A DNA stretch of 64,000 nt from Mycolicibacter hiberniae (GTDB taxonomy: Bacteria > Actinomycetota > Actinomycetes > Mycobacteriales > Mycobacteriaceae). The position numbers and the translations under genes were made by a program. The notes under the pieces were generated by a model. The model was given only the letters and a program-made list of their open reading frames with translations, was not told the DNA's origin and did not search any database. The stretch lies in NCBI RefSeq assembly GCF_010729485.1, contig NZ_AP022609.1:2542001-2606000 (forward strand). The letters are read 5' to 3'. Shown in pieces: positions 1 to 64,000 of the stretch (positions are counted from its first letter, which is position 1; each line of letters starts with the position of its first letter).

Positions 1-177
1 GAGACCGAGGAAAAGCGCCTTGCGGCGTGCGCCGAGCACTACCTTGGCTCGGCCGACCACTCCGGGGGCCGGCACGACGGCGGGGACGTGATCGTCCACA
101 CCCCGCGGCTCGTCGGCATGCGCCGCACCATCGGCTTCCTCGACGAATGGAGCGACGGAGCCTTGCTCAACCGTCAC
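1..177 (-). CDS. Mce-associated membrane protein, N-terminal part (cut by window edge)
   Basis: The reverse strand is open from position 177 to the left edge, giving 59 residues. It begins with a GTG that overlaps the TGA of the upstream gene as GTGA, a coupling used repeatedly in this window. The visible part is an acidic, Ala/Pro-rich cytoplasmic tail followed by GARRKALFLGL, which looks like the entry into a membrane helix. This is the usual start of Mce-associated proteins, which have a tail, one helix and an extracytoplasmic domain and help stabilise Mce complexes. The opposite strand is also open here, but it would run deep into the next gene. The assignment rests on overlap and position; the domain itself is not visible. 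Confidence 0.6.
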   Translation of the reverse strand, partial: MTVEQGSVAPFVEEADGAAHADEPRGVDDHVPAVVPAPGVVGRAKVVLGARRKALFLGL

Positions 178-965
178 GGTACGAACTCCACTTTTGACAT
201 CTTGATCTGGTCTCCTTCCCGCCGCAGATCGACGGTCAGACGCCACCTGCGGGGAGATTCGTCGGCGCCGGCAGCATTGGTCACCGTGGACGAGGCCGAC
301 ACCAGGACCACAGCGGTGTCCGAGGTCATCGATTCGACCGCGGCTGCCGTCGCCGTAGCTTTGGTGGTCACCTTGGCATCCGTGGCGACTCTGCTGAAGT
401 CGTCCGCAGCGCCCAGGAATTCATCCCGGAACGGACCAGTCGAATTGTCGACGATTCGCTGCACACTGCCCTGGGGATCGTTGAAATCGATCGACATCAA
501 GGTCACCACGGCTTGGCGCGCCGCGGCGACGAACTCAGCACGGTTACGCTCCTGTGCCTGCGCCGTCTGCTGAGATCTGAGCATCAACGCGCTCGCCACG
601 AGCAGGACACACGCGCACAGCACGATGACGGCCGTGGCCAGCTGTCGCCACCGGAGTCCGGAAAGGCGAGCCCGAGTCCACGTAAGCCATGACGGATCAC
701 CGCCAACGGGCGCGGGCTCGTCACGTTGTTCGGAAACTGGCACGACCTCGGAGACCGAGGCGAGATTCTGCGCTTGCTGCTGCAAGCGGATGACGCGGGC
801 CCGCGCTTGGGCTGCCAAGGCTTCTGCCGCAGCGGCCTCGGCCTCGGCGCGTTTCACCAGTACGCCGGCATCTTCGGCAGTCGACTCGGCAGGATCGACC
901 GCCGAGGGCTGCGCGGGGGGCATCACCGCGTCCGGCATGGTCTCGGTTTTCGACATAGCGCCCAC
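174..965 (-). CDS. Mce-associated membrane protein
   Basis: This 263-residue protein has an Ala/Glu-rich, probably coiled N-terminal region (residues 30-65), one membrane helix near residues 110-130 (AVIVLCACVLLVASALML) and an extracytoplasmic domain. That is the architecture of mycobacterial Mce-associated (Mam/VirB8-like) proteins, which assist the Mce lipid importer. The GTG at 965 has a GAAGGG Shine-Dalgarno-like sequence about 5 bases upstream. An ATG at 956 (MSKTE) is an alternative. Its stop overlaps the start of the next Mce-associated gene. It lies beyond mceF but is separated from it by three small secreted-protein genes, which is unusual because such genes normally follow mceF directly. 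Confidence 0.8.
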   Translation of the reverse strand: MGAMSKTETMPDAVMPPAQPSAVDPAESTAEDAGVLVKRAEAEAAAAEALAAQARARVIRLQQQAQNLASVSEVVPVSEQRDEPAPVGGDPSWLTWTRARLSGLRWRQLATAVIVLCACVLLVASALMLRSQQTAQAQERNRAEFVAAARQAVVTLMSIDFNDPQGSVQRIVDNSTGPFRDEFLGAADDFSRVATDAKVTTKATATAAAVESMTSDTAVVLVSASSTVTNAAGADESPRRWRLTVDLRREGDQIKMSKVEFVP

Positions 966-1101
966 CGGTTTCCCTTCATCGCCGGGTCGGGCCGATCACG
1001 GCCGACGTCGGAACACTAAGCCCGCCCACCGCCGCCGTGGCGACGCTCTCCCACCCAGCGGGCGGGTTCCACCCGCATCGGGACCGCCGGCCGGGGATCG
1101 A

Positions 1102-1503
1102 TCACCAGTGGCGCAACGCGCACAGTGCGCCCTTCGGGCCGTCGGCGGTGGCGACCACGGCTCCGTCCACCGTCAACTCACACCGAAACCCCGGCTCCGT
1201 CGGCGAACGGCCGCTCGTGGCCGTCACCATCGCCCACCGCTGCGGATCGACCAATGTGGCACGCAGCACCCACGGTCTGCCGGGGCCGATGTCGGCCCGC
1301 ACTTTGGGGCTGAACTCATAGGGATTGTGGCTGTAGTCCGCCCACGTCGGCGGATCCGTGTCCCGGTAGTAGATGTCCGCGGCCACCGGGGACTGCGTGG
1401 TCACGGTGTAGACGACCTCGTGCGGACCGGGAGGGTCCGCGTGTGCGGGCGCACACAGAAAGACCAATACGGCCAGCGCCGCCGCCACGGGCTTCCTAGC
1501 CAT
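1102..1503 (-). CDS. Small secreted protein, MmpS-like pattern
   Basis: A 133-residue protein starting MARKPVAAALAVLVFLCAPA, a clear Sec signal peptide ending at AHA-DP. The mature part has strand-like stretches (VVYTVTTQSP, ADIYYRD, RCELTVDGAVVATADG) reminiscent of the MmpS beta-sandwich, in which a Tyr-rich strand and a C-terminal Cys-containing strand recur. No membrane helix remains after cleavage. I would not name it MmpS without a profile search. The start lies inside the last codons of the upstream gene (8-base overlap), so the two are probably translated together. The reading frame stays open further upstream, but the signal peptide fixes this start. Confidence 0.65.
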   Translation of the reverse strand: MARKPVAAALAVLVFLCAPAHADPPGPHEVVYTVTTQSPVAADIYYRDTDPPTWADYSHNPYEFSPKVRADIGPGRPWVLRATLVDPQRWAMVTATSGRSPTEPGFRCELTVDGAVVATADGPKGALCALRHW

Positions 1504-1891
1504 CACCGCGACTCCAGCGGGGGGCGCCGTTCTTCGACTGACAGCTGAGAAACAGTCCATCGGGAGCCTGAGCCACCCAGTTCTCGTATCCGGCACAGCT
1601 TGAACCCAGTTCTTTGATGCCCGCCATCGACGGGGAGCGGAAGTATCGCGGCTCGTAACGTCGCGGCGATCCGCAGAACACCAGCCTGTCCGGCTGAAGG
1701 GAGGGTCCTGCGACAGCAGTCCCGAAAACGTAGTAAGCGGTATCGTGACACGCCTGCCCCAGGACGACTCCCGTGGCCAGGCCCGGTACGCACGACGGGT
1801 CATCACACGAGACGGGATCTGCCCCGGCAGGGGCCGTCGTCGTCAACGCCACCACCAAGGCCGCCGCAGCCAATAGCGCTCTTCGCCGCAT
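1496..1891 (-). CDS. Small secreted protein, unknown function
   Basis: A 131-residue protein with the signal peptide MRRRALLAAAALVVALTTTA and a cleavage site near AGA-DP. The mature part has six cysteines (CDDPSC, QACHD, FCGSP, SSCAG, LSCQS), suggesting three disulfides. I do not recognise the family. The ATG at 1891 is preferred over an in-frame TTG nine bases upstream because it gives a cleaner signal peptide. It overlaps the next secreted-protein gene by 8 bases and is transcribed away from the gene at 2034, so it shares a divergent promoter region with it. Confidence 0.65.
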   Translation of the reverse strand: MRRRALLAAAALVVALTTTAPAGADPVSCDDPSCVPGLATGVVLGQACHDTAYYVFGTAVAGPSLQPDRLVFCGSPRRYEPRYFRSPSMAGIKELGSSCAGYENWVAQAPDGLFLSCQSKNGAPRWSRGDG

Positions 1892-1929
1892 ACCTGGCAA
1901 CTTTGTCAGGCCGATGCCGCTCCGAGATG

Positions 1930-1957
1930 TTGACAGTCCACTCAGCGGACATATTGG
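1930..1957 (+). promoter_or_regulatory. Possible promoter for the secreted protein at 2034
   Basis: A consensus -35 hexamer TTGACA (1930-1935) is followed after 16 bases by TATTGG (1952-1957), a poor -10. The region lies in the 142-bp divergent gap between two secreted-protein genes. An imperfect dyad GTCC-N7-GGAC sits between the hexamers and could be an operator. This is a motif match only. Confidence 0.3.
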
Positions 1958-2033
1958 CCTGCAGCTGCCCCGGAGCGAGGTTTACTGCGGACGCCGAAGA
2001 CTAGCTGTCCCAGACCGATCCGAGGAGCATGCT

Positions 2034-2546
2034 ATGCCCCGTGGGCCCGCCATCGCGGTCACCGTCGCTGCGGTGGCGCTCACCAGCACAGCTTCCATTC
2101 CCGTCGCGCAGGCCGATCACCCCGACTGGGGCCTCAACGGCACCTACACCGCCACCTCCAACGGCGAATGGGCGCGCAAGAACGAGGTTTTCTACGATCA
2201 GCCCAGCCGGCGCAGCACCTGGACCATCAGCACCGAATGCAGCTACCCGGGCGAGTGCACCGGGACGGTGCGTAGCGACGAGACCTGGACAGCGCCCATC
2301 TACCAGAGAAGTTCGGTGTGGTACGTCAAGCGGCCCATCGACAACTGGGTCCCGTGTCCGGATGGCAGCACCGCTCCTGGACTGCAGACCTTCCGATTCA
2401 AGGCGATGACGCCCGAAGGCGCCAACGCGGACCCGACGTCGACCACGCTGGTCGGCGAAGACATCACCACCGGCCCCAGCGGCGCGTGCGGGTCGAACAA
2501 ACCGGTGTACATCAACATGCCGTTCAAACTCACCAAGATCGGATGA
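2034..2546 (+). CDS. Secreted protein, unknown function (mycobacterial family)
   Basis: A 170-residue exported protein. The signal peptide runs MPRGPAIAVTVAAVALTSTA to VAQA-DHPD. The mature part begins WGLNGTYTATSNGEW and contains paired cysteines (TECSYPGECTG) plus two later ones (VPCPDGS, SGACGS), a pattern I associate with a common secreted mycobacterial family of unknown role. The start is fixed by a strong GAGGAG ribosome site at 2022-2027, 6 bases before the ATG. It is the only plus-strand gene between mceF and the Mce-associated genes, so it splits what is normally one mce operon. It converges on mceF with a terminator-like hairpin between them. Confidence 0.7.
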   Translation: MPRGPAIAVTVAAVALTSTASIPVAQADHPDWGLNGTYTATSNGEWARKNEVFYDQPSRRSTWTISTECSYPGECTGTVRSDETWTAPIYQRSSVWYVKRPIDNWVPCPDGSTAPGLQTFRFKAMTPEGANADPTSTTLVGEDITTGPSGACGSNKPVYINMPFKLTKIG

Positions 2547-2569
2547 ATCGGCGGATCTGCTGATCCTCT

Positions 2570-2586
2570 GCCCGTTGCGGACGGGC
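2570..2586. terminator. Hairpin between convergent genes
   Basis: GCCCGT, a 5-base loop, then ACGGGC form a perfect 6-bp GC stem in the 42-bp gap between the convergent secreted-protein gene and mceF. There is no long U tract, as is common for mycobacterial terminators. It could serve both directions. Confidence 0.5.
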
Positions 2587-2588
2587 GC

Positions 2589-4136
2589 TCATTTCGGGAG
2601 CATGTCTTCCCAACTCCGCGGCGCCGGACGCACCAGGTCCGATTGGCTGTACACCTTGCCGTCGGGTGCCGCGTACTGCCCAGTCCGGGGGTTGTAGGTG
2701 GCAAATGCCACCGACGGGCCGGCGGTGCCCGCGGCATAGCCACTCGGCGCAACAGAAGCGGATCCCTCAGGAGCCGAACCCGTTACCTCCGGGGGTGCCG
2801 GATCACCCTCGGCGGCCCCCGGAGCCGGCATGGCCGGGTTCTCGGCAGGGCCGAAGATTTGTTCTCCGAAGGTGATCCGATCATCCGGCGGAACACCCTG
2901 AGCGATCAGCGCAGGGTCGATCGGGTAGGGGCCGGTAACATGCTGGCGCATGGCCAGCGGCTCGAAAGGCTGGTCGCTCTCACAGATCTCGACCGTCGGC
3001 GCGCGCTTCCCGGGCTGATTCATGCACGGAAAATTTCTCGCACCGCGAACCCCGATGGCAGAATCCTGCGGCAGTTTGCAGTACAACCCGTCCGGCGTAT
3101 CCACGTCGCTCAGGTCCGCCGGGGAACGCCATGACGACGGCGGCAAGAACCCCACCGTGCATGCCGGCGGGTCGCCGAGAGTAAGGCTGAACTCCGAAAG
3201 CGCCATCCCCGTCGGATTGTTCAGAGAAGACCCGTAGGACTGGGTGGCGGCCAAATACGGCGGCAACAACACCAGCAGCTGCTCGATGGATCGATGGTAG
3301 ACCAGGCCGATCTGGCCGACCGTGGTGAGATTGGCCAACAGCAGCGGCAGCGTCGGCTTGATCTCGGACAACAGGCGGGACGCCTCGTCCGCTGCGCCAG
3401 ATCCGGCGCGAAGGATGGTCCGGACTTCCGAATCACGCGCATCCACCTGCTGGGTGATCCCGGCCAGGCTGCGCGCCCAGGTTCGGATCGCGTCAACGCT
3501 GTCTACCTGACCCTCCAACAGCGGCCGACTGTCGTCGATCAGGCCGCGCGTACTGTCGGCGGCTCCGTTGAGCCGGGCGGCCAGCTCGCTCGATGATTCG
3601 AACAGAGAGCCGAGGTCGTTACCTGTTCCATTGAGCGCCTTGAACGATTCGTCGAGTAAGGCCCCCAGCTTGCCGGTGGGGATGCTGGTTACCAACTCGC
3701 TCATCTGATCGAGCATCGGGCCAACCGGCTTCGGCAGCGACACGTTATCAGCGGTTATGGTGGAACCGTTTTCGAGGTAGGGACCGGCATCGGTGCGCGG
3801 TACCAGATCCACGTATTGCTCGCCTACCGCCGATACGCTTCGCACGTTGGCCTGCAGATCTACGGGAATCCTCGGCGAGGACTTCAAGGACATCGAGACG
3901 TGCGCGCCCAGGCGGGTTGGCCGGATGTCGGTGACCTTGCCCACCTCTACACCTCGGTAGGTCACGTTGGAGAACTTGTACAAGCCTCCGGTGGTCGGCA
4001 GTTGCAGCGCCACCGAGATGCGCCCGATGCCCAGCAGGACCGGCGCCTGCATGTAGACCAAGACCATCGAGCTGACACCGATCACCGAGGCGATGGAAAA
4101 GATGATCAGTTGGTTGCGAACGAAACGGGTCAGCAT
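2589..4136 (-). CDS. mceF: Mce family protein MceF
   Basis: A 515-residue last subunit of the Mce substrate-binding hexamer, a lipid importer driven by YrbE permeases and an MceG-type ATPase. It starts MLTRFVRNQLIIFSIAS with one N-terminal helix, then the MCE domain (GGLYKFSNVTYRGVEVGKVT, about residues 50-70), a helical domain to about 330, and a Pro/Ala-rich tail ending RPAPRSWEDMLPK. The N-terminal pattern and the order A to F identify it as the F subunit. Its ATG overlaps the TGA of mceE by one base. The substrate cannot be read from sequence. Confidence 0.93.
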   Translation of the reverse strand: MLTRFVRNQLIIFSIASVIGVSSMVLVYMQAPVLLGIGRISVALQLPTTGGLYKFSNVTYRGVEVGKVTDIRPTRLGAHVSMSLKSSPRIPVDLQANVRSVSAVGEQYVDLVPRTDAGPYLENGSTITADNVSLPKPVGPMLDQMSELVTSIPTGKLGALLDESFKALNGTGNDLGSLFESSSELAARLNGAADSTRGLIDDSRPLLEGQVDSVDAIRTWARSLAGITQQVDARDSEVRTILRAGSGAADEASRLLSEIKPTLPLLLANLTTVGQIGLVYHRSIEQLLVLLPPYLAATQSYGSSLNNPTGMALSEFSLTLGDPPACTVGFLPPSSWRSPADLSDVDTPDGLYCKLPQDSAIGVRGARNFPCMNQPGKRAPTVEICESDQPFEPLAMRQHVTGPYPIDPALIAQGVPPDDRITFGEQIFGPAENPAMPAPGAAEGDPAPPEVTGSAPEGSASVAPSGYAAGTAGPSVAFATYNPRTGQYAAPDGKVYSQSDLVRPAPRSWEDMLPK

Positions 4137-5380
4137 CAGCTTCCGCCCTGGGCCGGTGGGGACGACACGTGGCCGTCCTGTGGGGGTGAGCTGACGGGCC
4201 CGTCCGTAATCGCGTCACCGTCGGTGTCGGCGGCCGTCAGCGGCGGCAGGCTTGCCACCTCGGTCGGCGGCGGCCCCAGGGGTGCATGCAGCGGGTCCCG
4301 CGTATAGGTCGAGTACCACGGGTCCCCGGGCGCCGGTACGAGTGAGGTGCTCGCGTCACCCCACCGGGTTCCGAGCAATATGCCCCTCTTCATACGGGGA
4401 ATGGTGAAGTCGAACACGATGAACTGGTTCATATAGTCGCCGCGGATGCCGCGGTCGATGAACTCCTGCGTGTAAGGGTAGGTGGGCAGGTAAGAAATCG
4501 CCGTGGTCAGGTCCGGCCCGATGTCGGCGAGTGCGCGCACCGTCGGCTCGAGATTCTTCAGGTTGCGAACGATGTCGTCCTGTGAGTCGTTGATGAGTCG
4601 GTTCGCGGTAGCACTGAAGTCGCCCAGCTTGTCCAACGCAGTGATCAGTCGCGGCCGCTGTTTGTTCAACACCTCGAGGGCAGGAGGAATCCGGTTCAGT
4701 GCGCCGGTCAGTACGTCGCGTTGTCCGGCGAACGTCGCCGCCATCCGGTTCAGCGACGAGATCGTGGCGATGATGTTGTCGTGCTGACTGTCCAGCAGCG
4801 TCACCACCGTGTTCATCCGGGTCAGCAGATCCCGGATCTGAACTTGCCGGCCGTCGAGGGCCGCGTTGAAGTTATGGACGATGTCGCCGATGCGAGTGAG
4901 GCCACCGCCGTTGACCACCACCGACAGCGACGACAGAGTCTGCTCGGTCGAGGGGTATGTCGAGGACTTGGACAAGGCAATGGTCGCACCGGGAGCCAAC
5001 CGCCCCGTGGGTGCCTCGCCCACAGGCGGGTCCAAGGCGAGGTGCATCGACCCCAACAAACTGGTCTGCCCCACCGCTGCGACCGCGTTTCCCGGAATCA
5101 CCGCATCAGGCCGGACCGAGATCTCGACGTCAGCCCGCCAGTCCTCCACGTTCATCCGGCGAATAGCGCCGACAACCACGTCGCTGACCATCACCGGTGA
5201 ATTCGATTCCAACGTGCCGATGTTCGCGATCTGCACGTGGTAGCTCACCGCGTCGGAGCCGGTTCCGACCGTGCCGGGAAGCGGCAGCGAGTTGAGCCCG
5301 TCGAAGGAACAGCCCGACGTGGTCAGGGCCGCGCAGCAGGCGGCGATGGCCAGCCTCCGGATCGACATCATCCTCGTCAC
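4136..5380 (-). CDS. mceE: Mce lipoprotein MceE
   Basis: A 414-residue E subunit, the lipoprotein of Mce complexes. After VTRMMSIRRLAIAACCAALT comes TTSGC-SFDGL, a lipobox-like cleavage site. The MCE domain follows (SPVMVSDVVVGAIRRM) and then the helical region. The GTG at 5380 overlaps the mceD stop as GTGA. Two ATGs three and four codons later (5371, 5368) are alternatives. The tail is acidic and Pro/Ser-rich (about residues 375-414). It belongs to the eight-gene yrbEA-mceF operon. Confidence 0.92.
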   Translation of the reverse strand: MTRMMSIRRLAIAACCAALTTSGCSFDGLNSLPLPGTVGTGSDAVSYHVQIANIGTLESNSPVMVSDVVVGAIRRMNVEDWRADVEISVRPDAVIPGNAVAAVGQTSLLGSMHLALDPPVGEAPTGRLAPGATIALSKSSTYPSTEQTLSSLSVVVNGGGLTRIGDIVHNFNAALDGRQVQIRDLLTRMNTVVTLLDSQHDNIIATISSLNRMAATFAGQRDVLTGALNRIPPALEVLNKQRPRLITALDKLGDFSATANRLINDSQDDIVRNLKNLEPTVRALADIGPDLTTAISYLPTYPYTQEFIDRGIRGDYMNQFIVFDFTIPRMKRGILLGTRWGDASTSLVPAPGDPWYSTYTRDPLHAPLGPPPTEVASLPPLTAADTDGDAITDGPVSSPPQDGHVSSPPAQGGS

Positions 5381-6840
5381 GGCGCACCCCCCGGGGCTGA
5401 CAGGCCGGCTCCTGGCGGTAACAGCAGCTCGGTCACATCCGATGCGGCCGGCACCGGTGGCGGCGCCACCCCGGGCGGAATGGGCGCACCCGGATACAGG
5501 GCCGGGTGCCGATGCGCGGGCATGCCGTCGGGTGCGTAAGCCCCCGGCGGATGTGCCGGATCGGTCCACCCCGGCGGAGGGGGCACGTCGCCGACACCGG
5601 TATAAGCCGAGACCGCCGGCGAGATCTCCTGCGGCCCGCGATCGGTTCCCCCGCCCCCGGGCGCCAGCGCGGGGTCGGAATAGATCACGTTCTTCGGAGA
5701 GGGACCCAGGTAGGCGTTGAAGGGTAACGGCAGATAGTTGAAGTTCATCAGGCGTAGGGCCGGTCCCAGATACTGCGCGCACGCCTTGCCCGACGCCTCG
5801 GCCGTGACATTTTCGACGGCTGCGATCGCCGAGCAGATCGTCGCGACAGGATTCGCGAAATTGTTCATCGCGAACGATCCTCGGGGGCCACCGGTGTCCG
5901 GGTTGTAGATGTTGTAGCCGTTGACCAAAGCATTCGGCGCCGCGTGCAGCACGTTCTTGACCACCATGCTGTTGTCGGAGAGCACCTGCGTCACATTCGC
6001 CAGTCGCTCGACCTGTTCGACGGTCTGATCACGCGAACCCGCGATGAACCGCTGAATCTTGCCGACGACGGCCGACAGCTCGGTGATGGCCGAGTCCAGA
6101 TCCGAGCGGCTGCCGTCGATCACGCTCGTCACATCGGCGAGGCGACCCTGGAACTCCACGATCTGCGTATTGCTGTCACGTAGCGCGGCGACGAAGGTCT
6201 GGAGATTGGTGATCACCCCGACGATGTCGCCGCTCCCCTTGCCCAGAACCCTGCCGACATCGGCCAGCTGGGTTATGGTCTGGCGCAGTTTGTCACCATT
6301 TCCTGCCATGGCGTCGGCGGTGGTATCGATGAAATGTCCCAGCGAAGTGCTCGACACGCCGCTGGACGGGCCCAGGTCGGAGGCGAGCCTGGTGAGCTGC
6401 TCTTTGATCTCGTCCCACTCGACCGGTACGGCGGTCCGGTCCTCGCCGATCTCGGCACCGTCGCGCATGGTGGCACCACTGGCCGCGGGACTCGATTCAT
6501 AGGCCGGCGTCAGCTGCACATAGCGAGCCGACACCAGGTTGGGCGCCACGATGATCGCCTTCGCGTCTGCGGGAACGGGCACCGCACGGTCCACCGCGAG
6601 GACGATCCGGGTGCGAGTTCCCAACGGCTCGATAGAACTGATCGTGCCCACCCGCACGCCCACCACGCGGACCTCGTCACCGGGATAGATAGCCGTTGCC
6701 GATGTGAAGTACGCGACGATCGTCTTGGGCCCCATCAGCTTCTGATAGCCGACGAACACGACGGCAGCGGCCATCAGCAACGCGATACCGAGGGCGGCCA
6801 ATTTCTTTCCCCGGCTGTCGAGCACTGTCCTGACACTCAT
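5377..6840 (-). CDS. mceD: Mce family protein MceD
   Basis: A 487-residue subunit with an N-terminal helix (LAALGIALLMAAAVVFVGY), the MCE domain (AIYPGDEVRVVGVRVGTISS, about residues 50-70) and a long helical domain to about 340. Beyond about residue 385 the chain is Pro/Gly-rich and low-complexity (PPPPGWTDPAHPPGAYAPDG), probably an unstructured extension in the cell wall. It overlaps mceC upstream and mceE downstream by 4 bases each, so the operon is tightly coupled. Confidence 0.93.
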   Translation of the reverse strand: MSVRTVLDSRGKKLAALGIALLMAAAVVFVGYQKLMGPKTIVAYFTSATAIYPGDEVRVVGVRVGTISSIEPLGTRTRIVLAVDRAVPVPADAKAIIVAPNLVSARYVQLTPAYESSPAASGATMRDGAEIGEDRTAVPVEWDEIKEQLTRLASDLGPSSGVSSTSLGHFIDTTADAMAGNGDKLRQTITQLADVGRVLGKGSGDIVGVITNLQTFVAALRDSNTQIVEFQGRLADVTSVIDGSRSDLDSAITELSAVVGKIQRFIAGSRDQTVEQVERLANVTQVLSDNSMVVKNVLHAAPNALVNGYNIYNPDTGGPRGSFAMNNFANPVATICSAIAAVENVTAEASGKACAQYLGPALRLMNFNYLPLPFNAYLGPSPKNVIYSDPALAPGGGGTDRGPQEISPAVSAYTGVGDVPPPPGWTDPAHPPGAYAPDGMPAHRHPALYPGAPIPPGVAPPPVPAASDVTELLLPPGAGLSAPGGAP

Positions 6841-7919
6841 CGCGAACCCCCGGGAATCCCGTTGTAGGGGAATGGGAATTCCGCCCGCGGACCGGCGTTG
6901 TCGGGCGGCTGGCCGGCGTTGACTCCGCGACGGAATCCGAGTGCGTAGTCGAGGAACGGCTGGATCGCCGGCCCGGGAAGCAGATTGGACGCAAATCCGT
7001 TGTAGTAGAACCCGTTGTTGACGGCCTCACCTTGCGTCAGCTGGTATTTGGCCAGGCCCTTGAGGGACTTCTCCAGATTGTCGCGGTTGCGTTCAAGCAT
7101 CTCCGCGACCTTGTTGAGCTGCGTGAGCGTAGGAGCCAGTTCCTGCTCGTTGTCATCGACGAGCCCGGAAAGTTGCTGTGCCACGGCGGAGGTATTGGCC
7201 AGCAGGTCGACAATCGCGTGGCGACGATCCTGTAACACCGCCAGTAAGTCGTCGGCATTGAGGATCAGCCGATTCACCTGCTCACTGCGTTCGGCCAGGA
7301 CCCCGGTGACATCGGCGGCCGAGGAAAGCAGGGCGCTCAACGACTCGTTTCGGTTGTTCAGCGACTTGGACAACCGACTCACCCCTTCGAAGGTGGGGGC
7401 CAGTTGAGGCGCCAGTCGCTCGATGGTCGCCGACAACGTGTCCAGAGACTGGTTGATGGTCGCGGTGTCGGTCGCCGCGGTGTTCGAGGTGAACTCCCCG
7501 AGCGCGTCGGTCAGCGAATACGGCGAGGCGGTGCGGGTCAGCGGGATGACGCCGAGAGCGCCGATACTGCCGGGACCGCGCGGTTCGATGACCAGGACCC
7601 GCTCACCGAGCAGCGTCGCGATTCCGATGTGCGCTGTGGTGTCGACGCCGAGTCGCACCCGACTGTCGACGGCGAAGCTCACCCGCGCCTTGCCGTGATC
7701 GAGGGAAACCCTGGACACCGTGCCGACGTTGACGCCCGACACCTTCACATTGTTGCCGGCAGCCAGGCCGCCGGCCTCGGCGAACAACGCCTGGTATCGG
7801 ATCGACGTCGCCATCGCCAGGAGCTGCTTGGGTTGCAACCCGACCATGATGATCAGCACTATCAGCACAAGACCAACGAATCCCAGACGAACAAGCGATG
7901 ATTCCCGGTACTTCAACAT
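6837..7919 (-). CDS. mceC: Mce family protein MceC
   Basis: A 360-residue subunit. The start chosen is the ATG at 7919 (MLKYRESSLVRLGFVGL), because it shares one base with the mceB stop. An in-frame start 15 bases upstream exists but is less likely. One N-terminal helix is followed by the MCE domain (GGLAAGNNVKVSGVNVGTVS) and a helical domain rich in N/L/Q heptads. The C-terminus ends AEFPFPYNGIPGGSR, without a long tail. Confidence 0.92.
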   Translation of the reverse strand: MLKYRESSLVRLGFVGLVLIVLIIMVGLQPKQLLAMATSIRYQALFAEAGGLAAGNNVKVSGVNVGTVSRVSLDHGKARVSFAVDSRVRLGVDTTAHIGIATLLGERVLVIEPRGPGSIGALGVIPLTRTASPYSLTDALGEFTSNTAATDTATINQSLDTLSATIERLAPQLAPTFEGVSRLSKSLNNRNESLSALLSSAADVTGVLAERSEQVNRLILNADDLLAVLQDRRHAIVDLLANTSAVAQQLSGLVDDNEQELAPTLTQLNKVAEMLERNRDNLEKSLKGLAKYQLTQGEAVNNGFYYNGFASNLLPGPAIQPFLDYALGFRRGVNAGQPPDNAGPRAEFPFPYNGIPGGSR

Positions 7920-8950
7920 CAGGGCTCTCCGCACCTTCCGGTGTTCTGGACGACCCAGGGGAAGTGAGCCGTACGGCCCTGCAGATCAGTGACCCGAACC
8001 GAGACGCCGCAGATGTAGAGGTTCAGCCAACTGCCATACGAGCCCAGACGGACCAGTTTGCGATAGTTCTGGGGAGTCTTCTGCATCAGCAGGTCAAGCC
8101 TGGCCAGGTCGGTTTCGTTCGCCAGCAGCGGGGCAAGTCGGGTCAGCTGATCCACCGTTCCCGACAGCGGTGAGCGGGCCTGGGTCAACAGGCCGGCCAA
8201 CGAGGCCGTCCCATTGTCGAGCGCCGTGATGGCTTGGCCGATCGGATCGCGCTCGGCGGCCAGACCGCTCACCAGGCGCTCGAGGCCGTCAACCGTGCCG
8301 GAGAACTTCTTCCCGTCCTGCGACAGCACCGCCAGGGTGTCGTCGAGATTGGCGATGAGCTGCTCCACGACGTTTCCGTTGTCGGCCAATGCGTTTGTGA
8401 ACGACGACGTTCTGGTGAACAACGACTCCAGGTCACCGCCCTGTCCCTGCAGGATCTGAATCAACGAGCTGGTCAGCGAGTTGACGTCGTCGGGATTGAG
8501 ACCCTGGATGACGGGCTTGAGACCGCCGAGCAGCAGGTCGAGGTTCAGGGCCGGCTCAGTCTGTTCGACACCGAAGCGAGATCCCGGTGGCCGGATCCTG
8601 GTCGACCCCGGCTCGTCGATGAGCTCCAAGTAGCGGTCGCCAACCAGATTCAGGTAGCGAACAGCGACTTTGGTGCTCTCGGTCAGCCGCACATTGTCGT
8701 CGGCGTCGAAGGACACCAGGACGGTATTGTCGCGTTGCAGAGCGATCTTGCGGACGGTGCCGACGCGAATGCCGGCGACGCGCACAGAATGTCCGGCCTT
8801 GAGGCTGGAGGCATCCTGGAAGACCGCTGAGTAGGCGTTGGTGGCGCCGGACCGGTATTGGCTGAAGATCGCGAGCATGACAGCGGTCAACATCACCATC
8901 GTCAGACCGAACGCACCGAACTTGGCCGCCGTCTTGCCGAGGCCGCTCAT
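7919..8950 (-). CDS. mceB: Mce family protein MceB
   Basis: A 343-residue subunit beginning MSGLGKTAAKFGAFGLTMVM, one helix, then the MCE domain (SLKAGHSVRVAGIRVGTVRK). The helical part follows, and a C-terminal NLYICGVSVRV segment with conserved cysteines is typical of B subunits. The ATG at 8950 overlaps the mceA stop as ATGA. The reading frame extends upstream but has no reason to be used. Confidence 0.92.
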   Translation of the reverse strand: MSGLGKTAAKFGAFGLTMVMLTAVMLAIFSQYRSGATNAYSAVFQDASSLKAGHSVRVAGIRVGTVRKIALQRDNTVLVSFDADDNVRLTESTKVAVRYLNLVGDRYLELIDEPGSTRIRPPGSRFGVEQTEPALNLDLLLGGLKPVIQGLNPDDVNSLTSSLIQILQGQGGDLESLFTRTSSFTNALADNGNVVEQLIANLDDTLAVLSQDGKKFSGTVDGLERLVSGLAAERDPIGQAITALDNGTASLAGLLTQARSPLSGTVDQLTRLAPLLANETDLARLDLLMQKTPQNYRKLVRLGSYGSWLNLYICGVSVRVTDLQGRTAHFPWVVQNTGRCGEP

Positions 8951-10140
8951 CCTGGCTGACCGATCTGTGCGCCGTTTCGTGGTGGTCCGTCGATCGGCCC
9001 GTACAGCAGCTGCTTGAGTCCGTCGGAGTTCAGCAGAATCCCCTCGTTGCCGTATTGCGCGGGGTTTGCGTTGACGTCGGCGATCACGAGCGGTGGGCTC
9101 TTCTGGAATCCGACCTTGGGGAGGTCGGTGCACTGTGGCCCGCCCGTGGCGGCGACCTTCGGCAGGTTCTGCGGATACCGGTAGCGCTCTTGACCGAAGA
9201 CCACGGTCTGCAGGAGCAGGCCGCCGGGCACCGGTGTGCCCGGCGCTTTGGCGAGCTCCACCGCACCGCCTAACCCACAGGTCAGTGCCTCGTGGTACTG
9301 ATTGGTGAGGTCTGTGGTCGGGCCGAACAGGTGCATGACGTCGGTGATGGCCTGGCGGTTGGTTCCCACGACGTCATTGCCGGTGTCGGCCAGGCCGATC
9401 GCGCTGAGCAGCAGCGTGTCCAGGTTGTGCTGTTCGCTGACAATCGTCTGGCTCATCCGGGTCGTTGCCGCGGCGGCGGAGGTCAGGTCAGGTGCCGCGT
9501 CGGCATAGGCATCGGCCACGGCGGGTGCGACTGTGAGCTCGCGCTCCAACGCCGGCAGGCTCGAATCGGTTCGCGCCAGGAACTCATCGAGGTCGCTCAT
9601 CATCTGACCGATCCGATCGCCACGGCCGTCCAATGCGGTGGCCAGCGCACCCAGGGTCTCGTTGAGTTTGGTGGGTTCGATCTTCTGCAGCACCGAGGAC
9701 AGGCGCTCGAACACCGAGTTGATCTCGACCGTGACATGTTCGGCATCCAGCACCTGTCCCGTCCGCAGAGAGTCAGCCGAGGGTTCTTCCGGCGGAAGCA
9801 AATCGACGAACTTCGCACCGAACACGGTGGACGAGGCGATGCCGACGCGCACGTTTGCGGGGATGACGTCCAGGTAGGAGGGGTTCATGGCGAGGTGCAA
9901 CGCGGCGCGCCCATCGGGTAGCGATTCTATTGACTTCACCGAGCCGACTTGGGCCCCGTGCAGTTTCACCTTTGCGCCGGTGTCCATCACCAGACCGGCG
10001 CGCTGCGACAGCACCGTGACGGGAACGGTCTTGGTGAAGCTGCCGCGGAAGAATCCCAGGGCTACCGCGACGGTGGCCACGGCCACCGCCACGGTGGTCA
10101 ATCCCAACAGCATTCGCCGTGCCTTCGAAGTCGTCGCCAT
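8947..10140 (-). CDS. mceA: Mce family protein MceA
   Basis: A 397-residue first Mce subunit. It has an N-terminal helix (LLGLTTVAVAVATVAVALGF), the MCE domain (DTGAKVKLHGAQVGSVKS, about residues 52-70), a helical domain, and a region with EALTCGLGGAV and LLLQTVVFGQERYRYPQNLP, the latter characteristic of A subunits. It follows yrbEB by 16 bases. With the other five subunits it should form the hexameric periplasmic needle that carries lipid to the YrbE permease. Confidence 0.94.
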   Translation of the reverse strand: MATTSKARRMLLGLTTVAVAVATVAVALGFFRGSFTKTVPVTVLSQRAGLVMDTGAKVKLHGAQVGSVKSIESLPDGRAALHLAMNPSYLDVIPANVRVGIASSTVFGAKFVDLLPPEEPSADSLRTGQVLDAEHVTVEINSVFERLSSVLQKIEPTKLNETLGALATALDGRGDRIGQMMSDLDEFLARTDSSLPALERELTVAPAVADAYADAAPDLTSAAAATTRMSQTIVSEQHNLDTLLLSAIGLADTGNDVVGTNRQAITDVMHLFGPTTDLTNQYHEALTCGLGGAVELAKAPGTPVPGGLLLQTVVFGQERYRYPQNLPKVAATGGPQCTDLPKVGFQKSPPLVIADVNANPAQYGNEGILLNSDGLKQLLYGPIDGPPRNGAQIGQPG

Positions 10141-10156
10141 CAGTGCTGTGCCGCCC

Positions 10157-11005
10157 CTAGCCCGACAGGTTGAAGTTGCCGTTGGATCCGTAGACCGCCA
10201 GCGACACCAGCAGTGTCACCGAGATCACGACGACCAGTGAGGTCCGCACCGCTGCGCCCACGGCCACCCCTACTCCCGAGGGTCCCCCCGCGGCGAAGTA
10301 GCCGAAATAGGTGTGGACCAGCAGTACCGCGATCGCCATCAGGATCGCCTGCAGAAACGACCACAACAGGTCCTGCGGATTGAGGAACGTGGCGAAGTAG
10401 TGGTTGTACAGGCCTGCCGACTGTCCGAACATCACCACGGTGGTCAGCTTGCTGGCGGTGAACGACAGAATCACGGCGATCGAGTACAGCGGTGCGATCG
10501 CGACCATTCCGGCCGCAATGCGGGTGCTCACCAGATATTCGACGGCGCGGATGCCCATGGTCTCCAGTGCATCGATCTCCTCGTTGATCCGCATGGCACC
10601 CAACTGCGCCGTTACCCCGGCACCGAACGTCGCCGCCAGGCCGATTCCGGCAACCACCGGCGCCGATATCCGAACGTTGATGAATGCGGCCAGAAATCCG
10701 GTCAGGGCTTCGATGCCGATGTCGCCGAGCGAGCTGTAGCCCTGAACCGCCAACGTTCCGCCCGCGGCCAGCGTGAGAAACCCGACGATGACGACGGTCC
10801 CGCCGATCATCGCCAAAGTACCCGCCCCCATGCTGATCTCGGCAATGAGGCGGATCACTTCATGACGGTAGGTCGATGCCGCGCGTGGCACACCGGCCAG
10901 TGCGCGCCCGTAGAATGCGGTGTGATCACCTATCCGGCCGATGACCTCGATCGGTCTGTTCAGCTCCCGCGTCAACTGCGGGTGAAGTACGCGTATGGCG
11001 GCCAT
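10157..11005 (-). CDS. yrbEB: Mce permease YrbEB (MlaE family)
   Basis: A 282-residue multi-pass permease with about six hydrophobic segments. It carries the MlaE-family coupling motif region (MRINEEIDALETMGIRAVEY, about residues 136-155) where the MceG ATPase is expected to dock. The C-terminal helix VVVISVTLLVSLAVYG is typical. It is separated from yrbEA by 13 bases and pairs with it as the membrane core of the importer. No MceG-type ATPase gene is present here, so it would have to be encoded elsewhere, as is usual in mycobacteria. Confidence 0.94.
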   Translation of the reverse strand: MAAIRVLHPQLTRELNRPIEVIGRIGDHTAFYGRALAGVPRAASTYRHEVIRLIAEISMGAGTLAMIGGTVVIVGFLTLAAGGTLAVQGYSSLGDIGIEALTGFLAAFINVRISAPVVAGIGLAATFGAGVTAQLGAMRINEEIDALETMGIRAVEYLVSTRIAAGMVAIAPLYSIAVILSFTASKLTTVVMFGQSAGLYNHYFATFLNPQDLLWSFLQAILMAIAVLLVHTYFGYFAAGGPSGVGVAVGAAVRTSLVVVISVTLLVSLAVYGSNGNFNLSG

Positions 11006-11018
11006 CGTGATAACCCGG

Positions 11019-11831
11019 CTAGTCCGACGTCATCTGGATGCCGATGGCGGTCACCACCACGTTCACCACGAACAGTGCCATGAAGGCATACACCACTGTC
11101 TCGTTGACGGCGTTCCCCACCGCCTTGGCCCCTCCTCCGCTGATGGTCAGCCCCCGATAGCAGGCCACCACGCCGGCGATCAGGCCGAACAGTGCCGCCT
11201 TCACACACGAGATGAGCACTTCCGGAACCCCGGTGAGCAGGGTGATCCCGGCAGCGAACGCCCCGGGGTTGACACCCTGAATGAAGACCGAGAAGGTGTA
11301 GCCGCCGAGGATCCCGATGATCACCACCAGGCTGTTGAGCAGCAGTGCGACGATGCCCGCGGCCAGCATCCTGGGCGCCACCAGGCGCTGAACCGGGTTG
11401 ATACCGAGCACCTCCATGGCATCGATCTCTTCGCGGATGGTGCGCGATCCCAGATCAGCGCACATCGCCGTTGCCCCGGCACCGGCCACGATCAACACGG
11501 TGACCATCGGTCCGACCTGGGTGACCGCGCCGAACGCCGCCCCCGCCCCGGACAGGTCCGCGGCCCCCAGCTCGCGCAACAGGATGTTCAGCGTGAAGCT
11601 GACCAGGACGGTGAACGGGATGGCGACAAGAACGGTGGGCATCAGTGAAACCCGGGCCACAAACCAGGACTGTTCCAGAAGTTCTCGGCCTTGGAAGGGA
11701 CGCCGGAACAGGAACTTCACCGCATCGGCCGACATGGCCAGCAGGCCGCCGACTGCCTGCATGGTCCCGGCTCCGCCGGTACCGAGCACCCGCAATCCGG
11801 ACGACCAGCGGTCCTGGGCACCGTTCACCAT
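11019..11831 (-). CDS. yrbEA: Mce permease YrbEA (MlaE family)
   Basis: A 270-residue multi-pass permease, the first gene of the mce operon. The EEIDAMEVLGINPVQRLVAP motif (about residues 148-167) is the cytoplasmic coupling helix of the MlaE/YrbE family. The ATG at 11831 has a GAAGGG site 10 bases upstream. An in-frame TTG at 11840 sits one base from that site and is unlikely. No fadD5-like gene or TetR/GntR regulator adjoins the operon, in contrast to several characterised mce loci. Confidence 0.93.
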   Translation of the reverse strand: MVNGAQDRWSSGLRVLGTGGAGTMQAVGGLLAMSADAVKFLFRRPFQGRELLEQSWFVARVSLMPTVLVAIPFTVLVSFTLNILLRELGAADLSGAGAAFGAVTQVGPMVTVLIVAGAGATAMCADLGSRTIREEIDAMEVLGINPVQRLVAPRMLAAGIVALLLNSLVVIIGILGGYTFSVFIQGVNPGAFAAGITLLTGVPEVLISCVKAALFGLIAGVVACYRGLTISGGGAKAVGNAVNETVVYAFMALFVVNVVVTAIGIQMTSD

Positions 11832-11896
11832 GTACCGCAAACCCTTCGCTGGTGGTTCGACCTGTCACCGTTCCGCCCGACTCGGCGGCGGCTACA

Positions 11897-11922
11897 GGAC
11901 ACGTTGACAGCCGAAGGTGTCC
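11897..11922. promoter_or_regulatory. Dyad upstream of the mce operon, possible operator
   Basis: GGACAC and GTGTCC form perfect 6-bp arms around a 14-bp spacer. The dyad lies 66-91 bases upstream of the yrbEA start, in the 267-bp gap between yrbEA and the divergent gene at 12099. A repressor site is plausible, but it could be chance in GC-rich DNA. Confidence 0.3.
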
Positions 11923-12098
11923 GCCGACACACGATGTCCCACCTACCGGGAAGCGTCGCGGCGCCGAGGCTGGTCGGACGGGAACGTATCGGGCTGTCCA
12001 GGCGCGTCGACCACAGCGATAGGGGTTCCCCTGTGCCACTGCCCGCCGAGGCCCCGCCTGACCTCTCCCGCTGCGTTCAACCTCGATGGAGGATTCCC

Positions 12099-12551
12099 AT
12101 GAAGACGGCGAGACTGCTCAGTGCGCTTTCAGCGCTGGTGATGCCGATGCTGGTCGCGTCGCCGCTGAGCCATGCCGAGCCGTTCTTTGCCAATTACCAA
12201 CTGATCATTCCGGACCGCAACGACTTCCACACGTGGACGTGGGCCGTGTCTCGATGTATCGACGGTCCGGCAAACTGCGTACACATCAGCGCAATTCCGA
12301 TGCCGGTAGCCAGGGCATTCGAGTACACCGGTGACGCCCATATCTCCGACGGCCGCTACACCTTAGCCGTCGACGTTCCGGACGGGCTGCGGTGCGGCAA
12401 CATTTACTACGGTCAGCTCATCCCGACCCACGATGTGTACTCCTGGGATGCGAACACGTTGCAGGGAACACTGACGTCGTCGTTTGCCGGCGGCTGCGAT
12501 GGGGCGCCGGCGGGTAGCGTCAGCTATCCGTTCACCCTCGTCCGTCTCTGA
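12099..12551 (+). CDS. Secreted protein, unknown function
   Basis: A 150-residue exported protein. MKTARLLSALSALVMPMLVA and PLSHA-EPFF make a signal peptide. The mature part has four cysteines (SRCIDGPANC, LRCGN, GGCDG) and a YTLAVDVPDGLRCGN stretch. The overall pattern matches a family of short mycobacterial secreted proteins often placed next to mce or lipid genes, but no function is known to me. GGAGGA at 12088-12093 fixes the start. It is divergent from yrbEA and convergent with ppk2. Confidence 0.7.
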   Translation: MKTARLLSALSALVMPMLVASPLSHAEPFFANYQLIIPDRNDFHTWTWAVSRCIDGPANCVHISAIPMPVARAFEYTGDAHISDGRYTLAVDVPDGLRCGNIYYGQLIPTHDVYSWDANTLQGTLTSSFAGGCDGAPAGSVSYPFTLVRL

Positions 12552-12577
12552 TCGAGCAGACGAATCGCCGCGATGAA

Positions 12578-12599
12578 AAGACGGCGCGCTGGGCGTCTT
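12578..12599 (-). terminator. Terminator of ppk2 (hairpin plus T tract)
   Basis: AAGACG, a 10-base GC-rich loop and CGTCTT form a stem just beyond the ppk2 stop. Read on the minus strand the stem is followed at once by T residues, so this is one of the few sites here resembling a classical intrinsic terminator. It lies in the 49-bp gap between convergent genes. Confidence 0.55.
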
Positions 12600-12600
12600 G

Positions 12601-13431
12601 TCAACTGTCGCCGAACAGGGTGGCGGCGTAGTCCTCGACGTACCGATAGTGGCTGCGGTCGGGACGCTGGTAAAAGCCGGTGACGACCGGCTTTTTCGGC
12701 AAGTCCACGCGCTCGCGCTCCACTTCCCGATAGGGAATCGACCGCAACAGGTGCGCCATCATGTTCAGCCTTGCATGGGCCTTCACCTCGGACTCGACCA
12801 CGTACCAGGGGCTTGACGCCGTATCGGTGTGAGACATCATCTCGTCGCGGGCCCGCGAGTAGTCCTCCCAGCGGCGCAGTGCCTCCAGGTCCATCGGCGA
12901 GAGCTTCCACTGCCGCAGCGGGTCGTTGCGGCGCTTACGGAAGCGGCGCAACTGCTCGGCCTGGGAGACCGAAAACCAATACTTGCGCAACAGGATTCCG
13001 TCGTCGATCAGAAGCTGCTCGAACACCGGCACCTGCTTGAGGAAGCGCGCATGCTCATCGGCGGTACAAAAGCCCATCACCTTCTCCACCCCGGCCCGGT
13101 TATACCAGGACCGGTCGAAGAGCGTGATCGCACCGCTGGCCGGCAAGTGTGCGACGTAGCGCTGGAAGTACCACTCCCCCCGTTCCCGCTCGGTGGGGAC
13201 CGGAAGGGCGGCGATGCGAACCGTGCGTGGGCTCAGGTATTCGGTGATGCGCTTGATGACGCCGCCCTTTCCGGCGGCGTCACGGCCCTCGAAGATCACC
13301 ACCACCCGGGTGCCCGTTGCGCGAACCCACTCCTGGAGCTTGACGAACTCGCTCTGCAGACGCAGCAGCTCCTTCTGGTACACATCGTCGGCGAGCCGCC
13401 TTGAGGCAGATGCGAATTCGTCGTCGCTCAC
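12601..13431 (-). CDS. ppk2: Polyphosphate kinase 2
   Basis: A 276-residue class I PPK2, which moves phosphate between polyphosphate and nucleoside diphosphates. The P-loop is GRDAAGKGG (residues 49-57), the Walker B region FDRSWYNRAG (about 105-114), and a basic lid follows (RRFRKRRNDPLRQWK). The GTG start overlaps the stop of the upstream WS/DGAT-like gene as GTGA. It matches M. tuberculosis Rv3232c in product and neighbourhood. In that family the enzyme supplies GTP from polyphosphate; here this is inferred from the family. Confidence 0.93.
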   Translation of the reverse strand: MSDDEFASASRRLADDVYQKELLRLQSEFVKLQEWVRATGTRVVVIFEGRDAAGKGGVIKRITEYLSPRTVRIAALPVPTERERGEWYFQRYVAHLPASGAITLFDRSWYNRAGVEKVMGFCTADEHARFLKQVPVFEQLLIDDGILLRKYWFSVSQAEQLRRFRKRRNDPLRQWKLSPMDLEALRRWEDYSRARDEMMSHTDTASSPWYVVESEVKAHARLNMMAHLLRSIPYREVERERVDLPKKPVVTGFYQRPDRSHYRYVEDYAATLFGDS

Positions 13432-14822
13432 TGTGCTGCCTCCAACAGTTCGGCCAAAGACTCATCCAGCAGTGACGAGACCATACCGACGTCGCTCATC
13501 GCCTTGCGGTCGGCATTGACACCGAAGTACAGCTTGCCGTTGTAGGACGTCACCCCGATCGCCAGGGCCTTGTTGGGCAGCAGCGGCGGCACGCTGTAAG
13601 TCTCGAGCAACTTGGCGCCGCAGACGTAGAGCTGTCGTTGCGAACCCGGCGCATTGGTGATCAGCAGGTTGAACACCCGCCCGGAGAACCCGGCATAGGC
13701 GGTCGCGACCCGCACACCCATCGCGTGCAGGGTCGGTGGGGCGAAACCCGCCACCGTCAAGATGGTGCGGGCATCCACCAGCCCGGTCGAGGTGGGATGC
13801 GATTCGGTGGCATAAGCGATCTGGGAGAGCCGCACTACCGGATTGGGTTCTCCCACCGGAAGATCCACCAGGAAAGGCGTCACGGAACCGATGGGCTGGC
13901 CGGCGGAGTCGATCGCGTGGTCAGGGTACACCGACAACGGCGCCAGTGCCCGAACCGTGCGCGTCGGCCCGACCGGCTCCCCACGGGCCAGCAACCAGTT
14001 CCGCAGCGCTCCGGTGATCACCGCGAGCACGACGTCGTTGATGGCGCACTCATAGCGCGCCCGGACCTTTCGGTAGTCCTCCAGCGAGCCGCGTGCCACC
14101 GTAAACAGGCGGTTCTGCGAAACCTGCGTGTTGAGCGGGCTTTGCGGAGCGGCGCCGCGGACGACGGCCCGCAGCGCATCGAAGGTCTTGCGGCCCGCCC
14201 AGGCCACCGGTCCGCCCACCGTCGCCCCCACCGCTTGAAGCTGGGTGCGCGGAGCGGCCACCCAGTCGCCGAGGGCGCCGAGTACCAGTTCCACGGCGCC
14301 GGGCTCGTCGCGCGGCACCCAGATGTCTTCGTCGAACGGGGGCGGACGTTGGGTGCGGTCCACCAGCACATGCCCCATCGCCGGAGCCGCCATGCCGTTG
14401 ACCAACGCCTGGTGCGACTTGAGGTAGACAGCGATCCGGTTGTCGGCCAGCCCTTCGATCAGGTAGACAGCCCACAGCGGCCGGGCCCGATCCAACGGTT
14501 GCTGTCCCAGCCGCGCGATCAGCTCATGCAGCTGCCGATCGCTGCCGGGAGACGGCACCGCCAGATGCCTTACGTGATAGGTGATGTCGAATTCGTGGTC
14601 ATCGACCCACACCGGGCGGGCCAGGCCCAGGGTGACTTCGTGGATGGTCTGCCGGTAGCGCGGGATCTGCGGCAACCGCTGCTCGATGGTCTCCAGCACC
14701 TTGTCATACCCCAGCCCGCCACGCGGGTTGCGCAGAATGAACAGCGACTGCACGTACATCGGCGTGGTGGTGTTCTCCAGCCGGTAGAAAGAGGCCTCCG
14801 ACGCCGACAGCCGGTTCACCAT
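13428..14822 (-). CDS. WS/DGAT-like acyltransferase with degenerate active site
   Basis: A 464-residue protein of the wax ester synthase/diacylglycerol acyltransferase family, starting with the typical MVNRLSASEASFYRLE. The start at 14822 has a GGGAGG site upstream; a GTG at 14894 would add an atypical 24 residues. The family's catalytic HHxxxDG is replaced by SHQALVNG (about residues 142-149): the second His is Gln and the Asp is Asn. Other family landmarks are present, including PLWAVYLIEGL, ECAINDVVLAVITGALR and NAPGS. It overlaps ppk2, as the Tgs3-type genes Rv3233c/Rv3234c adjoin ppk2 in M. tuberculosis. It may be catalytically inactive or use another mechanism. Confidence 0.85.
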   Translation of the reverse strand: MVNRLSASEASFYRLENTTTPMYVQSLFILRNPRGGLGYDKVLETIEQRLPQIPRYRQTIHEVTLGLARPVWVDDHEFDITYHVRHLAVPSPGSDRQLHELIARLGQQPLDRARPLWAVYLIEGLADNRIAVYLKSHQALVNGMAAPAMGHVLVDRTQRPPPFDEDIWVPRDEPGAVELVLGALGDWVAAPRTQLQAVGATVGGPVAWAGRKTFDALRAVVRGAAPQSPLNTQVSQNRLFTVARGSLEDYRKVRARYECAINDVVLAVITGALRNWLLARGEPVGPTRTVRALAPLSVYPDHAIDSAGQPIGSVTPFLVDLPVGEPNPVVRLSQIAYATESHPTSTGLVDARTILTVAGFAPPTLHAMGVRVATAYAGFSGRVFNLLITNAPGSQRQLYVCGAKLLETYSVPPLLPNKALAIGVTSYNGKLYFGVNADRKAMSDVGMVSSLLDESLAELLEAAQ

Positions 14823-15029
14823 CGCGGCCCGCCCTCCCTGCTGAATCGATCCGGCCCCGGGCGCTGAACCAGCCCCCGGATCGGAGAAAAACACTGCCGC
14901 TCACGGTAGCCCGCCCGCCCGACGCGGCGCACGCGAATACGCGCGTGCCGCCGTTGTGCGATGATCGGGCGCACACGCCCTGCCACTCTCCAGCAGGCCC
15001 GCCGCCCGGACCGAATGTGGAGAGTTGCC

Positions 15030-15563
15030 GTGCCTGCCGACCCCTGCCTGCCCCAGCGCCCGGCCGTCGCGCCGTTGGGCGACTACGAACCACCGGCCAG
15101 CCCGACACCACCGGCTCCGCCCGGAGGTTCACCGGCGCCCTCGGCGTGCGTCCGGGTGCGCCACGGGCATTCGGGCCGACCTCGTCCCGCACGCCCGGCT
15201 CGCACCGCACTACCTGCGCCGTTGCGGTCGGCGGCGATGTTCGCCGACGCCGCCCTGCGCCGCGTCCTGGAAGTGCTCGACGGGCGCCGACCCGCCGCAC
15301 ACCTGTTTGGGCTGCTTGCCGCGGGACTGGCCGAAGCCGTGCTGGCGGTGCGCCTGGCCGCCCCCGCGGGCCGGGTCGAACCGGCCACCCTGGTGCGGGT
15401 GCGCGTGCAGCCGGCGGGTTCGGGTGAGGTGGCTCGCGCCGTGGAGGTCTTCGGCACCTACCGGCGCGGACAGCGCACGCATGCGCTGGCGTGTCGCGTG
15501 GAGCCGGTTCCCGGAAGCCGCAAAGACACCGCGTGGCGGGTCGTCGCCCTGCACATCGGGTGA
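15030..15563 (+). CDS. Rv3235-family protein, unknown function
   Basis: About 177 residues. The first 65 are Pro/Ala/Arg-rich and look disordered. The C-terminal 110 form a compact Ala-rich domain (AAMFADAALRRVLEVLDGRR, then VARAVEVFGTYRRGQRTHA) seen in Rv3235-like actinobacterial proteins usually located next to secA1. I take the GTG at 15030 because GGAGAG lies 5 bases upstream; in-frame ATGs at 14961 and 15015 lack such a site. It is convergent with secA1, with 15 bases between the stops. There is no signal peptide or membrane segment. Confidence 0.75.
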   Translation: MPADPCLPQRPAVAPLGDYEPPASPTPPAPPGGSPAPSACVRVRHGHSGRPRPARPARTALPAPLRSAAMFADAALRRVLEVLDGRRPAAHLFGLLAAGLAEAVLAVRLAAPAGRVEPATLVRVRVQPAGSGEVARAVEVFGTYRRGQRTHALACRVEPVPGSRKDTAWRVVALHIG

Positions 15564-15578
15564 GGCCGAGTCGGTGCC

Positions 15579-18380
15579 TCAGCCCTTGCGCGGCACCTTC
15601 GGCAACCGCGACCCCCGGCCCTCCCGGCGGGCCGCCTCCCGGCGCTCCCGGCGCGACTGGGGGGTGTTGGCTCCCGCGGGCTGCAGGTCGCCGCTGCGCC
15701 GCACCTGCGCGGAACCGTCCTCGGCCGGCCCTGAATAGGTCAGCCCCGCAGCACCGTCGGCACCATCGGCGCCATTGGCGCCGTCGGCTCCGTTGGCGCC
15801 GTCGATGCCCTTGGCACGCAGTCCGAACTCCGCCAGGCCTTCAGGCGCGTCCACCGGTGCCACCGGCTGCTTCGGCACCGCCTCGACGGCGACGTTGAAC
15901 AGGAAGCCGACCGACTCCTCCTTGAGCCCGTCGAGCATGCCGCGGAACATGTCGAAGCCCTCCCGCTGGTATTCCACCAACGGATCGCGCTGCGCCATCG
16001 CCCGCAGACCGATGCCCTCCTTGAGGTAGTCCATCTCGTAGAGGTGTTCGCGCCACTTGCGGTCCAGAACACTGAGCAGCACCCCGCGTTCCAGCTGCCG
16101 CATGGCTCCGGGGCCGGCGGCCTCGTCGACCTGGGCTTCCCGTGCGGCGTAGGCGTTCTCGGCGTCGGCCAGCAGCGCCTCGAGCAGCTCTTCACGCGTC
16201 AGGTCGTCGGCTTCGCCGATGTCGTCGGCGTGCAGCAGTTCGTGATAGTCGATGCCCACCGGGTAGAGGGTCTTGAGCGCCGTCCACAACTGCTCAAGGT
16301 CCCAGTCCTCCGCGTAGCCCTCGCCGGTGGCACCGTCGACGTAGGCGGTGATCACGTCGACGAGCATGTCGTGGGCCTGCTCGGCCAGGTTCTCCCCGTC
16401 GAGAATGCGGCGGCGCTCGGTGTAGATGACCTTGCGCTGCTGGTTCATCACCTCGTCGTACTTGAGCACGTTCTTGCGGATCTCGAAGTTCTGCTGCTCG
16501 ACCTGGGTCTGGGCGCTCTTGATCGCCCGGGTGACCATCTTGGCCTCGATCGGCACATCGTCGGGCAGGTTCAGCCGGGTCAGCAATGATTCGAGGGCCG
16601 CACCGTTGAACCGCCTCATCAATTCGTCACCGAGCGACAGGTAGAACCGGGATTCGCCCGGGTCGCCCTGCCGGCCGGACCGGCCGCGCAGCTGGTTGTC
16701 GATACGCCGCGACTCGTGCCGCTCGGTACCCAGCACGTACAGGCCGCCCGCCTCGATCACCTCTTTGGCCTCGGCGGCGGCCTCGTCCCTGATCTCACGC
16801 AACGCCGCATCCCAGGCGGCCTCGTACTCGTCGGGCGTCTCCACCGGGTCCAGTCCCTGACTGCGCAGCCGCTGGTCGGCCAGGAAGTCGACGTTGCCGC
16901 CGAGCACGATGTCGGTGCCGCGGCCGGCCATGTTGGTGGCGACCGTGATCGCGCCGCGCCGGCCGGCCTCGGCGATGATGTGCGCCTCGCGCTCATGCTG
17001 CTTGGCATTGAGCACGTTGTGCGGGACCCGACGCTTGGTCAGCTGCTTGGACAGGTACTCCGAGCGCTCGACGCTGGTGGTGCCGATCAGCACCGGCTGG
17101 CCCTTTTCGTAGCGTTCGGCGACATCGTCGACGACCGCGAGGAACTTGGCCTCCTCGGTCTTGTAGATGAGGTCGATCTGGTCGATGCGTGCCATCGGCT
17201 TGTTGGTCGGGATGGGCACCACCCCGAGCTTGTAGATCTCGTGCAGCTCGGCGGCCTCGGTCTCGGCGGTGCCGGTCATGCCGGCGAGCTTGTCGTAGAG
17301 CCGGAAGTAGTTCTGCAGGGTGATCGTGGCCAGCGTCTGGTTCTCGGCCTTGATCTGCACCCGCTCCTTGGCCTCGATGGCCTGGTGCATGCCCTCGTTG
17401 TAGCGCCGGCCCACCAGCACGCGGCCGGTGAACTCGTCGACGATGAAGACCTCACCGTTGCGGACGATGTAGTCCTTGTCGCGGTTGAACAGCTCCTTGG
17501 CCTTCAGGGCATTGTTGAGGTAGCTGACCAGCGGGGAGTTGGCGGCCTCGTAGAGGTTCTCGATGCCGAGCTGATCCTCGACGAATTCGACCCCGGCCTC
17601 GTGCACACCGATGGTGCGCTTGCGCAGGTCGACTTCGTAGTGGACGTCCTTCTCCATCAACGGAACGATCCGGGCGAACTCGCTGTACCAGTGGGAGCTG
17701 CCGTCGGCCGGCCCGGAGATGATCAGCGGGGTCCGGGCCTCATCGATCAGGATGGAGTCGACCTCGTCGACGATCGCGAAGTTGTGCGAACGCTGCACCA
17801 ACTGGTCGAGCGAATGCGCCATGTTGTCGCGCAGATAGTCGAAACCGAACTCGTTGTTGGTGCCGTAGGTGACATCGGCGTTGTAGGCGATGCGGCGCTC
17901 GTCGGGGGTCATCTGCGACAAGATCACCCCGACCTCCAAGCCGAGGAATCGGTGCACGCGGCCCATCCACTCGCTGTCGCGCTTGGCCAGGTAGTCGTTG
18001 ACGGTGACGACGTGCACGCCCTTGCCGGCGAGCGCGTTGAGGTACGCCGGAAGCACACAGGTCAGGGTCTTGCCCTCACCGGTCTTCATCTCGGCGACGT
18101 TGCCGTAGTGCAGCGCTGCACCGCCCATCAGCTGTACGTGGAAGGGCCGCTGGCTCAGCACCCGCCAGGCCGCCTCCCGGGCCACCGCGAAGGCCTCCGG
18201 CAGCAGGTCGTCGAGGGACTCGCCGCCTTCGTGACGCGCGCGGAACTCGTCGGTCTTGGCCCGCAGCTCGGCATCGGTCAGCGCCTCGACGTCGCCGGCG
18301 AGGGTGTCGATGTAATCCGCGACCTTTCTGAGCCGTTTGACCATGCGGCCTTCACCAAAACGCAGCAACTTGGACAGCAC
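15579..18380 (-). CDS. secA1: Preprotein translocase ATPase SecA1
   Basis: A 933-residue SecA, the motor driving preproteins through SecYEG. Visible are the N-terminal [17 protein letters not shown], Walker [11 protein letters not shown] (about residue 98), the [11 protein letters not shown] box, the [11 protein letters not shown] and [12 protein letters not shown] motifs of the second nucleotide-binding fold, and [18 protein letters not shown]. The GTG start at 18380 has an AGGGGA site 7 bases upstream. The C-terminus lacks the Cys-rich zinc-binding tail, as in other mycobacterial SecA1 proteins. It instead carries a Gly-Ala-Asn-Gly-Ala-Asp repeat (see the repeat at 15748) before a basic [15 protein letters not shown] end. 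Confidence 0.96.
15748..15810 (-). repeat. Collagen-like GXX repeat in the SecA1 C-terminus
   Basis: The codons give [19 protein letters not shown], a run of Gly-Ala-Asn/Asp triplets made by imperfect 9-bp DNA units. It lies between the conserved RAKGID segment and [14 protein letters not shown]. In M. tuberculosis SecA1, as I remember it, this spot holds only a few non-repetitive residues, so this looks like a lineage-specific expansion that could vary in length between strains. Confidence 0.75.
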
Positions 18381-18430
18381 GGCTATGTCCCCTACTCAGT
18401 CTTCGGCATTTACGAGCGTCACCCATGGTA

Positions 18431-18445
18431 GGTGACACCGTCACC
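18431..18445. terminator. Hairpin between hpf and secA1
   Basis: GGTGAC-ACC-GTCACC forms a perfect 6-bp stem with a 3-base loop, 45 bases downstream of the hpf stop and 51 upstream of the secA1 GTG. It may end or attenuate hpf transcription ahead of a separate secA1 promoter. There is no T tract. Confidence 0.4.
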
Positions 18446-18489
18446 GAGGGCGGTAATGCGCCGCCAACGCAGCTGTCGAGGCCCTGCCC

Positions 18490-19182
18490 TCAGACCAGGC
18501 GGATCAGGCCGTAGTCGTAGGCATGCCGCCGGTAGACCACCGAGGGCTGGTCGGTCTCCTTGTCGTGGAACAGGAAGAAATCGTGCCCGACGAGCTCCAT
18601 CTCGTAGAGCGCATCGTCGACAGACATCGGCGTGGCGGTGTGTTCCTTGGTGCGCACGATCCGGCCGGGTCCGTGGCCGTAGCCCTCGCTGTCGTCACGG
18701 CGGTCGGGTTCGGCGGTGCCGCCCCGGTCGAAGGCACCCGCCACGAACGCCGGGTCCAGATTGCCGACCCCGGTGGCCTCGGCCACCGAAACCGGTGTTT
18801 TGTCTCCGTAGGAGACGTTGCGCCGCCCCTTGTCGCGACGCAACCGGCTCTCCAGCCGGTCGATCGCGGCCTCGAAGGCGGCATAGAAGCTGTCGGCCCT
18901 GGCCTCACCGCGAACCACCGGCCCACGGCCGTGCGCGGTGATGTCGATCCGCTGGCAGGACTTTCGCTGGCGCCGGTTGTTGGCGTGTTTGAGCTCGACG
19001 TCAAACAGGCGAATCGAGCGGTCCAACCGCTCCAGGCGGGCCAGCTTCTGGGACACGTAAACCCGGAAATGGTCAGGAATCTCGACGTTGCGGCCCTTGA
19101 CCACGATCTCCGCGCCCGCCTGCTCGGGCCGCTCATCGGCATCGACGGACGCCGGTTGGATTTCCACAAATTGATTTGCCAT
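18490..19182 (-). CDS. hpf: Ribosome hibernation promoting factor, long form
   Basis: A 230-residue long HPF. The N-terminal S30AE domain (about 25-130: EIVVKGRNVEIPDHFRVYVS, DITAHGRGPVVRGEARADSF) binds the 30S decoding centre. A variable linker follows, then the C-terminal dimerisation domain (about 170-230: HTATPMSVDDALYEMELVGH, DYGLIRLV). It stabilises idle 70S ribosomes under stress. An AGGAGA site lies 9 bases before the ATG at 19182; an in-frame GTG at 19191 abuts the site and is unlikely. It occupies the Rv3241c position beside secA1. Confidence 0.92.
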   Translation of the reverse strand: MANQFVEIQPASVDADERPEQAGAEIVVKGRNVEIPDHFRVYVSQKLARLERLDRSIRLFDVELKHANNRRQRKSCQRIDITAHGRGPVVRGEARADSFYAAFEAAIDRLESRLRRDKGRRNVSYGDKTPVSVAEATGVGNLDPAFVAGAFDRGGTAEPDRRDDSEGYGHGPGRIVRTKEHTATPMSVDDALYEMELVGHDFFLFHDKETDQPSVVYRRHAYDYGLIRLV

Positions 19183-19312
19183 GTTCGACACTCTCCTGTC
19201 GTTTCGACCACGAACTGATGGCGCTCTACGGTCCCGGGGACCTCATGATGACGACCGTAGCCATGCCGCCCGATACGTGCCACTGGTTTGGCGCACCCAT
19301 TTGGAACCCATC

Positions 19313-19960
19313 TCATACCGACGCGATCACAAGTGCGGCCGCGACCGGCAGACGGGCTTGACACAGCACCCGAACCGACTCGGCCAGCGTGGCACCCGTG
19401 GTGAGAACGTCATCGACGACCACGACATCACCGGCGCCACAGATGCCCGCCAGCCGCCGCCGGCGCAGCACCACGCGGCCGGCGACGTTGCGCTGCCGGG
19501 CGCCGGCCCCCAGCCCGACCGAGTCGCGAGTCAGCGCCCGCATTCGCAGTACCGGCGCCACCCTGACGCCGCACTCGCGGTCCGCCACCGCCGCGGCGAT
19601 CCGCGTGACCGGATCGCCGCCCCGCCGCCGGGCGGCGCCGGCGCGGGTAGGTGCCGGAACGAGCGTCACCGGCAGCTCCAGCAGCTGCCAGCTCAGCAGC
19701 CGCTGCAGCGCTGCACCCACGGCGCATGCCAGCGGCGCGACGAGGTCGCTACGCCCCCGTTCCTTGACCCCGACAATGGCCTGCCGGCGGGGCCCGGCGT
19801 AGCGGCCGAGGGCGAACACCGGCACCTGCGGGTCCAGCCTTGGGACCACCACCCGGGGGTGGTCGTCCCCGACGGTCAGCTGGGCGGCGCAGGCGGCACA
19901 CCAGCGGGCGCCGGGCGCACCGCAGCCCCCGCACTGCAGGGGAAGCACCGCGTCAAGCAC
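19313..19960 (-). CDS. ComF-family phosphoribosyltransferase-like protein
   Basis: A 215-residue protein with an N-terminal four-Cys zinc site (C10, C13, C21, C24) and a C-terminal phosphoribosyltransferase fold. The PRPP-binding loop is VVVVDDVLTTGATL (about residues 181-194). LVPAPTRAGAARRRGGDP and RMRALTRDSVGLGAGARQRN match ComF/GntX proteins, which are linked to DNA uptake or repair in other bacteria. Natural competence is not established in mycobacteria, so the role is open. It corresponds to Rv3242c and is the last backbone gene before the accessory block. Confidence 0.87.
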   Translation of the reverse strand: MLDAVLPLQCGGCGAPGARWCAACAAQLTVGDDHPRVVVPRLDPQVPVFALGRYAGPRRQAIVGVKERGRSDLVAPLACAVGAALQRLLSWQLLELPVTLVPAPTRAGAARRRGGDPVTRIAAAVADRECGVRVAPVLRMRALTRDSVGLGAGARQRNVAGRVVLRRRRLAGICGAGDVVVVDDVLTTGATLAESVRVLCQARLPVAAALVIASV

Positions 19961-19996
19961 ACGCCGATCTTGCGCCGCGGTACCGACAACCCGCCG

Positions 19997-20671
19997 TCAC
20001 TGTCCGGCCAGGTCGGCCGAGAGGTCCGCGACGTGCATGCCCGCGGGAACCTGGACCTCCTCGATCAGCTCGGGCCGGTCGTCGAACTCCAGGCGCAACG
20101 CGCGACAGATGACGGAGTGCATGTCATACATGCAGGTGATGTAGGTCAACTCCAGGATTTCGGGGTCTGAGAGGTTCGCCTTGAGGACCGCGAAGATCTC
20201 GTCGGAAACCCGGCCGCCGTCATAGACCAGGGCATCGGTGTATGCCAGCACCGCCCGCTCGAGCCCGGTGAAGGCGTCGCTGACCTGCCAGGACGGCAAA
20301 GCGGCGATCTTCTCCTCGGACATGCCCAGCGAACGCATCTGCTTGCAGTGCTGGGAGTAGACGAACTGGCTGCCGCGCGCATAGCCGGCACGGGCCTGAC
20401 CGAGTTCGCGCAGCAGTGGGTCCAGCGAGGCGTTGCGATACAGCGCGAAGCCGCGCACCGCGTGGGAGAACACCGCGGGCGCCTGGGCGAACACCGTCCA
20501 CCAGTCCCCCGGCGTGCCGTGGATGGTGCGGTAGCCCTCCGGGCCGCCGGAGGGCGCTTCGGGATCTGTGTGCTCCACCGGGTCTACGCCCGCGCCGAAG
20601 ATCCGGTCGTAGAAGAACAGAATCTGCTTGTCGGTCACTTCGGCGCGCGGGATCTCGCGGAGTCGGGGCAT
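19997..20671 (-). CDS. Carboxymuconolactone decarboxylase-like (AhpD-fold) protein
   Basis: A 224-residue helical protein of the CMD/AhpD superfamily. The relevant motif is FVYSQHCKQMRSLGMSEEKI: the family's Glu-x6-Cys-x2-Cys-x3-His peroxidase centre is not present, and only a His-Cys pair remains in that helix. C-terminal EILELTYITCMYDMHSVIC resembles the second conserved helix of longer CMD proteins. It may be a decarboxylase or lyase, or a redox protein with altered chemistry. It is divergent from norB across a 164-bp gap with a strong dyad, so the two may share regulation. Confidence 0.75.
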   Translation of the reverse strand: MPRLREIPRAEVTDKQILFFYDRIFGAGVDPVEHTDPEAPSGGPEGYRTIHGTPGDWWTVFAQAPAVFSHAVRGFALYRNASLDPLLRELGQARAGYARGSQFVYSQHCKQMRSLGMSEEKIAALPSWQVSDAFTGLERAVLAYTDALVYDGGRVSDEIFAVLKANLSDPEILELTYITCMYDMHSVICRALRLEFDDRPELIEEVQVPAGMHVADLSADLAGQ

Positions 20672-20790
20672 GGTGTGAGTCCTTTCCGGTCCGCGTCGCG
20701 GACCGCCACTAAGGTATGCGCCGCTGCGGCGTCAAGGGGTATTTGGTCCACAGAGAAACTAACGCCCGGCCCCAAATTCCGATGGTCCCC

Positions 20791-20824
20791 AACAGTTTCG
20801 AGAACATTCTTCCTCGATACTGTT
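20791..20824. promoter_or_regulatory. Long inverted repeat upstream of norB, likely operator
   Basis: AACAGTTTCGAG (20791-20802) and CTCGATACTGTT (20813-20824) are inverted copies matching at 11 of 12 positions around a 10-bp spacer. The right arm contains TACTGT (20818-20823), a TANNNT -10, 12 bases before the norB ATG. There is no ribosome site, so the transcript would be nearly leaderless and a bound regulator would cover the promoter. An NO- or redox-responsive factor is the natural suspect from context. I do not recognise the sequence as a known NsrR, NnrR or DosR site. Confidence 0.6.
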
Positions 20825-20835
20825 AGCGTCCCGTC

Positions 20836-23175
20836 ATGAGCACCGATGCGACGGAGTTAGGCGCCCCCACCAGCGGTTCCGGGCGCAGTGCGGCGCTGGT
20901 CGGCAAGGGCTGGGCGCAGGGCGTGGCCCTGGTCATGATCTTCGGCTTCCTGGTGATGGGAATCCTGGCCTACCGCACCTACACCGCATCGATGCCGATG
21001 CCGGCGCGCGTCACCACAGCGTCCGGCCAAGAGCTGTTCTCCGGAGCCGACATCACCCGTGGCCAGCAGCTGTATCAGGCCCGCGGCCTCATGCAGTACG
21101 GATCGGTGCTGGGCCACGGCGCCTACCTGGGCCCGGACTACACCGCCGAGTACCTGCGGTTGGCCACCGAAGACGTGACCGAGCAGTTCCGGGCGCAGGG
21201 CGTGGCAAACCCGCACGACGACGTAGTCGCCGAGTTCAGGACCAACCGCTACGACGCCGACACCAAGACCCTGGTGTTCACCGACAAGCAGGTCAAGGCG
21301 TTCGACACGATCCAGCAGCACTACGCCGACTACTTCGGCGAACCCTCCACCAAATACGGCCTGCTGCCCCACCTGATCACCGACCCCGGCGAGATCCGGG
21401 ACCTGACCGCTTTCTTCGCCTGGACCGCGTGGGCGGCCGCCGCCGAGCGGCCCGGCCACAGCTACAGCTACACCAACAACTGGCCCGCCGAGCCGCGCGT
21501 CGACAACGGCCCCACCGGATCGGTCGTAGTGTGGTCGGTGTTGTCGCTGATCATGCTGCTGGGCGGCATCGGCGTCATGTTCACCGTCTACGGCCGCTGG
21601 AGCCAGAACATCGGCTGGCACGGCACCGAGACGACCAAGCTGCACTTCCGCCAGCCGGGCGAGGTGCCGCTGACCCGCTCGCAGCGCGCGGCGATCTGGA
21701 TCTTCGCCGTGGTGGCGGTGCTTTTCCTGGCCCAAGTCGTGCTCGGCGGCGCCGTCGAGCACTATCGCGCGGATCTCTCGGAGTTCTACGGGATCGACCT
21801 CGCCAAGATCCTGCCCTACAACCTGGCCCGAACCTGGCACCTGCAACTGTCCCTGTTCTGGACCGCGGCGGCGTTTTTGGCCGGCGGAATCTTCCTGGTG
21901 CCCTTCATCACCCGCCGCGAACCGGGCAAGCAGTCGCTCCTGGTCTACGGGCTGCTCGGGGGGCTGGCTGTGGTGGTGTTCGGCTCGCTGACCTTCGAGG
22001 CGCTGTCGATCTTCGGTGTGATCAAGCCGGGCACGCCGGTATCGCAGCAGTGGGAGTTCCTGGACCTGCCGCGGGTGTTCCAGGTGCTGCTGATCGTCTG
22101 CCTGTTCTGGTGGATCGTGATCATCTGGCGCGGGATGCGCTCGAAGCTGGCTACCACCTCGAAGATGAACCTGCCCTGGATGTTCTTCTTCACCGGCCTG
22201 GCCATCCCGACGTTCTACGCGGCCAGCCTGCTGGCCGGCAGCGAGGCACATTTCTCGGTGGCCGACTTCTGGCGGTTCTGGATGGTGCACCTGTGGGTGG
22301 AGGACTTCCTGGAGCTGTTCACCACCGCGATGGTGGCCTACATGTTCGTCCTGCTCGGCGTGGTCCGCGAGCGGGTCGCGTTGCTGGTCATCTTCCTCGA
22401 CATCATCTTGTACTCGGCCGGCGGAGTGATCGGCACCATGCACCACCTGTACTTCTCCGGCACACCGGTGGAGCACATGGCGCTGGGCGCGTTCTTCTCG
22501 GCGGCCGAAGTGATCCCGCTGACCTTCCTGACCGTGGAGGCCTGGGCTTTCCTGCAGCTGGGTGCACGTCAGGAGGCCGGTGAGCAGAACAACTTCCCGG
22601 CGCGCTGGGCGGTGATGTTCCTGGTTGCCGTTGGGTTCTGGAACTTCCTGGGCGCGGGCATCTTCGGGTTCCTGGTCAACCTTCCGGTGGTGTCCTACTA
22701 CGAGATCGGCACCGCGCTGACCGCCAACCACGCCCACGCCGCGATGTTCGGGGTCTACGGCATGCTCGCGGTGGCGCTGGCGATGTTCGCGTTCCGCTAT
22801 GTGATCCCGGCCGACAAGTGGCCGAACAAGCTGGCCCGGCTCTCCTTCTGGGGCATGAACATCGGCCTGGTGTGGATGGTCTTCGTCACCCTGCTGCCGC
22901 TGGGCGTGCTGCAGCTGTTCCACTCCGTCAACGCCGGGTACTTCGAGGCCCGCTCCCTGGGTTACCTCACCCAGCCCGGCAACACACTGCTGGAATGGAT
23001 GCGCCTGCCCGGTGACCTGATCCTGATCGGGGCCGGTGTGGTGCCCTTCGTCTGGATCGCCTGGATCGCGCTGCGCAACTTCCGCACCGGAGAAACGGTT
23101 GAGGAGTTGCCGGAGCATCCGCTCTACACCGAGGTCACCGCGGACGCCGCGCCCACCGGCAAGGCCCGGTCGTGA
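20836..23175 (+). CDS. norB: Quinol-dependent nitric oxide reductase (qNorB)
   Basis: A 779-residue single-chain NO reductase, reducing 2 NO to N2O with quinol electrons in the membrane. The extra N-terminal domain (about residues 40-240, GQELFSGADITRGQQLYQAR) marks the quinol type, which needs no cytochrome c subunit. The heme-copper oxidase-like core has WHLQLSLFW, the FeB-site region VHLWVEDFLELF (His and Glu), GTMHHLYFSGTP and NHAHAAMFGVYG, with the His residues expected to ligate the hemes and FeB. About 14 membrane segments are visible. It heads an operon with the next two genes (stop/start overlaps of 4 bases) and is absent from the equivalent M. tuberculosis region as I remember it. 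Confidence 0.94.
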   Translation: MSTDATELGAPTSGSGRSAALVGKGWAQGVALVMIFGFLVMGILAYRTYTASMPMPARVTTASGQELFSGADITRGQQLYQARGLMQYGSVLGHGAYLGPDYTAEYLRLATEDVTEQFRAQGVANPHDDVVAEFRTNRYDADTKTLVFTDKQVKAFDTIQQHYADYFGEPSTKYGLLPHLITDPGEIRDLTAFFAWTAWAAAAERPGHSYSYTNNWPAEPRVDNGPTGSVVVWSVLSLIMLLGGIGVMFTVYGRWSQNIGWHGTETTKLHFRQPGEVPLTRSQRAAIWIFAVVAVLFLAQVVLGGAVEHYRADLSEFYGIDLAKILPYNLARTWHLQLSLFWTAAAFLAGGIFLVPFITRREPGKQSLLVYGLLGGLAVVVFGSLTFEALSIFGVIKPGTPVSQQWEFLDLPRVFQVLLIVCLFWWIVIIWRGMRSKLATTSKMNLPWMFFFTGLAIPTFYAASLLAGSEAHFSVADFWRFWMVHLWVEDFLELFTTAMVAYMFVLLGVVRERVALLVIFLDIILYSAGGVIGTMHHLYFSGTPVEHMALGAFFSAAEVIPLTFLTVEAWAFLQLGARQEAGEQNNFPARWAVMFLVAVGFWNFLGAGIFGFLVNLPVVSYYEIGTALTANHAHAAMFGVYGMLAVALAMFAFRYVIPADKWPNKLARLSFWGMNIGLVWMVFVTLLPLGVLQLFHSVNAGYFEARSLGYLTQPGNTLLEWMRLPGDLILIGAGVVPFVWIAWIALRNFRTGETVEELPEHPLYTEVTADAAPTGKARS

Positions 23176-23813
23176 CGGGGCCGGCGACCTGGGTGTGGCT
23201 GGTGGCCGGCTACGCGCTGCTGCTGCTGTCCTTCGCCTGGGGCTTCGACCGGTTGGCCCAGCGGACCTCCGACCGGGCTGCACAGTGGCGCACCGGCAAG
23301 TTCGTCTACCACCAAGACCACGACGCCTGGAAATGTCCTGAGGATCAGTGGCTGTGGCCCACCACGTTCGACCCCGACAATCGCGTGATGCGGTACCGCG
23401 CGACTCCGTCGATCTGCAACGCCTGTCCGGTCAAACACACGTGCACCACATCGCCCCACGGCAGGGAGATCAGCCGAGCCGTCGACCCCTGGCCGCATTC
23501 GGAAACCGGCCGATTCCACCGGGGCATCGCTTGTGCGGTAGCCGGTTTCGGCATCATTCTGCCGTTGGCGACGCTGATTGTGAACCATTCGGCCGCCGAC
23601 CTTCTGGTGCTGACCGCCGCGGTCGCAGTGGTGGCGGCCGGCGGCTTTCCCCTGGTGCGCCACCTGTGGAATACCCCCAGCAACGCGCCCGGTGACCCAA
23701 CGGGGGCGGATCAGGCACCGAAGGCGGCGAAGGTCGAGGCCGCGGTCGACCGATACTCCACCCGATGGGGCGGCTTCTCCGCCCCGGCGTCGGCGAAACG
23801 GCCGGTGAAATGA
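23172..23813 (+). CDS. Membrane protein with transposase-like zinc ribbon, unknown function
   Basis: A 213-residue protein whose GTG overlaps the norB stop. Membrane helices are likely at residues 6-25, 117-137 and 141-165. Between the first and second lies a soluble segment with four cysteines, C55, C82, C85 and C91 (CX26CX2CX5C). The sequence YRATPSICNACPVKHTCTTS followed by GREISR closely resembles the Cys-rich region of IS1182-type transposases (YRAS..C..CPL..QC), but no transposase catalytic domain is present. A metal- or NO-sensing role, or a role in maturing NorB, is a guess from operon position. It overlaps the slipin gene by 4 bases. Confidence 0.75.
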   Translation: MTGPATWVWLVAGYALLLLSFAWGFDRLAQRTSDRAAQWRTGKFVYHQDHDAWKCPEDQWLWPTTFDPDNRVMRYRATPSICNACPVKHTCTTSPHGREISRAVDPWPHSETGRFHRGIACAVAGFGIILPLATLIVNHSAADLLVLTAAVAVVAAGGFPLVRHLWNTPSNAPGDPTGADQAPKAAKVEAAVDRYSTRWGGFSAPASAKRPVK

Positions 23814-24637
23814 GCGAAGGAGTGATCACCGCGCTGGTGCTGGGCGTGGTGGCGGTGACCGTGCTGGCATTTTTCGCGCTGAACGTGGTGCGGGAGTACG
23901 AACGGGGCGTGGTGTTCCGAATGGGTCATGCCCGGCCCCTTTACCAGCCGGGACTGAAGTTCCTCATCCCGCTGGTGGACAAAATGTTTCGGGTAGACCA
24001 GCGCGTGGTGACGCTGACCATTCCCCCACAGGAGGTGATAACCCGCGACAATGTTCCGGCGCGGGTGAATGCCGTGGTGATGTTTCAGGTCACCGACCCG
24101 CTCAAGGCAATCATGGAAGTGGAGAACTACGCCGTGGCCACCTCGCAGATCGCCCAGACCACACTGCGGTCGTTGTTGGGCCGCGCGGATCTGGACACGT
24201 TGCTGGCGCACCGCGACGATCTCAACGCCGACCTGCGCACGATCATCGACAAGCAGACCGAGCCGTGGGGAGTGCAGGTACGGGTGGTCGAGATCAAGGA
24301 CGTGGAGATCCCCGAGTCGATGCAACGGGCGATGGCCCGCGAGGCCGAGGCCGAGCGCGAGCGGCGCGCGAAGGTGATCAACGCCCGCGGCGAGCTCCAG
24401 GCCTCCGAGGAACTGAGCCAGGCCGCCGAGAGGCTGTCCCAGAATCCGGCATCGCTGCAATTGCGTTATCTACAAACTCTTTTGGAGCTGGGAGCCGACC
24501 AGAACTCCACGGTGGTCTTTCCGCTCCCGGTGGACATCATCACCCCGTTCCTCGGCTCGCGCAGTGCGGATCACCAGCGCGACCGGCGGGCCTCGTCACA
24601 GCGGAATCACGAGGGCCCCAGACCCCCGTCCGCTTAG
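23810..24637 (+). CDS. Slipin (SPFH/stomatin-like membrane scaffold)
   Basis: A 275-residue SPFH-family protein. It has one N-terminal helix (ITALVLGVVAVTVLAFFALN), then the SPFH domain (REYERGVVFRMGHARPLYQP, QEVITRDNVPARVNAVVMFQ), a coiled Ala/Glu/Arg-rich segment (AREAEAERERRAKVINARGE) and a short tail. Slipins form oligomeric rings that organise membrane proteins. Placement as the third gene after norB suggests it scaffolds NorB or the zinc-ribbon protein. The ATG overlaps the previous stop as ATGA. Its stop overlaps the stop of the convergent SDR gene by 4 bases. Confidence 0.88.
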   Translation: MSEGVITALVLGVVAVTVLAFFALNVVREYERGVVFRMGHARPLYQPGLKFLIPLVDKMFRVDQRVVTLTIPPQEVITRDNVPARVNAVVMFQVTDPLKAIMEVENYAVATSQIAQTTLRSLLGRADLDTLLAHRDDLNADLRTIIDKQTEPWGVQVRVVEIKDVEIPESMQRAMAREAEAERERRAKVINARGELQASEELSQAAERLSQNPASLQLRYLQTLLELGADQNSTVVFPLPVDIITPFLGSRSADHQRDRRASSQRNHEGPRPPSA

Positions 24638-25404
24638 CGAGCCACCATCCCGCCGTCGGCGTGGATGGTCTGACCGGTGATGTAGCTGCCCGCATCGGAG
24701 ACGAGAAGCATGACCGGACCGACCATTTCATCGGGATCGGCGATGCGCCGCAGCAAGGTGGAATCGCGCAGCGCTGCGATGAACTCCGGCGGGTTGTTGC
24801 GCACCATGTCCGTGTCGACCGGGCCGGGGGCGATCGCGTTGACCCGGATCCGCGACGAGGCGAGCTCGGCCGCCATCGAGCGGGTGAAGGACACGAGTGC
24901 GGCCTTGGCGGCCGAGTACATCGAGGTGGCCGGCGAGTAGACGAAGGCGCCGGCCGACACCACGTTCACGATTGCCGCGTGCCCGCTCTTGCGAAGATGC
25001 GGCAGCGCCGCCTGAACCAGAAACACCGGCCCTTGCAGGTTGACCGCGAATGACTTGCTCAATGCCTCCGGGGTGATCTCGCCCAACGGCAGCGCGAGCG
25101 CGTTGGCGGCGTTGTTGATCACGATGTCCACCCCGCCGAACCGCTCGACGGTGGCATCGACCAGGCGGGCGATCGCATCGACGTCGCCGAGGTGGGTGGG
25201 CACCCCGATGGCCTCGGCGCCGGCCTGCCGCAGTTGCTCGGCGGCGCGTTCGCACGCTTCGCTCTTGCGGCTGGCCACCACCACATTGGCGCCGGCCGCG
25301 GCCAGCCCGTGCGCCAGCGCAAGACCGATGCCGCGGGTCCCGCCCGTCACGATGGCGGTGCGTCCGGTGAGGTCGAACAACGCGTTGAGGGCAGACCTGT
25401 CCAC
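24634..25404 (-). CDS. Short-chain dehydrogenase/reductase (SDR)
   Basis: A 256-residue classical SDR. The nucleotide loop is TGGTRGIG (about residues 20-27), with NNAAN near 95 and the catalytic Ser followed by YSAAK (about residues 162-166). INAIAPGPVDTDM and the C-terminal SYITGQTIHADGGMV are typical of the 3-oxoacyl-reductase-like group. VVVASRKSE after the second strand suggests preference for NADP(H). The substrate is unknown. It runs divergently from devR across 167 bases, which contain a weak DosR-like site. Confidence 0.85.
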   Translation of the reverse strand: MDRSALNALFDLTGRTAIVTGGTRGIGLALAHGLAAAGANVVVASRKSEACERAAEQLRQAGAEAIGVPTHLGDVDAIARLVDATVERFGGVDIVINNAANALALPLGEITPEALSKSFAVNLQGPVFLVQAALPHLRKSGHAAIVNVVSAGAFVYSPATSMYSAAKAALVSFTRSMAAELASSRIRVNAIAPGPVDTDMVRNNPPEFIAALRDSTLLRRIADPDEMVGPVMLLVSDAGSYITGQTIHADGGMVAR

Positions 25405-25474
25405 TGGGATCTCCTCGTATGTGGGCCGACGCGCATGAAGCGTAGTTCACGCAGCCGAAGGGGGCAGCCGACGG

Positions 25475-25494
25475 ATCGGGGCTTTGTACCCTGG
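25475..25494. promoter_or_regulatory. Possible DosR box between SDR and devR
   Basis: CGGGGCTTTGTACCC keeps the outer GGG and CCC and the central T-rich part of the DosR consensus (TTSGGGACTWWAGTCCCSAA), about 12 of 20 positions. It is about 80 bases upstream of devR, where autoregulation would act. The match is imperfect. Confidence 0.3.
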
Positions 25495-25571
25495 GTATCC
25501 GCAGGTGCCGCCGCTAGCGTGGGTTGTGGCTGCGCGTGCCGCGACGGCGGCTTCGGGCGAGAGGACGCGAT

Positions 25572-27912
<2,341 letters not shown>

Positions 27913-28962
27913 TCAGTCGCGCGGCAGGCCCGCGCCCGGCGGGGGCTGCCATTGCACCGTGTCGTTCAGGCTCCGCCGCGGGGTGGCCGGCAGTGGATCG
28001 GCGTTGATCGGAGCCCAGCCCACCCGCAGCAGCATCTGCGGGTAGCCACTGGTTCCGAACACGTCTCGGCGCACCGCGGCACGGGTTTCGGCGATCTCCA
28101 GCGGTTCGGTGACCGGGCAGCTGGCCAGCCCCAGCGCCGTCGCGGTCAGCAGGACCACGCTGGTGGCCTCACCGGCGCGCAGCTGCGCCAGCCGATCGTC
28201 GGCCTCGGTGCCCAGCGCCAGCATCACCGCGCGATCTTCGGCCGCCTCCGCGCCGGGCGGCTGGGCCAGTGCCGGACCGGCGAAGAACCGTCCGGGGATC
28301 GGGGCCTGGGTATCGGGCACCGGGACGCTGCGCGCCGGAACCCCCGCCACCGATCCGTAGCGCCCACTCCAGGTCGCCAGTTCGGCGAGGTACTCATAGT
28401 TGGTGCGATGCTCGAACACCGCGCGGGCTACCACCGCGTTCAGCCGATCCAGGGCGTCGACCCGGCGCAGCATCACCCCCGACCGGGCCGCACGTGCCCC
28501 CATCAAGGCGATGTCGGCGGCGGCCACCGGCCAGCCGCTGTAGCAACGACGATCCGTGCGCCGCCGCGGGATCGCCGCCGCCAGCGCGACGTCGACTTGC
28601 GAGACCCCCGGTCGCAGGCCGCCGGCAGCCAGCTCGATCGCCGCCAGGTGGTCGGGGCGTTGCGCGTCGGGCAGCCGACGCACCTTGACCTGCTGCCCCA
28701 GCGCGGCGAACGCGACCACACAATGGTGCAGGGCCGCACCGCAGCTCAGAATCATTCCCCGGCCGTCGGGGTCGACGCTGGGCAGGTTCAGGTCCGGTTC
28801 GACGAACAGATGAAGCTGCGGCGCTGCCGGGTCGGACTCGACGCGCCAGCGCCACGGCTGGGAGTTGTGCACCGACGGTGCGCGGGCGGCCAGCAGCAAG
28901 GCGGTGCGGATCAGGTCCGGGTGAGCCGTGGCGTCCGGGCAACCCGCATGCTGTTCATCCAC
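27913..28962 (-). CDS. Acg-family nitroreductase-like protein
   Basis: A 349-residue member of the Acg/Rv3127/Rv3131 nitroreductase family, known in M. tuberculosis as strongly DosR-induced genes. APSVHNSQPWRW (about residues 26-37) is the family signature, and the chain contains two tandem nitroreductase-fold halves. Such proteins bind FMN poorly or keep it buried, and may store rather than turn over flavin. The GTG at 28962 follows an AAGGGG site; a longer reading frame exists but is not needed. It abuts the devS stop convergently. The location supports a DosR-linked stress role. Confidence 0.87.
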   Translation of the reverse strand: MDEQHAGCPDATAHPDLIRTALLLAARAPSVHNSQPWRWRVESDPAAPQLHLFVEPDLNLPSVDPDGRGMILSCGAALHHCVVAFAALGQQVKVRRLPDAQRPDHLAAIELAAGGLRPGVSQVDVALAAAIPRRRTDRRCYSGWPVAAADIALMGARAARSGVMLRRVDALDRLNAVVARAVFEHRTNYEYLAELATWSGRYGSVAGVPARSVPVPDTQAPIPGRFFAGPALAQPPGAEAAEDRAVMLALGTEADDRLAQLRAGEATSVVLLTATALGLASCPVTEPLEIAETRAAVRRDVFGTSGYPQMLLRVGWAPINADPLPATPRRSLNDTVQWQPPPGAGLPRD

Positions 28963-29093
28963 GGTGCGGCCCCTTTCTTCCCCGCCGCCCGAAGCGGCGC
29001 CGGCGCTGGGCCCCACTGGCCCGTGACCCTTTCACCATGCCTGTGGGCGACCCCGCCCGAACAGGGCACGAAGACCCGTAGCTGCCAGCCCCG

Positions 29094-29113
29094 CTCGGGA
29101 CTTCTGACCCTGC
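29094..29113. promoter_or_regulatory. Possible DosR box upstream of the Acg-like gene
   Basis: CTCGGGACTTCTGACCCTGC keeps CGGGACTT and the distal CCC of the DosR consensus, about 12-13 of 20 positions. It lies 132-151 bases upstream of the nitroreductase GTG and downstream of the repeat protein. Genes of this family are DosR targets in M. tuberculosis, which supports it. Confidence 0.35.
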
Positions 29114-29123
29114 CCACGTCGCG

Positions 29124-29140
29124 GGCGGGCGAAGCCCGCC
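29124..29140. terminator. Hairpin after the repeat-protein gene
   Basis: GGCGGGC-GAA-GCCCGCC is a perfect 7-bp stem with a 3-base loop, 5 bases beyond the stop of the repeat protein at 29146. There is no T tract, but the stem is stable and well placed. Confidence 0.5.
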
Positions 29141-29145
29141 GGCAC

Positions 29146-32100
29146 TCAGAAGGCTCCGGCGAATTCCGGAATCAGGCTGGCCCACAGGTCGGCCGCTGCG
29201 CCCGAGGCGAATTCGGTGGCATCGGCAGCGCCGGCAGCCGGTGCGCCCAGCAGCTCGGCGATCTGTTGCGGCAGGTCGTTGAACAGCAGGGGCATCAGCC
29301 CGCCGAACCACCCGCCGTCGAGCGTGAAGGCGTCGAAGTCGCTCAGACCCAGGCCGTCCAACAGTCCATCCAGGTTCAGGTTGCCGGTCAGATCGCCCAG
29401 CAGCGCACCCAGCCCCAGGTCCCAGGTGCCCAGGCCGCCGAGCAGACCGCCCAGTGTCATGCCGCCCAGCCCCACACTGCCCAGCAGGTCGGGCAGCGTC
29501 ATCTCCCCCAGCCCGACATCGCCGAGCAACGCGGGCAGGTTCAGGCCGCCCAGCCCGAGGCCGTCGAACAGCCCACCGAGCGTCAGGTCGTCCATGCCCA
29601 GATCGGCCAGCAACCCGGGCAGCGTGACATCGGCCAGATCCAGCGCATCCAACAGCCCCGGCAGGGTGAAGCCGCCGGTACCCAGGTCGGTCAACAGCTC
29701 ACCGAGCGTCAGATCGCCCACGCCCAGGCCGCCCAGCAGACCGGGCAGGGTCATATCGCCCAGGCCCAGATCGGTCAACAGAGCGGGCACGAACATCCCG
29801 CCGATGCCCAAACCGCCCAGCAGGGCCGACAGCGTGGCGTCGCCCAGGCCCACATCAGTCAGCAGCGACGGCAGCGTCGCGTCGCCCAGACCCAGATCGA
29901 TCAACAACCCCGACAGCGTGAAGTTGCCGGTTCCCAGACCACTGAGCAGCTCGCCCAGCGTCAGATCTCCCACGCCCAGGTTGCCGAGCACCCCCGCGAG
30001 CGTGACATCGCCCAGCCCCAGGCTCTCCAGCAGGCCGGGCAGGAAAAAGCCGCCGATGCCCAAACCGCCCAGCAGGGCCGACAGCGTCGCGTCGCCCAGA
30101 CCCAGATCGGTCAACAACCCCGGCAGCGTCGCGTCGCCCAGACCCAGATTGGCCAACAGGCCCGACAGTGTGAAGTTGCCGGTTCCCAAGTCGCTGAGCA
30201 GCTCGCCCAGCGTCAGATCTCCCACGCCCAAGTTGCCGAGCACCCCCGCGAGCGTGACATCGCCCAGCCCCAGGCTCTCCAGCAGGCCGGGCAGGAAAAG
30301 GCCGCCGATGCCGAAGTTGCCCAACAGGCCCGCAAGAGTCGCGTCGCCCAGACCCAGATCGGTCAACAACCCCGGCAGCGTCGCGTCACCCAGACCCAGA
30401 TTGGCCAACAGGCCCGACAGTGTGAAGTTGCCGGTTCCCAAGTCACTGAGCAGGCCGCCCAGGGTGAGGTTCTCCAGGCCCAGCCCCTCCAACAGGCCGG
30501 GCAGCGTCAGGCCGCCCAAGTTCAGCCCGCCGAGCAGAGAACCGAGGCCGAGGTTGCTCAGCTGCAGGTCCTCCAGCAGCCCACCCAGTGTCAGGTCACT
30601 CAGGTTCAGGTTGCCCAGCAAGGAGCCCAGAGTGAGTTCGCCGGTGGCCAGGTTGCCCACCACGGCGCCCAGCGTCATCTCACCCAGCCCCAGGTTGTTG
30701 ACCAGACCCGGCAACGTGAGGTTGCCCACCAGGCTTTGCAGCAGGTTGGCCAGGTTCACCTCGTCGATACCCAAGGCGCCCAGTAGACCGTCGAGGTTCA
30801 GGGCACCCAACGTCAGGCTGCCGACCACGTCGTTCAGTGACAAGGTTCCGATTCCCAGGTTGTCGAGCAGTTGCGGCAGGCTCACGCCCAGGCCCAGGCT
30901 GTTGAGTAGGCCGACCAGATTGTCGTCGCCGAGGCCCACCGCGTTCAGCAGCCCGTTGACGCTCGTGTGTTCCAGCCCCAGGACCTGCAGCAGGCCGTTC
31001 CATCCGGTCCAGCCCAGGGTGAAGTTGCCCAAGCCGAGGTTCAACAGGATCAGGGGCAGGGTCTGGTTGTAGAGCCCCAACCCGTGCAGGACGCCGTTCA
31101 GGCTCACCCCGGCACCCTGCGCGGCGATATTGCCCAACAGGGAGTTCAGGGTCACGTCGAGGCCGAAGAAGCTCAGCAGACCGCCGACGGTGATCCCGGT
31201 CGCATCCAAGGGGCCGTTGAGATTGAGGGCGTCCAGGGCATCGGAGATAAACCCGAGGTCGACCCCCAAGAACCTGAGCAGTGAACCGGCGCCCAGGGTG
31301 ACGTCGAAGTCGTGCAGCAGCCCGCCCAGACCCTGCTGCCCGACGCCGATCGTGTTCAGCAGGTCCACCAGGGTCAGCTGGCCCATACCGAGGTTGTTGA
31401 CCAGGCTGTGCAGGCCCATGGTGCCCAACCCCATGCTGTTGATCATGGTGCCGATGCTGATGTCGCCCAGCCCGAGGTTGTTCAGCACGTCCTTGACGAC
31501 CAGGCCGTTCATGTTCAGGTTGTAGAACAGCGTGTGCAGGCTCATCCCGCCCAGCCCCAGGTCGCCCAGGAGGCCGCCGAGGCTTTGGTTGCCCAGTCCG
31601 AGGCTGGTCAGCATGCTCGGCAGTGTCGTGGTGCCCAGCAGGGAGCCGACCAGGCCGGACAGCGTGATGTCGCCCATGTCCATGTGGCCCAACAGTTCTG
31701 GCAGGGTGGTGCCGCCGGCCCCGATGCCGCCGACCAGCCCGCCCAAGGTCAGCTCGGTCAGCCCCAGGTCGCCGATCAGGCCGGGCAGCGTGGTGGCGCC
31801 CAATCCGATGCCGGTCAGCAGTCCGTTGAGGTCCAGGTTGTCCAGGCCGACGGCGCCGACCAGGCCGCCCACACTCAGGCCGGTCAGGGCCAACGTGTCC
31901 ACCAAGCCGCCCAGTGTCAGGTCCGCGGTGCCCAGACCTGCCAGCAGGCTGCCCAGCGTCAGATCGGTCATTCCCAGGTCGTCGACCAGGTCGGGCAACG
32001 TGGTCCCGCCCAGCCCGATGTCCCCAAGGAAGGCGCTGACGTTCAGGCTGCCCAGCCCCACCCCGTCCAGCAAGCCGACCAGCGTGGTGTCGCCCAACCC

Positions 32101-33918
32101 GACGCCGTCCAGCAGCCCGGGCAACGTCATATGCCCCAGACCCGCGCCGCCAAGCAGCCCGGGCAGGGTCATCTCACCCAGCCCCAGACCGTCCAACAGC
32201 CCGGTCAGCGTGGTGTCGCCCATCCCCAGGTCCTCGATCAAGTCGGGCAACGTGGTACCGCCCAACCCGACCGCGCCCAGCAGCGCCCCGACGTCCAGAC
32301 CGCCCAGCCCCACCCCGTCCAGCAAGCCGACCAGCGTGGTGTCGCCCAACCCGACGCCGTCCAGCAGCCCGGGCAACGTCATATGCCCCAGCCCGGCGCC
32401 GCCGAGCAGCCCGGGCAGGGTCATCTCACCCAGCCCCAGACCGTCCAACAGCCCGGTCAGCGTGGTGTCGCCCATCCCCAGGTCCTCGATCAAGTCGGGC
32501 AACGTGGTACCGCCCAACCCGACCGCGCCCAGCAGCGCCCCGACGTCCAGACCGCCCAGCCCCACCCCGTCCAGCAAGCCGACCAGGGTGGTGGTGCCCA
32601 ACCCGACGCCGTCCAGCAGCCCGGGCAACGTCATATGCCCCAGCCCGGCGCCGCCGAGCAGGGCGGGCAGCGTGAGGTCACCCAGCCCGACGCCTTCCAA
32701 CAGGCCGACCAGCGTCAGTTCGCCCAGTCCCAGGTCTTCCATCAGGCCGGCCAGCCCGGCACCGCCCAGGCCCACATCCGCCAGCAGCTCCGACAGTGGC
32801 GTGTCGCCCACTCCGACATCGTTCAAGAGTTCGGCCAACGTGGTGTCGCCCAGGCCCACGCCACCCAGCAGCCCCGTCAAGGTCATGTCCCCCATGCCGA
32901 CGTCGGCCAGCAGGTCGCCCAACATCACGCCGTTCAGGCCCACCCCGCCCAGTAGCCCGCCCAGCGTCAGGCCGCCCAATCCCAGGTCGCCCAGCACCTC
33001 GGGCAGCGTCACGTCCCCCAACCCGATGGTCCCCAGCACCTGATCGAGACCCAGGCCGCCCATTCCGACACCGTCGAGCAGGCCGCCCAGTGTCATGCTG
33101 CCCAGCCCGAGGTCACCCAGCAGTCCCGGTAGCGGTGTGGTCAGCACGTGGTCGAGCACTCCGCCCAGGTCGATGTCGGCGCCACCCAAGGCGTTGAGCA
33201 CCGTGCCCAAGCCGCCGAGCAATCCGTCCAGCTGGGTCAGCAGTTCTCCGACGGGCAGCTGGGTGTCGAGTGTCTGCGTGGGAACCAGCAACCCGTTGAA
33301 CGCCGGGATGCTCACGCCCAGCACATCGAGGTTGTCCGAGCCGTTGAGGTAGGCGTTCAGCAGGTGGGCCGGGGCGGTCAGCAGCGCGGCGAGGATGTCC
33401 TGCGGATCGGTAGCCGCCTGCATGGTGCCGATGATTCCGTTCAGCTCGTTGAAAGTGGCCACCGTCGGCCCCAGACCGGCGATCAACATGGCCAGCGGCA
33501 CCGAGAGGTCTACCGATATCGGCGCCGGCAGCGGCAGGATCTGGGCGCCGATCACCGGGAGCAGGGTCGCCAGAAGGCTGCTCACCTGCTGCACGTTGTT
33601 GGAGATGTTCTCCAGCACGCCACCGATCGATTGCGGATCGGCGCTGAGCTGCTCCAGATAACCCGTCCAGTTGGTGACGATCTGTTGCAGTACCGGAAAC
33701 GGCTGGGCAAGCCACTGCTGGTTCATGGCTTGCACGTTGGCCAGGGTGTTGGCGTAGAGGTTCTGGTAGGGCCCGATGATGTCTGCCGTGTCCCCGGCCA
33801 GCGTTACGGCCCGCACCTGGACGTCAGCGGGCAGCGGCTGGATCGGTGTGACGGCGATGACGCTGGCGCCGAAGAGTACGACGCCGGTCGTGATGTACGG
33901 ACGGAGTGCCTGTCGCAT
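29146..33918 (-). CDS. Giant exported protein of 14-residue Gly/Leu repeats
   Basis: A 1590-residue protein. It begins MRQALRPYITTGVVLFGASV, a hydrophobic export signal seen in several mycobacterial surface proteins, then a non-repetitive domain to about residue 260. From about 263 to 1526 it is built of a 14-residue unit, roughly L-x-x-[LV]-G-[LM]-G-x-x-T-L-x-x-L, by length about 85-90 copies, with a degenerate centre (about 800-1010). The C-terminus (about 1527-1590) is non-repetitive and ends PEFAGAF. The unit is neither PGRS nor the MPTR NxGxGNxG motif, and there is no PE or PPE domain. The ATG at 33918 has an AGGAG site 7 bases upstream. A surface, adhesive or antigenic role is inferred only from build and export. 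Confidence 0.8.
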   Translation of the reverse strand: MRQALRPYITTGVVLFGASVIAVTPIQPLPADVQVRAVTLAGDTADIIGPYQNLYANTLANVQAMNQQWLAQPFPVLQQIVTNWTGYLEQLSADPQSIGGVLENISNNVQQVSSLLATLLPVIGAQILPLPAPISVDLSVPLAMLIAGLGPTVATFNELNGIIGTMQAATDPQDILAALLTAPAHLLNAYLNGSDNLDVLGVSIPAFNGLLVPTQTLDTQLPVGELLTQLDGLLGGLGTVLNALGGADIDLGGVLDHVLTTPLPGLLGDLGLGSMTLGGLLDGVGMGGLGLDQVLGTIGLGDVTLPEVLGDLGLGGLTLGGLLGGVGLNGVMLGDLLADVGMGDMTLTGLLGGVGLGDTTLAELLNDVGVGDTPLSELLADVGLGGAGLAGLMEDLGLGELTLVGLLEGVGLGDLTLPALLGGAGLGHMTLPGLLDGVGLGTTTLVGLLDGVGLGGLDVGALLGAVGLGGTTLPDLIEDLGMGDTTLTGLLDGLGLGEMTLPGLLGGAGLGHMTLPGLLDGVGLGDTTLVGLLDGVGLGGLDVGALLGAVGLGGTTLPDLIEDLGMGDTTLTGLLDGLGLGEMTLPGLLGGAGLGHMTLPGLLDGVGLGDTTLVGLLDGVGLGSLNVSAFLGDIGLGGTTLPDLVDDLGMTDLTLGSLLAGLGTADLTLGGLVDTLALTGLSVGGLVGAVGLDNLDLNGLLTGIGLGATTLPGLIGDLGLTELTLGGLVGGIGAGGTTLPELLGHMDMGDITLSGLVGSLLGTTTLPSMLTSLGLGNQSLGGLLGDLGLGGMSLHTLFYNLNMNGLVVKDVLNNLGLGDISIGTMINSMGLGTMGLHSLVNNLGMGQLTLVDLLNTIGVGQQGLGGLLHDFDVTLGAGSLLRFLGVDLGFISDALDALNLNGPLDATGITVGGLLSFFGLDVTLNSLLGNIAAQGAGVSLNGVLHGLGLYNQTLPLILLNLGLGNFTLGWTGWNGLLQVLGLEHTSVNGLLNAVGLGDDNLVGLLNSLGLGVSLPQLLDNLGIGTLSLNDVVGSLTLGALNLDGLLGALGIDEVNLANLLQSLVGNLTLPGLVNNLGLGEMTLGAVVGNLATGELTLGSLLGNLNLSDLTLGGLLEDLQLSNLGLGSLLGGLNLGGLTLPGLLEGLGLENLTLGGLLSDLGTGNFTLSGLLANLGLGDATLPGLLTDLGLGDATLAGLLGNFGIGGLFLPGLLESLGLGDVTLAGVLGNLGVGDLTLGELLSDLGTGNFTLSGLLANLGLGDATLPGLLTDLGLGDATLSALLGGLGIGGFFLPGLLESLGLGDVTLAGVLGNLGVGDLTLGELLSGLGTGNFTLSGLLIDLGLGDATLPSLLTDVGLGDATLSALLGGLGIGGMFVPALLTDLGLGDMTLPGLLGGLGVGDLTLGELLTDLGTGGFTLPGLLDALDLADVTLPGLLADLGMDDLTLGGLFDGLGLGGLNLPALLGDVGLGEMTLPDLLGSVGLGGMTLGGLLGGLGTWDLGLGALLGDLTGNLNLDGLLDGLGLSDFDAFTLDGGWFGGLMPLLFNDLPQQIAELLGAPAAGAADATEFASGAAADLWASLIPEFAGAF
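29880..30480 (-). repeat. 252-bp higher-order repeat B in the repeat protein
   Basis: A block of six 14-residue units (LGTGNFTLSGLL, LGLGDATLPGLL, LGLGDATL, GIGG-FLPGLL, LGLGDVTLAGVL, LGVGDLTL) recurs. The landmark AAGTTGCC starts at 29921, 30173 and 30425, exactly 252 bp apart each time. Copies are nearly identical at DNA level, so the duplications are recent or kept uniform by conversion. Confidence 0.9.
32045..32660 (-). repeat. 252-bp higher-order repeat A in the repeat protein
   Basis: A different block of six 14-residue units (LGLGEMTLPGLL, AGLGHMTLPGLL, VGLGDTTLVGLL, VGLGGLDVGALL, VGLGGTTLPDLI, LGMGDTTLTGLL) is repeated. The landmark CAAGCCGACC starts at 32071, 32323 and 32575, again exactly 252 bp apart. 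The sequence family differs from repeat B, but the period is the same. Confidence 0.9.
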
Positions 33919-34510
33919 GATCCGCTCCTGAGGTCGGGGCCGGCCTTGGTCGGCGACTCGGATCTCGGCAGCGTATGACACAGGCGATTCTTAGGTTGAC
34001 GCCGAATTAGTCATTGTTACTTCTCCGTGATTGATTCGTTATCATTCCGTGATTTTTATATGGTGCTGATGTCCAGTCTCTTTACATCGCCAACGCGGCG
34101 GGTAGCGGAATACGTGAATTGTAAATTTGGTGGATCCTCGACGCCTTTTGGGGCCACCAGCCGTTTCGACGGCTCCCAGTACGTGGCCGCCAAACCCTGC
34201 CGCTTCCAGCGCATAGGCCCCGACTCCCCGCACTGAAGCGACGATGACCCCCGCCATGCCGGACAATTGCAATTAGTTCGGTCATGAATGCAGGCGGGCC
34301 CGCGTCCGGGCCGCAATTGTTGGCACCGAACTGTCGTTGTGCTAATTCAGGCGGGCGAGAAGACACCCATCTCCGGGGCTAAGACGGAGGCCGGCGGGCC
34401 GGGTTCTCCCCTCGGTTTCGGCACCTTGACGCCGTCAGAGACTGACACTTTCCACGGCTTTTGCACAGGTAATCCACACAGTGGGGATGGATGGCGGCGC
34501 TGCCGGCGGC
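33919..34510. other. 592-bp gap, partly AT-rich, between the repeat protein and lpqB
   Basis: No convincing gene lies here. The stretch 33985-34130 is much richer in A+T than the surroundings and probably carries the promoter of the repeat protein (minus strand). A 69-codon plus-strand reading frame at 34027-34236 has no ribosome site or recognisable motif. The right part (34290-34510) lies just downstream of the lpqB stop, and I see no clear terminator in it. The composition break fits the junction of the accessory block with the backbone. Confidence 0.5.
34024..34054. promoter_or_regulatory. Direct repeat TCCGTGATT, possible regulator sites
   Basis: TCCGTGATT occurs at 34024-34032 and 34046-34054, exactly 22 bp apart, about two helical turns, so both copies face the same side of the DNA. 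They sit about 110-135 bases upstream of the repeat-protein start beside an AT-rich run (TATAAAAAT on the minus strand) that could be a promoter element. Confidence 0.45.
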
Positions 34511-36277
34511 TTAACCGGGCAGTACCGGGACCGCGCCGCCGACCATGAACGGTCCGATGGGCGACCAGCTCTGCTCATCCTCGGCCGCTGCCGACGACAG
34601 CGCCAGCACGCCACGGGGGTCGGCCACATACACCGTCGAGGGGTCGGCGACGATGGTGGACACCGGGGGCTGCAGATTGCCGCTGGGCGCATCGGAGTTC
34701 ACCCCGTCGATGTTGACGTAGGACACCGGATGTTTGGGATCCGACCGACTCACCACGATGTCGTCACCGGTGCGCCAGCTCAGCGATACCGCCGAGGAAC
34801 CGAGCCCGAAACCCAGCCGGCGGGGGTAGTGCAGGGTGAACTGGCCGCCGGGCATCTGCTCCACGCCGGCCAGGATCACCTGGCCGCCGATCACCATGGC
34901 CGCCCGGGTGCCGTCCCGGGACAGTTGCAGCTCGCTGATCGGACCGGGGAACCGCGCCGAAACCGCCCCCGAGTCGACCGGAATCCGGGCCGGCCGGCCG
35001 GTGGCCACCTCCTGGATGGCCCGCAGCACGTTGTTGCCGTCGACCACCACCCAGACCGCCTCGTCCAGCGACCAACTCGGCCGCGACAGGGTGTGGCCCT
35101 CCGCCGCCTGCACGGCCTCGCCGCCGAGGTCGCCGATCCACAGCGTGGACTCCGGATCGCCGGGGTGCACCACCACCGATGCGACCTGGCGCCCGTTGCG
35201 CGACAGTGCGGACGACTCCTGATCGGGCTCCCGGCCGAAGGCCCCGGGCACGCGGTTGGCCTGCTGGCCGTCGAGGACCAGCAGCGATCCGCCCACCAGT
35301 GCGTGGATCCCGGCGCCGGCGCCGTCGGAGGCGCCCGGGTCGGTGGTGGCGACGTCCGAGGTGGTCCACCCGTTGGGGAACCTGTCGTCGAGTGCCGCAC
35401 CGTCGGCGTCGATCACATAGGGACCCTTGATGTCGGCCCGGTTGAGCGTCCAGATCAGTTGCGCGGCAAGCAATTTTCTGGTGTTGGGGTCGGTGGTCGA
35501 CAAGCTGTCCAGGTCGATCTTGGCCCCGCCATAGCCGCGGCCCACCCCGCTTTTGCCGCCGTCGGCGCGGGTCACCGGCCCGCGCAGCCGTACCGGCGCC
35601 GACAGCAGGTTGCGTACCCCGGCCATCTCCGGGCGGGGGCCGGCGATCAGCTTGGACACCAACTCGGTTGCGAGCTGGTCGGGGTCGGAGACCGCGACGT
35701 AGCGCGGGTCGGGAACCACGGTCTTGCCCGTCGGGTCGACGAAGTAGAGCGTATTGCGCTTGTAGGCGGCCTGGAACTGCTGCCAGTCCAGGAAGACTCC
35801 GTTGGGCAGCCGGTCGATGCGCCACCCTTCGGAAGTCTTGAGCAATTCGATCGGCTCGGGAGCCGGCAGCGCCCCCTCGGCGGTCTCGAACACCCCCATG
35901 TCCGACAGGGACCCCAGGATGTCGGCGCGCATGGTGACCGCCACCCGTCCGGCGCTGCGCGTCTCGACGAACACCACGTTGTCGATCAGCAGCGCGCTGC
36001 CGGCGTCGTCCCACGAGTCGGATGCTTCCTGCGTGAGGAACTGCCGCGCCGCGCGGTGCCGGTTGGCCGGATCCGCGGTCGCCTTGAGGAATTCCCGCAG
36101 CAGGACATCGGGATCCATGCCCGGGGTGGGCTTGGGTAACACCGACGGCGGCGGCGATTCGACCGTGCCGACGGCCTGCGGAGCCGAGTTGCTGGGCACC
36201 CCGGCGCACCCCGCGAGCGCCAGGACCACCGCGGTCACGGCCAGCATCAGCACCGCCGTACGCATGCGGCGCATCAT
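34511..36277 (-). CDS. lpqB: Lipoprotein LpqB
   Basis: A 588-residue lipoprotein of the MtrAB-LpqB system. Signal peptide with lipobox LALAGC, so C24 is lipidated. A GerMN-like domain lies around residues 60-250 and a beta-propeller-like C-terminal part around 300-588. LpqB interacts with the MtrB sensor domain in mycobacteria and affects cell-wall homeostasis and division. Its ATG at 36277 overlaps the mtrB stop as ATGA, so the two are coupled. It corresponds to Rv3244c. Confidence 0.94.
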
Positions 36278-37923
36278 CCGATCCTCTCCGCGTGCTCGCG
36301 GGCGCGCTGACGGCGTTCGCGCCGCTCGGCGGGGCTCACCGGCTTCATCGGCAGCGGACTGGTGGTCACCTTGTGTCCGCGTACCAGCGGCAGGGTGAGG
36401 CGGAAGCAGGCGCCCTTGCCCGGTTCGCCCCAGGCCTCCAGCCGGCCCTGGTGCAGCCGGGCGTCTTCCACGCTGATCGCCAGCCCCAGCCCGGTCCCCC
36501 CGGAGCGCCGCACCCGAGATGGGTCGGCGCGCCAGAATCGGCTGAACACCAGCTTCTCCTCACCCGGCCGCAACCCGACTCCGTGGTCGCGCACCGTCAC
36601 CGCCACCGTATCGATATCGGCCGCCATCCGGATCACCACGGGCTTGCGTTCGGCGTGGTCGACGGCGTTGGCGATCAGATTGCGCAGGATGCGTTCGACC
36701 CGGCGCGGGTCGACCTCGGCGATCACCGGATCCGCGGGCATGTCCACCTTGAGCTGAACGTCGGCGTCGGCGGCCAGGTGCCCCACGTTCTCCAGTGCGC
36801 TGTTGACCGTCGACCGCAGGTCCACCGACTCCACGGACAGTTCCGCGACGCCGGCGTCGTGGCGGGAGATCTCGAGCAGATCGTTGAGCAGCGACTCGAA
36901 TCGGTCCAGCTCACTGACCAGCAACTCGGTCGAACGCCGCAGCGAGGGTTCCAGATCGTCACTGTGGTCGTGGATCAGGTCGGCGGCCATCCGCACCGTG
37001 GTCAGCGGGGTGCGCAACTCGTGACTGACGTCGGAGGTGAACCGGCGCTGCAGGTTGCCGAACTCCTCGAGCTGGGTGATCTCGCGTGACAGGCTCTCGG
37101 CCATGTCGTTGAACGACACCGCCAGCCGGGCCATGTCGTCTTCGCCGCGCACCGGCATCCGCTCGGACAGATGTCCCTCGGCGAACCGCTCGGCGATCCG
37201 GGATGCGGACCGTACCGGCAGCACCACCTGTCGCGACACCAGCAGGGCGACACCGGCCAGCAACACCAGCAGCACCAGGCCACCGGTGGCGATCGTGCCG
37301 CGCACCATGCTGATCGTGTTGCGCTCGGTGCCCAGCGGATAGATCAGGTACAGCTCCAGGTTGGTGATCCGCGACGCCGTCGGGGTCCCGATCACCAGCG
37401 CGGGACCGGAGAAGCCCTCGACGTGGACGGTGGCGTACTGGTAGCTGACCTGGCCGGCCTTGACGAATTCGCGCAGCGCGGTCGGGACCTGGTCCACCGG
37501 GCCCGCGGAGGTCGCCGCACGCGGGCCCTCGCCGGGCACCACCAGCACCGCGTCGAATGCGCCGGCGGTTCCGCTGCCGGCAGCCGGGTCGGTCTTGGAC
37601 ATCAGCGTGTTGCGCGCCAGCTGCAGACTCGAGCTCAGCGAGCGGGCCTCCTCACCCCCGACGATCCCGCCGGCGGTGACCCGCGCCCGCCCGATCTGTT
37701 CGGTGGCCGCGCGGACCTTGACGTCGAGCACGCGATCGGTGATCTGGCTGGTCAACACGAAGCCCAGGCCTAAGATCACCACGGCCGACAGCCCGAGTGT
37801 GAGCACCACCACCCGCAGCTGCAGGGAACGACGCCAGGCGGCCTGCACCGCGCGGCGCAGGGTGTTCACGCCGAGCAGCAGCGGTCCCGACCGTCGGGGG
37901 CGTCGTCTGGAACTGAAGATCAC
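36274..37923 (-). CDS. mtrB: Sensor histidine kinase MtrB
   Basis: A 549-residue kinase with helices near residues 38-60 and 210-232 flanking the extracellular sensor, a HAMP domain ([20 protein letters not shown]), the phospho-acceptor [10 protein letters not shown], and HATPase boxes [19 protein letters not shown] and [12 protein letters not shown] basic tail ends [17 protein letters not shown]. It phosphorylates MtrA and is tied to the division septum in mycobacteria. The GTG at 37923 follows a GGGGAGAG site. A small reading frame upstream ends across this start codon. Confidence 0.95.
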
Positions 37924-38003
37924 GTGCGTTTCTCTCCCCCGCAGGCGGGAGGTACCCCCACAGCATCACCGGCGCGGCGCCCTGTCGGAGAAGCGAGGAT
38001 CAC
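37920..38003 (-). CDS. Possible 27-residue ORF between mtrA and mtrB
   Basis: In the 102-bp gap between mtrA and mtrB, a GTG at 38003 with a GGGGAG ribosome site opens a 28-codon frame ([20 protein letters not shown] then CGGEKRT). Its TGA overlaps the mtrB GTG as GTGA. Its start region is an imperfect copy of the mtrB start region: 17 bases at 37998-38014 match 37918-37934 with two differences. It may couple mtrB translation to mtrA, or be a leftover of a duplicated start. Nothing shows that the peptide itself has a function. Confidence 0.4.
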
Positions 38004-38025
38004 CTGCGCTTCTCCCCGGCGGGGA

Positions 38026-38712
38026 TCACGGAGGTCCGGCCTTGTAACCCACTCCTCGGACGGTCAGCACCACGGTCGGGTTCTCGGGATCCTGCTCCAC
38101 CTTCGCCCGCAGGCGCTGGACGTGCACGTTCACCAGTCGGGTGTCCGCCGGATGGCGGTATCCCCAGACCTGTTCGAGAAGCACCTCACGAGTAAACACC
38201 TGCCGCGGCTTGCGTGCCAGCGCCACCAGCAGGTCGAACTCCAGGGGGGTCAGCGAGATCTGTTCGCCGGCCCGGCTCACCTTGTGCGCCGGCACGTCGA
38301 TGTCGATGTCGGCGATCGAGAGCAGCTCCGCCGGCTCGTCGTCGTTGCGGCGCAGCCGGGCGCGGACCCGGGCCACCAACTCCTTGGGCTTGAAGGGCTT
38401 CATGATGTAGTCGTCAGCACCCGACTCCAGCCCGAGCACCACGTCAACGGTGTCGGTCTTGGCGGTGAGCATCACGATCGGCACACCAGAGTCCTTACGC
38501 AACACCCGGCAGACGTCGATGCCGTTCATTCCGGGCAGCATCAGGTCCAACAACACCAGGTCGGGCCGAAGCTCGTGCACCGCGGTCAGCGCCTGGGTGC
38601 CATCACCGACGACCGCGGTGTCGAAACCCTCCCCACGCAACACGATGGTGAGCATCTCGGCCAGCGAAGCGTCGTCGTCGACGACAAGGATCCTTTGCCT
38701 CATGGCGTACAT
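38026..38712 (-). CDS. mtrA: Response regulator MtrA
   Basis: A 228-residue OmpR-type regulator, nearly identical to the M. tuberculosis protein as I recall it and equal in length with this start. Receiver: DDD near residues 13-15, phospho-acceptor Asp in LVLLDLMLPG, MLTAKTD, KPFKPKEL. Winged helix: SLTPLEFDLLVALARKPRQV, VNVHVQRLRAKVEQDPENPT, VRGVGYKAG. It is an essential regulator of envelope, division and replication genes. The ATG at 38703 (MRQRIL) is an alternative start nine bases later. Confidence 0.95.
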   Translation of the reverse strand: MYAMRQRILVVDDDASLAEMLTIVLRGEGFDTAVVGDGTQALTAVHELRPDLVLLDLMLPGMNGIDVCRVLRKDSGVPIVMLTAKTDTVDVVLGLESGADDYIMKPFKPKELVARVRARLRRNDDEPAELLSIADIDIDVPAHKVSRAGEQISLTPLEFDLLVALARKPRQVFTREVLLEQVWGYRHPADTRLVNVHVQRLRAKVEQDPENPTVVLTVRGVGYKAGPP

Positions 38713-38764
38713 GGTGTCACCAGATTGAGACAAAACGCGGCTATCACACGGGCGTTTCGCAGAG

Positions 38765-39406
38765 TTACCCGTGCATTTCCGCAGTCACAGCGACCGCCAG
38801 AGCGGCCGGATCGACCGTCGGGCCGACTACCTGCCAGCGTCCGCCGAACCCGGCCCCTGCCAAACCGCGGTATACCTCCCCGGTGCGGCGCTGCAGACCG
38901 TCATCGCGCTCGTAGCTGTCCCGGGCGCGTGCGGCGTCCTGATCCTCGCGTTGCCTGGCGCGCTGCGCGGCCAACTCCGCCGGGACGTCGAGCAGCACCT
39001 GGCAGTCCGGTGCGGGCAGCCCGAGCCGGCCGAACTCCAGCTGTCGCACCCAGTCCACCACCTCGCCGGCGGCGTCCTGATGCAGGCGCGCGGCACTGTA
39101 GGCGGCGCTGGAGGCGACGTAACGGTCGAGGATCACCACGTCGTTGGCGGCGCGCAGGGCCGCGATCCGGTCCTTGGCGCCGGCACGGTCTAAGGCGAAG
39201 AGCATCGCCATGGCATAGACGGAGTCAGCCAGGTCGCCGTGACCGCCCCGCAGCGCCTCGGCGGCCACATCCGCGGTCACCGAGTCGCCATAGCGCGGGA
39301 AGGCCAAGGCGGCCACCGACTGGCCGGCGCCCTCGAAGGCCGCGCGCAGCCCCTGCGACAAGGTGTTCTTGCCGGCGCCGTCCACGCCCTCTATCGCGAT
39401 CAGCAC
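38765..39406 (-). CDS. tmk: Thymidylate kinase
   Basis: A 213-residue dTMP kinase. P-loop EGVDGAGKNT (residues 6-15), FPRYGDS substrate segment, LDRYVASSAAYSAA (the DR[YH] motif) and a LID region with QREDQDAARARDSYERDD. It makes dTDP for DNA synthesis. It lies 52 bases upstream of mtrA and downstream of ahcY, separated from ahcY by a very stable hairpin. It corresponds to Rv3247c. Confidence 0.94.
   Translation of the reverse strand: MLIAIEGVDGAGKNTLSQGLRAAFEGAGQSVAALAFPRYGDSVTADVAAEALRGGHGDLADSVYAMAMLFALDRAGAKDRIAALRAANDVVILDRYVASSAAYSAARLHQDAAGEVVDWVRQLEFGRLGLPAPDCQVLLDVPAELAAQRARQREDQDAARARDSYERDDGLQRRTGEVYRGLAGAGFGGRWQVVGPTVDPAALAVAVTAEMHG
38784..38792 (+). promoter_or_regulatory. Possible MtrA half-site near mtrA
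   Basis: GTCACAGCG, the core half-site reported for MtrA, occurs once about 72-80 bases upstream of mtrA, inside the 3' end of tmk. The usual second copy after a short spacer is not seen, and coding DNA can produce this by chance. Confidence 0.2.
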
Positions 39407-39424
39407 GCGCCGAGCCTAATCCGA

Positions 39425-39482
39425 CGAGCAGACGCAGAATCGCACACATGGGTAGCCCATGGTGCGATTCTGCGTCTGCTCG
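39425..39482. terminator. Very long perfect hairpin between ahcY and tmk
   Basis: Positions 39425-39445 are the exact reverse complement of 39462-39482, a 21-bp stem. Inside, CATGGG-TAG-CCCATG adds six more pairs after a single unpaired A. It begins 12 bases after the ahcY stop. The stem core GCAGACGCAGAATCGC resembles palindromes I remember from many mycobacterial intergenic regions. Either a terminator or processing site for the ahcY transcript, or a copy of a dispersed palindromic element. Confidence 0.75.
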
Positions 39483-39494
39483 CGCGGAAAGAGA

Positions 39495-40952
<1,458 letters not shown>

Positions 40953-41030
40953 CAGTACGCCCCCGTTAAGGATTCGGTGAATTGGCTCCGCTACAAGCTA
41001 CCGGCGCAGGCCGCAGACCGCTCGGGCGGG

Positions 41031-41678
41031 TCATTCGCTGTCGATAACACCGTAAGTCTCGACCGCAGGGGTGAACAATCGGGCCAGGTCAGCAGCTACA
41101 TCGTGGTCGGCTTCCGGGGGCATCGAAACATAGCTGATGGCCAGCCGCACCACGGCCCGGGACAGAATCCCGGCGTCGTCCTCGCTGGCCTTGACCCAGC
41201 TGTGCATGAACGATGACGTGAGACGCTGCGAGCAGCGGGTGATGATCGGGCCGCTGTCGGTGGTGATGATCTGCAGCAGATCGGGCTTGGCGACGCCAGT
41301 CAGCAGCGAGATCACCAACGGGTCGACGGCCGACTCGGTGAAGAAGGTCCGGAACGCCTCCAGCAGCGCCGCGTGCACATCGCCGACATTGCGGTAGATG
41401 GCGTCTTCGACGGCGTCGACGAGCCGATCGGCCAGCCTGATCGCGTAGCCCTGCGCCAAGCCCTGGCGGGAACCGAATTCGTTGTAGATGGTCTGCCGGC
41501 TGACCCCGGCCGCCTGCGCCACCGCGGCCAGCGTGATCGACGACCAGTCCCGGCTGGTCAGCAGGTCCCGCATCGCGTCGAGCACCGAGTCGCGCAGGAG
41601 CGCCCGGGATGCCTCGGCGTAGGGGATTCGTTTCACGACCGCGAGATTAGCTGGCATCACACCGACGCTGCCGCTCAT
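41031..41678 (-). CDS. TetR-family regulator, AlkX-like
   Basis: A 215-residue TetR-type repressor. HTH around ITLAAVAQAAGVSRQTIYNE, with conserved flanks YAEASRALLRDSVLDAMRDL and FGSRQGLAQGYAIRLADRLV. It resembles Rv3249c/AlkX, which in M. tuberculosis sits between ahcY and the alkB-rubredoxin genes and controls them. Here those genes are missing and a cyclase gene is divergent instead. The ATG at 41678 has AGGA upstream; an ATG at 41657 is possible. Confidence 0.85.
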   Translation of the reverse strand: MSGSVGVMPANLAVVKRIPYAEASRALLRDSVLDAMRDLLTSRDWSSITLAAVAQAAGVSRQTIYNEFGSRQGLAQGYAIRLADRLVDAVEDAIYRNVGDVHAALLEAFRTFFTESAVDPLVISLLTGVAKPDLLQIITTDSGPIITRCSQRLTSSFMHSWVKASEDDAGILSRAVVRLAISYVSMPPEADHDVAADLARLFTPAVETYGVIDSE

Positions 41679-41856
41679 CGCGCCATCCTGCTCGCCAACG
41701 CGCTGCGCGGCGCCGCCGAACCACGCGCGTTCACCACCGTTTCGTGCGGACATCTTCGACTCCCAACGCTCTTGTCCCGCCACACCTCCGCGGACTGGGC
41801 GCCCCCTCACACCCACTCCTGTGAGCTGAATCACTGTCAATGCTGGACATTACAGC

Positions 41857-41883
41857 TGAATGCGTCTGCTGTCTAGACATTCA
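41857..41883. promoter_or_regulatory. Inverted repeat between the TetR gene and the cyclase
   Basis: TGAATG-N15-CATTCA is a perfect 6-bp dyad centred at 41870, and TGTCTAGACA (41870-41879) is a separate 10-bp palindrome inside it. It lies in an AT-rich part of the 282-bp divergent gap, a natural place for the TetR protein to control itself and the cyclase operon. Confidence 0.45.
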
Positions 41884-41960
41884 TTATTATTTTGTATACC
41901 CAAGGTGGCGCGTCTCGTTCCGCGGCATCCATATACCTTGAGAGCACAACGCACTCAGGG

Positions 41961-43544
41961 ATGGGCTCCACCGCGATGACGACTGCAGGTTCGGGCGCAG
42001 GCGCGCGGCCACGTACCCCCGTGCGGGTCCGCGACTACGCGGCCGGGCTGGCCTTCGCCCACCTGCTCACCAGCGCCGAGGCGATCGCGGTGGTGGTGTC
42101 GCTCCACGGGGAGACCCCGCTGACCGACACCACCTTGCTGTCGTGGCCGAATGTGGTGCCGGTGGTGGTCCTGGTCTCGCTGGGCACCCTGTCGGTGATC
42201 GCTCTGGGAAGCGCCAGCATCGCGCCGTCGCTGCGTTGGTACAGCGCGGGGGTCCAGCCGGATCGCGAACAACGGCGCTTCGCCGGCAACCTCCTGCGCC
42301 GGCAGTCGGCGATCGTCCTGGGCACCTGGCTGATCGGCGGAATCGTCGGGTTGGCGGCAAGCCGCTCGCAGAATGCGGGGCTGCTCGCTCTGCTCGCCAC
42401 CATCATCGTGTTCGGCGGCGCCGCGTCGGTGAGCACCAGCATGCTGTTCACCCAGCGGACGCTGCGGCCGATCGTGGCCGCCGCCTGGCACGGCTCTCAC
42501 GTGCGCGCGACCGCCCCCGGAGTGCTGGCCCGGCTGGTGACCATGTGGTTCGTCACCTGCGCGCTGCCATCGGCGGCGATCATCGCGCTGATCGTCTGCC
42601 GGCGGATGGGCTGGATCATCGACCCGGAGTCGTCGGTGGAGATACCCGTGCTGGTGCTGTGCGTCGTGGCGGTGCTGCTCGGTGTGCGCGCCATGATCCT
42701 GGTGTCGCGCTCGATCTCCGACCCGGTCGGAGAGGTCGTCAATGCGATGGCCCGCGTCGAGCGCGGCGAGATGACCACCTCGGTCGGTGTCTACGAGCAG
42801 TCCGAGATCGGCCGGCTGCAGACCGGTTTCAATCGCATGGTCGCCGGGCTCGCCGAACGCGACCGGCTCCAGGACCTGTTCGGCCGGCACGTCGGCTCCG
42901 ATGTCGCGCGGCTCGCGGTGGAACAAGAGCTCGCGCTGTCCGGTTGCGTGCAGGAGGCGGCGATTCTGTTCATCGATCTGGTGGGCTCGACCGAACTGGC
43001 CGCCACCCATCCCCCGGAAGAGGTCGCCGAGGTGCTCAACGACTTTTTCCGCATTGTGGTGGACGAGGTCGACGCCCAGCGCGGTTCGATCAACAAGTTT
43101 CAGGGCGACGCGGCCCTGGCGGTGTTCGGCGCACCCGTCCCCTCCGACGGCGCGGCCGGGGCCGCGCTTGCCACCGCCCGCACCCTGATCGCCCGGCTTC
43201 GCCGGCTGCCGCTGGTGGACTTCGGGATCGGTGTCTCGGCGGGGCCGGTGTTCGCCGGGAACATCGGCAGCGAGAACCGTTACGAGTACACCGTGGTCGG
43301 CGATGCCGTCAACGAGGCCGCCCGGCTGGCCGACCGCGCGAAGGCCGTCGCGGCCCGGGTGTTGTGCTCGGCGACCGCGCTCGAGCGAGCCGACGAGGCC
43401 GAACGTTCGCGCTGGACACACCACGGCTCGGCGACATTGCGCGGCCGTGCGCAGCCCACCGAAATGTCGACACCGGCCCCCGAGCCTGCGGCCGATGGTG
43501 AATGGGCAGGCACGCGCGTGTCAGACTCCGAGAATGGCTTATGA
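41961..43544 (+). CDS. Membrane adenylate/guanylate cyclase, class III, with HAMP
   Basis: About 527 residues: six hydrophobic segments (about 25-255), a HAMP domain (SRSISDPVGEVVNAMARVER), then a class III cyclase domain (about 310-485). Metal-binding aspartates are in AILFIDLVGSTELA and FQGDAALAVFGAP; NRYEYTVVGDAVNEAARLAD carries the substrate and transition-state region. It is similar in layout to the Rv1318c/Rv1319c/Rv1320c/Rv3645 group. Base specificity is not certain from sequence. ATGs at 41961 and 41976 are both possible. It overlaps the next gene by 11 bases. Confidence 0.87.
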   Translation: MGSTAMTTAGSGAGARPRTPVRVRDYAAGLAFAHLLTSAEAIAVVVSLHGETPLTDTTLLSWPNVVPVVVLVSLGTLSVIALGSASIAPSLRWYSAGVQPDREQRRFAGNLLRRQSAIVLGTWLIGGIVGLAASRSQNAGLLALLATIIVFGGAASVSTSMLFTQRTLRPIVAAAWHGSHVRATAPGVLARLVTMWFVTCALPSAAIIALIVCRRMGWIIDPESSVEIPVLVLCVVAVLLGVRAMILVSRSISDPVGEVVNAMARVERGEMTTSVGVYEQSEIGRLQTGFNRMVAGLAERDRLQDLFGRHVGSDVARLAVEQELALSGCVQEAAILFIDLVGSTELAATHPPEEVAEVLNDFFRIVVDEVDAQRGSINKFQGDAALAVFGAPVPSDGAAGAALATARTLIARLRRLPLVDFGIGVSAGPVFAGNIGSENRYEYTVVGDAVNEAARLADRAKAVAARVLCSATALERADEAERSRWTHHGSATLRGRAQPTEMSTPAPEPAADGEWAGTRVSDSENGL

Positions 43545-44451
43545 GATCGCCCGTCCTCAGATGGAGGGCAACATCGCCGTCGGAGAGGACCGACAGCTCG
43601 GGTTCGCCGAATTCGGCGCACCGCAGGGCCGGGCAATGTTCTGGCTCCACGGCACGCCCGGCGCCCGGCGGCAGATTCCCGTCGAGGCACGGCTGTATGC
43701 CACCGAAGCCAACATCCGCCTGATCGGGGTGGACCGGCCCGGCATCGGCTCCTCCACCCCCTTCCAGTACGAGACGGTGTCGGAGTTCGCCGATGATCTG
43801 CGGACCGTGGCCGACACCCTCGGGATCGACAAAATGGCGGTCATCGGCCTGTCCGGCGGCGGCCCCTACACGCTGGCATGCGCGGCGGCCATGCCCAACC
43901 GGGTGGTGGCTGCCGGCATCCTGGGCGGCGTTGCCCCGGCGGTGGGGCCGGAAGCCATCGACAGTGGCCTGATGCGGCTGGCCCGGCTCGCCGAACCGGT
44001 ACTCGACCGCGCTGGACGGCCGATCAGCATGCTGGCCGCCAGCCTGATCCGGATGGTCCGCCCGGTCGCCTCTCCTGCGCTGGAGTTCTACGCCCGGCTG
44101 TCGCCCGACGGCGACCGCGAGATGCTGTCCCGCCCGGAGTTCAAGGCGATGTTCCTCGACGACCTGCTCAACGGTTCCCGCAAGCAACTCGCCGCCCCGA
44201 TCGCCGACGCCGTCCTGTTCGCCCGCCCCTGGGGTTTCCGCCTCAGCGACGTGCACGTGCCGGTGCACTGGTGGCACGGCGACGCCGACCACATCGTCCC
44301 GTTCTCGCACGGCAAACACGCAGTGGCGCTGCTTCCCGACGCGCGGCTCTACCCGATCCCCGGGGAGAGTCATCTGGCCGGATTGGGCCGCGCCGAAGAG
44401 ATACTGTGCACCCTGCTGCAAGCCTGGGACACCGCGGTCGAACCGACGTGA
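43534..44451 (+). CDS. Alpha/beta hydrolase
   Basis: A 305-residue alpha/beta-hydrolase. The oxyanion region is WLHGTPGARRQ, the nucleophile elbow GLSGGGPYT (Ser), the acid is the Asp in WWHGDADHIVP and the catalytic His is in PGESHLAGLG. A cap region lies about residues 150-225. The substrate is unknown; the family includes esterases, lactonases and epoxide hydrolases. It overlaps the cyclase gene and the thioesterase gene, so the three form a translationally coupled operon. Confidence 0.87.
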   Translation: MAYEIARPQMEGNIAVGEDRQLGFAEFGAPQGRAMFWLHGTPGARRQIPVEARLYATEANIRLIGVDRPGIGSSTPFQYETVSEFADDLRTVADTLGIDKMAVIGLSGGGPYTLACAAAMPNRVVAAGILGGVAPAVGPEAIDSGLMRLARLAEPVLDRAGRPISMLAASLIRMVRPVASPALEFYARLSPDGDREMLSRPEFKAMFLDDLLNGSRKQLAAPIADAVLFARPWGFRLSDVHVPVHWWHGDADHIVPFSHGKHAVALLPDARLYPIPGESHLAGLGRAEEILCTLLQAWDTAVEPT

Positions 44452-44843
44452 CCGCACCGCAATCGATCCGGGAGTTGTTCGATCAGCTCGGTCTGCACGA
44501 GGTGCCGTCGGCCGACGGCACCCTGACTCTGCAGATGCCGGTCGACGAGCGGGTGGTCAACACCGCAGGCGGGCTGCAGGGCGGATTGATCGCGACCATG
44601 GCCGATGTGGCGGCCGGGCAGCTGGCCGCGCGCAGCACGCAGTTCGGCAACGGAATTGCCACGACGGATCTGTTCATCCGGTACCTGCGGCCGATCACGA
44701 TCGGTCCCGCCCGCGCGGTGGCGGCCATCCTGCGCACGGGGCGGCGTTCCGTGGTGGTCCAGGTCGATATCTACCGGGGCAACGACGACCAGCTTGCCGC
44801 CACGGCGACGGTGAATTTCGCGGCCATCGAGCTGCCCGGCTGA
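44448..44843 (+). CDS. PaaI-type hotdog thioesterase
   Basis: A 131-residue hotdog-fold protein. ERVVNTAGGLQGGLIATMAD (the helix holding the catalytic Asp in this family) and TTDLFIRYLRPITIGPARAV match PaaI-like acyl-CoA thioesterases. It probably hydrolyses a small or aromatic acyl-CoA as a tetramer. The GTG overlaps the hydrolase stop as GTGA. With the hydrolase it suggests ester or thioester turnover controlled alongside a cyclase. Confidence 0.87.
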   Translation: MTAPQSIRELFDQLGLHEVPSADGTLTLQMPVDERVVNTAGGLQGGLIATMADVAAGQLAARSTQFGNGIATTDLFIRYLRPITIGPARAVAAILRTGRRSVVVQVDIYRGNDDQLAATATVNFAAIELPG

Positions 44844-44846
44844 GCA

Positions 44847-44874
44847 CCGGGCTGGCGACTGCGCCCCGGCCCGG
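44847..44874. terminator. Possible hairpin between thioesterase and Csb1-like gene
   Basis: CCGGGC and GCCCGG form a 6-bp stem with a 16-base loop in the 39-bp gap between convergent stops. There is no T tract. The position suits a shared terminator. Confidence 0.35.
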
Positions 44875-44882
44875 CTTATGCC

Positions 44883-45959
44883 CTATCGGGCTGCGCCGGC
44901 GCGCCGAGCTTCGATGAAGTGCGGTAACCGGAACCTGCGCGGCGCACGCACCGCGGCGTCGTCCTGCGGCGCTCCGCCGCTCTGGGCGGCGGCGTAGGCG
45001 GCCGGGTCGCCGGTGACGCTCAGCACCTGGCCGTGCCAGGTGATGTCGGCCTCCCGATATGCCTCGAGCAGAGCCCGCTCGAGCAGCATGTCGGCCTCGG
45101 CGATCGACAGCGCCTCCAACTCGACGAACTCACCGTCCCGCGCGTCGAGTCGCAGCGTGGTGGGGCCGGCCTCCACCAGATCGCAGCTGGCCCGGATGCT
45201 CAGTTCGGCGTTGGCGCGTGTCAGCCCGGCCAGCACATAGGCGGCCAACAGCACACGGCACGCCTCGTCCCCGGCCGGACCGCAGTCGAATCGCAGTTGC
45301 CGCAGTGCGGCGAAGCTGAGCACCTGGGTGCGGATGATCCGGCTGCAACACACGCCGGTGTCGGCCAGGGCACGGGAATCCGCCGGCGCCCCGTCGACGA
45401 GCACCCCGATGATCTCGCCGGACAGCACCCCGCGGAAACGGCTCTGCCCGGTGCCGAGAGCGGAGTCGATCGCGCCGAAGGCCAGGCTGCCGGGACTCAG
45501 CCGCAGCAGGGTACGGGCATTGTCGAGGGTGCTCTCGCGGGCCGCCCGGTAGGCCGGGTGTGTGATCGCAGGCTTGCCGTCGATCGATCCGGTGAGAAAA
45601 TGCCCGTCGAAAATGCGTTGCGGCAGTTCGAGATCGGTGTACACCAGCCGACCGCCCTCGTAGCTGACCTGGGTGCGCGGCACCCGGCTCAATGTCGGAT
45701 GCTGGTCGCGAATGCCCTGCAGGATCGCGGCCTCGACGCGCTGCACCTGGCTGTGGTTGTCGTCGATGAGCACCGTCGCCGTCGGCGACCCGTCGATCAA
45801 CCGGGTCGCAACGGTCGACGCCGAGCGCCCCGAGCCGCGAGCCGGGCGGATCGCGGTGTGACTGCCCCCGGCCGGTGCCAGCTCGGTGGACACGCTCAGG
45901 GTGCTCCCCCCGCCGGCCTGGCAGGCGGCGGTGAGCTGCTGGTAGGACAGTTTGGACAC
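44883..45959 (-). CDS. Orphan Csb1/Cas7u-like (GSU0053 family) protein
   Basis: A 358-residue protein resembling the Csb1/GSU0053 (Cas7u) family of type I-U CRISPR systems, an RNA-binding backbone subunit. The matching parts are TELAPAGGSHTAIRPARGSG, ATVLIDDNHSQVQRVEAAIL (family LxDSxQSQANRxE), YTDLELPQRIFDGHF, DNARTLLRLSPGSLAFGAID (family fellcPtaLvFGxWDS) and RFRGVLSGEIIGV. No cas3, cas5, cas6, cas1/2 or CRISPR array is in the window. The GTG at 45959 lies 5 bases after the CDF stop, so it is the last gene of the pmmA-manA-CDF run. The role is unknown. The family call is from remembered motifs, not a search. Confidence 0.65.
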   Translation of the reverse strand: MSKLSYQQLTAACQAGGGSTLSVSTELAPAGGSHTAIRPARGSGRSASTVATRLIDGSPTATVLIDDNHSQVQRVEAAILQGIRDQHPTLSRVPRTQVSYEGGRLVYTDLELPQRIFDGHFLTGSIDGKPAITHPAYRAARESTLDNARTLLRLSPGSLAFGAIDSALGTGQSRFRGVLSGEIIGVLVDGAPADSRALADTGVCCSRIIRTQVLSFAALRQLRFDCGPAGDEACRVLLAAYVLAGLTRANAELSIRASCDLVEAGPTTLRLDARDGEFVELEALSIAEADMLLERALLEAYREADITWHGQVLSVTGDPAAYAAAQSGGAPQDDAAVRAPRRFRLPHFIEARRAGAAR

Positions 45960-45964
45960 GGCGA

Positions 45965-46906
45965 TCAACCTTTCTGCTGCACCGAGTCTGGCACAGGGGT
46001 TCGGTCCAGATCGGGCTCGAGATAGATGACCAGCGCCGCCGGGACGGCCGCGCGGATGTTGGCTTCGGCGGTGTCGATGGTGGCCGCCACCCCCGCCAGG
46101 TCGAGTTGGGGAACCACCGCGATCTTGGCGCCCACCAGCATCTCGTCCGGCCCCAGATACTGGGTGCGGATGTGGATCAGACGGGTGACGTTCTCGGTGT
46201 TCTCCAGCGCCGCCCGAATGGCCCGGTCCTCGGCAATGGTGGCGCCCTCGCCGATCAGCAGACTGTGCATCTCGACCATCAGGAACACGGCGACCACGCC
46301 GAGCAGCACACCGATCCCGAGGGTTCCCACGCTGTCCCACACCGGGTTGCCGGTCAGCACCGACAATCCCACGCCGACCAGCGCGAGCACCAGCCCGATC
46401 AGCGCGGCGGTGTCCTCCAGCAGCACCACCGGAAGCTCGGGATTGCGCGAGGTGCGAAGGAAACGCCACCAACTTCCCTGGCCCTTCAGCGGGCGCGACT
46501 CGACCACAGCGGTGCGAAAGCTGTAGGTCTCCATGCCGATCGCCACCACCAGGATCACGATGGCCACCATCGGCGAACTCAACTCGACCGGGTGGCGCAG
46601 CTTCTCGTACCCCTCGAACAGCGCGAACATCGAGCCCAGGCTGAAAAGCACCAGCGCAACCACGAACGACCAGAAGTACCGGCTGCGGCCGTGCCCGAAC
46701 GGGTGCAGCGCATCCGGCGCCCTGGTGGCGACACGCTGGCCCAACAGCAACAGCGCCTGGTTGGAGGTGTCGGCCACCGAATGCACCGCCTCGGCGAGCA
46801 TGGCGGCGCTACCGGTGATCAGGTACCCGGTGAATTTCGCCACCGCGATACCGGCGTTGGCCACAAGGGCCGCGACGATGGCCTTGGTGCTGCCCGACGA
46901 CGACAC
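45965..46906 (-). CDS. Cation diffusion facilitator transporter
   Basis: A 313-residue CDF-family metal/proton antiporter with about six helices. Metal-site motifs are AEAVHSVADTSNQ (HxxxD, helix II) and VLLEDTAALIGL (helix V). A His-containing loop LHPFGHGRSRYFWSF follows helix II. The C-terminal cytoplasmic domain (about 215-300) includes HIRTQYLGPDEMLVGAKIAV. Zn or Mn are plausible substrates. The GTG starts one base after the manA stop. It has no counterpart next to manA in M. tuberculosis as I remember it. Confidence 0.9.
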   Translation of the reverse strand: MSSSGSTKAIVAALVANAGIAVAKFTGYLITGSAAMLAEAVHSVADTSNQALLLLGQRVATRAPDALHPFGHGRSRYFWSFVVALVLFSLGSMFALFEGYEKLRHPVELSSPMVAIVILVVAIGMETYSFRTAVVESRPLKGQGSWWRFLRTSRNPELPVVLLEDTAALIGLVLALVGVGLSVLTGNPVWDSVGTLGIGVLLGVVAVFLMVEMHSLLIGEGATIAEDRAIRAALENTENVTRLIHIRTQYLGPDEMLVGAKIAVVPQLDLAGVAATIDTAEANIRAAVPAALVIYLEPDLDRTPVPDSVQQKG

Positions 46907-46907
46907 G

Positions 46908-48173
46908 CTAGAGGCCTATCGTCGCCCGGAACAGGGCGGCTGGTTGCTGGGCCAGCAGCCGGATCGGCCCGTCATCGCAAGGCACCCAGGCAGACTCGCC
47001 GCGGCGCAACGTCAACGTCTTCGATTTGGCGTGCACCGTGATGGAGCCTTCGGTGCACAGCAGGATCTGGGGGCCGTCATGGCGCGCCGGCGCATCCACC
47101 TCGTGGCCCAGGTGCGGGCCGTCGAGCGCCAGGCGCGACACCGCGAATTCCTCGGCGGGGGTCCGGTAGACCACCTCCAGTCCATCGGTGTAGGTGGCCG
47201 GCCGCAGGGCCTCCTCGGTGGTCGGAGTGAAGTCCAGTACCCGCAGCAATTCGGGAACGTCGACGTGCTTGGGGGTCAGCCCGCCGCGCAACACGTTGTC
47301 GGAGTTGGCCATCACCTCCAGGCCCACCCCGTGAAGGTAGGTGTGCAGATTTCCGGCCGATACGAAGATGGCTTCTCCCGGCGCCAGGCTGACCCGGTTG
47401 AGCAGCAGCGAGGCCAGCACCCCGGCATCCCCGGGATACCGTTCGCCGAGCTCGAGCACCGTCTTGGCCTCCGCGGAGAATTCGCCGGCGGCGGAGCTGA
47501 GGTACTGGATGGCCCCTTCGAGCACCGCCGGCACCAGGACGTCCAGGTCGGGCTGGGGCGCGGTGATCCACGTGGTGAACAGCGCCCGCAGCCCGTCGGC
47601 ATCGGACTGCGCATCGGCGAGGGCGCTGCCGGGCGGGCCGCCGAGCAGGTCGATGAACGGGTCCAGGTCCGACACCGCCAGCGCCCGCAGCAACTCAATG
47701 GTGCGCGCCACCGGCCGGAAACCGGCTAGCGCCTCGAACGGCTGCAGCGCCACCAGCAGTTCCGGCTTGTGGCTGGTATCGCGGTAGTTGCGAATGGGCG
47801 AGGACACCGGCACCCCCAGCCGCTCCTCGCGTTCGTAACCCTCGATCGCCTGCATGGCACTGGGGTGAGCCTGCAGGGACAGGGGCTCGTCAGCGGCCAG
47901 CACCTTGACCAGGAACGGCAACCGGTCACCGAAGCGGGCTTGGGCCAACGGGCCCAGCTGACCCTCCGGGTCGCGGGTCAAGACGCTGAGCAGCGACACC
48001 TCGCCGGTGTCGGTCTCCAGGCAGGCCGGATCCCCCGGGTGCGCGCCCAGCCACAGCTCGGCCTCGGGATGCGCCGCCGGAACCGGCCGACCGGTGAACT
48101 CGGCGATAGCGGTCCTCGAGCCCCAGGCGTAGGTCCGTATCGCGCCGCGTAGCTGTTCCACTGTTCCCGTCAA
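46908..48173 (-). CDS. manA: Mannose-6-phosphate isomerase (type I)
   Basis: A 421-residue type I phosphomannose isomerase, interconverting fructose-6-P and mannose-6-P for GDP-mannose, PIM, LAM and mannoprotein synthesis. It shows RTYAWGSRTAI, PLSLQAHPSAMQA (metal ligands Gln and His), HKPELLVAL, SAGNLHTYLHGVGLEVMANS and the C-terminal cupin. The TTG at 48173 overlaps the upstream stop as TTGA; a GTG at 48161 is an alternative. It is equivalent to Rv3255c. Confidence 0.93.
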   Translation of the reverse strand: MTGTVEQLRGAIRTYAWGSRTAIAEFTGRPVPAAHPEAELWLGAHPGDPACLETDTGEVSLLSVLTRDPEGQLGPLAQARFGDRLPFLVKVLAADEPLSLQAHPSAMQAIEGYEREERLGVPVSSPIRNYRDTSHKPELLVALQPFEALAGFRPVARTIELLRALAVSDLDPFIDLLGGPPGSALADAQSDADGLRALFTTWITAPQPDLDVLVPAVLEGAIQYLSSAAGEFSAEAKTVLELGERYPGDAGVLASLLLNRVSLAPGEAIFVSAGNLHTYLHGVGLEVMANSDNVLRGGLTPKHVDVPELLRVLDFTPTTEEALRPATYTDGLEVVYRTPAEEFAVSRLALDGPHLGHEVDAPARHDGPQILLCTEGSITVHAKSKTLTLRRGESAWVPCDDGPIRLLAQQPAALFRATIGL

Positions 48174-49297
48174 CCCCGCAAAAGTCGCACGTAGGCGGCC
48201 GTCATCTCCAACCGCACGGCCAACACCGCAAGCTGTTGTTCGGCCCGCCCGCTGTGAGGCAGGGCCCCCGGACCGACCGCCGCCTCCTCCACGGCGCCCC
48301 CCGCCAGCGGTACGTCCTCGGCCGCCACCAGATCCACATCATGCATGCCGCTGATCCGGGCAGCCACCACCGTACGCTCGGCGGCCAGTGTCAGGGCCAG
48401 CACCCGCAGCCGGTCGCCGGCCGGACCGTCGATCTGCTCGTCGTGAAAGATGTCGGCGGCATCGTGGCCGCCGGCGGACCGGGCCCGCACCGCGTTCATG
48501 GCATCGGCCAGCCCGGCTGCGGCCACCGTGCTCCGGCCGACCCCCAGCATCACGGCACTGCCGTGGCGGGCCAGTGCCAGGGTGGCCGCGCAGTCACCGG
48601 CCAGCGCAACGTCCCGGCCGACGATGCGGTCCGCCAGAATCTTGGCCGGGTTGGTGAACAGCTCGCGCGCGGCACTGTTGCGCAGCGCCTCGGCGTCGAG
48701 TTCGTCGGCCAGGGCGGCCAGGTCGATCCCGGCACCGGCGTCCTCGCCCTCCAGGGCGTCGAGGATCGCCAGCCCGGCGGCCAGGTAGCGCGGGAGGCCG
48801 AACTCCGCCGGCACCGCGATCCGCGGCTCCAGCACCGCGACGCGCCCAGCGGTGGCGTCGCGCAACGGGCCCTCGTAGGGCGCGACCACCACCACCTGTA
48901 GCCCGCGTCGCACCCCGGCCGCGGCAGCGGCGACCAGCGCCGGATCCCCCGGGTCATCGCCGGCGACCACCAGCACATCCAACGACCCGATCCAGGCCGG
49001 GGTCTCGGCGGCCAGGACCAGCGGTGCGCGGGCCGAGTCGCCGCGCGCTGCGGCCAGCAGGCTGCCGGCCGTTGCGCCGGTGCCGCGGGTGGACAGCCAG
49101 ATAATCGTGCGGGGCGGATAACTGCGGCTCTGCTCGCGCAGCCCGTCCAGAACGCCCTCGTCGACCGCGGCGGCGGTAGCACGCACCTGCGCCCCGGCCA
49201 TCGACGCGGCCCAGAGCACACCGTCGCGGTCAGCGGCCAACAGGGCCTCGGTGTCATCGAGGTCGACGGTGGAGAACGAGCCGGAAAAAGCGGTCAC
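48170..49297 (-). CDS. SIS-type phosphosugar isomerase-like protein (Rv3256c-like)
   Basis: A 375-residue protein with two SIS-like halves. IIWLSTRGTGATAGSLLAAA (about residues 65-84) and LVLAAETPAWIGSLDVLVVA match the sugar-binding SIS fold, and the C-terminal part resembles the phosphoglucose/phosphomannose-isomerase C-terminal domain. It lies between pmmA and manA with 4-base overlaps on both sides, so a role in mannose activation is likely, though M. tuberculosis Rv3256c has no assigned reaction that I know of. It starts with GTG. Confidence 0.85.
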   Translation of the reverse strand: MTAFSGSFSTVDLDDTEALLAADRDGVLWAASMAGAQVRATAAAVDEGVLDGLREQSRSYPPRTIIWLSTRGTGATAGSLLAAARGDSARAPLVLAAETPAWIGSLDVLVVAGDDPGDPALVAAAAAGVRRGLQVVVVAPYEGPLRDATAGRVAVLEPRIAVPAEFGLPRYLAAGLAILDALEGEDAGAGIDLAALADELDAEALRNSAARELFTNPAKILADRIVGRDVALAGDCAATLALARHGSAVMLGVGRSTVAAAGLADAMNAVRARSAGGHDAADIFHDEQIDGPAGDRLRVLALTLAAERTVVAARISGMHDVDLVAAEDVPLAGGAVEEAAVGPGALPHSGRAEQQLAVLAVRLEMTAAYVRLLRG

Positions 49298-50706
49298 GGA
49301 CCCGACTTCTCCGCGGCGGCGACAGCCTCGATCTGCGCCGCGACCTGGGCCACCACTGCGTCCACGGCGGCGGCATCGGGCGCCTCGACGTTAAGCCGCA
49401 ACAACGGCTCGGTGTTGGAGCTGCGCACGTTGAACCAGCGGCCCGCACCCAGGTCGACGGTCACACCGTCGAGGTGGTCGACAGCCACCTGGTCTCCGAA
49501 GGAGGAGACCACGGCGTCCACCAGAACGGACGCCTCGACTCCATCCGTCAGGGTGAAGTTGATCTCGCCCGAGGCCGCATAACGCTGGTAATCGGCCGTC
49601 AGCTCCGACAGCGGTCGTTGCTGTTCACCGAGTGCGGCCAGCACGTGCAGAGCGGCCAGCATGCCCGAGTCCGCTCCCCAGAAGTCCCGGAAGTAGTAGT
49701 GCGCCGAGTGCTCCCCGCCGAAGATGGCCCCGGTCTCGGCCATCAGCGCCTTGATGAAGGAGTGCCCGACCCGCGACCGCAGCGGCGCGCCGCCGCGCTC
49801 GGCCACCAGTTCCGGCACGGCACGCGAGGTGATCAGGTTGTGGATCACCGTGGCGCCGGGCTCGCGGGCCAGCTCGCGGGCGGCCACCAGACCGGTCACC
49901 GCTGACGGCGACACCGGCTCGCCACGCTCGTCGACCACGAAACACCGGTCGGCGTCGCCGTCGAACGCCAGGCCTATATCAGCGCCGCTTTCGCGCACGA
50001 ACGCCTGCAGATCGGTGAGGTTGGCCGGGTCCAGCGGATTGGCCTCGTGGTTGGGAAAGTTGCCGTCGAGTTCGAAATACAGCGGCAGCAGCGTGATCGC
50101 CTCGACCGATCCGAATACCGCCGGCGCGGTGTGGCCGGCCATCCCGTTGCCGGCGTCGACGGCCACTTTGAGCGGACGCAGACCGGAGATGTCGACCAGG
50201 GAGTGCAGGAATGCCGCGTAGTCGGCCAGCACGTCGCGTTCGGTGACGGTGCCGCGCGGCACGGTGCCGTCACCGGCCGTGTCGACACCGGCGATCAGCT
50301 CGTCGCGGATCCGGCCCAGACCGGTGTCGGCACCCACCGGCTTGGCGCCCGCCCGGCACAGCTTGATGCCGTTGTAGGCAGCGGGGTTATGACTGGCGGT
50401 GAACATCGCCCCCGGACAGTCCAGCGCCCCCGAGGCGAAGTAGAGCTGGTCGGTGGAGGCCAGGCCGATCCGGACCACGTCCAGGCCGCGGGCCAGCACG
50501 CCCTCGGCGAAGGCCGCCGACAACAACGGCGAACTGTCCCGCATGTCGTGGCCTATCGCCACCTGCCGGGCGCCTTCCTCGGCCATCAGCCGGGCAAAAG
50601 AGGACCCGACCTCGGTGACGAGGGTTTCATCGATCTCCGAACCGACCAGGCCACGTACGTCGTACGCCTTGATCACACGGTGGACAGCCGCAGCGGGCCG
50701 AGACAT
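49294..50706 (-). CDS. pmmA: Phosphomannomutase/phosphoglucomutase
   Basis: A 470-residue alpha-D-phosphohexomutase (Rv3257c; also called manB in some annotations). Catalytic serine loop MFTASHNPAAYNG, metal loop LAFDGDADRC, sugar-binding GGEHSAHYYF and phosphate-binding RSSNTEPLLRL are intact. It converts mannose-6-P to mannose-1-P for GDP-mannose synthesis by the manB pyrophosphorylase at 55848. It leads the pmmA, Rv3256c-like, manA, CDF, Csb1-like run. Confidence 0.94.
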   Translation of the reverse strand: MSRPAAAVHRVIKAYDVRGLVGSEIDETLVTEVGSSFARLMAEEGARQVAIGHDMRDSSPLLSAAFAEGVLARGLDVVRIGLASTDQLYFASGALDCPGAMFTASHNPAAYNGIKLCRAGAKPVGADTGLGRIRDELIAGVDTAGDGTVPRGTVTERDVLADYAAFLHSLVDISGLRPLKVAVDAGNGMAGHTAPAVFGSVEAITLLPLYFELDGNFPNHEANPLDPANLTDLQAFVRESGADIGLAFDGDADRCFVVDERGEPVSPSAVTGLVAARELAREPGATVIHNLITSRAVPELVAERGGAPLRSRVGHSFIKALMAETGAIFGGEHSAHYYFRDFWGADSGMLAALHVLAALGEQQRPLSELTADYQRYAASGEINFTLTDGVEASVLVDAVVSSFGDQVAVDHLDGVTVDLGAGRWFNVRSSNTEPLLRLNVEAPDAAAVDAVVAQVAAQIEAVAAAEKSGP

Positions 50707-50764
50707 GGACAGGGCTCCTGACGAAGTGGACTCTTGACACTCAAGCCTAGCCCGGAACCTTCGA

Positions 50765-51205
50765 TCAGTCCGACGGGTCTGGCAACACGCGCAGGTGGCC
50801 GCGGCGACGGCCGTTGGTCTTGCCGGGCGGGCCCGGCGGTGCCAGCACGCCGCCCCCGGGCTCCGGGTTGGACGCTCCCCGTGTCGGGGAGTCGCCCGGA
50901 TTGCTGTGGGGGTACCAGCCGCTGGCGGGGGCAGAGCGCCCGGACTCGCGCTCCCGCACCGCCTCGGCGAGCGCGATCAGGTCGTCCTCTTCGGGAGAGA
51001 CCCAGGGGCCGGGGTGGCGGACCAGTTCCCAGCCGCGCGGCGCCGTGATCCGGCCTGCGTGGCTGAAGCACAGGTCCCAGGAATGTGGCTCGGCGGCAGT
51101 CGCCAGTGGGCCGACCACGGCGGTGGAGTCCGAGTAGACGAACGTCAGCGTCGCCACCGCATAGTGCGGACACCCTGGCCGGCAGCAACGGCGGGGAACG
51201 TTCAC
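50765..51205 (-). CDS. DUF3499 protein (Rv3258c-like)
   Basis: A 146-residue protein. The N-terminal half is conserved, with VPRRCCRPGCPHYAVATLTF and WDLCFSHAGRITAPRGWELV supplying Cys/His residues that look like a zinc site. The C-terminal half is Pro/Gly/Ser-rich and low-complexity. The GTG at 51205 is chosen because the conserved part starts there; the frame remains open upstream. It is divergent from the gene at 51296. Unknown function. Confidence 0.82.
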   Translation of the reverse strand: MNVPRRCCRPGCPHYAVATLTFVYSDSTAVVGPLATAAEPHSWDLCFSHAGRITAPRGWELVRHPGPWVSPEEDDLIALAEAVRERESGRSAPASGWYPHSNPGDSPTRGASNPEPGGGVLAPPGPPGKTNGRRRGHLRVLPDPSD

Positions 51206-51282
51206 GCCCGTGAGGCTATCGTGGCCGCCCGCCGCCGCGGCGCCGGACACGCGCAAGGGCCCGGCAGCCTATGCACAACCGT

Positions 51283-51288
51283 TACCAT
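51283..51288 (+). promoter_or_regulatory. -10 element of a probable leaderless transcript (Rv3259-like gene)
   Basis: TACCAT fits the mycobacterial TANNNT -10 and ends 7 bases before the GTG at 51296, so transcription would start at the start codon. There is no ribosome site upstream of that GTG, which supports a leaderless mRNA. Confidence 0.5.
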
Positions 51289-51295
51289 CGTCTGC

Positions 51296-51751
51296 GTGAT
51301 CGCCACGCGCCGCCGACGCCGCGGCCGCGAGCCCCGCGGGCCGCTGCTGCCGCCGACCGTGCCGGGCTGGCGCACCCGGGCGGAGCGGTTCGACATGGCG
51401 GTGCTGGAGGCCTACGAGCCGATCGAGCAGCGCTGGAAGCAACGGTTGAGCACACTGGATGTCGCAGTCGACGAGATCCCGCGGATAGCGCCCAAAGATC
51501 CCGACAGCGTGCAGTGGCCGCCCGAAGTCGTCGCCGACGGACCGGTGCCGCTGGCCCGTTTGATCCCCGCCGGGGTGGATGTTCGCGGAAACTCGACGCG
51601 CGCTCGAGTTCTGTTGTTCCGCAGGCCAATCGAGCAACGGGCAAACGACAGGACCGAACTCGGCGATTTACTGCACGAGATTCTGGTGGCGCTTGTCGCC
51701 ACCTATTTGGATGTTGAACCCTCGGTCATCGACCCGACGATCGACGACTGA
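51296..51751 (+). CDS. Zincin-like metallopeptidase-family protein (Rv3259-like), degenerate
   Basis: A 151-residue protein of the Rv3259 group annotated as a metallopeptidase family. An N-terminal basic stretch (ATRRRRRGREPRG) precedes FDMAVLEAYEPIEQRWKQRL. The expected zinc motif is represented by LLHEILVALVATYLDVEPSV: the HE pair is present but the second zinc His is not, so peptidase activity is doubtful. It lies between DUF3499 (divergent) and whiB2 (convergent), the same order as in M. tuberculosis. Confidence 0.8.
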   Translation: MIATRRRRRGREPRGPLLPPTVPGWRTRAERFDMAVLEAYEPIEQRWKQRLSTLDVAVDEIPRIAPKDPDSVQWPPEVVADGPVPLARLIPAGVDVRGNSTRARVLLFRRPIEQRANDRTELGDLLHEILVALVATYLDVEPSVIDPTIDD

Positions 51752-51773
51752 CCCGCGCTTGCGCCGCTGGGGC

Positions 51774-52160
51774 TCAGATGATGCCGCGCTTGAGGCGCCG
51801 GCGCTCCCGCTCGGACAGCCCACCCCAGATGCCGAACCGCTCATCGTGCGCCAGGGCGTACTCCAGGCACTCGCTGCGAACCGCGCACCGCTGGCAGATC
51901 TTCTTGGCCTCCCGAGTCGAGCCGCCCTTCTCCGGGAAGAACGCCTCGGGGTCGGTCTGCGAGCACAGGGCACGGTCCTGCCACTGCTCGTTGGTGGCCG
52001 TTTCGGGGTCGAACGGGTCGAACTCGTCGTAGGCCTCAGGCTCGGGAACCAGACTCAGATGGGGCCGGCTGGGCATCGCGTCGAGCCCGGTCGGCAAAGC
52101 CATCTCGGCACTGGCGTGCGACGCCACCCCCATCACGCCCCAAAGGTGCTCATAGGACAT
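51774..52160 (-). CDS. whiB2: Iron-sulfur transcription factor WhiB2
   Basis: A 128-residue WhiB protein. The [4Fe-4S] cysteines are in ALCSQTDPEAFFPEKG and KICQRCAVRSEC (C-x2-C-x5-C), followed by the FGIWGGLSERERRRLKRGII turn and basic tail. WhiB2 is essential and linked to septation in mycobacteria. The ATG at 52160 has GGAGG 6 bases upstream. An N-terminal extension of about 45 residues precedes the conserved part. Confidence 0.94.
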   Translation of the reverse strand: MSYEHLWGVMGVASHASAEMALPTGLDAMPSRPHLSLVPEPEAYDEFDPFDPETATNEQWQDRALCSQTDPEAFFPEKGGSTREAKKICQRCAVRSECLEYALAHDERFGIWGGLSERERRRLKRGII

Positions 52161-52509
52161 GCTCCGCCTCCTCACCTGTAGCGCGATCCTGCTTATGTCG
52201 GCCGAATATCGAGATATTCACCATGTCATTCGAACATGTGATCGAATCTCGGTCTGCGACACCGAAATCGGCTGGCCAACCGGGAAAATGACACTAGTGT
52301 GATTAGACACGGGTTGATCAGCGGGGTCAAGCCGCTCGGCCAAATTCCTTACCATCTCGTGATCGATTTCCCACGTGTCCGAGACCGGCGAGTCCTTGTC
52401 ATCTACCCCACACGGGGCCCTCGGCGTGTCTTACCGCGGGCCCGCCGAAGCCGTGCGATGGCAGTCCGCCGCGGCGGGCGCCTGCCCGCCAACGGTACTG
52501 TCGTGCGCT
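52161..52509. promoter_or_regulatory. whiB2-fbiA divergent region with ACACTAGTGT palindrome
   Basis: This 349-bp gap serves whiB2 (left) and fbiA (right). At 52291-52300 is a perfect 10-bp palindrome ACACTAGTGT, followed by GTGTGATTAGACAC with outer GTGT/ACAC. On the minus strand the palindrome contains TAGTGT, a possible -10, 130 bases upstream of whiB2. A long 5' leader for whiB2 is likely. I see no gene in the gap. Confidence 0.4.
52496..52501 (+). promoter_or_regulatory. -10 element of a probable leaderless fbiA transcript
   Basis: TACTGT ends 8 bases before the fbiA GTG at 52510, which has no ribosome site. Spacing and the TANNNT match fit a leaderless start. Confidence 0.5.
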
Positions 52510-53511
52510 GTGAAGGTCACCGTTCTGGTCGGGGGGGTCGGCGGCGCCCGTTTCCTGCTCGGCGTCCAGAAACTGCTGGGTTTGGGCCAATTCGCCGGAT
52601 CCTCAGCCGACAACGGGACCGTTGCGCACGAGTTGACCGCGGTCGTCAACGTCGGCGACGACGCCTGGATGCACGGGGTGCGCATCTGCCCCGACCTGGA
52701 CACCTGCATGTACACCCTCGGCGGCGGCGTGGACCCCGACCGCGGCTGGGGGCACCGGGACGAAACCTGGCACGCCATGGAGGAGTTGGCGCGTTACGGA
52801 ATGCAGCCCGACTGGTTCAGTCTCGGCGACCGGGACCTGGCCACCCATCTCGTCCGCACCCAGGCCCTGCGGGCCGGTTATCCGCTCACAGCTGTGACGT
52901 CGGCGCTGTGTGAGCGCTGGCAACCGGGCGCACACTTGCTGCCGGTCACCAATGACAGCTGCGAAACCCACGTCGTCGTCACCGATCCCGCCGACGGCGC
53001 CCAGCGGGCGATCCACTTCCAGGAGTGGTGGGTGCGCTACCGCGCCCAGGTTCCCACCCACGGGTTCGGCTTCGTGGGCGCAGAGAAGGCTGCCGCCACA
53101 CCGGAAGCCGTCGAGGCCATCACCGGCGCCGACATCGTGCTGGTGGCCCCGTCCAATCCGGTGGTGAGCATCGGCGCCATCCTGGCCGTACCGGGCGTCC
53201 GCTCGGCGCTGCGCTCCACCGCGGCGCCGATCGTCGGCTACTCCCCGATCATCAGCGGAAAACCCTTACGCGGCATGGCCGATACCTGCTTGAGCGTGAT
53301 CGGCCTGGAGTCCACCTCGCGGGCGGTCGGCGAACACTACGGCGCACGCAGCTCGACCGGGATTCTGGACTACTGGCTGGTGCACGAGGGCGAGTCCGAC
53401 GACGCCGACATCCCCGGTATGACTGTTCGCGCCGCTCCCCTGTTGATGACCGACCCGGCGGCGACCGCCGAGATGGTGCGCACCGGAATGGACCTGGCGG
53501 GCGTGCGATGA
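52510..53511 (+). CDS. fbiA: F420 biosynthesis: 2-phospho-L-lactate/phosphoenolpyruvate transferase FbiA
   Basis: A 333-residue CofD-family enzyme joining a phosphoenolpyruvyl- or lactyl-guanosine diphosphate to the deazaflavin Fo, giving (dehydro-)F420-0. [16 protein letters not shown] is the substrate-binding N-terminus; [20 protein letters not shown] and [17 protein letters not shown] are family-conserved. The GTG at 52510 gives the same N-terminus as M. tuberculosis FbiA. It overlaps fbiB as ATGA. Confidence 0.94.
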
Positions 53512-54848
53512 GCGAGCACGGCAGCGCCGCCACAGTCGAGATTCTGCCGGTCACCGGTCTGGGCGAATTCCGGCCGGGTGACGATCTGGCTGCCGCCCTG
53601 GCCGCCGCCGCCCCGTGGCTGGCCGACGGCGACATCGTCGTCGTCACCAGCAAGGTGGTGTCCAAGTGCGAAGGCCGGATAGTCCCGGCACCGCACGACG
53701 CCGAAGCACGCGACGCGCTGCGCCGCCAGCTGGTCGAGGCCGAGGCGGTGCGAGTGCTGGCCCGCAAGGGCCGCACCTGGATCACCGAGAATCGCATCGG
53801 CCTGGTGCAGGCCGCCGCCGGCGTGGACGGCTCGAATGTGGGCTCCGACGAACTGGCGCTGCTGCCGGTGGATCCCGATGCCAGCGCCGCGGCGTTGCGA
53901 GCGGGACTGGCCGAGCGGCTCGGCGTCGCGGTGGCGGTGCTGATCACCGACACCATGGGCCGGGCCTGGCGCAACGGACAGATCGACGTCGCGATCGGGG
54001 CATCCGGTGTGACCGTGCTCAACGGCTACGCCGGTGCCGTCGACCGGCACGGCAACGAGCTGGTGGTCACCGAAGTCGCGGTCGCCGACGAACTCGCCGC
54101 CGCCGCCGACCTGGTCAAGGGCAAGCTCACCGATGTGCCGGTGGCCGTTGTGCGCGGGTTTTCCAGTCCCGACAACGGCTCCACCGCGGCGGCCCTGGTG
54201 CGTTCCGGTTCCGATGACCTGTTCTGGCTGGGCACCGCCGAGGCCATCGAAGTGGGACGAACCCAGGCGCAGTTGCTGCGCCGATCGGTGCGCACATTCA
54301 CTACCGAATCCATTCCGGCGCAACTGATCACCGACGCCATCGCCGAGGCGCTGACGGCCCCCGCGCCACATCACACCCGCCCGGTGCGGTTCGTCTGGCT
54401 GCAGACACCCGGCTTGCGCACGCGCCTGCTGGACGCCATGGCGCAGCGCTGGCGAGCCGATCTGACGGCCGATGGAAAAGCTCCCGAAGCCGTCGAGGCG
54501 CGCGTGGCGCGCGGCCAAATCCTCTACCAGGCACCCGAAGTCATCATTCCGATGATGGTGCCCGACGGCGCCCACCACTATCCCGATGAACACCGCACCG
54601 CAGCTGAGCACACCATGTTCACGGTCGCCGTGGGCGCCGCCGTCCAAGGCCTGCTGGTGGCACTGGCGGTACGCGGCGTCGGCAGCTGCTGGATCGGTTC
54701 CACCATCTTCACCCCGGATCTGGTCCGCGCCCAACTGGATCTGCCGTCCACCTGGGAACCCCTGGGCGCCATAGCCATCGGATACCCGACCGAGCCGCTT
54801 GCGCCCCGCTCCCCGGCCGCCGTCGAGGACCTACTGGTGCGTCGATGA
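53508..54848 (+). CDS. fbiB: F420 gamma-glutamyl ligase/reductase FbiB
   Basis: A 446-residue two-domain enzyme. The N-terminal CofE ligase (about 1-245: [57 protein letters not shown]) adds glutamates to F420. The C-terminal FMN nitroreductase-like domain (about 255-446: [20 protein letters not shown]) reduces dehydro-F420. Fusion and length match the mycobacterial form. It is coupled to fbiA and to the following NUDIX gene by 4-base overlaps. Confidence 0.94.
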
Positions 54849-55390
54849 CGCTGCACGAATCCGCCGTCGCGACCCTGAGCTCCTGGGCCGCACCCGATTC
54901 CGCGCAGGACGCTCTGCGGCATGCGGTGCTGGCGTTTCTGGCCGCCCGCCCCGATGCGTGCCGGCGCGAATGCGCTGCCGGCCACATCACCGCGTCCGCG
55001 CTGGTGGTAGACCACACCGGCGAGAACACCCTGCTGACGCTGCACCCGCGGGTGGGCCGTTGGCTGCAGCTGGGTGGGCACTGCGAGGAGTCCGACGACG
55101 ACATCACCACGGCCGCCCTGCGCGAGGCCACCGAGGAATCCGGGATCGTCGGCCTGCGGCTGGATCCGCGGTTGGCGGCGGTGCACGTGCATCCCGTGAC
55201 GTGCTCGCTGGGCGTACCGACCCGGCATCTGGATCTGCAGTTCGTGGCGCACGCGCCGGCAGACGCCCAGATCGGGATCAGCGACGAGTCACTGGCACTG
55301 CGCTGGTGGCCGGTGGCGGCGCTGCCACCGGATGCCGACGACGCCTTGGCATACCTGGTGCGGCGGGCCGTCGCGACCCATCGCGCCTGA
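54845..55390 (+). CDS. NUDIX hydrolase
   Basis: A 181-residue NUDIX protein. The box reads [20 protein letters not shown] with EESGI following. REATEESG is intact, but the spacing before it is one residue longer than in the standard box and the first Glu position is Asp, a variant seen in GGHxE-type NUDIX proteins. The substrate is unknown. It is coupled to fbiB (ATGA), which suggests a role with F420 or its precursors. It stands where M. tuberculosis has Rv3263, a DNA methylase. Confidence 0.87.
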
Positions 55391-55400
55391 GCCCGGCGGC

Positions 55401-55757
55401 TCACGGGGAGTCGGTCACCCGCGTCCAGGGCTGGCAGTTCTGCGACTCGAAGGCCTTGACCGTGGCCGGAATGCTCGCATACATCGGCCCGACAGACGTG
55501 TTCGCGGCGACCACATGGTCCTTGGCAGCATCGGGAGTGCTGTAGGTGAACCACGAACACATCGACTCCGGCGTCGGCACGTTGTTGATCCACACACCGA
55601 AGGCCGACCCGGAGCCGCCGGTGCGGTAGAGGCCGGGCTCGATATCGGTGCCGACCTGAAAGACCCCGTTACCCGGAATCGGGTCGAGCGGATCTGCGGC
55701 GGCCGGCGTCGCCATGGCGACTGCGGCGAGGCAGGTGATGAGGACCCTGGTGAACAT
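55401..55757 (-). CDS. Small secreted protein, unknown function
   Basis: A 118-residue exported protein with signal peptide MFTRVLITCLAAVAMATPAA-A. The mature part DIEPGLYRTGGSGSAFGVWI has the look of the short EPGxYxT repeat-like secreted proteins, with two cysteines (SMCSWF, NCQPW). No function is known to me. It is convergent with the NUDIX gene by 10 bases. Confidence 0.7.
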   Translation of the reverse strand: MFTRVLITCLAAVAMATPAAADPLDPIPGNGVFQVGTDIEPGLYRTGGSGSAFGVWINNVPTPESMCSWFTYSTPDAAKDHVVAANTSVGPMYASIPATVKAFESQNCQPWTRVTDSP

Positions 55758-55847
55758 GGCTATGACTATCCACCGTTGACACTGCGGGTACGAAGGAAAA
55801 GTCCGAGAAGGGTGCGCGGTGAGCGCAGAGTCAGCGGGAAAACCGGC

Positions 55848-56921
55848 TCAGACGTCGCTGGAGTAACGGATTCCGCAGTCCGGGATCGACACCCCGGGCC
55901 ACACCCGCGCCCCGCGCAGCAGCTCGCAACGCGCCCCGATGTCGGCGCCGTCACCGATCACCCCGTCGCGGATCAGCGCCCTGGGCCCGATCCGGGCGCC
56001 GAACCCGATGATCGAGCGTTCGATCACGCTGCCCGCCTCGACCTTCACGCCGTCGAAGATCACCGCGCCGTCGAGCCGCGCACCCGGGCCGATCTCGGCG
56101 CCCCGGCCCACCGCGGTACCACCGATCAGCACCGCTCCCGGGGCCACCGATGCGCCGTCGTGCACCAGCGCCTCGCCGCGCCGGCCGCCCAGCGCCGGTG
56201 AGGACGCGATGCCGCGCACCAAATCGGCCGACCCGCGCACAAAGTCCTCGGGTGTGCCCATGTCGCGCCAGTAGCTGGTGTCGACGTAGCCGCAGACCTT
56301 CACGCCGTCGGACAGCAGCGCGGGAAACACCTCGCGCTCCACCGAGACGGGGCGCCCCTGCGGGATACGGTCGATGACCTCCCGCGACATCACGTAGCAA
56401 CCGGCGTTGATCTGGTCGGTCGGCGGATCTTCGGTCTTCTCCAGGAATGCCGTGACCCGCCCGTCGCTGGTGGGTACGCAGCCGAAGGCGCGCGGATCGC
56501 CGACCCGCACCAGATGCAGGGTGGCGTCGGCCTCCTGCTCGCGGTGGTAGTCGTGCAAATCGGTCAGCTCCGCCCCCGACAGCACGTCGCCGTTGAACAC
56601 CATTGCGGTGTCATGGCGAAGCTTGGACGCGACGTTGGCGATTCCACCGCCGGTGCCCAGCGGCTCCTCCTCGGTCACGTAGTCGATCTGCAGGCCCAGT
56701 GTGGCGCCGTCGCCGAACTCCTCGGAGAACACCTCCGGCTTGTAGGACGTGCTCAGGATCACATGCTCGATCCCGGCGGCGGCGATTCGCGACAGGAGAT
56801 GAGTCAGAAACGGCACGCCCGCGGTGGGCAGCATCGGCTTGGGTGCCGAGAGGGTGAGCGGCCGAAGCCGGGTGCCCTTACCCCCGACCAGGACGACCGC
56901 GTCGACTTGGCTCAGTGTCAC
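55848..56921 (-). CDS. manB: Mannose-1-phosphate guanylyltransferase (GDP-mannose pyrophosphorylase)
   Basis: A 357-residue nucleotidyltransferase (Rv3264c; manC in other species). DAVVLVGGKGTRLRPLT with KPMLP is the pyrophosphorylase signature, FNGDVLSG the metal-binding region and AGCYVMSREVIDRIP the sugar site. A left-handed beta-helix follows (about 245-350; ALVHDGASVAPGAVLIGGTA, AEIGPGARLDGAVIF). It makes GDP-mannose for PIM/LM/LAM and glycoproteins. The GTG at 56921 overlaps the wbbL stop. Confidence 0.93.
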   Translation of the reverse strand: MTLSQVDAVVLVGGKGTRLRPLTLSAPKPMLPTAGVPFLTHLLSRIAAAGIEHVILSTSYKPEVFSEEFGDGATLGLQIDYVTEEEPLGTGGGIANVASKLRHDTAMVFNGDVLSGAELTDLHDYHREQEADATLHLVRVGDPRAFGCVPTSDGRVTAFLEKTEDPPTDQINAGCYVMSREVIDRIPQGRPVSVEREVFPALLSDGVKVCGYVDTSYWRDMGTPEDFVRGSADLVRGIASSPALGGRRGEALVHDGASVAPGAVLIGGTAVGRGAEIGPGARLDGAVIFDGVKVEAGSVIERSIIGFGARIGPRALIRDGVIGDGADIGARCELLRGARVWPGVSIPDCGIRYSSDV

Positions 56922-57805
56922 GGAAGTCCCTTCGTCATGGTGCGGCGGGCATTGCGCACCGCCAGGTGTGAGCGCACCGCCAGTGCGCCCCGCATGCTCC
57001 AGCGCAGCGGGGCCCGCCACCAGCCAGTGTGCCGGTCGGCCAGGTAGGTGTAGGTGCTGCGGTGGTGCGCGGCCAGATTGCGCGCGGGGTCCTTGCCGGT
57101 GGCGTGGCCCTTCTGGTGCAGCACCTCGGCGGACGGGACGTAGACGTTGAGCCAGCCGGCCTTGGCCAGCCGGTCGCCCAGGTCGACGTCCTCCATGTAG
57201 AGGAAATAGCGTTCGTCGAAGCCGCCGACCGCCTCGAACGCGGCGCGGCGCACCAGCAGGCAGGCCCCGGACAGCCAGCCGACCGGCCTCTCGCTGGGTT
57301 CCAGGAGCTCCTGCCGGTAGGCGCGGGTCCAGGGGTTGCCGGGCCACAGCGGACCGACCACGGCGTGCATGCCGCCGCGGATCAGGCTGGGCAGGTGCCG
57401 CGCCGAGGGGTATACCGAGCCGTCCGGCTCGCGGATCAGCGGGCCCAGCGTCGCCGCCTGCGGCCACCGGGCTGCCGCCTCCAACAGCGCCTCGATGCTG
57501 CCCGGCCCCCACTGCACGTCCGGGTTGGCCACGATGAGAAATTCGCTGCGCTCGCCACCCTCGGCGTCCAGCAGTGCCACGGCGGCGTTGACCGCTCCCC
57601 CGTAACCCAGGTTGGCCCCGGTATGCAGCAACTCCGCGTTCGGGTACCGCTGCGCGGCTTCCTCGGGAGCGCCGTCGGTGGATCCGTTGTCGGCCATCAC
57701 AACCCGTACCGGACGCTCGGTCGCCAACGACAACGACGCCAGGAAGCGGTCAAGATGCCAGCCCGGCGAATACGTCACCGTCACCACCGGTAGCGCCTCA
57801 CTCAC
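56918..57805 (-). CDS. wbbL: Rhamnosyltransferase WbbL
   Basis: A 295-residue GT2 enzyme adding L-rhamnose to decaprenyl-PP-GlcNAc, forming the linker between peptidoglycan and arabinogalactan. VTVTYSPGWHLDRFLASLSL, VMADNGSTDGAP, VANPDVQWGPGSIEALL, GWLSGACLLVRR and FLYMEDVDLGDRLAKAGW match the mycobacterial enzyme. The GTG at 57805 begins the conserved part. It follows rmlD by 10 bases, giving an rmlD-wbbL-manB operon as in M. tuberculosis. Confidence 0.94.
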   Translation of the reverse strand: MSEALPVVTVTYSPGWHLDRFLASLSLATERPVRVVMADNGSTDGAPEEAAQRYPNAELLHTGANLGYGGAVNAAVALLDAEGGERSEFLIVANPDVQWGPGSIEALLEAAARWPQAATLGPLIREPDGSVYPSARHLPSLIRGGMHAVVGPLWPGNPWTRAYRQELLEPSERPVGWLSGACLLVRRAAFEAVGGFDERYFLYMEDVDLGDRLAKAGWLNVYVPSAEVLHQKGHATGKDPARNLAAHHRSTYTYLADRHTGWWRAPLRWSMRGALAVRSHLAVRNARRTMTKGLP

Positions 57806-57815
57806 GGCGTAGAGG

Positions 57816-58682
57816 TTATCTGGCCAAGGCGGCGGACAATGCATCGCGCCACCGGCGCAGCGGCGGCAGGCCGGCCTGCGCCGACTCAGCCCCCGACAGC
57901 GCGGAGTAGGCGGGCCGGGCCGCCGGACGGGGAAGAGCCGCGCTGCCGACCGGACGCACCAGGTCCGGATCGGCGCCGACCGCGGCGTACACCGCACGGG
58001 CCTGTTCGTAGCGACTCGCAGCCCCGGCGTTGGCGGCATGCAGCACCCGCGCGCTCGGCGGCGAGGCGGCTAGGGACAGCAGCGCCTCGACGAGGTCCCC
58101 GACGTAGGTCGGGGACCCGGTCTGGTCGTCGACCACCTCCACGCGCGCACCGCTCGACGCCCGGTCCCGCATCACCGCGACGAAGTCCGAGCCGCCCGCG
58201 GCGCCGGTGTAGACCCAGGCGGTGCGCACCACCAGCGCATCAGCGGATGCCGCGAGCACCGCGTTCTCACCGGCCAGTTTGGTCCGCCCGTAGACCGACA
58301 GCGGCCGGGTCGGGTCGCCCGGCTCGTACGGGCGCGGCGCGGCGCCGCCGAAGTCGCCGTCGAAGACGTAGTCGGTGGAGATGTGGATGAGCAGCGCACC
58401 GGCGCGCGCGCAGGCCTCGGCCAGGTGACCCGGCCCGGCGGCGTTGACTGCGTGCGCACGCTCCGGGTCGGCCTCTGCGGCGTCGACCTGCGTATATGCC
58501 GCACAGTTGACCAGCACGTCGCCCGGTCGCAGGCCGATGCGCGCCACGGCGGCGGGATCGGTGATGTCGCACTGCGCCGAGGTCAGGGCCAGCACCGCAT
58601 GCCCCGTCTGGGCGGCGCGGGCCGCCAGGAATGCACCGACCTGGCCGCCGGCGCCGGTGATCACGATCCGCTGGCTCGTCAT
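57816..58682 (-). CDS. rmlD: dTDP-4-dehydrorhamnose reductase
   Basis: A 288-residue extended SDR producing dTDP-L-rhamnose, the donor for WbbL. VITGAGGQVGAFL is the NAD(P) loop; VNCAAYTQVDAAEADPERAH, HISTDYVFDG and SVYGRTKLAGE (YxxxK) are intact. It is the first gene of its operon and divergent from the LCP gene across 90 bases. Confidence 0.95.
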   Translation of the reverse strand: MTSQRIVITGAGGQVGAFLAARAAQTGHAVLALTSAQCDITDPAAVARIGLRPGDVLVNCAAYTQVDAAEADPERAHAVNAAGPGHLAEACARAGALLIHISTDYVFDGDFGGAAPRPYEPGDPTRPLSVYGRTKLAGENAVLAASADALVVRTAWVYTGAAGGSDFVAVMRDRASSGARVEVVDDQTGSPTYVGDLVEALLSLAASPPSARVLHAANAGAASRYEQARAVYAAVGADPDLVRPVGSAALPRPAARPAYSALSGAESAQAGLPPLRRWRDALSAALAR

Positions 58683-58760
58683 AGCCGCCGAGCTTATTCG
58701 GCGGTCCCGCCGGGTCTGGCACGCCGGACTCGGCTACCGCCGTTACAGCCGTGACACAAG

Positions 58761-58766
58761 TAATCT
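58761..58766 (+). promoter_or_regulatory. -10 element of a probable leaderless LCP transcript
   Basis: TAATCT ends 6 bases before the ATG at 58773, so transcription would begin at or next to the A of the ATG. There is no ribosome site. This spacing supports ATG 58773 over the in-frame GTG at 58770. Confidence 0.55.
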
Positions 58767-58772
58767 GAAGTG

Positions 58773-60242
58773 ATGCCTGCGCAACGTGTGATTCGGGTGA
58801 TCGCCACGGTGGCAGCCGTCACCGTCGTCCTGGGCACCGGTGTGGCCTGGAGCCGCGTCCGGTCCTTCGAGGACGGCATCTTCCACGTCTCCTCGATGGC
58901 GCTGGGCAAGGGCGGCTCCGATGGCGCCGTCGACATCCTGCTGGTCGGCATGGACAGCCGCACCGACGCGCACGGCAATCCGCTGACCCCCGACGAACTC
59001 GCGGCGCTGCGCGTGGGCGACGACGACGCCACCAACACCGACACGATCATCCTGGTCCGGATCCCCAACAACGGGCAGTCGGCCACCGCCATCTCGATCC
59101 CCCGCGACTCCTACGTCTCGGCGCCCGAACTGGACAAGACCAAGATCAACGGCGTCTACGGAGCCACCCGGCTGGAAACCGCCGATGCACTCGTGGCCAC
59201 CGGGATGGATCCGGTCCAGGCGCAGGCGCGCGGCACCGAGGCGGGCCGCGAGGCGCTGATCAAGACGGTGGCCGACCTGACCGGAGTCACCGTCGACCAC
59301 TACGCCGAGGTGGGACTGCTCGGCTTCGCCCTGATCACCGACGCCCTCGGCGGCGTCGACGTCTGCCTGCGGGAACCGGTGTATGAGGAGCTCTCCGGCG
59401 CGGACTTCCCGGCCGGCTGGCAGCGGCTCGGGGGCGGCGAGGCGCTGAGCTTCGTGCGGCAGCGCCATGGACTGCCGCACGGCGACCTGGACCGGGTCCG
59501 CCGCCAGCAGGCGGTGATGGCCGCATTGGCGCACAAGGTCATCTCCGGCAAGACGCTGTCCAGTCCTGGCACACTGTCGCGGCTACAGGCGGCGGTACAG
59601 CGTTCGGTGGTGCTCTCCGAGGGCTGGGACGTACTGGACTTCATCACCAAGCTGCAGGATCTGGCCGCGGGCAAGGTGGCGTTCGCCACCATCCCGGTGC
59701 TGGAGGAGGCCGGCTGGAGCGACGACGGCATGCAGAGCGTGGTGCGCGTCGATCCCGGCCAGGTGGCCGACTGGGTGGCCTCCCTGCTGCACGAGCAGGA
59801 CCAGGGCAAGACCGAGCTGCTGGCCTACAACCCGGAAGAGACCACCGCCAGCGTGCTCAACGACACCGACATCAACGGCCTGGCCGCCGCGGTCTCCGGG
59901 GTGCTCGGCGCCCGGGGATATGGGACGGGAACTGTGGGCAACAACGAGTCCGCGCATGTGAGCACCAGCCAGGTGCAGGCCGCCTCGGCCGACGACCCCG
60001 GCGCGCAGGCGGTGGCCCGGGACCTCGGCGGGCTACCGGTGGTGTCCAACGATGCCGTCCCGACCGGCACGGTGCGCGTTGTGCTGGCCAACGACTACAC
60101 CGGGCCCGGGTCGGGCCTGGGCACCGGCGACCGGGCCGAGATGGCCGCCATCGCCCGCACCGCGGACGAGCAGGCACCCCAGATTCCCGCCGCCGCACCC
60201 ATTCTGACCGCGGGCGCAGGCGACCCGCAGTGCGTGAACTAA
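58773..60242 (+). CDS. LytR-CpsA-Psr (LCP) ligase
   Basis: A 489-residue LCP protein (Rv3267-like). One N-terminal helix (VIATVAAVTVVLGTGVAW) anchors an extracytoplasmic LCP domain (about 60-290): ILLVGMDSRTDAHGN, ISIPRDSYVSAPE and LSFVRQRHGLPHGDLDRVRR contain the Asp/Arg residues that bind the lipid pyrophosphate. A LytR_C-type domain follows (about 375-460). In mycobacteria such enzymes attach arabinogalactan to peptidoglycan, which fits the rmlD/wbbL neighbours. Confidence 0.93.
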   Translation: MPAQRVIRVIATVAAVTVVLGTGVAWSRVRSFEDGIFHVSSMALGKGGSDGAVDILLVGMDSRTDAHGNPLTPDELAALRVGDDDATNTDTIILVRIPNNGQSATAISIPRDSYVSAPELDKTKINGVYGATRLETADALVATGMDPVQAQARGTEAGREALIKTVADLTGVTVDHYAEVGLLGFALITDALGGVDVCLREPVYEELSGADFPAGWQRLGGGEALSFVRQRHGLPHGDLDRVRRQQAVMAALAHKVISGKTLSSPGTLSRLQAAVQRSVVLSEGWDVLDFITKLQDLAAGKVAFATIPVLEEAGWSDDGMQSVVRVDPGQVADWVASLLHEQDQGKTELLAYNPEETTASVLNDTDINGLAAAVSGVLGARGYGTGTVGNNESAHVSTSQVQAASADDPGAQAVARDLGGLPVVSNDAVPTGTVRVVLANDYTGPGSGLGTGDRAEMAAIARTADEQAPQIPAAAPILTAGAGDPQCVN

Positions 60243-60253
60243 CGTCGCCTGAC

Positions 60254-60994
60254 GTGACCAACCTCAGTTCGGCGATCCTTGATCCGATCATGCGCGCCGA
60301 CCCGGTGGGCCCGCGGATCACCTACTACGACGACGCCTATCACAGCACCGCCACCCCCGAGCGCATCGAGCTGTCCGCGGCGACGCTGGCGAACTGGGCC
60401 GCCAAGACCGGCAATCTGCTGCGCGACGAACTCGGCGCCGGAGCGGGCAGTCGTATCGCGGTGTTGCTGCCCGCCCACTGGCAGACGGCTGCGGTGCTGT
60501 TCGGCGCCTGGTGGATCGGGGCGGAGGTGCTGCTCGGCGCCTCGGGCGACGACGCCGATGTCGCGCTGTGCACCGCCGACCGGCTTGCGCAGGCCGACGG
60601 CGCGGTTGCCGCCACCGGCGGCGAAGTGGCGGTGCTGTCGCTGGACCCGTTCGGGCGGCCCGCGCCCGAGGTGCCGGTCGGCGTCACCGACTATGCGACC
60701 GCGGTGCGGGTGCACGGCGACCAGATCGCCGCCGAAACCGTCCCCGGCCCGGCCCTGGCCGGCATGTCTGCCGACGACGTACTGGCGGCATGCGCCACCA
60801 GCGCAGCCACGCGGGGCCTGACCGCGGCGGACCGGGTGTGGTCGGCCCACGACTGGGACACCCCGGCCGCCCTGATCGACAACATGCTGTCGGTGTTCGC
60901 CGTGGGCGCGTCGCTGGTCCAGGTCGCCCGGCCCGATCCCGATCTGCAGGAGCGCCGGCGGGCCAGCGAGAAGGTCACCCGGATCCTGAGCTGA
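60254..60994 (+). CDS. TIGR03089-family protein, AMP-binding-like N-terminal half only
   Basis: A 246-residue protein (Rv3268-like). ITYYDDAYHSTATPERIELS, LANWAAKTGNLLRDELGAG and VLLPAHWQTAAVLFGAWWIG match the start of acyl-CoA synthetases, but the chain stops before the P-loop and adenylate motifs, so it cannot be a complete ligase. The conserved start suggests GTG 60254; a GTG at 60230 would overlap the LCP stop. Unknown function. Confidence 0.82.
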   Translation: MTNLSSAILDPIMRADPVGPRITYYDDAYHSTATPERIELSAATLANWAAKTGNLLRDELGAGAGSRIAVLLPAHWQTAAVLFGAWWIGAEVLLGASGDDADVALCTADRLAQADGAVAATGGEVAVLSLDPFGRPAPEVPVGVTDYATAVRVHGDQIAAETVPGPALAGMSADDVLAACATSAATRGLTAADRVWSAHDWDTPAALIDNMLSVFAVGASLVQVARPDPDLQERRRASEKVTRILS

Positions 60995-61030
60995 GCGGCC
61001 CCGGCCCTTCCGGCCACCCGGACGATTCAT

Positions 61031-61057
61031 GCATAAATGCTTATATGCTGATACTCT
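61031..61057 (+). promoter_or_regulatory. Metal-operon promoter with ATGC-rich dyad
   Basis: GCATAAAT-GC-TTATATGC (61031-61048) is an 18-bp imperfect dyad (6 of 8 pairs) in an otherwise GC-rich region. TACTCT (61052-61057), a TANNNT -10, follows immediately. A repressor bound here would block the promoter of the DUF1490-ctpC operon. AT-rich dyads of this sort are typical of ArsR/SmtB-type metal sensors; no such regulator gene is in the window. Confidence 0.5.
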
Positions 61058-61090
61058 GGCCCGCAGAATCCAGACACGAGGAGATGGCTC

Positions 61091-61372
61091 ATGGCGGTGC
61101 AGGGATTGCTGGCAAAGGCGGCGTCGACGGTGTTCACCGGGCTGGTCGGGGTGAGCGCCTACGAGGTGGCACGCCGGGCACTGAACAAGGCCCCGCTGCA
61201 CCAGGCTGCGGTCACCGCCACCGAATGGGGCCTGCGCGGAACGCGGCGGGCCGAGGAGGTCGCGGAGTCGGCGCGGCTGAAGGTGGCTGATGTGGTCGCC
61301 GAGGCCCGCGAACGCATCGGCGAGGAGGCCACCCCGCCGGCGGCAGCCGTCGCGCACGACCACGACCACTGA
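61091..61372 (+). CDS. DUF1490 protein (Rv3269-like), CtpC partner
   Basis: A 93-residue small protein. A hydrophobic N-terminal part (LLAKAASTVFTGLVGVSAYE), a helical Ala/Glu/Arg-rich middle and an AHDHDH tail that can bind metal ions. In M. tuberculosis Rv3269 is co-induced with ctpC by zinc. GAGGAG upstream fixes the ATG. It is separated from ctpC by 31 bases. A metal chaperone or CtpC stabiliser is the usual proposal for this family. Confidence 0.88.
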   Translation: MAVQGLLAKAASTVFTGLVGVSAYEVARRALNKAPLHQAAVTATEWGLRGTRRAEEVAESARLKVADVVAEARERIGEEATPPAAAVAHDHDH

Positions 61373-61403
61373 CCGTCCGGGCCCGACGATGGGGAGCGCA
61401 GCG

Positions 61404-63629
61404 ATGACAGGCAGCGGCGCTGCACGGATCACGCCCGGCGATGCGGAGTTGACCGTCGTTTCCGACGCCGCGGGCCGCATGCGGGTGCAGGCCCCGTGGG
61501 TACGCGGCGATTCGCGCCGCGCGGTGGCCGCCGAGGAGGCCGCGGGCAGGGTAAACGGGGTGCGGACCGCGCATGGCTATCCGCGCACGGGCGCCGTGGT
61601 GGTGTGGTACTCCCCCCAGCGCAGCGACCCCGCGGAGATACTCGCCGCGATCGCGTCGGCGGCCACTGTCGCCGCGGAGCTGATCCCCACCCGCACGCCG
61701 CGCTCGGCCGACATCCGCAACACCGATGTGCTGCGCATGGTGATCGGCGGGGCGGCGCTGGCACTGCTGGGGATGCGCCGCTACGCCTTCGCGCGGCCGC
61801 CCCTGCTGGGTCCCAGCGGCCAGCTCGTCGCTACCGGCGCCACCGTCTTCATGGGTTATCCCTTCCTGCGGGGAGCGCTGCGCTCGATCCGCTCCGGCCG
61901 GGCCGGCACCGACGCGCTGGTGACCGCCGCGACCGTTGCCAGCCTGGTTCTTCGGGAGAACGTCGTCGCGCTCACCGTGCTGTGGCTGCTCAACATCGGT
62001 GAGTACCTGCAGGATCTGACGCTGCGCCGCACCCGGCGCGCCATCTCCGATCTGCTACGCGGCAATCAGGACACCGCCTGGGTCCGGGTGGGCCAAGGGC
62101 CCCCGGAAAACGCGGAATACACCGAGGTTCAGGTGCCGATCGACTCGCTGCAGATCGGCGACGAAATCGTCATCCACGACCACGTGGCGCTCCCGGTCGA
62201 CGGCGAGGTCGTCGACGGCGACGCCATCGTCGACCAGTCCGCGATCACCGGGGAGACTCTGCCGGTCAGCGTGATCACCGGCGCAACCGTGCATGCCGGT
62301 TCGGTGGTGGTGCGTGGCCGGCTGGTGGTCCGCGCCACCGCGGTGGGAAGCCAGACCGTGATCGGCCGCATCATCAGCCGGGTCGAGGAGGCGCAGCACG
62401 ACCGGGCGCCGATCCAGACCGTGGGCGAGAACTTCTCCCGACGCTTCGTTCCGGCGTCGTTCATCCTCTCGGCGGCCACCCTGGTATTCACCGGCGATGT
62501 CCGCCGTGCCATGACCATGCTGCTGATCGCCTGCCCCTGCGCGGTGGGTCTGTCCACGCCGACGGCGATCAGCGCGGCGATCGGCAACGGCGCGCGGCGC
62601 GGCATCCTGATCAAGGGCGGTTCGCACCTCGAGCAGGCCGGCCGCGTGGACGCGATCGTGTTCGACAAAACCGGAACCCTGACGGTGGGCCGGCCGGTGG
62701 TGACCAATATCGTTGCGATTCACCCTGACTGGCAGCCCGAACAGGTACTCGCCTACGCCGCCAGCTCGGAACTGCACTCCCGGCATCCGCTGGCCGAAGC
62801 GGTGATCCGCTCCACCGAGGAACGCCGAATCAGCATCCCGCCGCATGAGGAGTGCGAAGTTCTGGTGGGCCTGGGCATCCGCACGTGGGCCGACGGTCGC
62901 ACGCTTCTGCTGGGCAGTCCCAACCTGCTGCGCGCGGAGAAGGTCCGCATCTCCAAGAAGGCGGCGGCCTGGGTCACCAAACTGCGCGCCCAGGCCGAGA
63001 CCCCGCTGTTGCTCGCGGTCGACGGCGTGCTGGTCGGGTTGATCAGCCTGCGCGACGAGGTGCGCCCAGAAGCCCGCGAGGTGCTCGAAGCGCTGCGCGC
63101 CAAAGGTATTCGCCGCATCATCATGCTCACCGGCGATCATCCGGAGACCGCGGCCGCGGTCGCGGACGAACTCGGCATCGCCGAATGGCGAGCCGAGGTG
63201 CTGCCCGAGGACAAGCTGCAGGTGGTCCGCGAGCTTCAGGACGAGGGCTACGTGGTGAGCATGATCGGCGACGGCGTCAACGATGCACCGGCACTGGCTG
63301 CGGCCGACATGGGAATCGCGATGGGCTTGGCCGGTACCGACGTCGCCGTCGAGACCGCCGACGTTGCCCTGGCCAATGACGACCTGCGCCGACTGCTCGA
63401 CGTGCGGGACCTGGGCGCACGGGCCGTCGAGGTGATCCGGCAGAACTACGGCATGTCGATCGCGGTCAACGCGGCCGGACTGTTGATCGGCGCCGGCGGG
63501 GCGCTGTCCCCCGTACTGGCGGCACTGCTGCACAACGCGTCGTCGGTGGCCGTCGTCGCCAACAGCTCGCGGTTGATCCGCTACCGACTGGACTCGGGCC
63601 CGTTGGCATCAGCCCCCGCGGTGCCGTAA
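61404..63629 (+). CDS. ctpC: P1B-type metal ATPase CtpC
   Basis: A 741-residue P-type ATPase. The N-terminal HMA-like domain lacks CxxC. The membrane metal site is CPCAVGLSTP, the actuator loop has ITGETLPV, the phosphorylation motif is FDKTGTLTVG, the HP motif SSELHSRHPLAEA and the hinge IGDGVNDAPALAAADMG. CtpC exports Zn or Mn and is needed against metal poisoning in macrophages or for metalating secreted proteins. GGGGAG 7 bases before the ATG at 61404 supports this start over 61389. Confidence 0.94.
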   Translation: MTGSGAARITPGDAELTVVSDAAGRMRVQAPWVRGDSRRAVAAEEAAGRVNGVRTAHGYPRTGAVVVWYSPQRSDPAEILAAIASAATVAAELIPTRTPRSADIRNTDVLRMVIGGAALALLGMRRYAFARPPLLGPSGQLVATGATVFMGYPFLRGALRSIRSGRAGTDALVTAATVASLVLRENVVALTVLWLLNIGEYLQDLTLRRTRRAISDLLRGNQDTAWVRVGQGPPENAEYTEVQVPIDSLQIGDEIVIHDHVALPVDGEVVDGDAIVDQSAITGETLPVSVITGATVHAGSVVVRGRLVVRATAVGSQTVIGRIISRVEEAQHDRAPIQTVGENFSRRFVPASFILSAATLVFTGDVRRAMTMLLIACPCAVGLSTPTAISAAIGNGARRGILIKGGSHLEQAGRVDAIVFDKTGTLTVGRPVVTNIVAIHPDWQPEQVLAYAASSELHSRHPLAEAVIRSTEERRISIPPHEECEVLVGLGIRTWADGRTLLLGSPNLLRAEKVRISKKAAAWVTKLRAQAETPLLLAVDGVLVGLISLRDEVRPEAREVLEALRAKGIRRIIMLTGDHPETAAAVADELGIAEWRAEVLPEDKLQVVRELQDEGYVVSMIGDGVNDAPALAAADMGIAMGLAGTDVAVETADVALANDDLRRLLDVRDLGARAVEVIRQNYGMSIAVNAAGLLIGAGGALSPVLAALLHNASSVAVVANSSRLIRYRLDSGPLASAPAVP

Positions 63630-63638
63630 TCTGACCGG

Positions 63639-63689
63639 GTCCCGACTGTTCCTGTCGAGCACCACCACCAGCTCCAGGGCAGTCGGGAC
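63639..63689. terminator. Inverted repeat between ctpC and the convergent transporter
   Basis: GTCCCGACTG (63639-63648) and CAGTCGGGAC (63680-63689) are perfect 10-bp inverted copies around a 31-base spacer, 9 bases after the ctpC stop. It probably folds into a terminator shared by convergent genes. GTCCC/GGGAC also resemble DosR half-sites, but the spacing is wrong. The gap 63630-63733 holds no gene. Confidence 0.5.
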
Positions 63690-63733
63690 TTCACGTTTCA
63701 CCGGGCGCAGCAATCGCGGCGTCTCGGCAGCGC

Positions 63734-64000
63734 TCAGCAGCCGCAACCCTCACCGCGCCAGGAGCGGAAGCCCTGCCACACCGAAACGCCGGCCACCCCC
63801 AGACCGATCAGCGGGTCCAGCCACCAGGCCCCGGCCCACTGCGCGGTAAGGGTCAGCCCCACCAGAACCGCGGCCGCCTGAACCGCACACAGATAGTTCT
63901 GCACTCCCTCACCGACCGTCGCCGCCGAACCCAGCCGGACGCCGAGCCGTCGCTGGGCGCGGCCCAGAATCGGCATCACCAGCGCGGCCCCGGCGGTGAT
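63734..64000 (-). CDS. Cation efflux-like membrane protein, C-terminal part (Rv3271c-like, cut by window edge)
   Basis: The reverse frame is open from the right edge and gives the last 88 residues. GVQNYLCAVQAAAVLVGLTL and WLDPLIGLGVAGVSVWQGFR resemble the last helices of CDF-type cation transporters, and the chain ends SWRGEGCGC, where the two cysteines may bind metal. It lacks the long cytoplasmic C-terminal domain of full CDF proteins. Position next to ctpC matches Rv3271c of M. tuberculosis. Confidence 0.75.
   Translation of the reverse strand: MTAGAALVMPILGRAQRRLGVRLGSAATVGEGVQNYLCAVQAAAVLVGLTLTAQWAGAWWLDPLIGLGVAGVSVWQGFRSWRGEGCGC

Follow-up and report, generated by a model that had tools for sequence, protein, structure and literature searches.

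The region considered here lies in a window of 64 kb, i.e., the whole stretch of Mycolicibacter hiberniae DNA that was analyzed, in which a single cas7g/csb1-like gene closes a row of genes on the minus strand. The row reads pmmA, Rv3256c-like, manA, CDF and csb1, and the last gene starts 5 bases after the CDF gene, as had been proposed in the preliminary description of this DNA. The names of the four neighbors are those which we take to apply. The features are the following:

44883..45959, minus strand: solitary cas7g/csb1-like gene, 358 amino acids, GTG start, recognized by PF09617, PADLOC and fold
44908..44943, minus strand: CRISPR-repeat-derived segment of 36 nt in the csb1 coding sequence, encoding residues 340-350, PRRFRLPHFIE
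45351..45395, minus strand: short stretch, residues 189-203, in place of residues 191-272 of the canonical Cas7g of locus L100, from alignment and models
45965-46906, minus strand: CDF-family metal transporter gene, directly upstream of csb1
45969..45975, minus strand: AGAAAGG within the 3′ end of CDF, likely the ribosome-binding site of csb1
46908..48173, minus strand: presumed manA-like gene, syntenic in the clade
48170..49297, minus strand: presumed Rv3256c-like gene, syntenic in the clade
49294..50706, minus strand: presumed pmmA/manB-like gene, syntenic in the clade

AGAAAGG is likely the ribosome-binding site of csb1; it is found upstream of this gene in 18 of the 19 loci listed, the remaining one (L070) carrying AGAAGGG.

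The open reading frame was recovered at the position first assigned to it, from 45959 to 44883 on the minus strand, and its 358 residues contain all three of the Csb1-family motifs quoted in the preliminary description. The kinship with Csb1/Cas7u that had been put forward on that basis is upheld by profile searches: the protein falls inside PF09617 (Cas_GSU0053), with 122.8 bits against a gathering cut-off of 25, and it matches the PADLOC model for Cas7g (E 1.1e-27). It stays under the curated cut-off of the stricter NCBIfam model TIGR02570, an equivalog domain model for type I-G Csb1/Cas7g (29.8 bits; cut-off 38). The Cas7g fold is kept, as judged by a structure comparison (VIA-align) with the solved type I-G Cas7 (Csb1/GSU0053, Cas7g), structure 8ANE (PMC9638904). 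When the window protein or its alignment was compared by sequence with the PDB, no meaningful match resulted; a distant mycobacterial Cas7g does match 8ANE in such a search. Several relatives are labeled by NCBI as 'type I-U' or 'type I-G CRISPR-associated protein Cas7'. That the window protein is a true relative of Cas7g/Csb1 is thus supported.

The absence of CRISPR partners, which had been noted for the window, extends to the whole genome as far as profile and protein searches reach. The genome (4.40 Mb, one contig) contains a single PF09617 gene, and no full type I-U locus that could use csb1 was found elsewhere in it. Cas1 was not found by a profile that matches in 9 of 14 control genomes, and Cas10 was not found either (control: matches in 5 of 14). 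Csb2 was not detected with PF09609, a profile that is also silent in the control; a Csb2 protein query, run on seven genomes, matches G483 and G246 but not the remaining five, among them that of the window (G000). The cas3_core profile gives four matches in the window's genome, all below the cut-off (as a control, all 14 genomes give matches, which exceed the cut-off in 6). Among the close direct repeats of the window there is no CRISPR-like array, and Rfam returns nothing in the window at the gathering threshold. The only family of close direct repeats found is located in an open reading frame of 1611 codons (29146-33981, minus strand) with 22 diverged copies of a 42-nt unit, presumably resembling a mycobacterial repeat protein. 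Genome-wide, arrays were checked by the word of the L100-type repeat described below, which occurs twice, at csb1 and at the start of a dehydrogenase-like gene. The kept Cas7g fold would suit a working CRISPR subunit that serves a system located elsewhere in the genome, but with Cas1, Csb2 and Cas10 missing and no Cas3 over the cut-off in these searches, such a role is extremely improbable.

Context for the origin of the gene is given by close canonical relatives such as L100 (genome G483), which lies in a full I-G locus consisting of Cas7g, Csb2, Cas3g, Cas8g, Cas4-1, Cas2 and an array. A tree that includes outgroups nests the solitary genes, together with 15 metagenomic intermediates (25 rows, support 100), among Cas7g proteins of Mycobacterium and Nocardia, and L100, L102 and others among these surrounding proteins lie in canonical I-G loci. 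When the C-terminal tail was cut before tree building, with 14 rows left out (long branches, duplicates), the 25 tail-bearing rows again formed one side of a branch (support 100/100); because this tree is midpoint-rooted, it does not by itself show the nesting. Sequence comparison therefore strongly supports the view that the solitary gene derives from a type I-G system of actinobacteria, namely from its Cas7 (Csb1).

The most telling feature of the gene, and one that is absent from the preliminary description, is its repeat-derived tail. Canonical Cas7g proteins end in an acidic stretch, and the solitary clade has a longer C-terminal end. In the window, the DNA encoding this tail is identical to the type I-G repeat of G483 (L100) at 27 of 36 positions, a value not reached anywhere else in the window on either strand (next best 24), and CCGCACTTCATCGA is shared exactly by both. 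The window's copy is nevertheless among the weaker repeat matches, and its hairpin is broken. In all 18 named loci the csb1 tail is the best L100-repeat match of the whole locus, with a maximum of 32/36 in M. kumamotonensis, and for all 25 distinct genes the best match in the coding sequence lies in the tail (26-32/36). Simulated tails (400 per repeat) reach at most 24/36 for the L100 repeat, and the 3′ ends of 13 canonical csb1 genes 16-20/36. A scan of 2,497,146 positions gave L100-repeat matches of at least 26 solely in arrays or in tails of solitary csb1 genes; the arrays concerned are those of L100, L102, L072 and L074, and L075 was called an array by the spacing of about 72 bases of weaker neighboring matches. 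At 25/36, one place (L030:16119) is neither an array nor a csb1 tail. Two opposite-strand repeat arrays flank the csb1 locus of Nocardia transvalensis (L074; 8743-9382 and 16694-18971), with repeats that agree with that of L100 at as many as 31 of 36 positions.

When nine I-G repeats were tried, the tail was picked out in every one of the 25 genes by L100 and L072, and in fewer genes by L032 (24), L042 (20), L043 (19), L105 (15), L049 (11) and the distant repeats L046 and L048 (2). Accordingly, the captured repeat would be of the L100 kind. The claim of a repeat origin rests on repeats of this kind, and the uneven matches are what would be expected if such a repeat was the one captured. The orientation of the repeat with respect to cas7 agrees with that of the L100 array, and the second reading frame of the repeat, RRPFRRPHFIE, shares 8 of 11 residues with the tail peptide PRRFRLPHFIE. 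The tails of 12 of the 15 intermediates match the frame-2 peptide better than shuffled sequences (p <= 0.004; e.g., RPFWRPYLV); those of P0043, P0045 and P0053 give no significant match to it.

One might argue that the likeness is a coincidence and that CCGCACTTCATCGA is merely the preferred coding of PHFI(E/D). The word is present in 79 copies in G483 and once at csb1 in all 11 clade genomes searched, five of which have one further single copy; in four clade genomes the same 14-base word opens a gene which we take to be aldehyde-dehydrogenase-like, and the repeats of L046 and L048 do not match the tail. However, the full 36-nt match at these dehydrogenase-like starts is at noise level (20-22), compared to 26-32 in csb1, the orientation is right, the tail is found solely in a clade descended from I-G Cas7, and the peptide agreement comes on top of this. 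Coincidence is therefore highly improbable. At the protein level, the tail peptide is conserved as well: its mean column entropy is 0.16 bits, compared to 1.54 for the linker before it, 1.23 for the end after it and 0.40 for the core, and 6 of its 11 columns are invariant (linker 0 of 9, end 2 of 8, core 51%). The tail is disordered in the structure model, as would be expected for a short docking motif.

Conservation of the segment could also act at the level of the RNA. According to this explanation, what is retained is a hairpin formed by the captured repeat in the csb1 mRNA; the hairpin would be bound by Cas7 itself or an RNase and would autoregulate the operon, the peptide being a by-product. 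Over the 25 genes, the repeat stem keeps 148 pairs, where 124.4 would be expected with protein and codon use kept equal, the mean MFE is -10.2 (expected -7.3), and codons 344 and 346-348 are identical in 24 or 25 of the genes; these genes are not independent, however, and a residual stem is expected from ancestry alone. Moreover, the synonymous diversity of the tail is ordinary (0.886 of expectation, rank 106 of 353), and there is no excess of stem in the window or in L054, where 0.86 and 0.85 of the shuffles, respectively, fold as well; in most species the gain in hairpin stability over expectation is modest. We regard this explanation as unlikely.

In addition to gaining a tail, the solitary protein has lost conserved parts of Cas7g. 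When 60 tail-less, 15 intermediate and 25 solitary proteins are aligned, a stretch of about 82 residues of canonical Cas7g, which is predicted to form a strand pair with helices between in a canonical relative, corresponds to 15 residues in the window protein. G203, R206, D208, G260 and P263 (L100 numbering) are held by 60 of 60 tail-less relatives, and all 25 solitary proteins show gaps at four of these positions (R206, D208, G260 and P263), so the conserved internal stretch is not kept. K70, N75, H116, W166 and S179, likewise invariant in the 60 tail-less relatives, are lost in the solitary protein; many conserved arginines are kept. The intermediates P0040 and P0041 possess both the repeat tail and the internal stretch, which argues that the tail was acquired before the stretch was lost. 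P0040, P0041, P0036 and P0038 are metagenomic intermediates with the repeat tail in which the stretch is complete or half-lost, and they form a series of stepwise loss.

The gene is distributed in a way that points to vertical inheritance. In the family sample, PF09617 is present in 26 of 401 genomes at 27 places, six of which sit in the pmmA-manA-CDF row. The other 21 are all near a Cas3 cluster, and further neighbors are Cas4-1 (13), Cas2 (12) and Csb2-type clusters (16), their identities being assigned through L100. In the genus sample, 34 of 396 genomes carry PF09617 at 36 places, 21 of the solitary kind and 15 others, 14 with cas neighbors and one (G534) at a contig edge. A close CDF occurs in 116 genomes of this sample: the 21 with at least 82% identity are exactly the 21 genomes with a solitary csb1, and none of the 95 with at most 80% identity has one. 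All 21 clade genomes of this sample thus carry the solitary gene, at the same place. Among named genomes, scanning yielded 23 loci, of which 18 belong to the clade and 5 lie outside; the clade loci comprise 17 named Mycolicibacter and one Mycobacterium sp., and csb1 stands directly behind manA-CDF in all 18, with the M. engbaekii gene 97% identical to the window's. In the 18 non-clade loci examined, the CDF gene follows manA and no csb1 lies behind it within roughly 1.5 kb. In view of this clade-wide presence and the absence from non-clade CDF loci, the solitary csb1 looks to have been gained once and fixed in the Mycolicibacter clade. A second genus draw of 345 genomes gave no intermediates; 20 of these had a match, all of them genomes already covered.

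Selection acts on the gene as it does on the rest of the row. Across 19 loci (the 18 named ones and the window), csb1 has a median dN/dS of 0.207 and no in-frame stops, and the medians of its neighbors are 0.194 (CDF), 0.220 (Rv3256c-like), 0.126 (manA) and 0.147 (pmmA, 18 loci). The reading frame is intact, without an inner stop, in 25 of 25 distinct genes, which were drawn from 40 loci and distinguished by their last 300 bases. The solitary csb1 is under purifying selection, at a dN/dS like that of its operon neighbors. A decaying, functionless relic of an I-G locus, as could be imagined from the disappearance of the partner genes searched for and the loss of some Cas7g-invariant residues, is very unlikely given these values and the constant presence at one place throughout the clade. 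The earlier proposal of an RNA-binding effector backbone kept alone stands as regards Cas7g kinship, solitude within the genome searches made, and selection; the effector role stays hypothetical, the internal stretch and invariant residues being lost while many conserved arginines are kept.

The descent from I-G Cas7 and the loss of a conserved stretch would also fit a counter-CRISPR decoy aimed at incoming I-G systems: the shortened Cas7 would bind their crRNA, or else poison or cap their Cascade. However, in one genome (G246; L049 and L034/L060) a canonical I-G locus with an array and Csb2 coexists with a solitary csb1, of which the 3′ end is identical to that of L060 from M. longobardus. 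In addition, no relatives of the window protein were found in 50,697 phage records, nor of its alignment in a pattern-based scan of viral contigs. A decoy is consequently quite improbable. Carriage by phages or plasmids was rejected separately: these searches gave no phage or viral relative, and plasmids gave distant cas7u only (four records with query P0041, <60% identity).

Several features set the gene apart from systems described before. Compared to the type I-G Cas7 (PMC9638904), it lacks adjoining csb2, cas3, cas8 and an array, N75 and H116 are changed, the stretch of about 82 residues has become 15, and a repeat-derived tail is added. As in CreTA modules and other ectopic repeats, a CRISPR repeat is located outside an array; in CreTA, the repeat acts as an RNA directing Cascade (PMC9458426), whereas the csb1 repeat encodes part of a protein and the genome searches gave no Cascade partner (Cas1, Csb2, Cas10 and cut-off-grade Cas3 searched). 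The gene shares the lack of an array with isolated or orphan cas loci, but those of PMC5294841 hold at least three cas genes, compared to one clade-fixed, repeat-fused gene here. Repeat sequence inside a protein is also known from arrays translated by annotation error; unlike the spurious reading frames across arrays (PMC7673337), csb1 contains a single repeat in a conserved frame, with a peptide motif under selection. The parts covered of two surveys of mycobacterial CRISPR systems (PMC10333696; PMC7820667) do not mention a solitary csb1, and a literature search, within the portions of text it reached, gave no description of a solitary Cas7 in Mycolicibacter or of a repeat-derived Cas tail.

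The findings suggest that remnants of an immune system have given rise to a new cellular protein. According to this reading, fusion in an ancestor placed a sense-oriented CRISPR repeat behind the 3′ end of cas7, and one frame of that repeat has supplied the C-terminal motif PRRFRLPHFIE from then on. Such a fusion would arise most simply if the DNA between cas7 and a point inside the array, with csb2-cas3-cas8-cas4/1-cas2, had been deleted. Later, the stretch of about 82 residues would have shrunk and then been lost, and several invariant residues would have changed. In the Mycolicibacter ancestor the gene would have come to stand last in the pmmA-manA-CDF row, and it is now a vertically inherited host gene. 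The protein may keep part of the basic RNA groove and would be unable to build the normal interlocked crRNA filament, and binding of short RNA is proposed for that reason. As a whole explanation, origin plus function, a dismantled I-G locus whose cas7 was fused to one repeat and exapted is the reading that we consider fairly probable. The function itself is more tentative: the protein may be a Cas7-fold binder of short RNA, acting in short assemblies and probably on cellular transcripts, whose disordered tail docks to a partner or to RNA. Possible but doubtful is the more specific idea that the repeat was exapted as a protein docking motif in a host RNA-binding protein regulating the GDP-mannose/CDF operon or other transcripts, perhaps also with an mRNA hairpin that is read by the same Cas7.

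It is known that CRISPR systems can be repurposed as modules. In the present case, a whole clade has retained one backbone subunit by itself, and DNA of a non-coding array appears to have become a conserved peptide. The annotation 'type I-G Cas7' in Mycolicibacter is by itself no proof of a CRISPR system, and a role of the Cas7 fold outside immunity becomes directly testable in culturable, non-listed mycobacteria.
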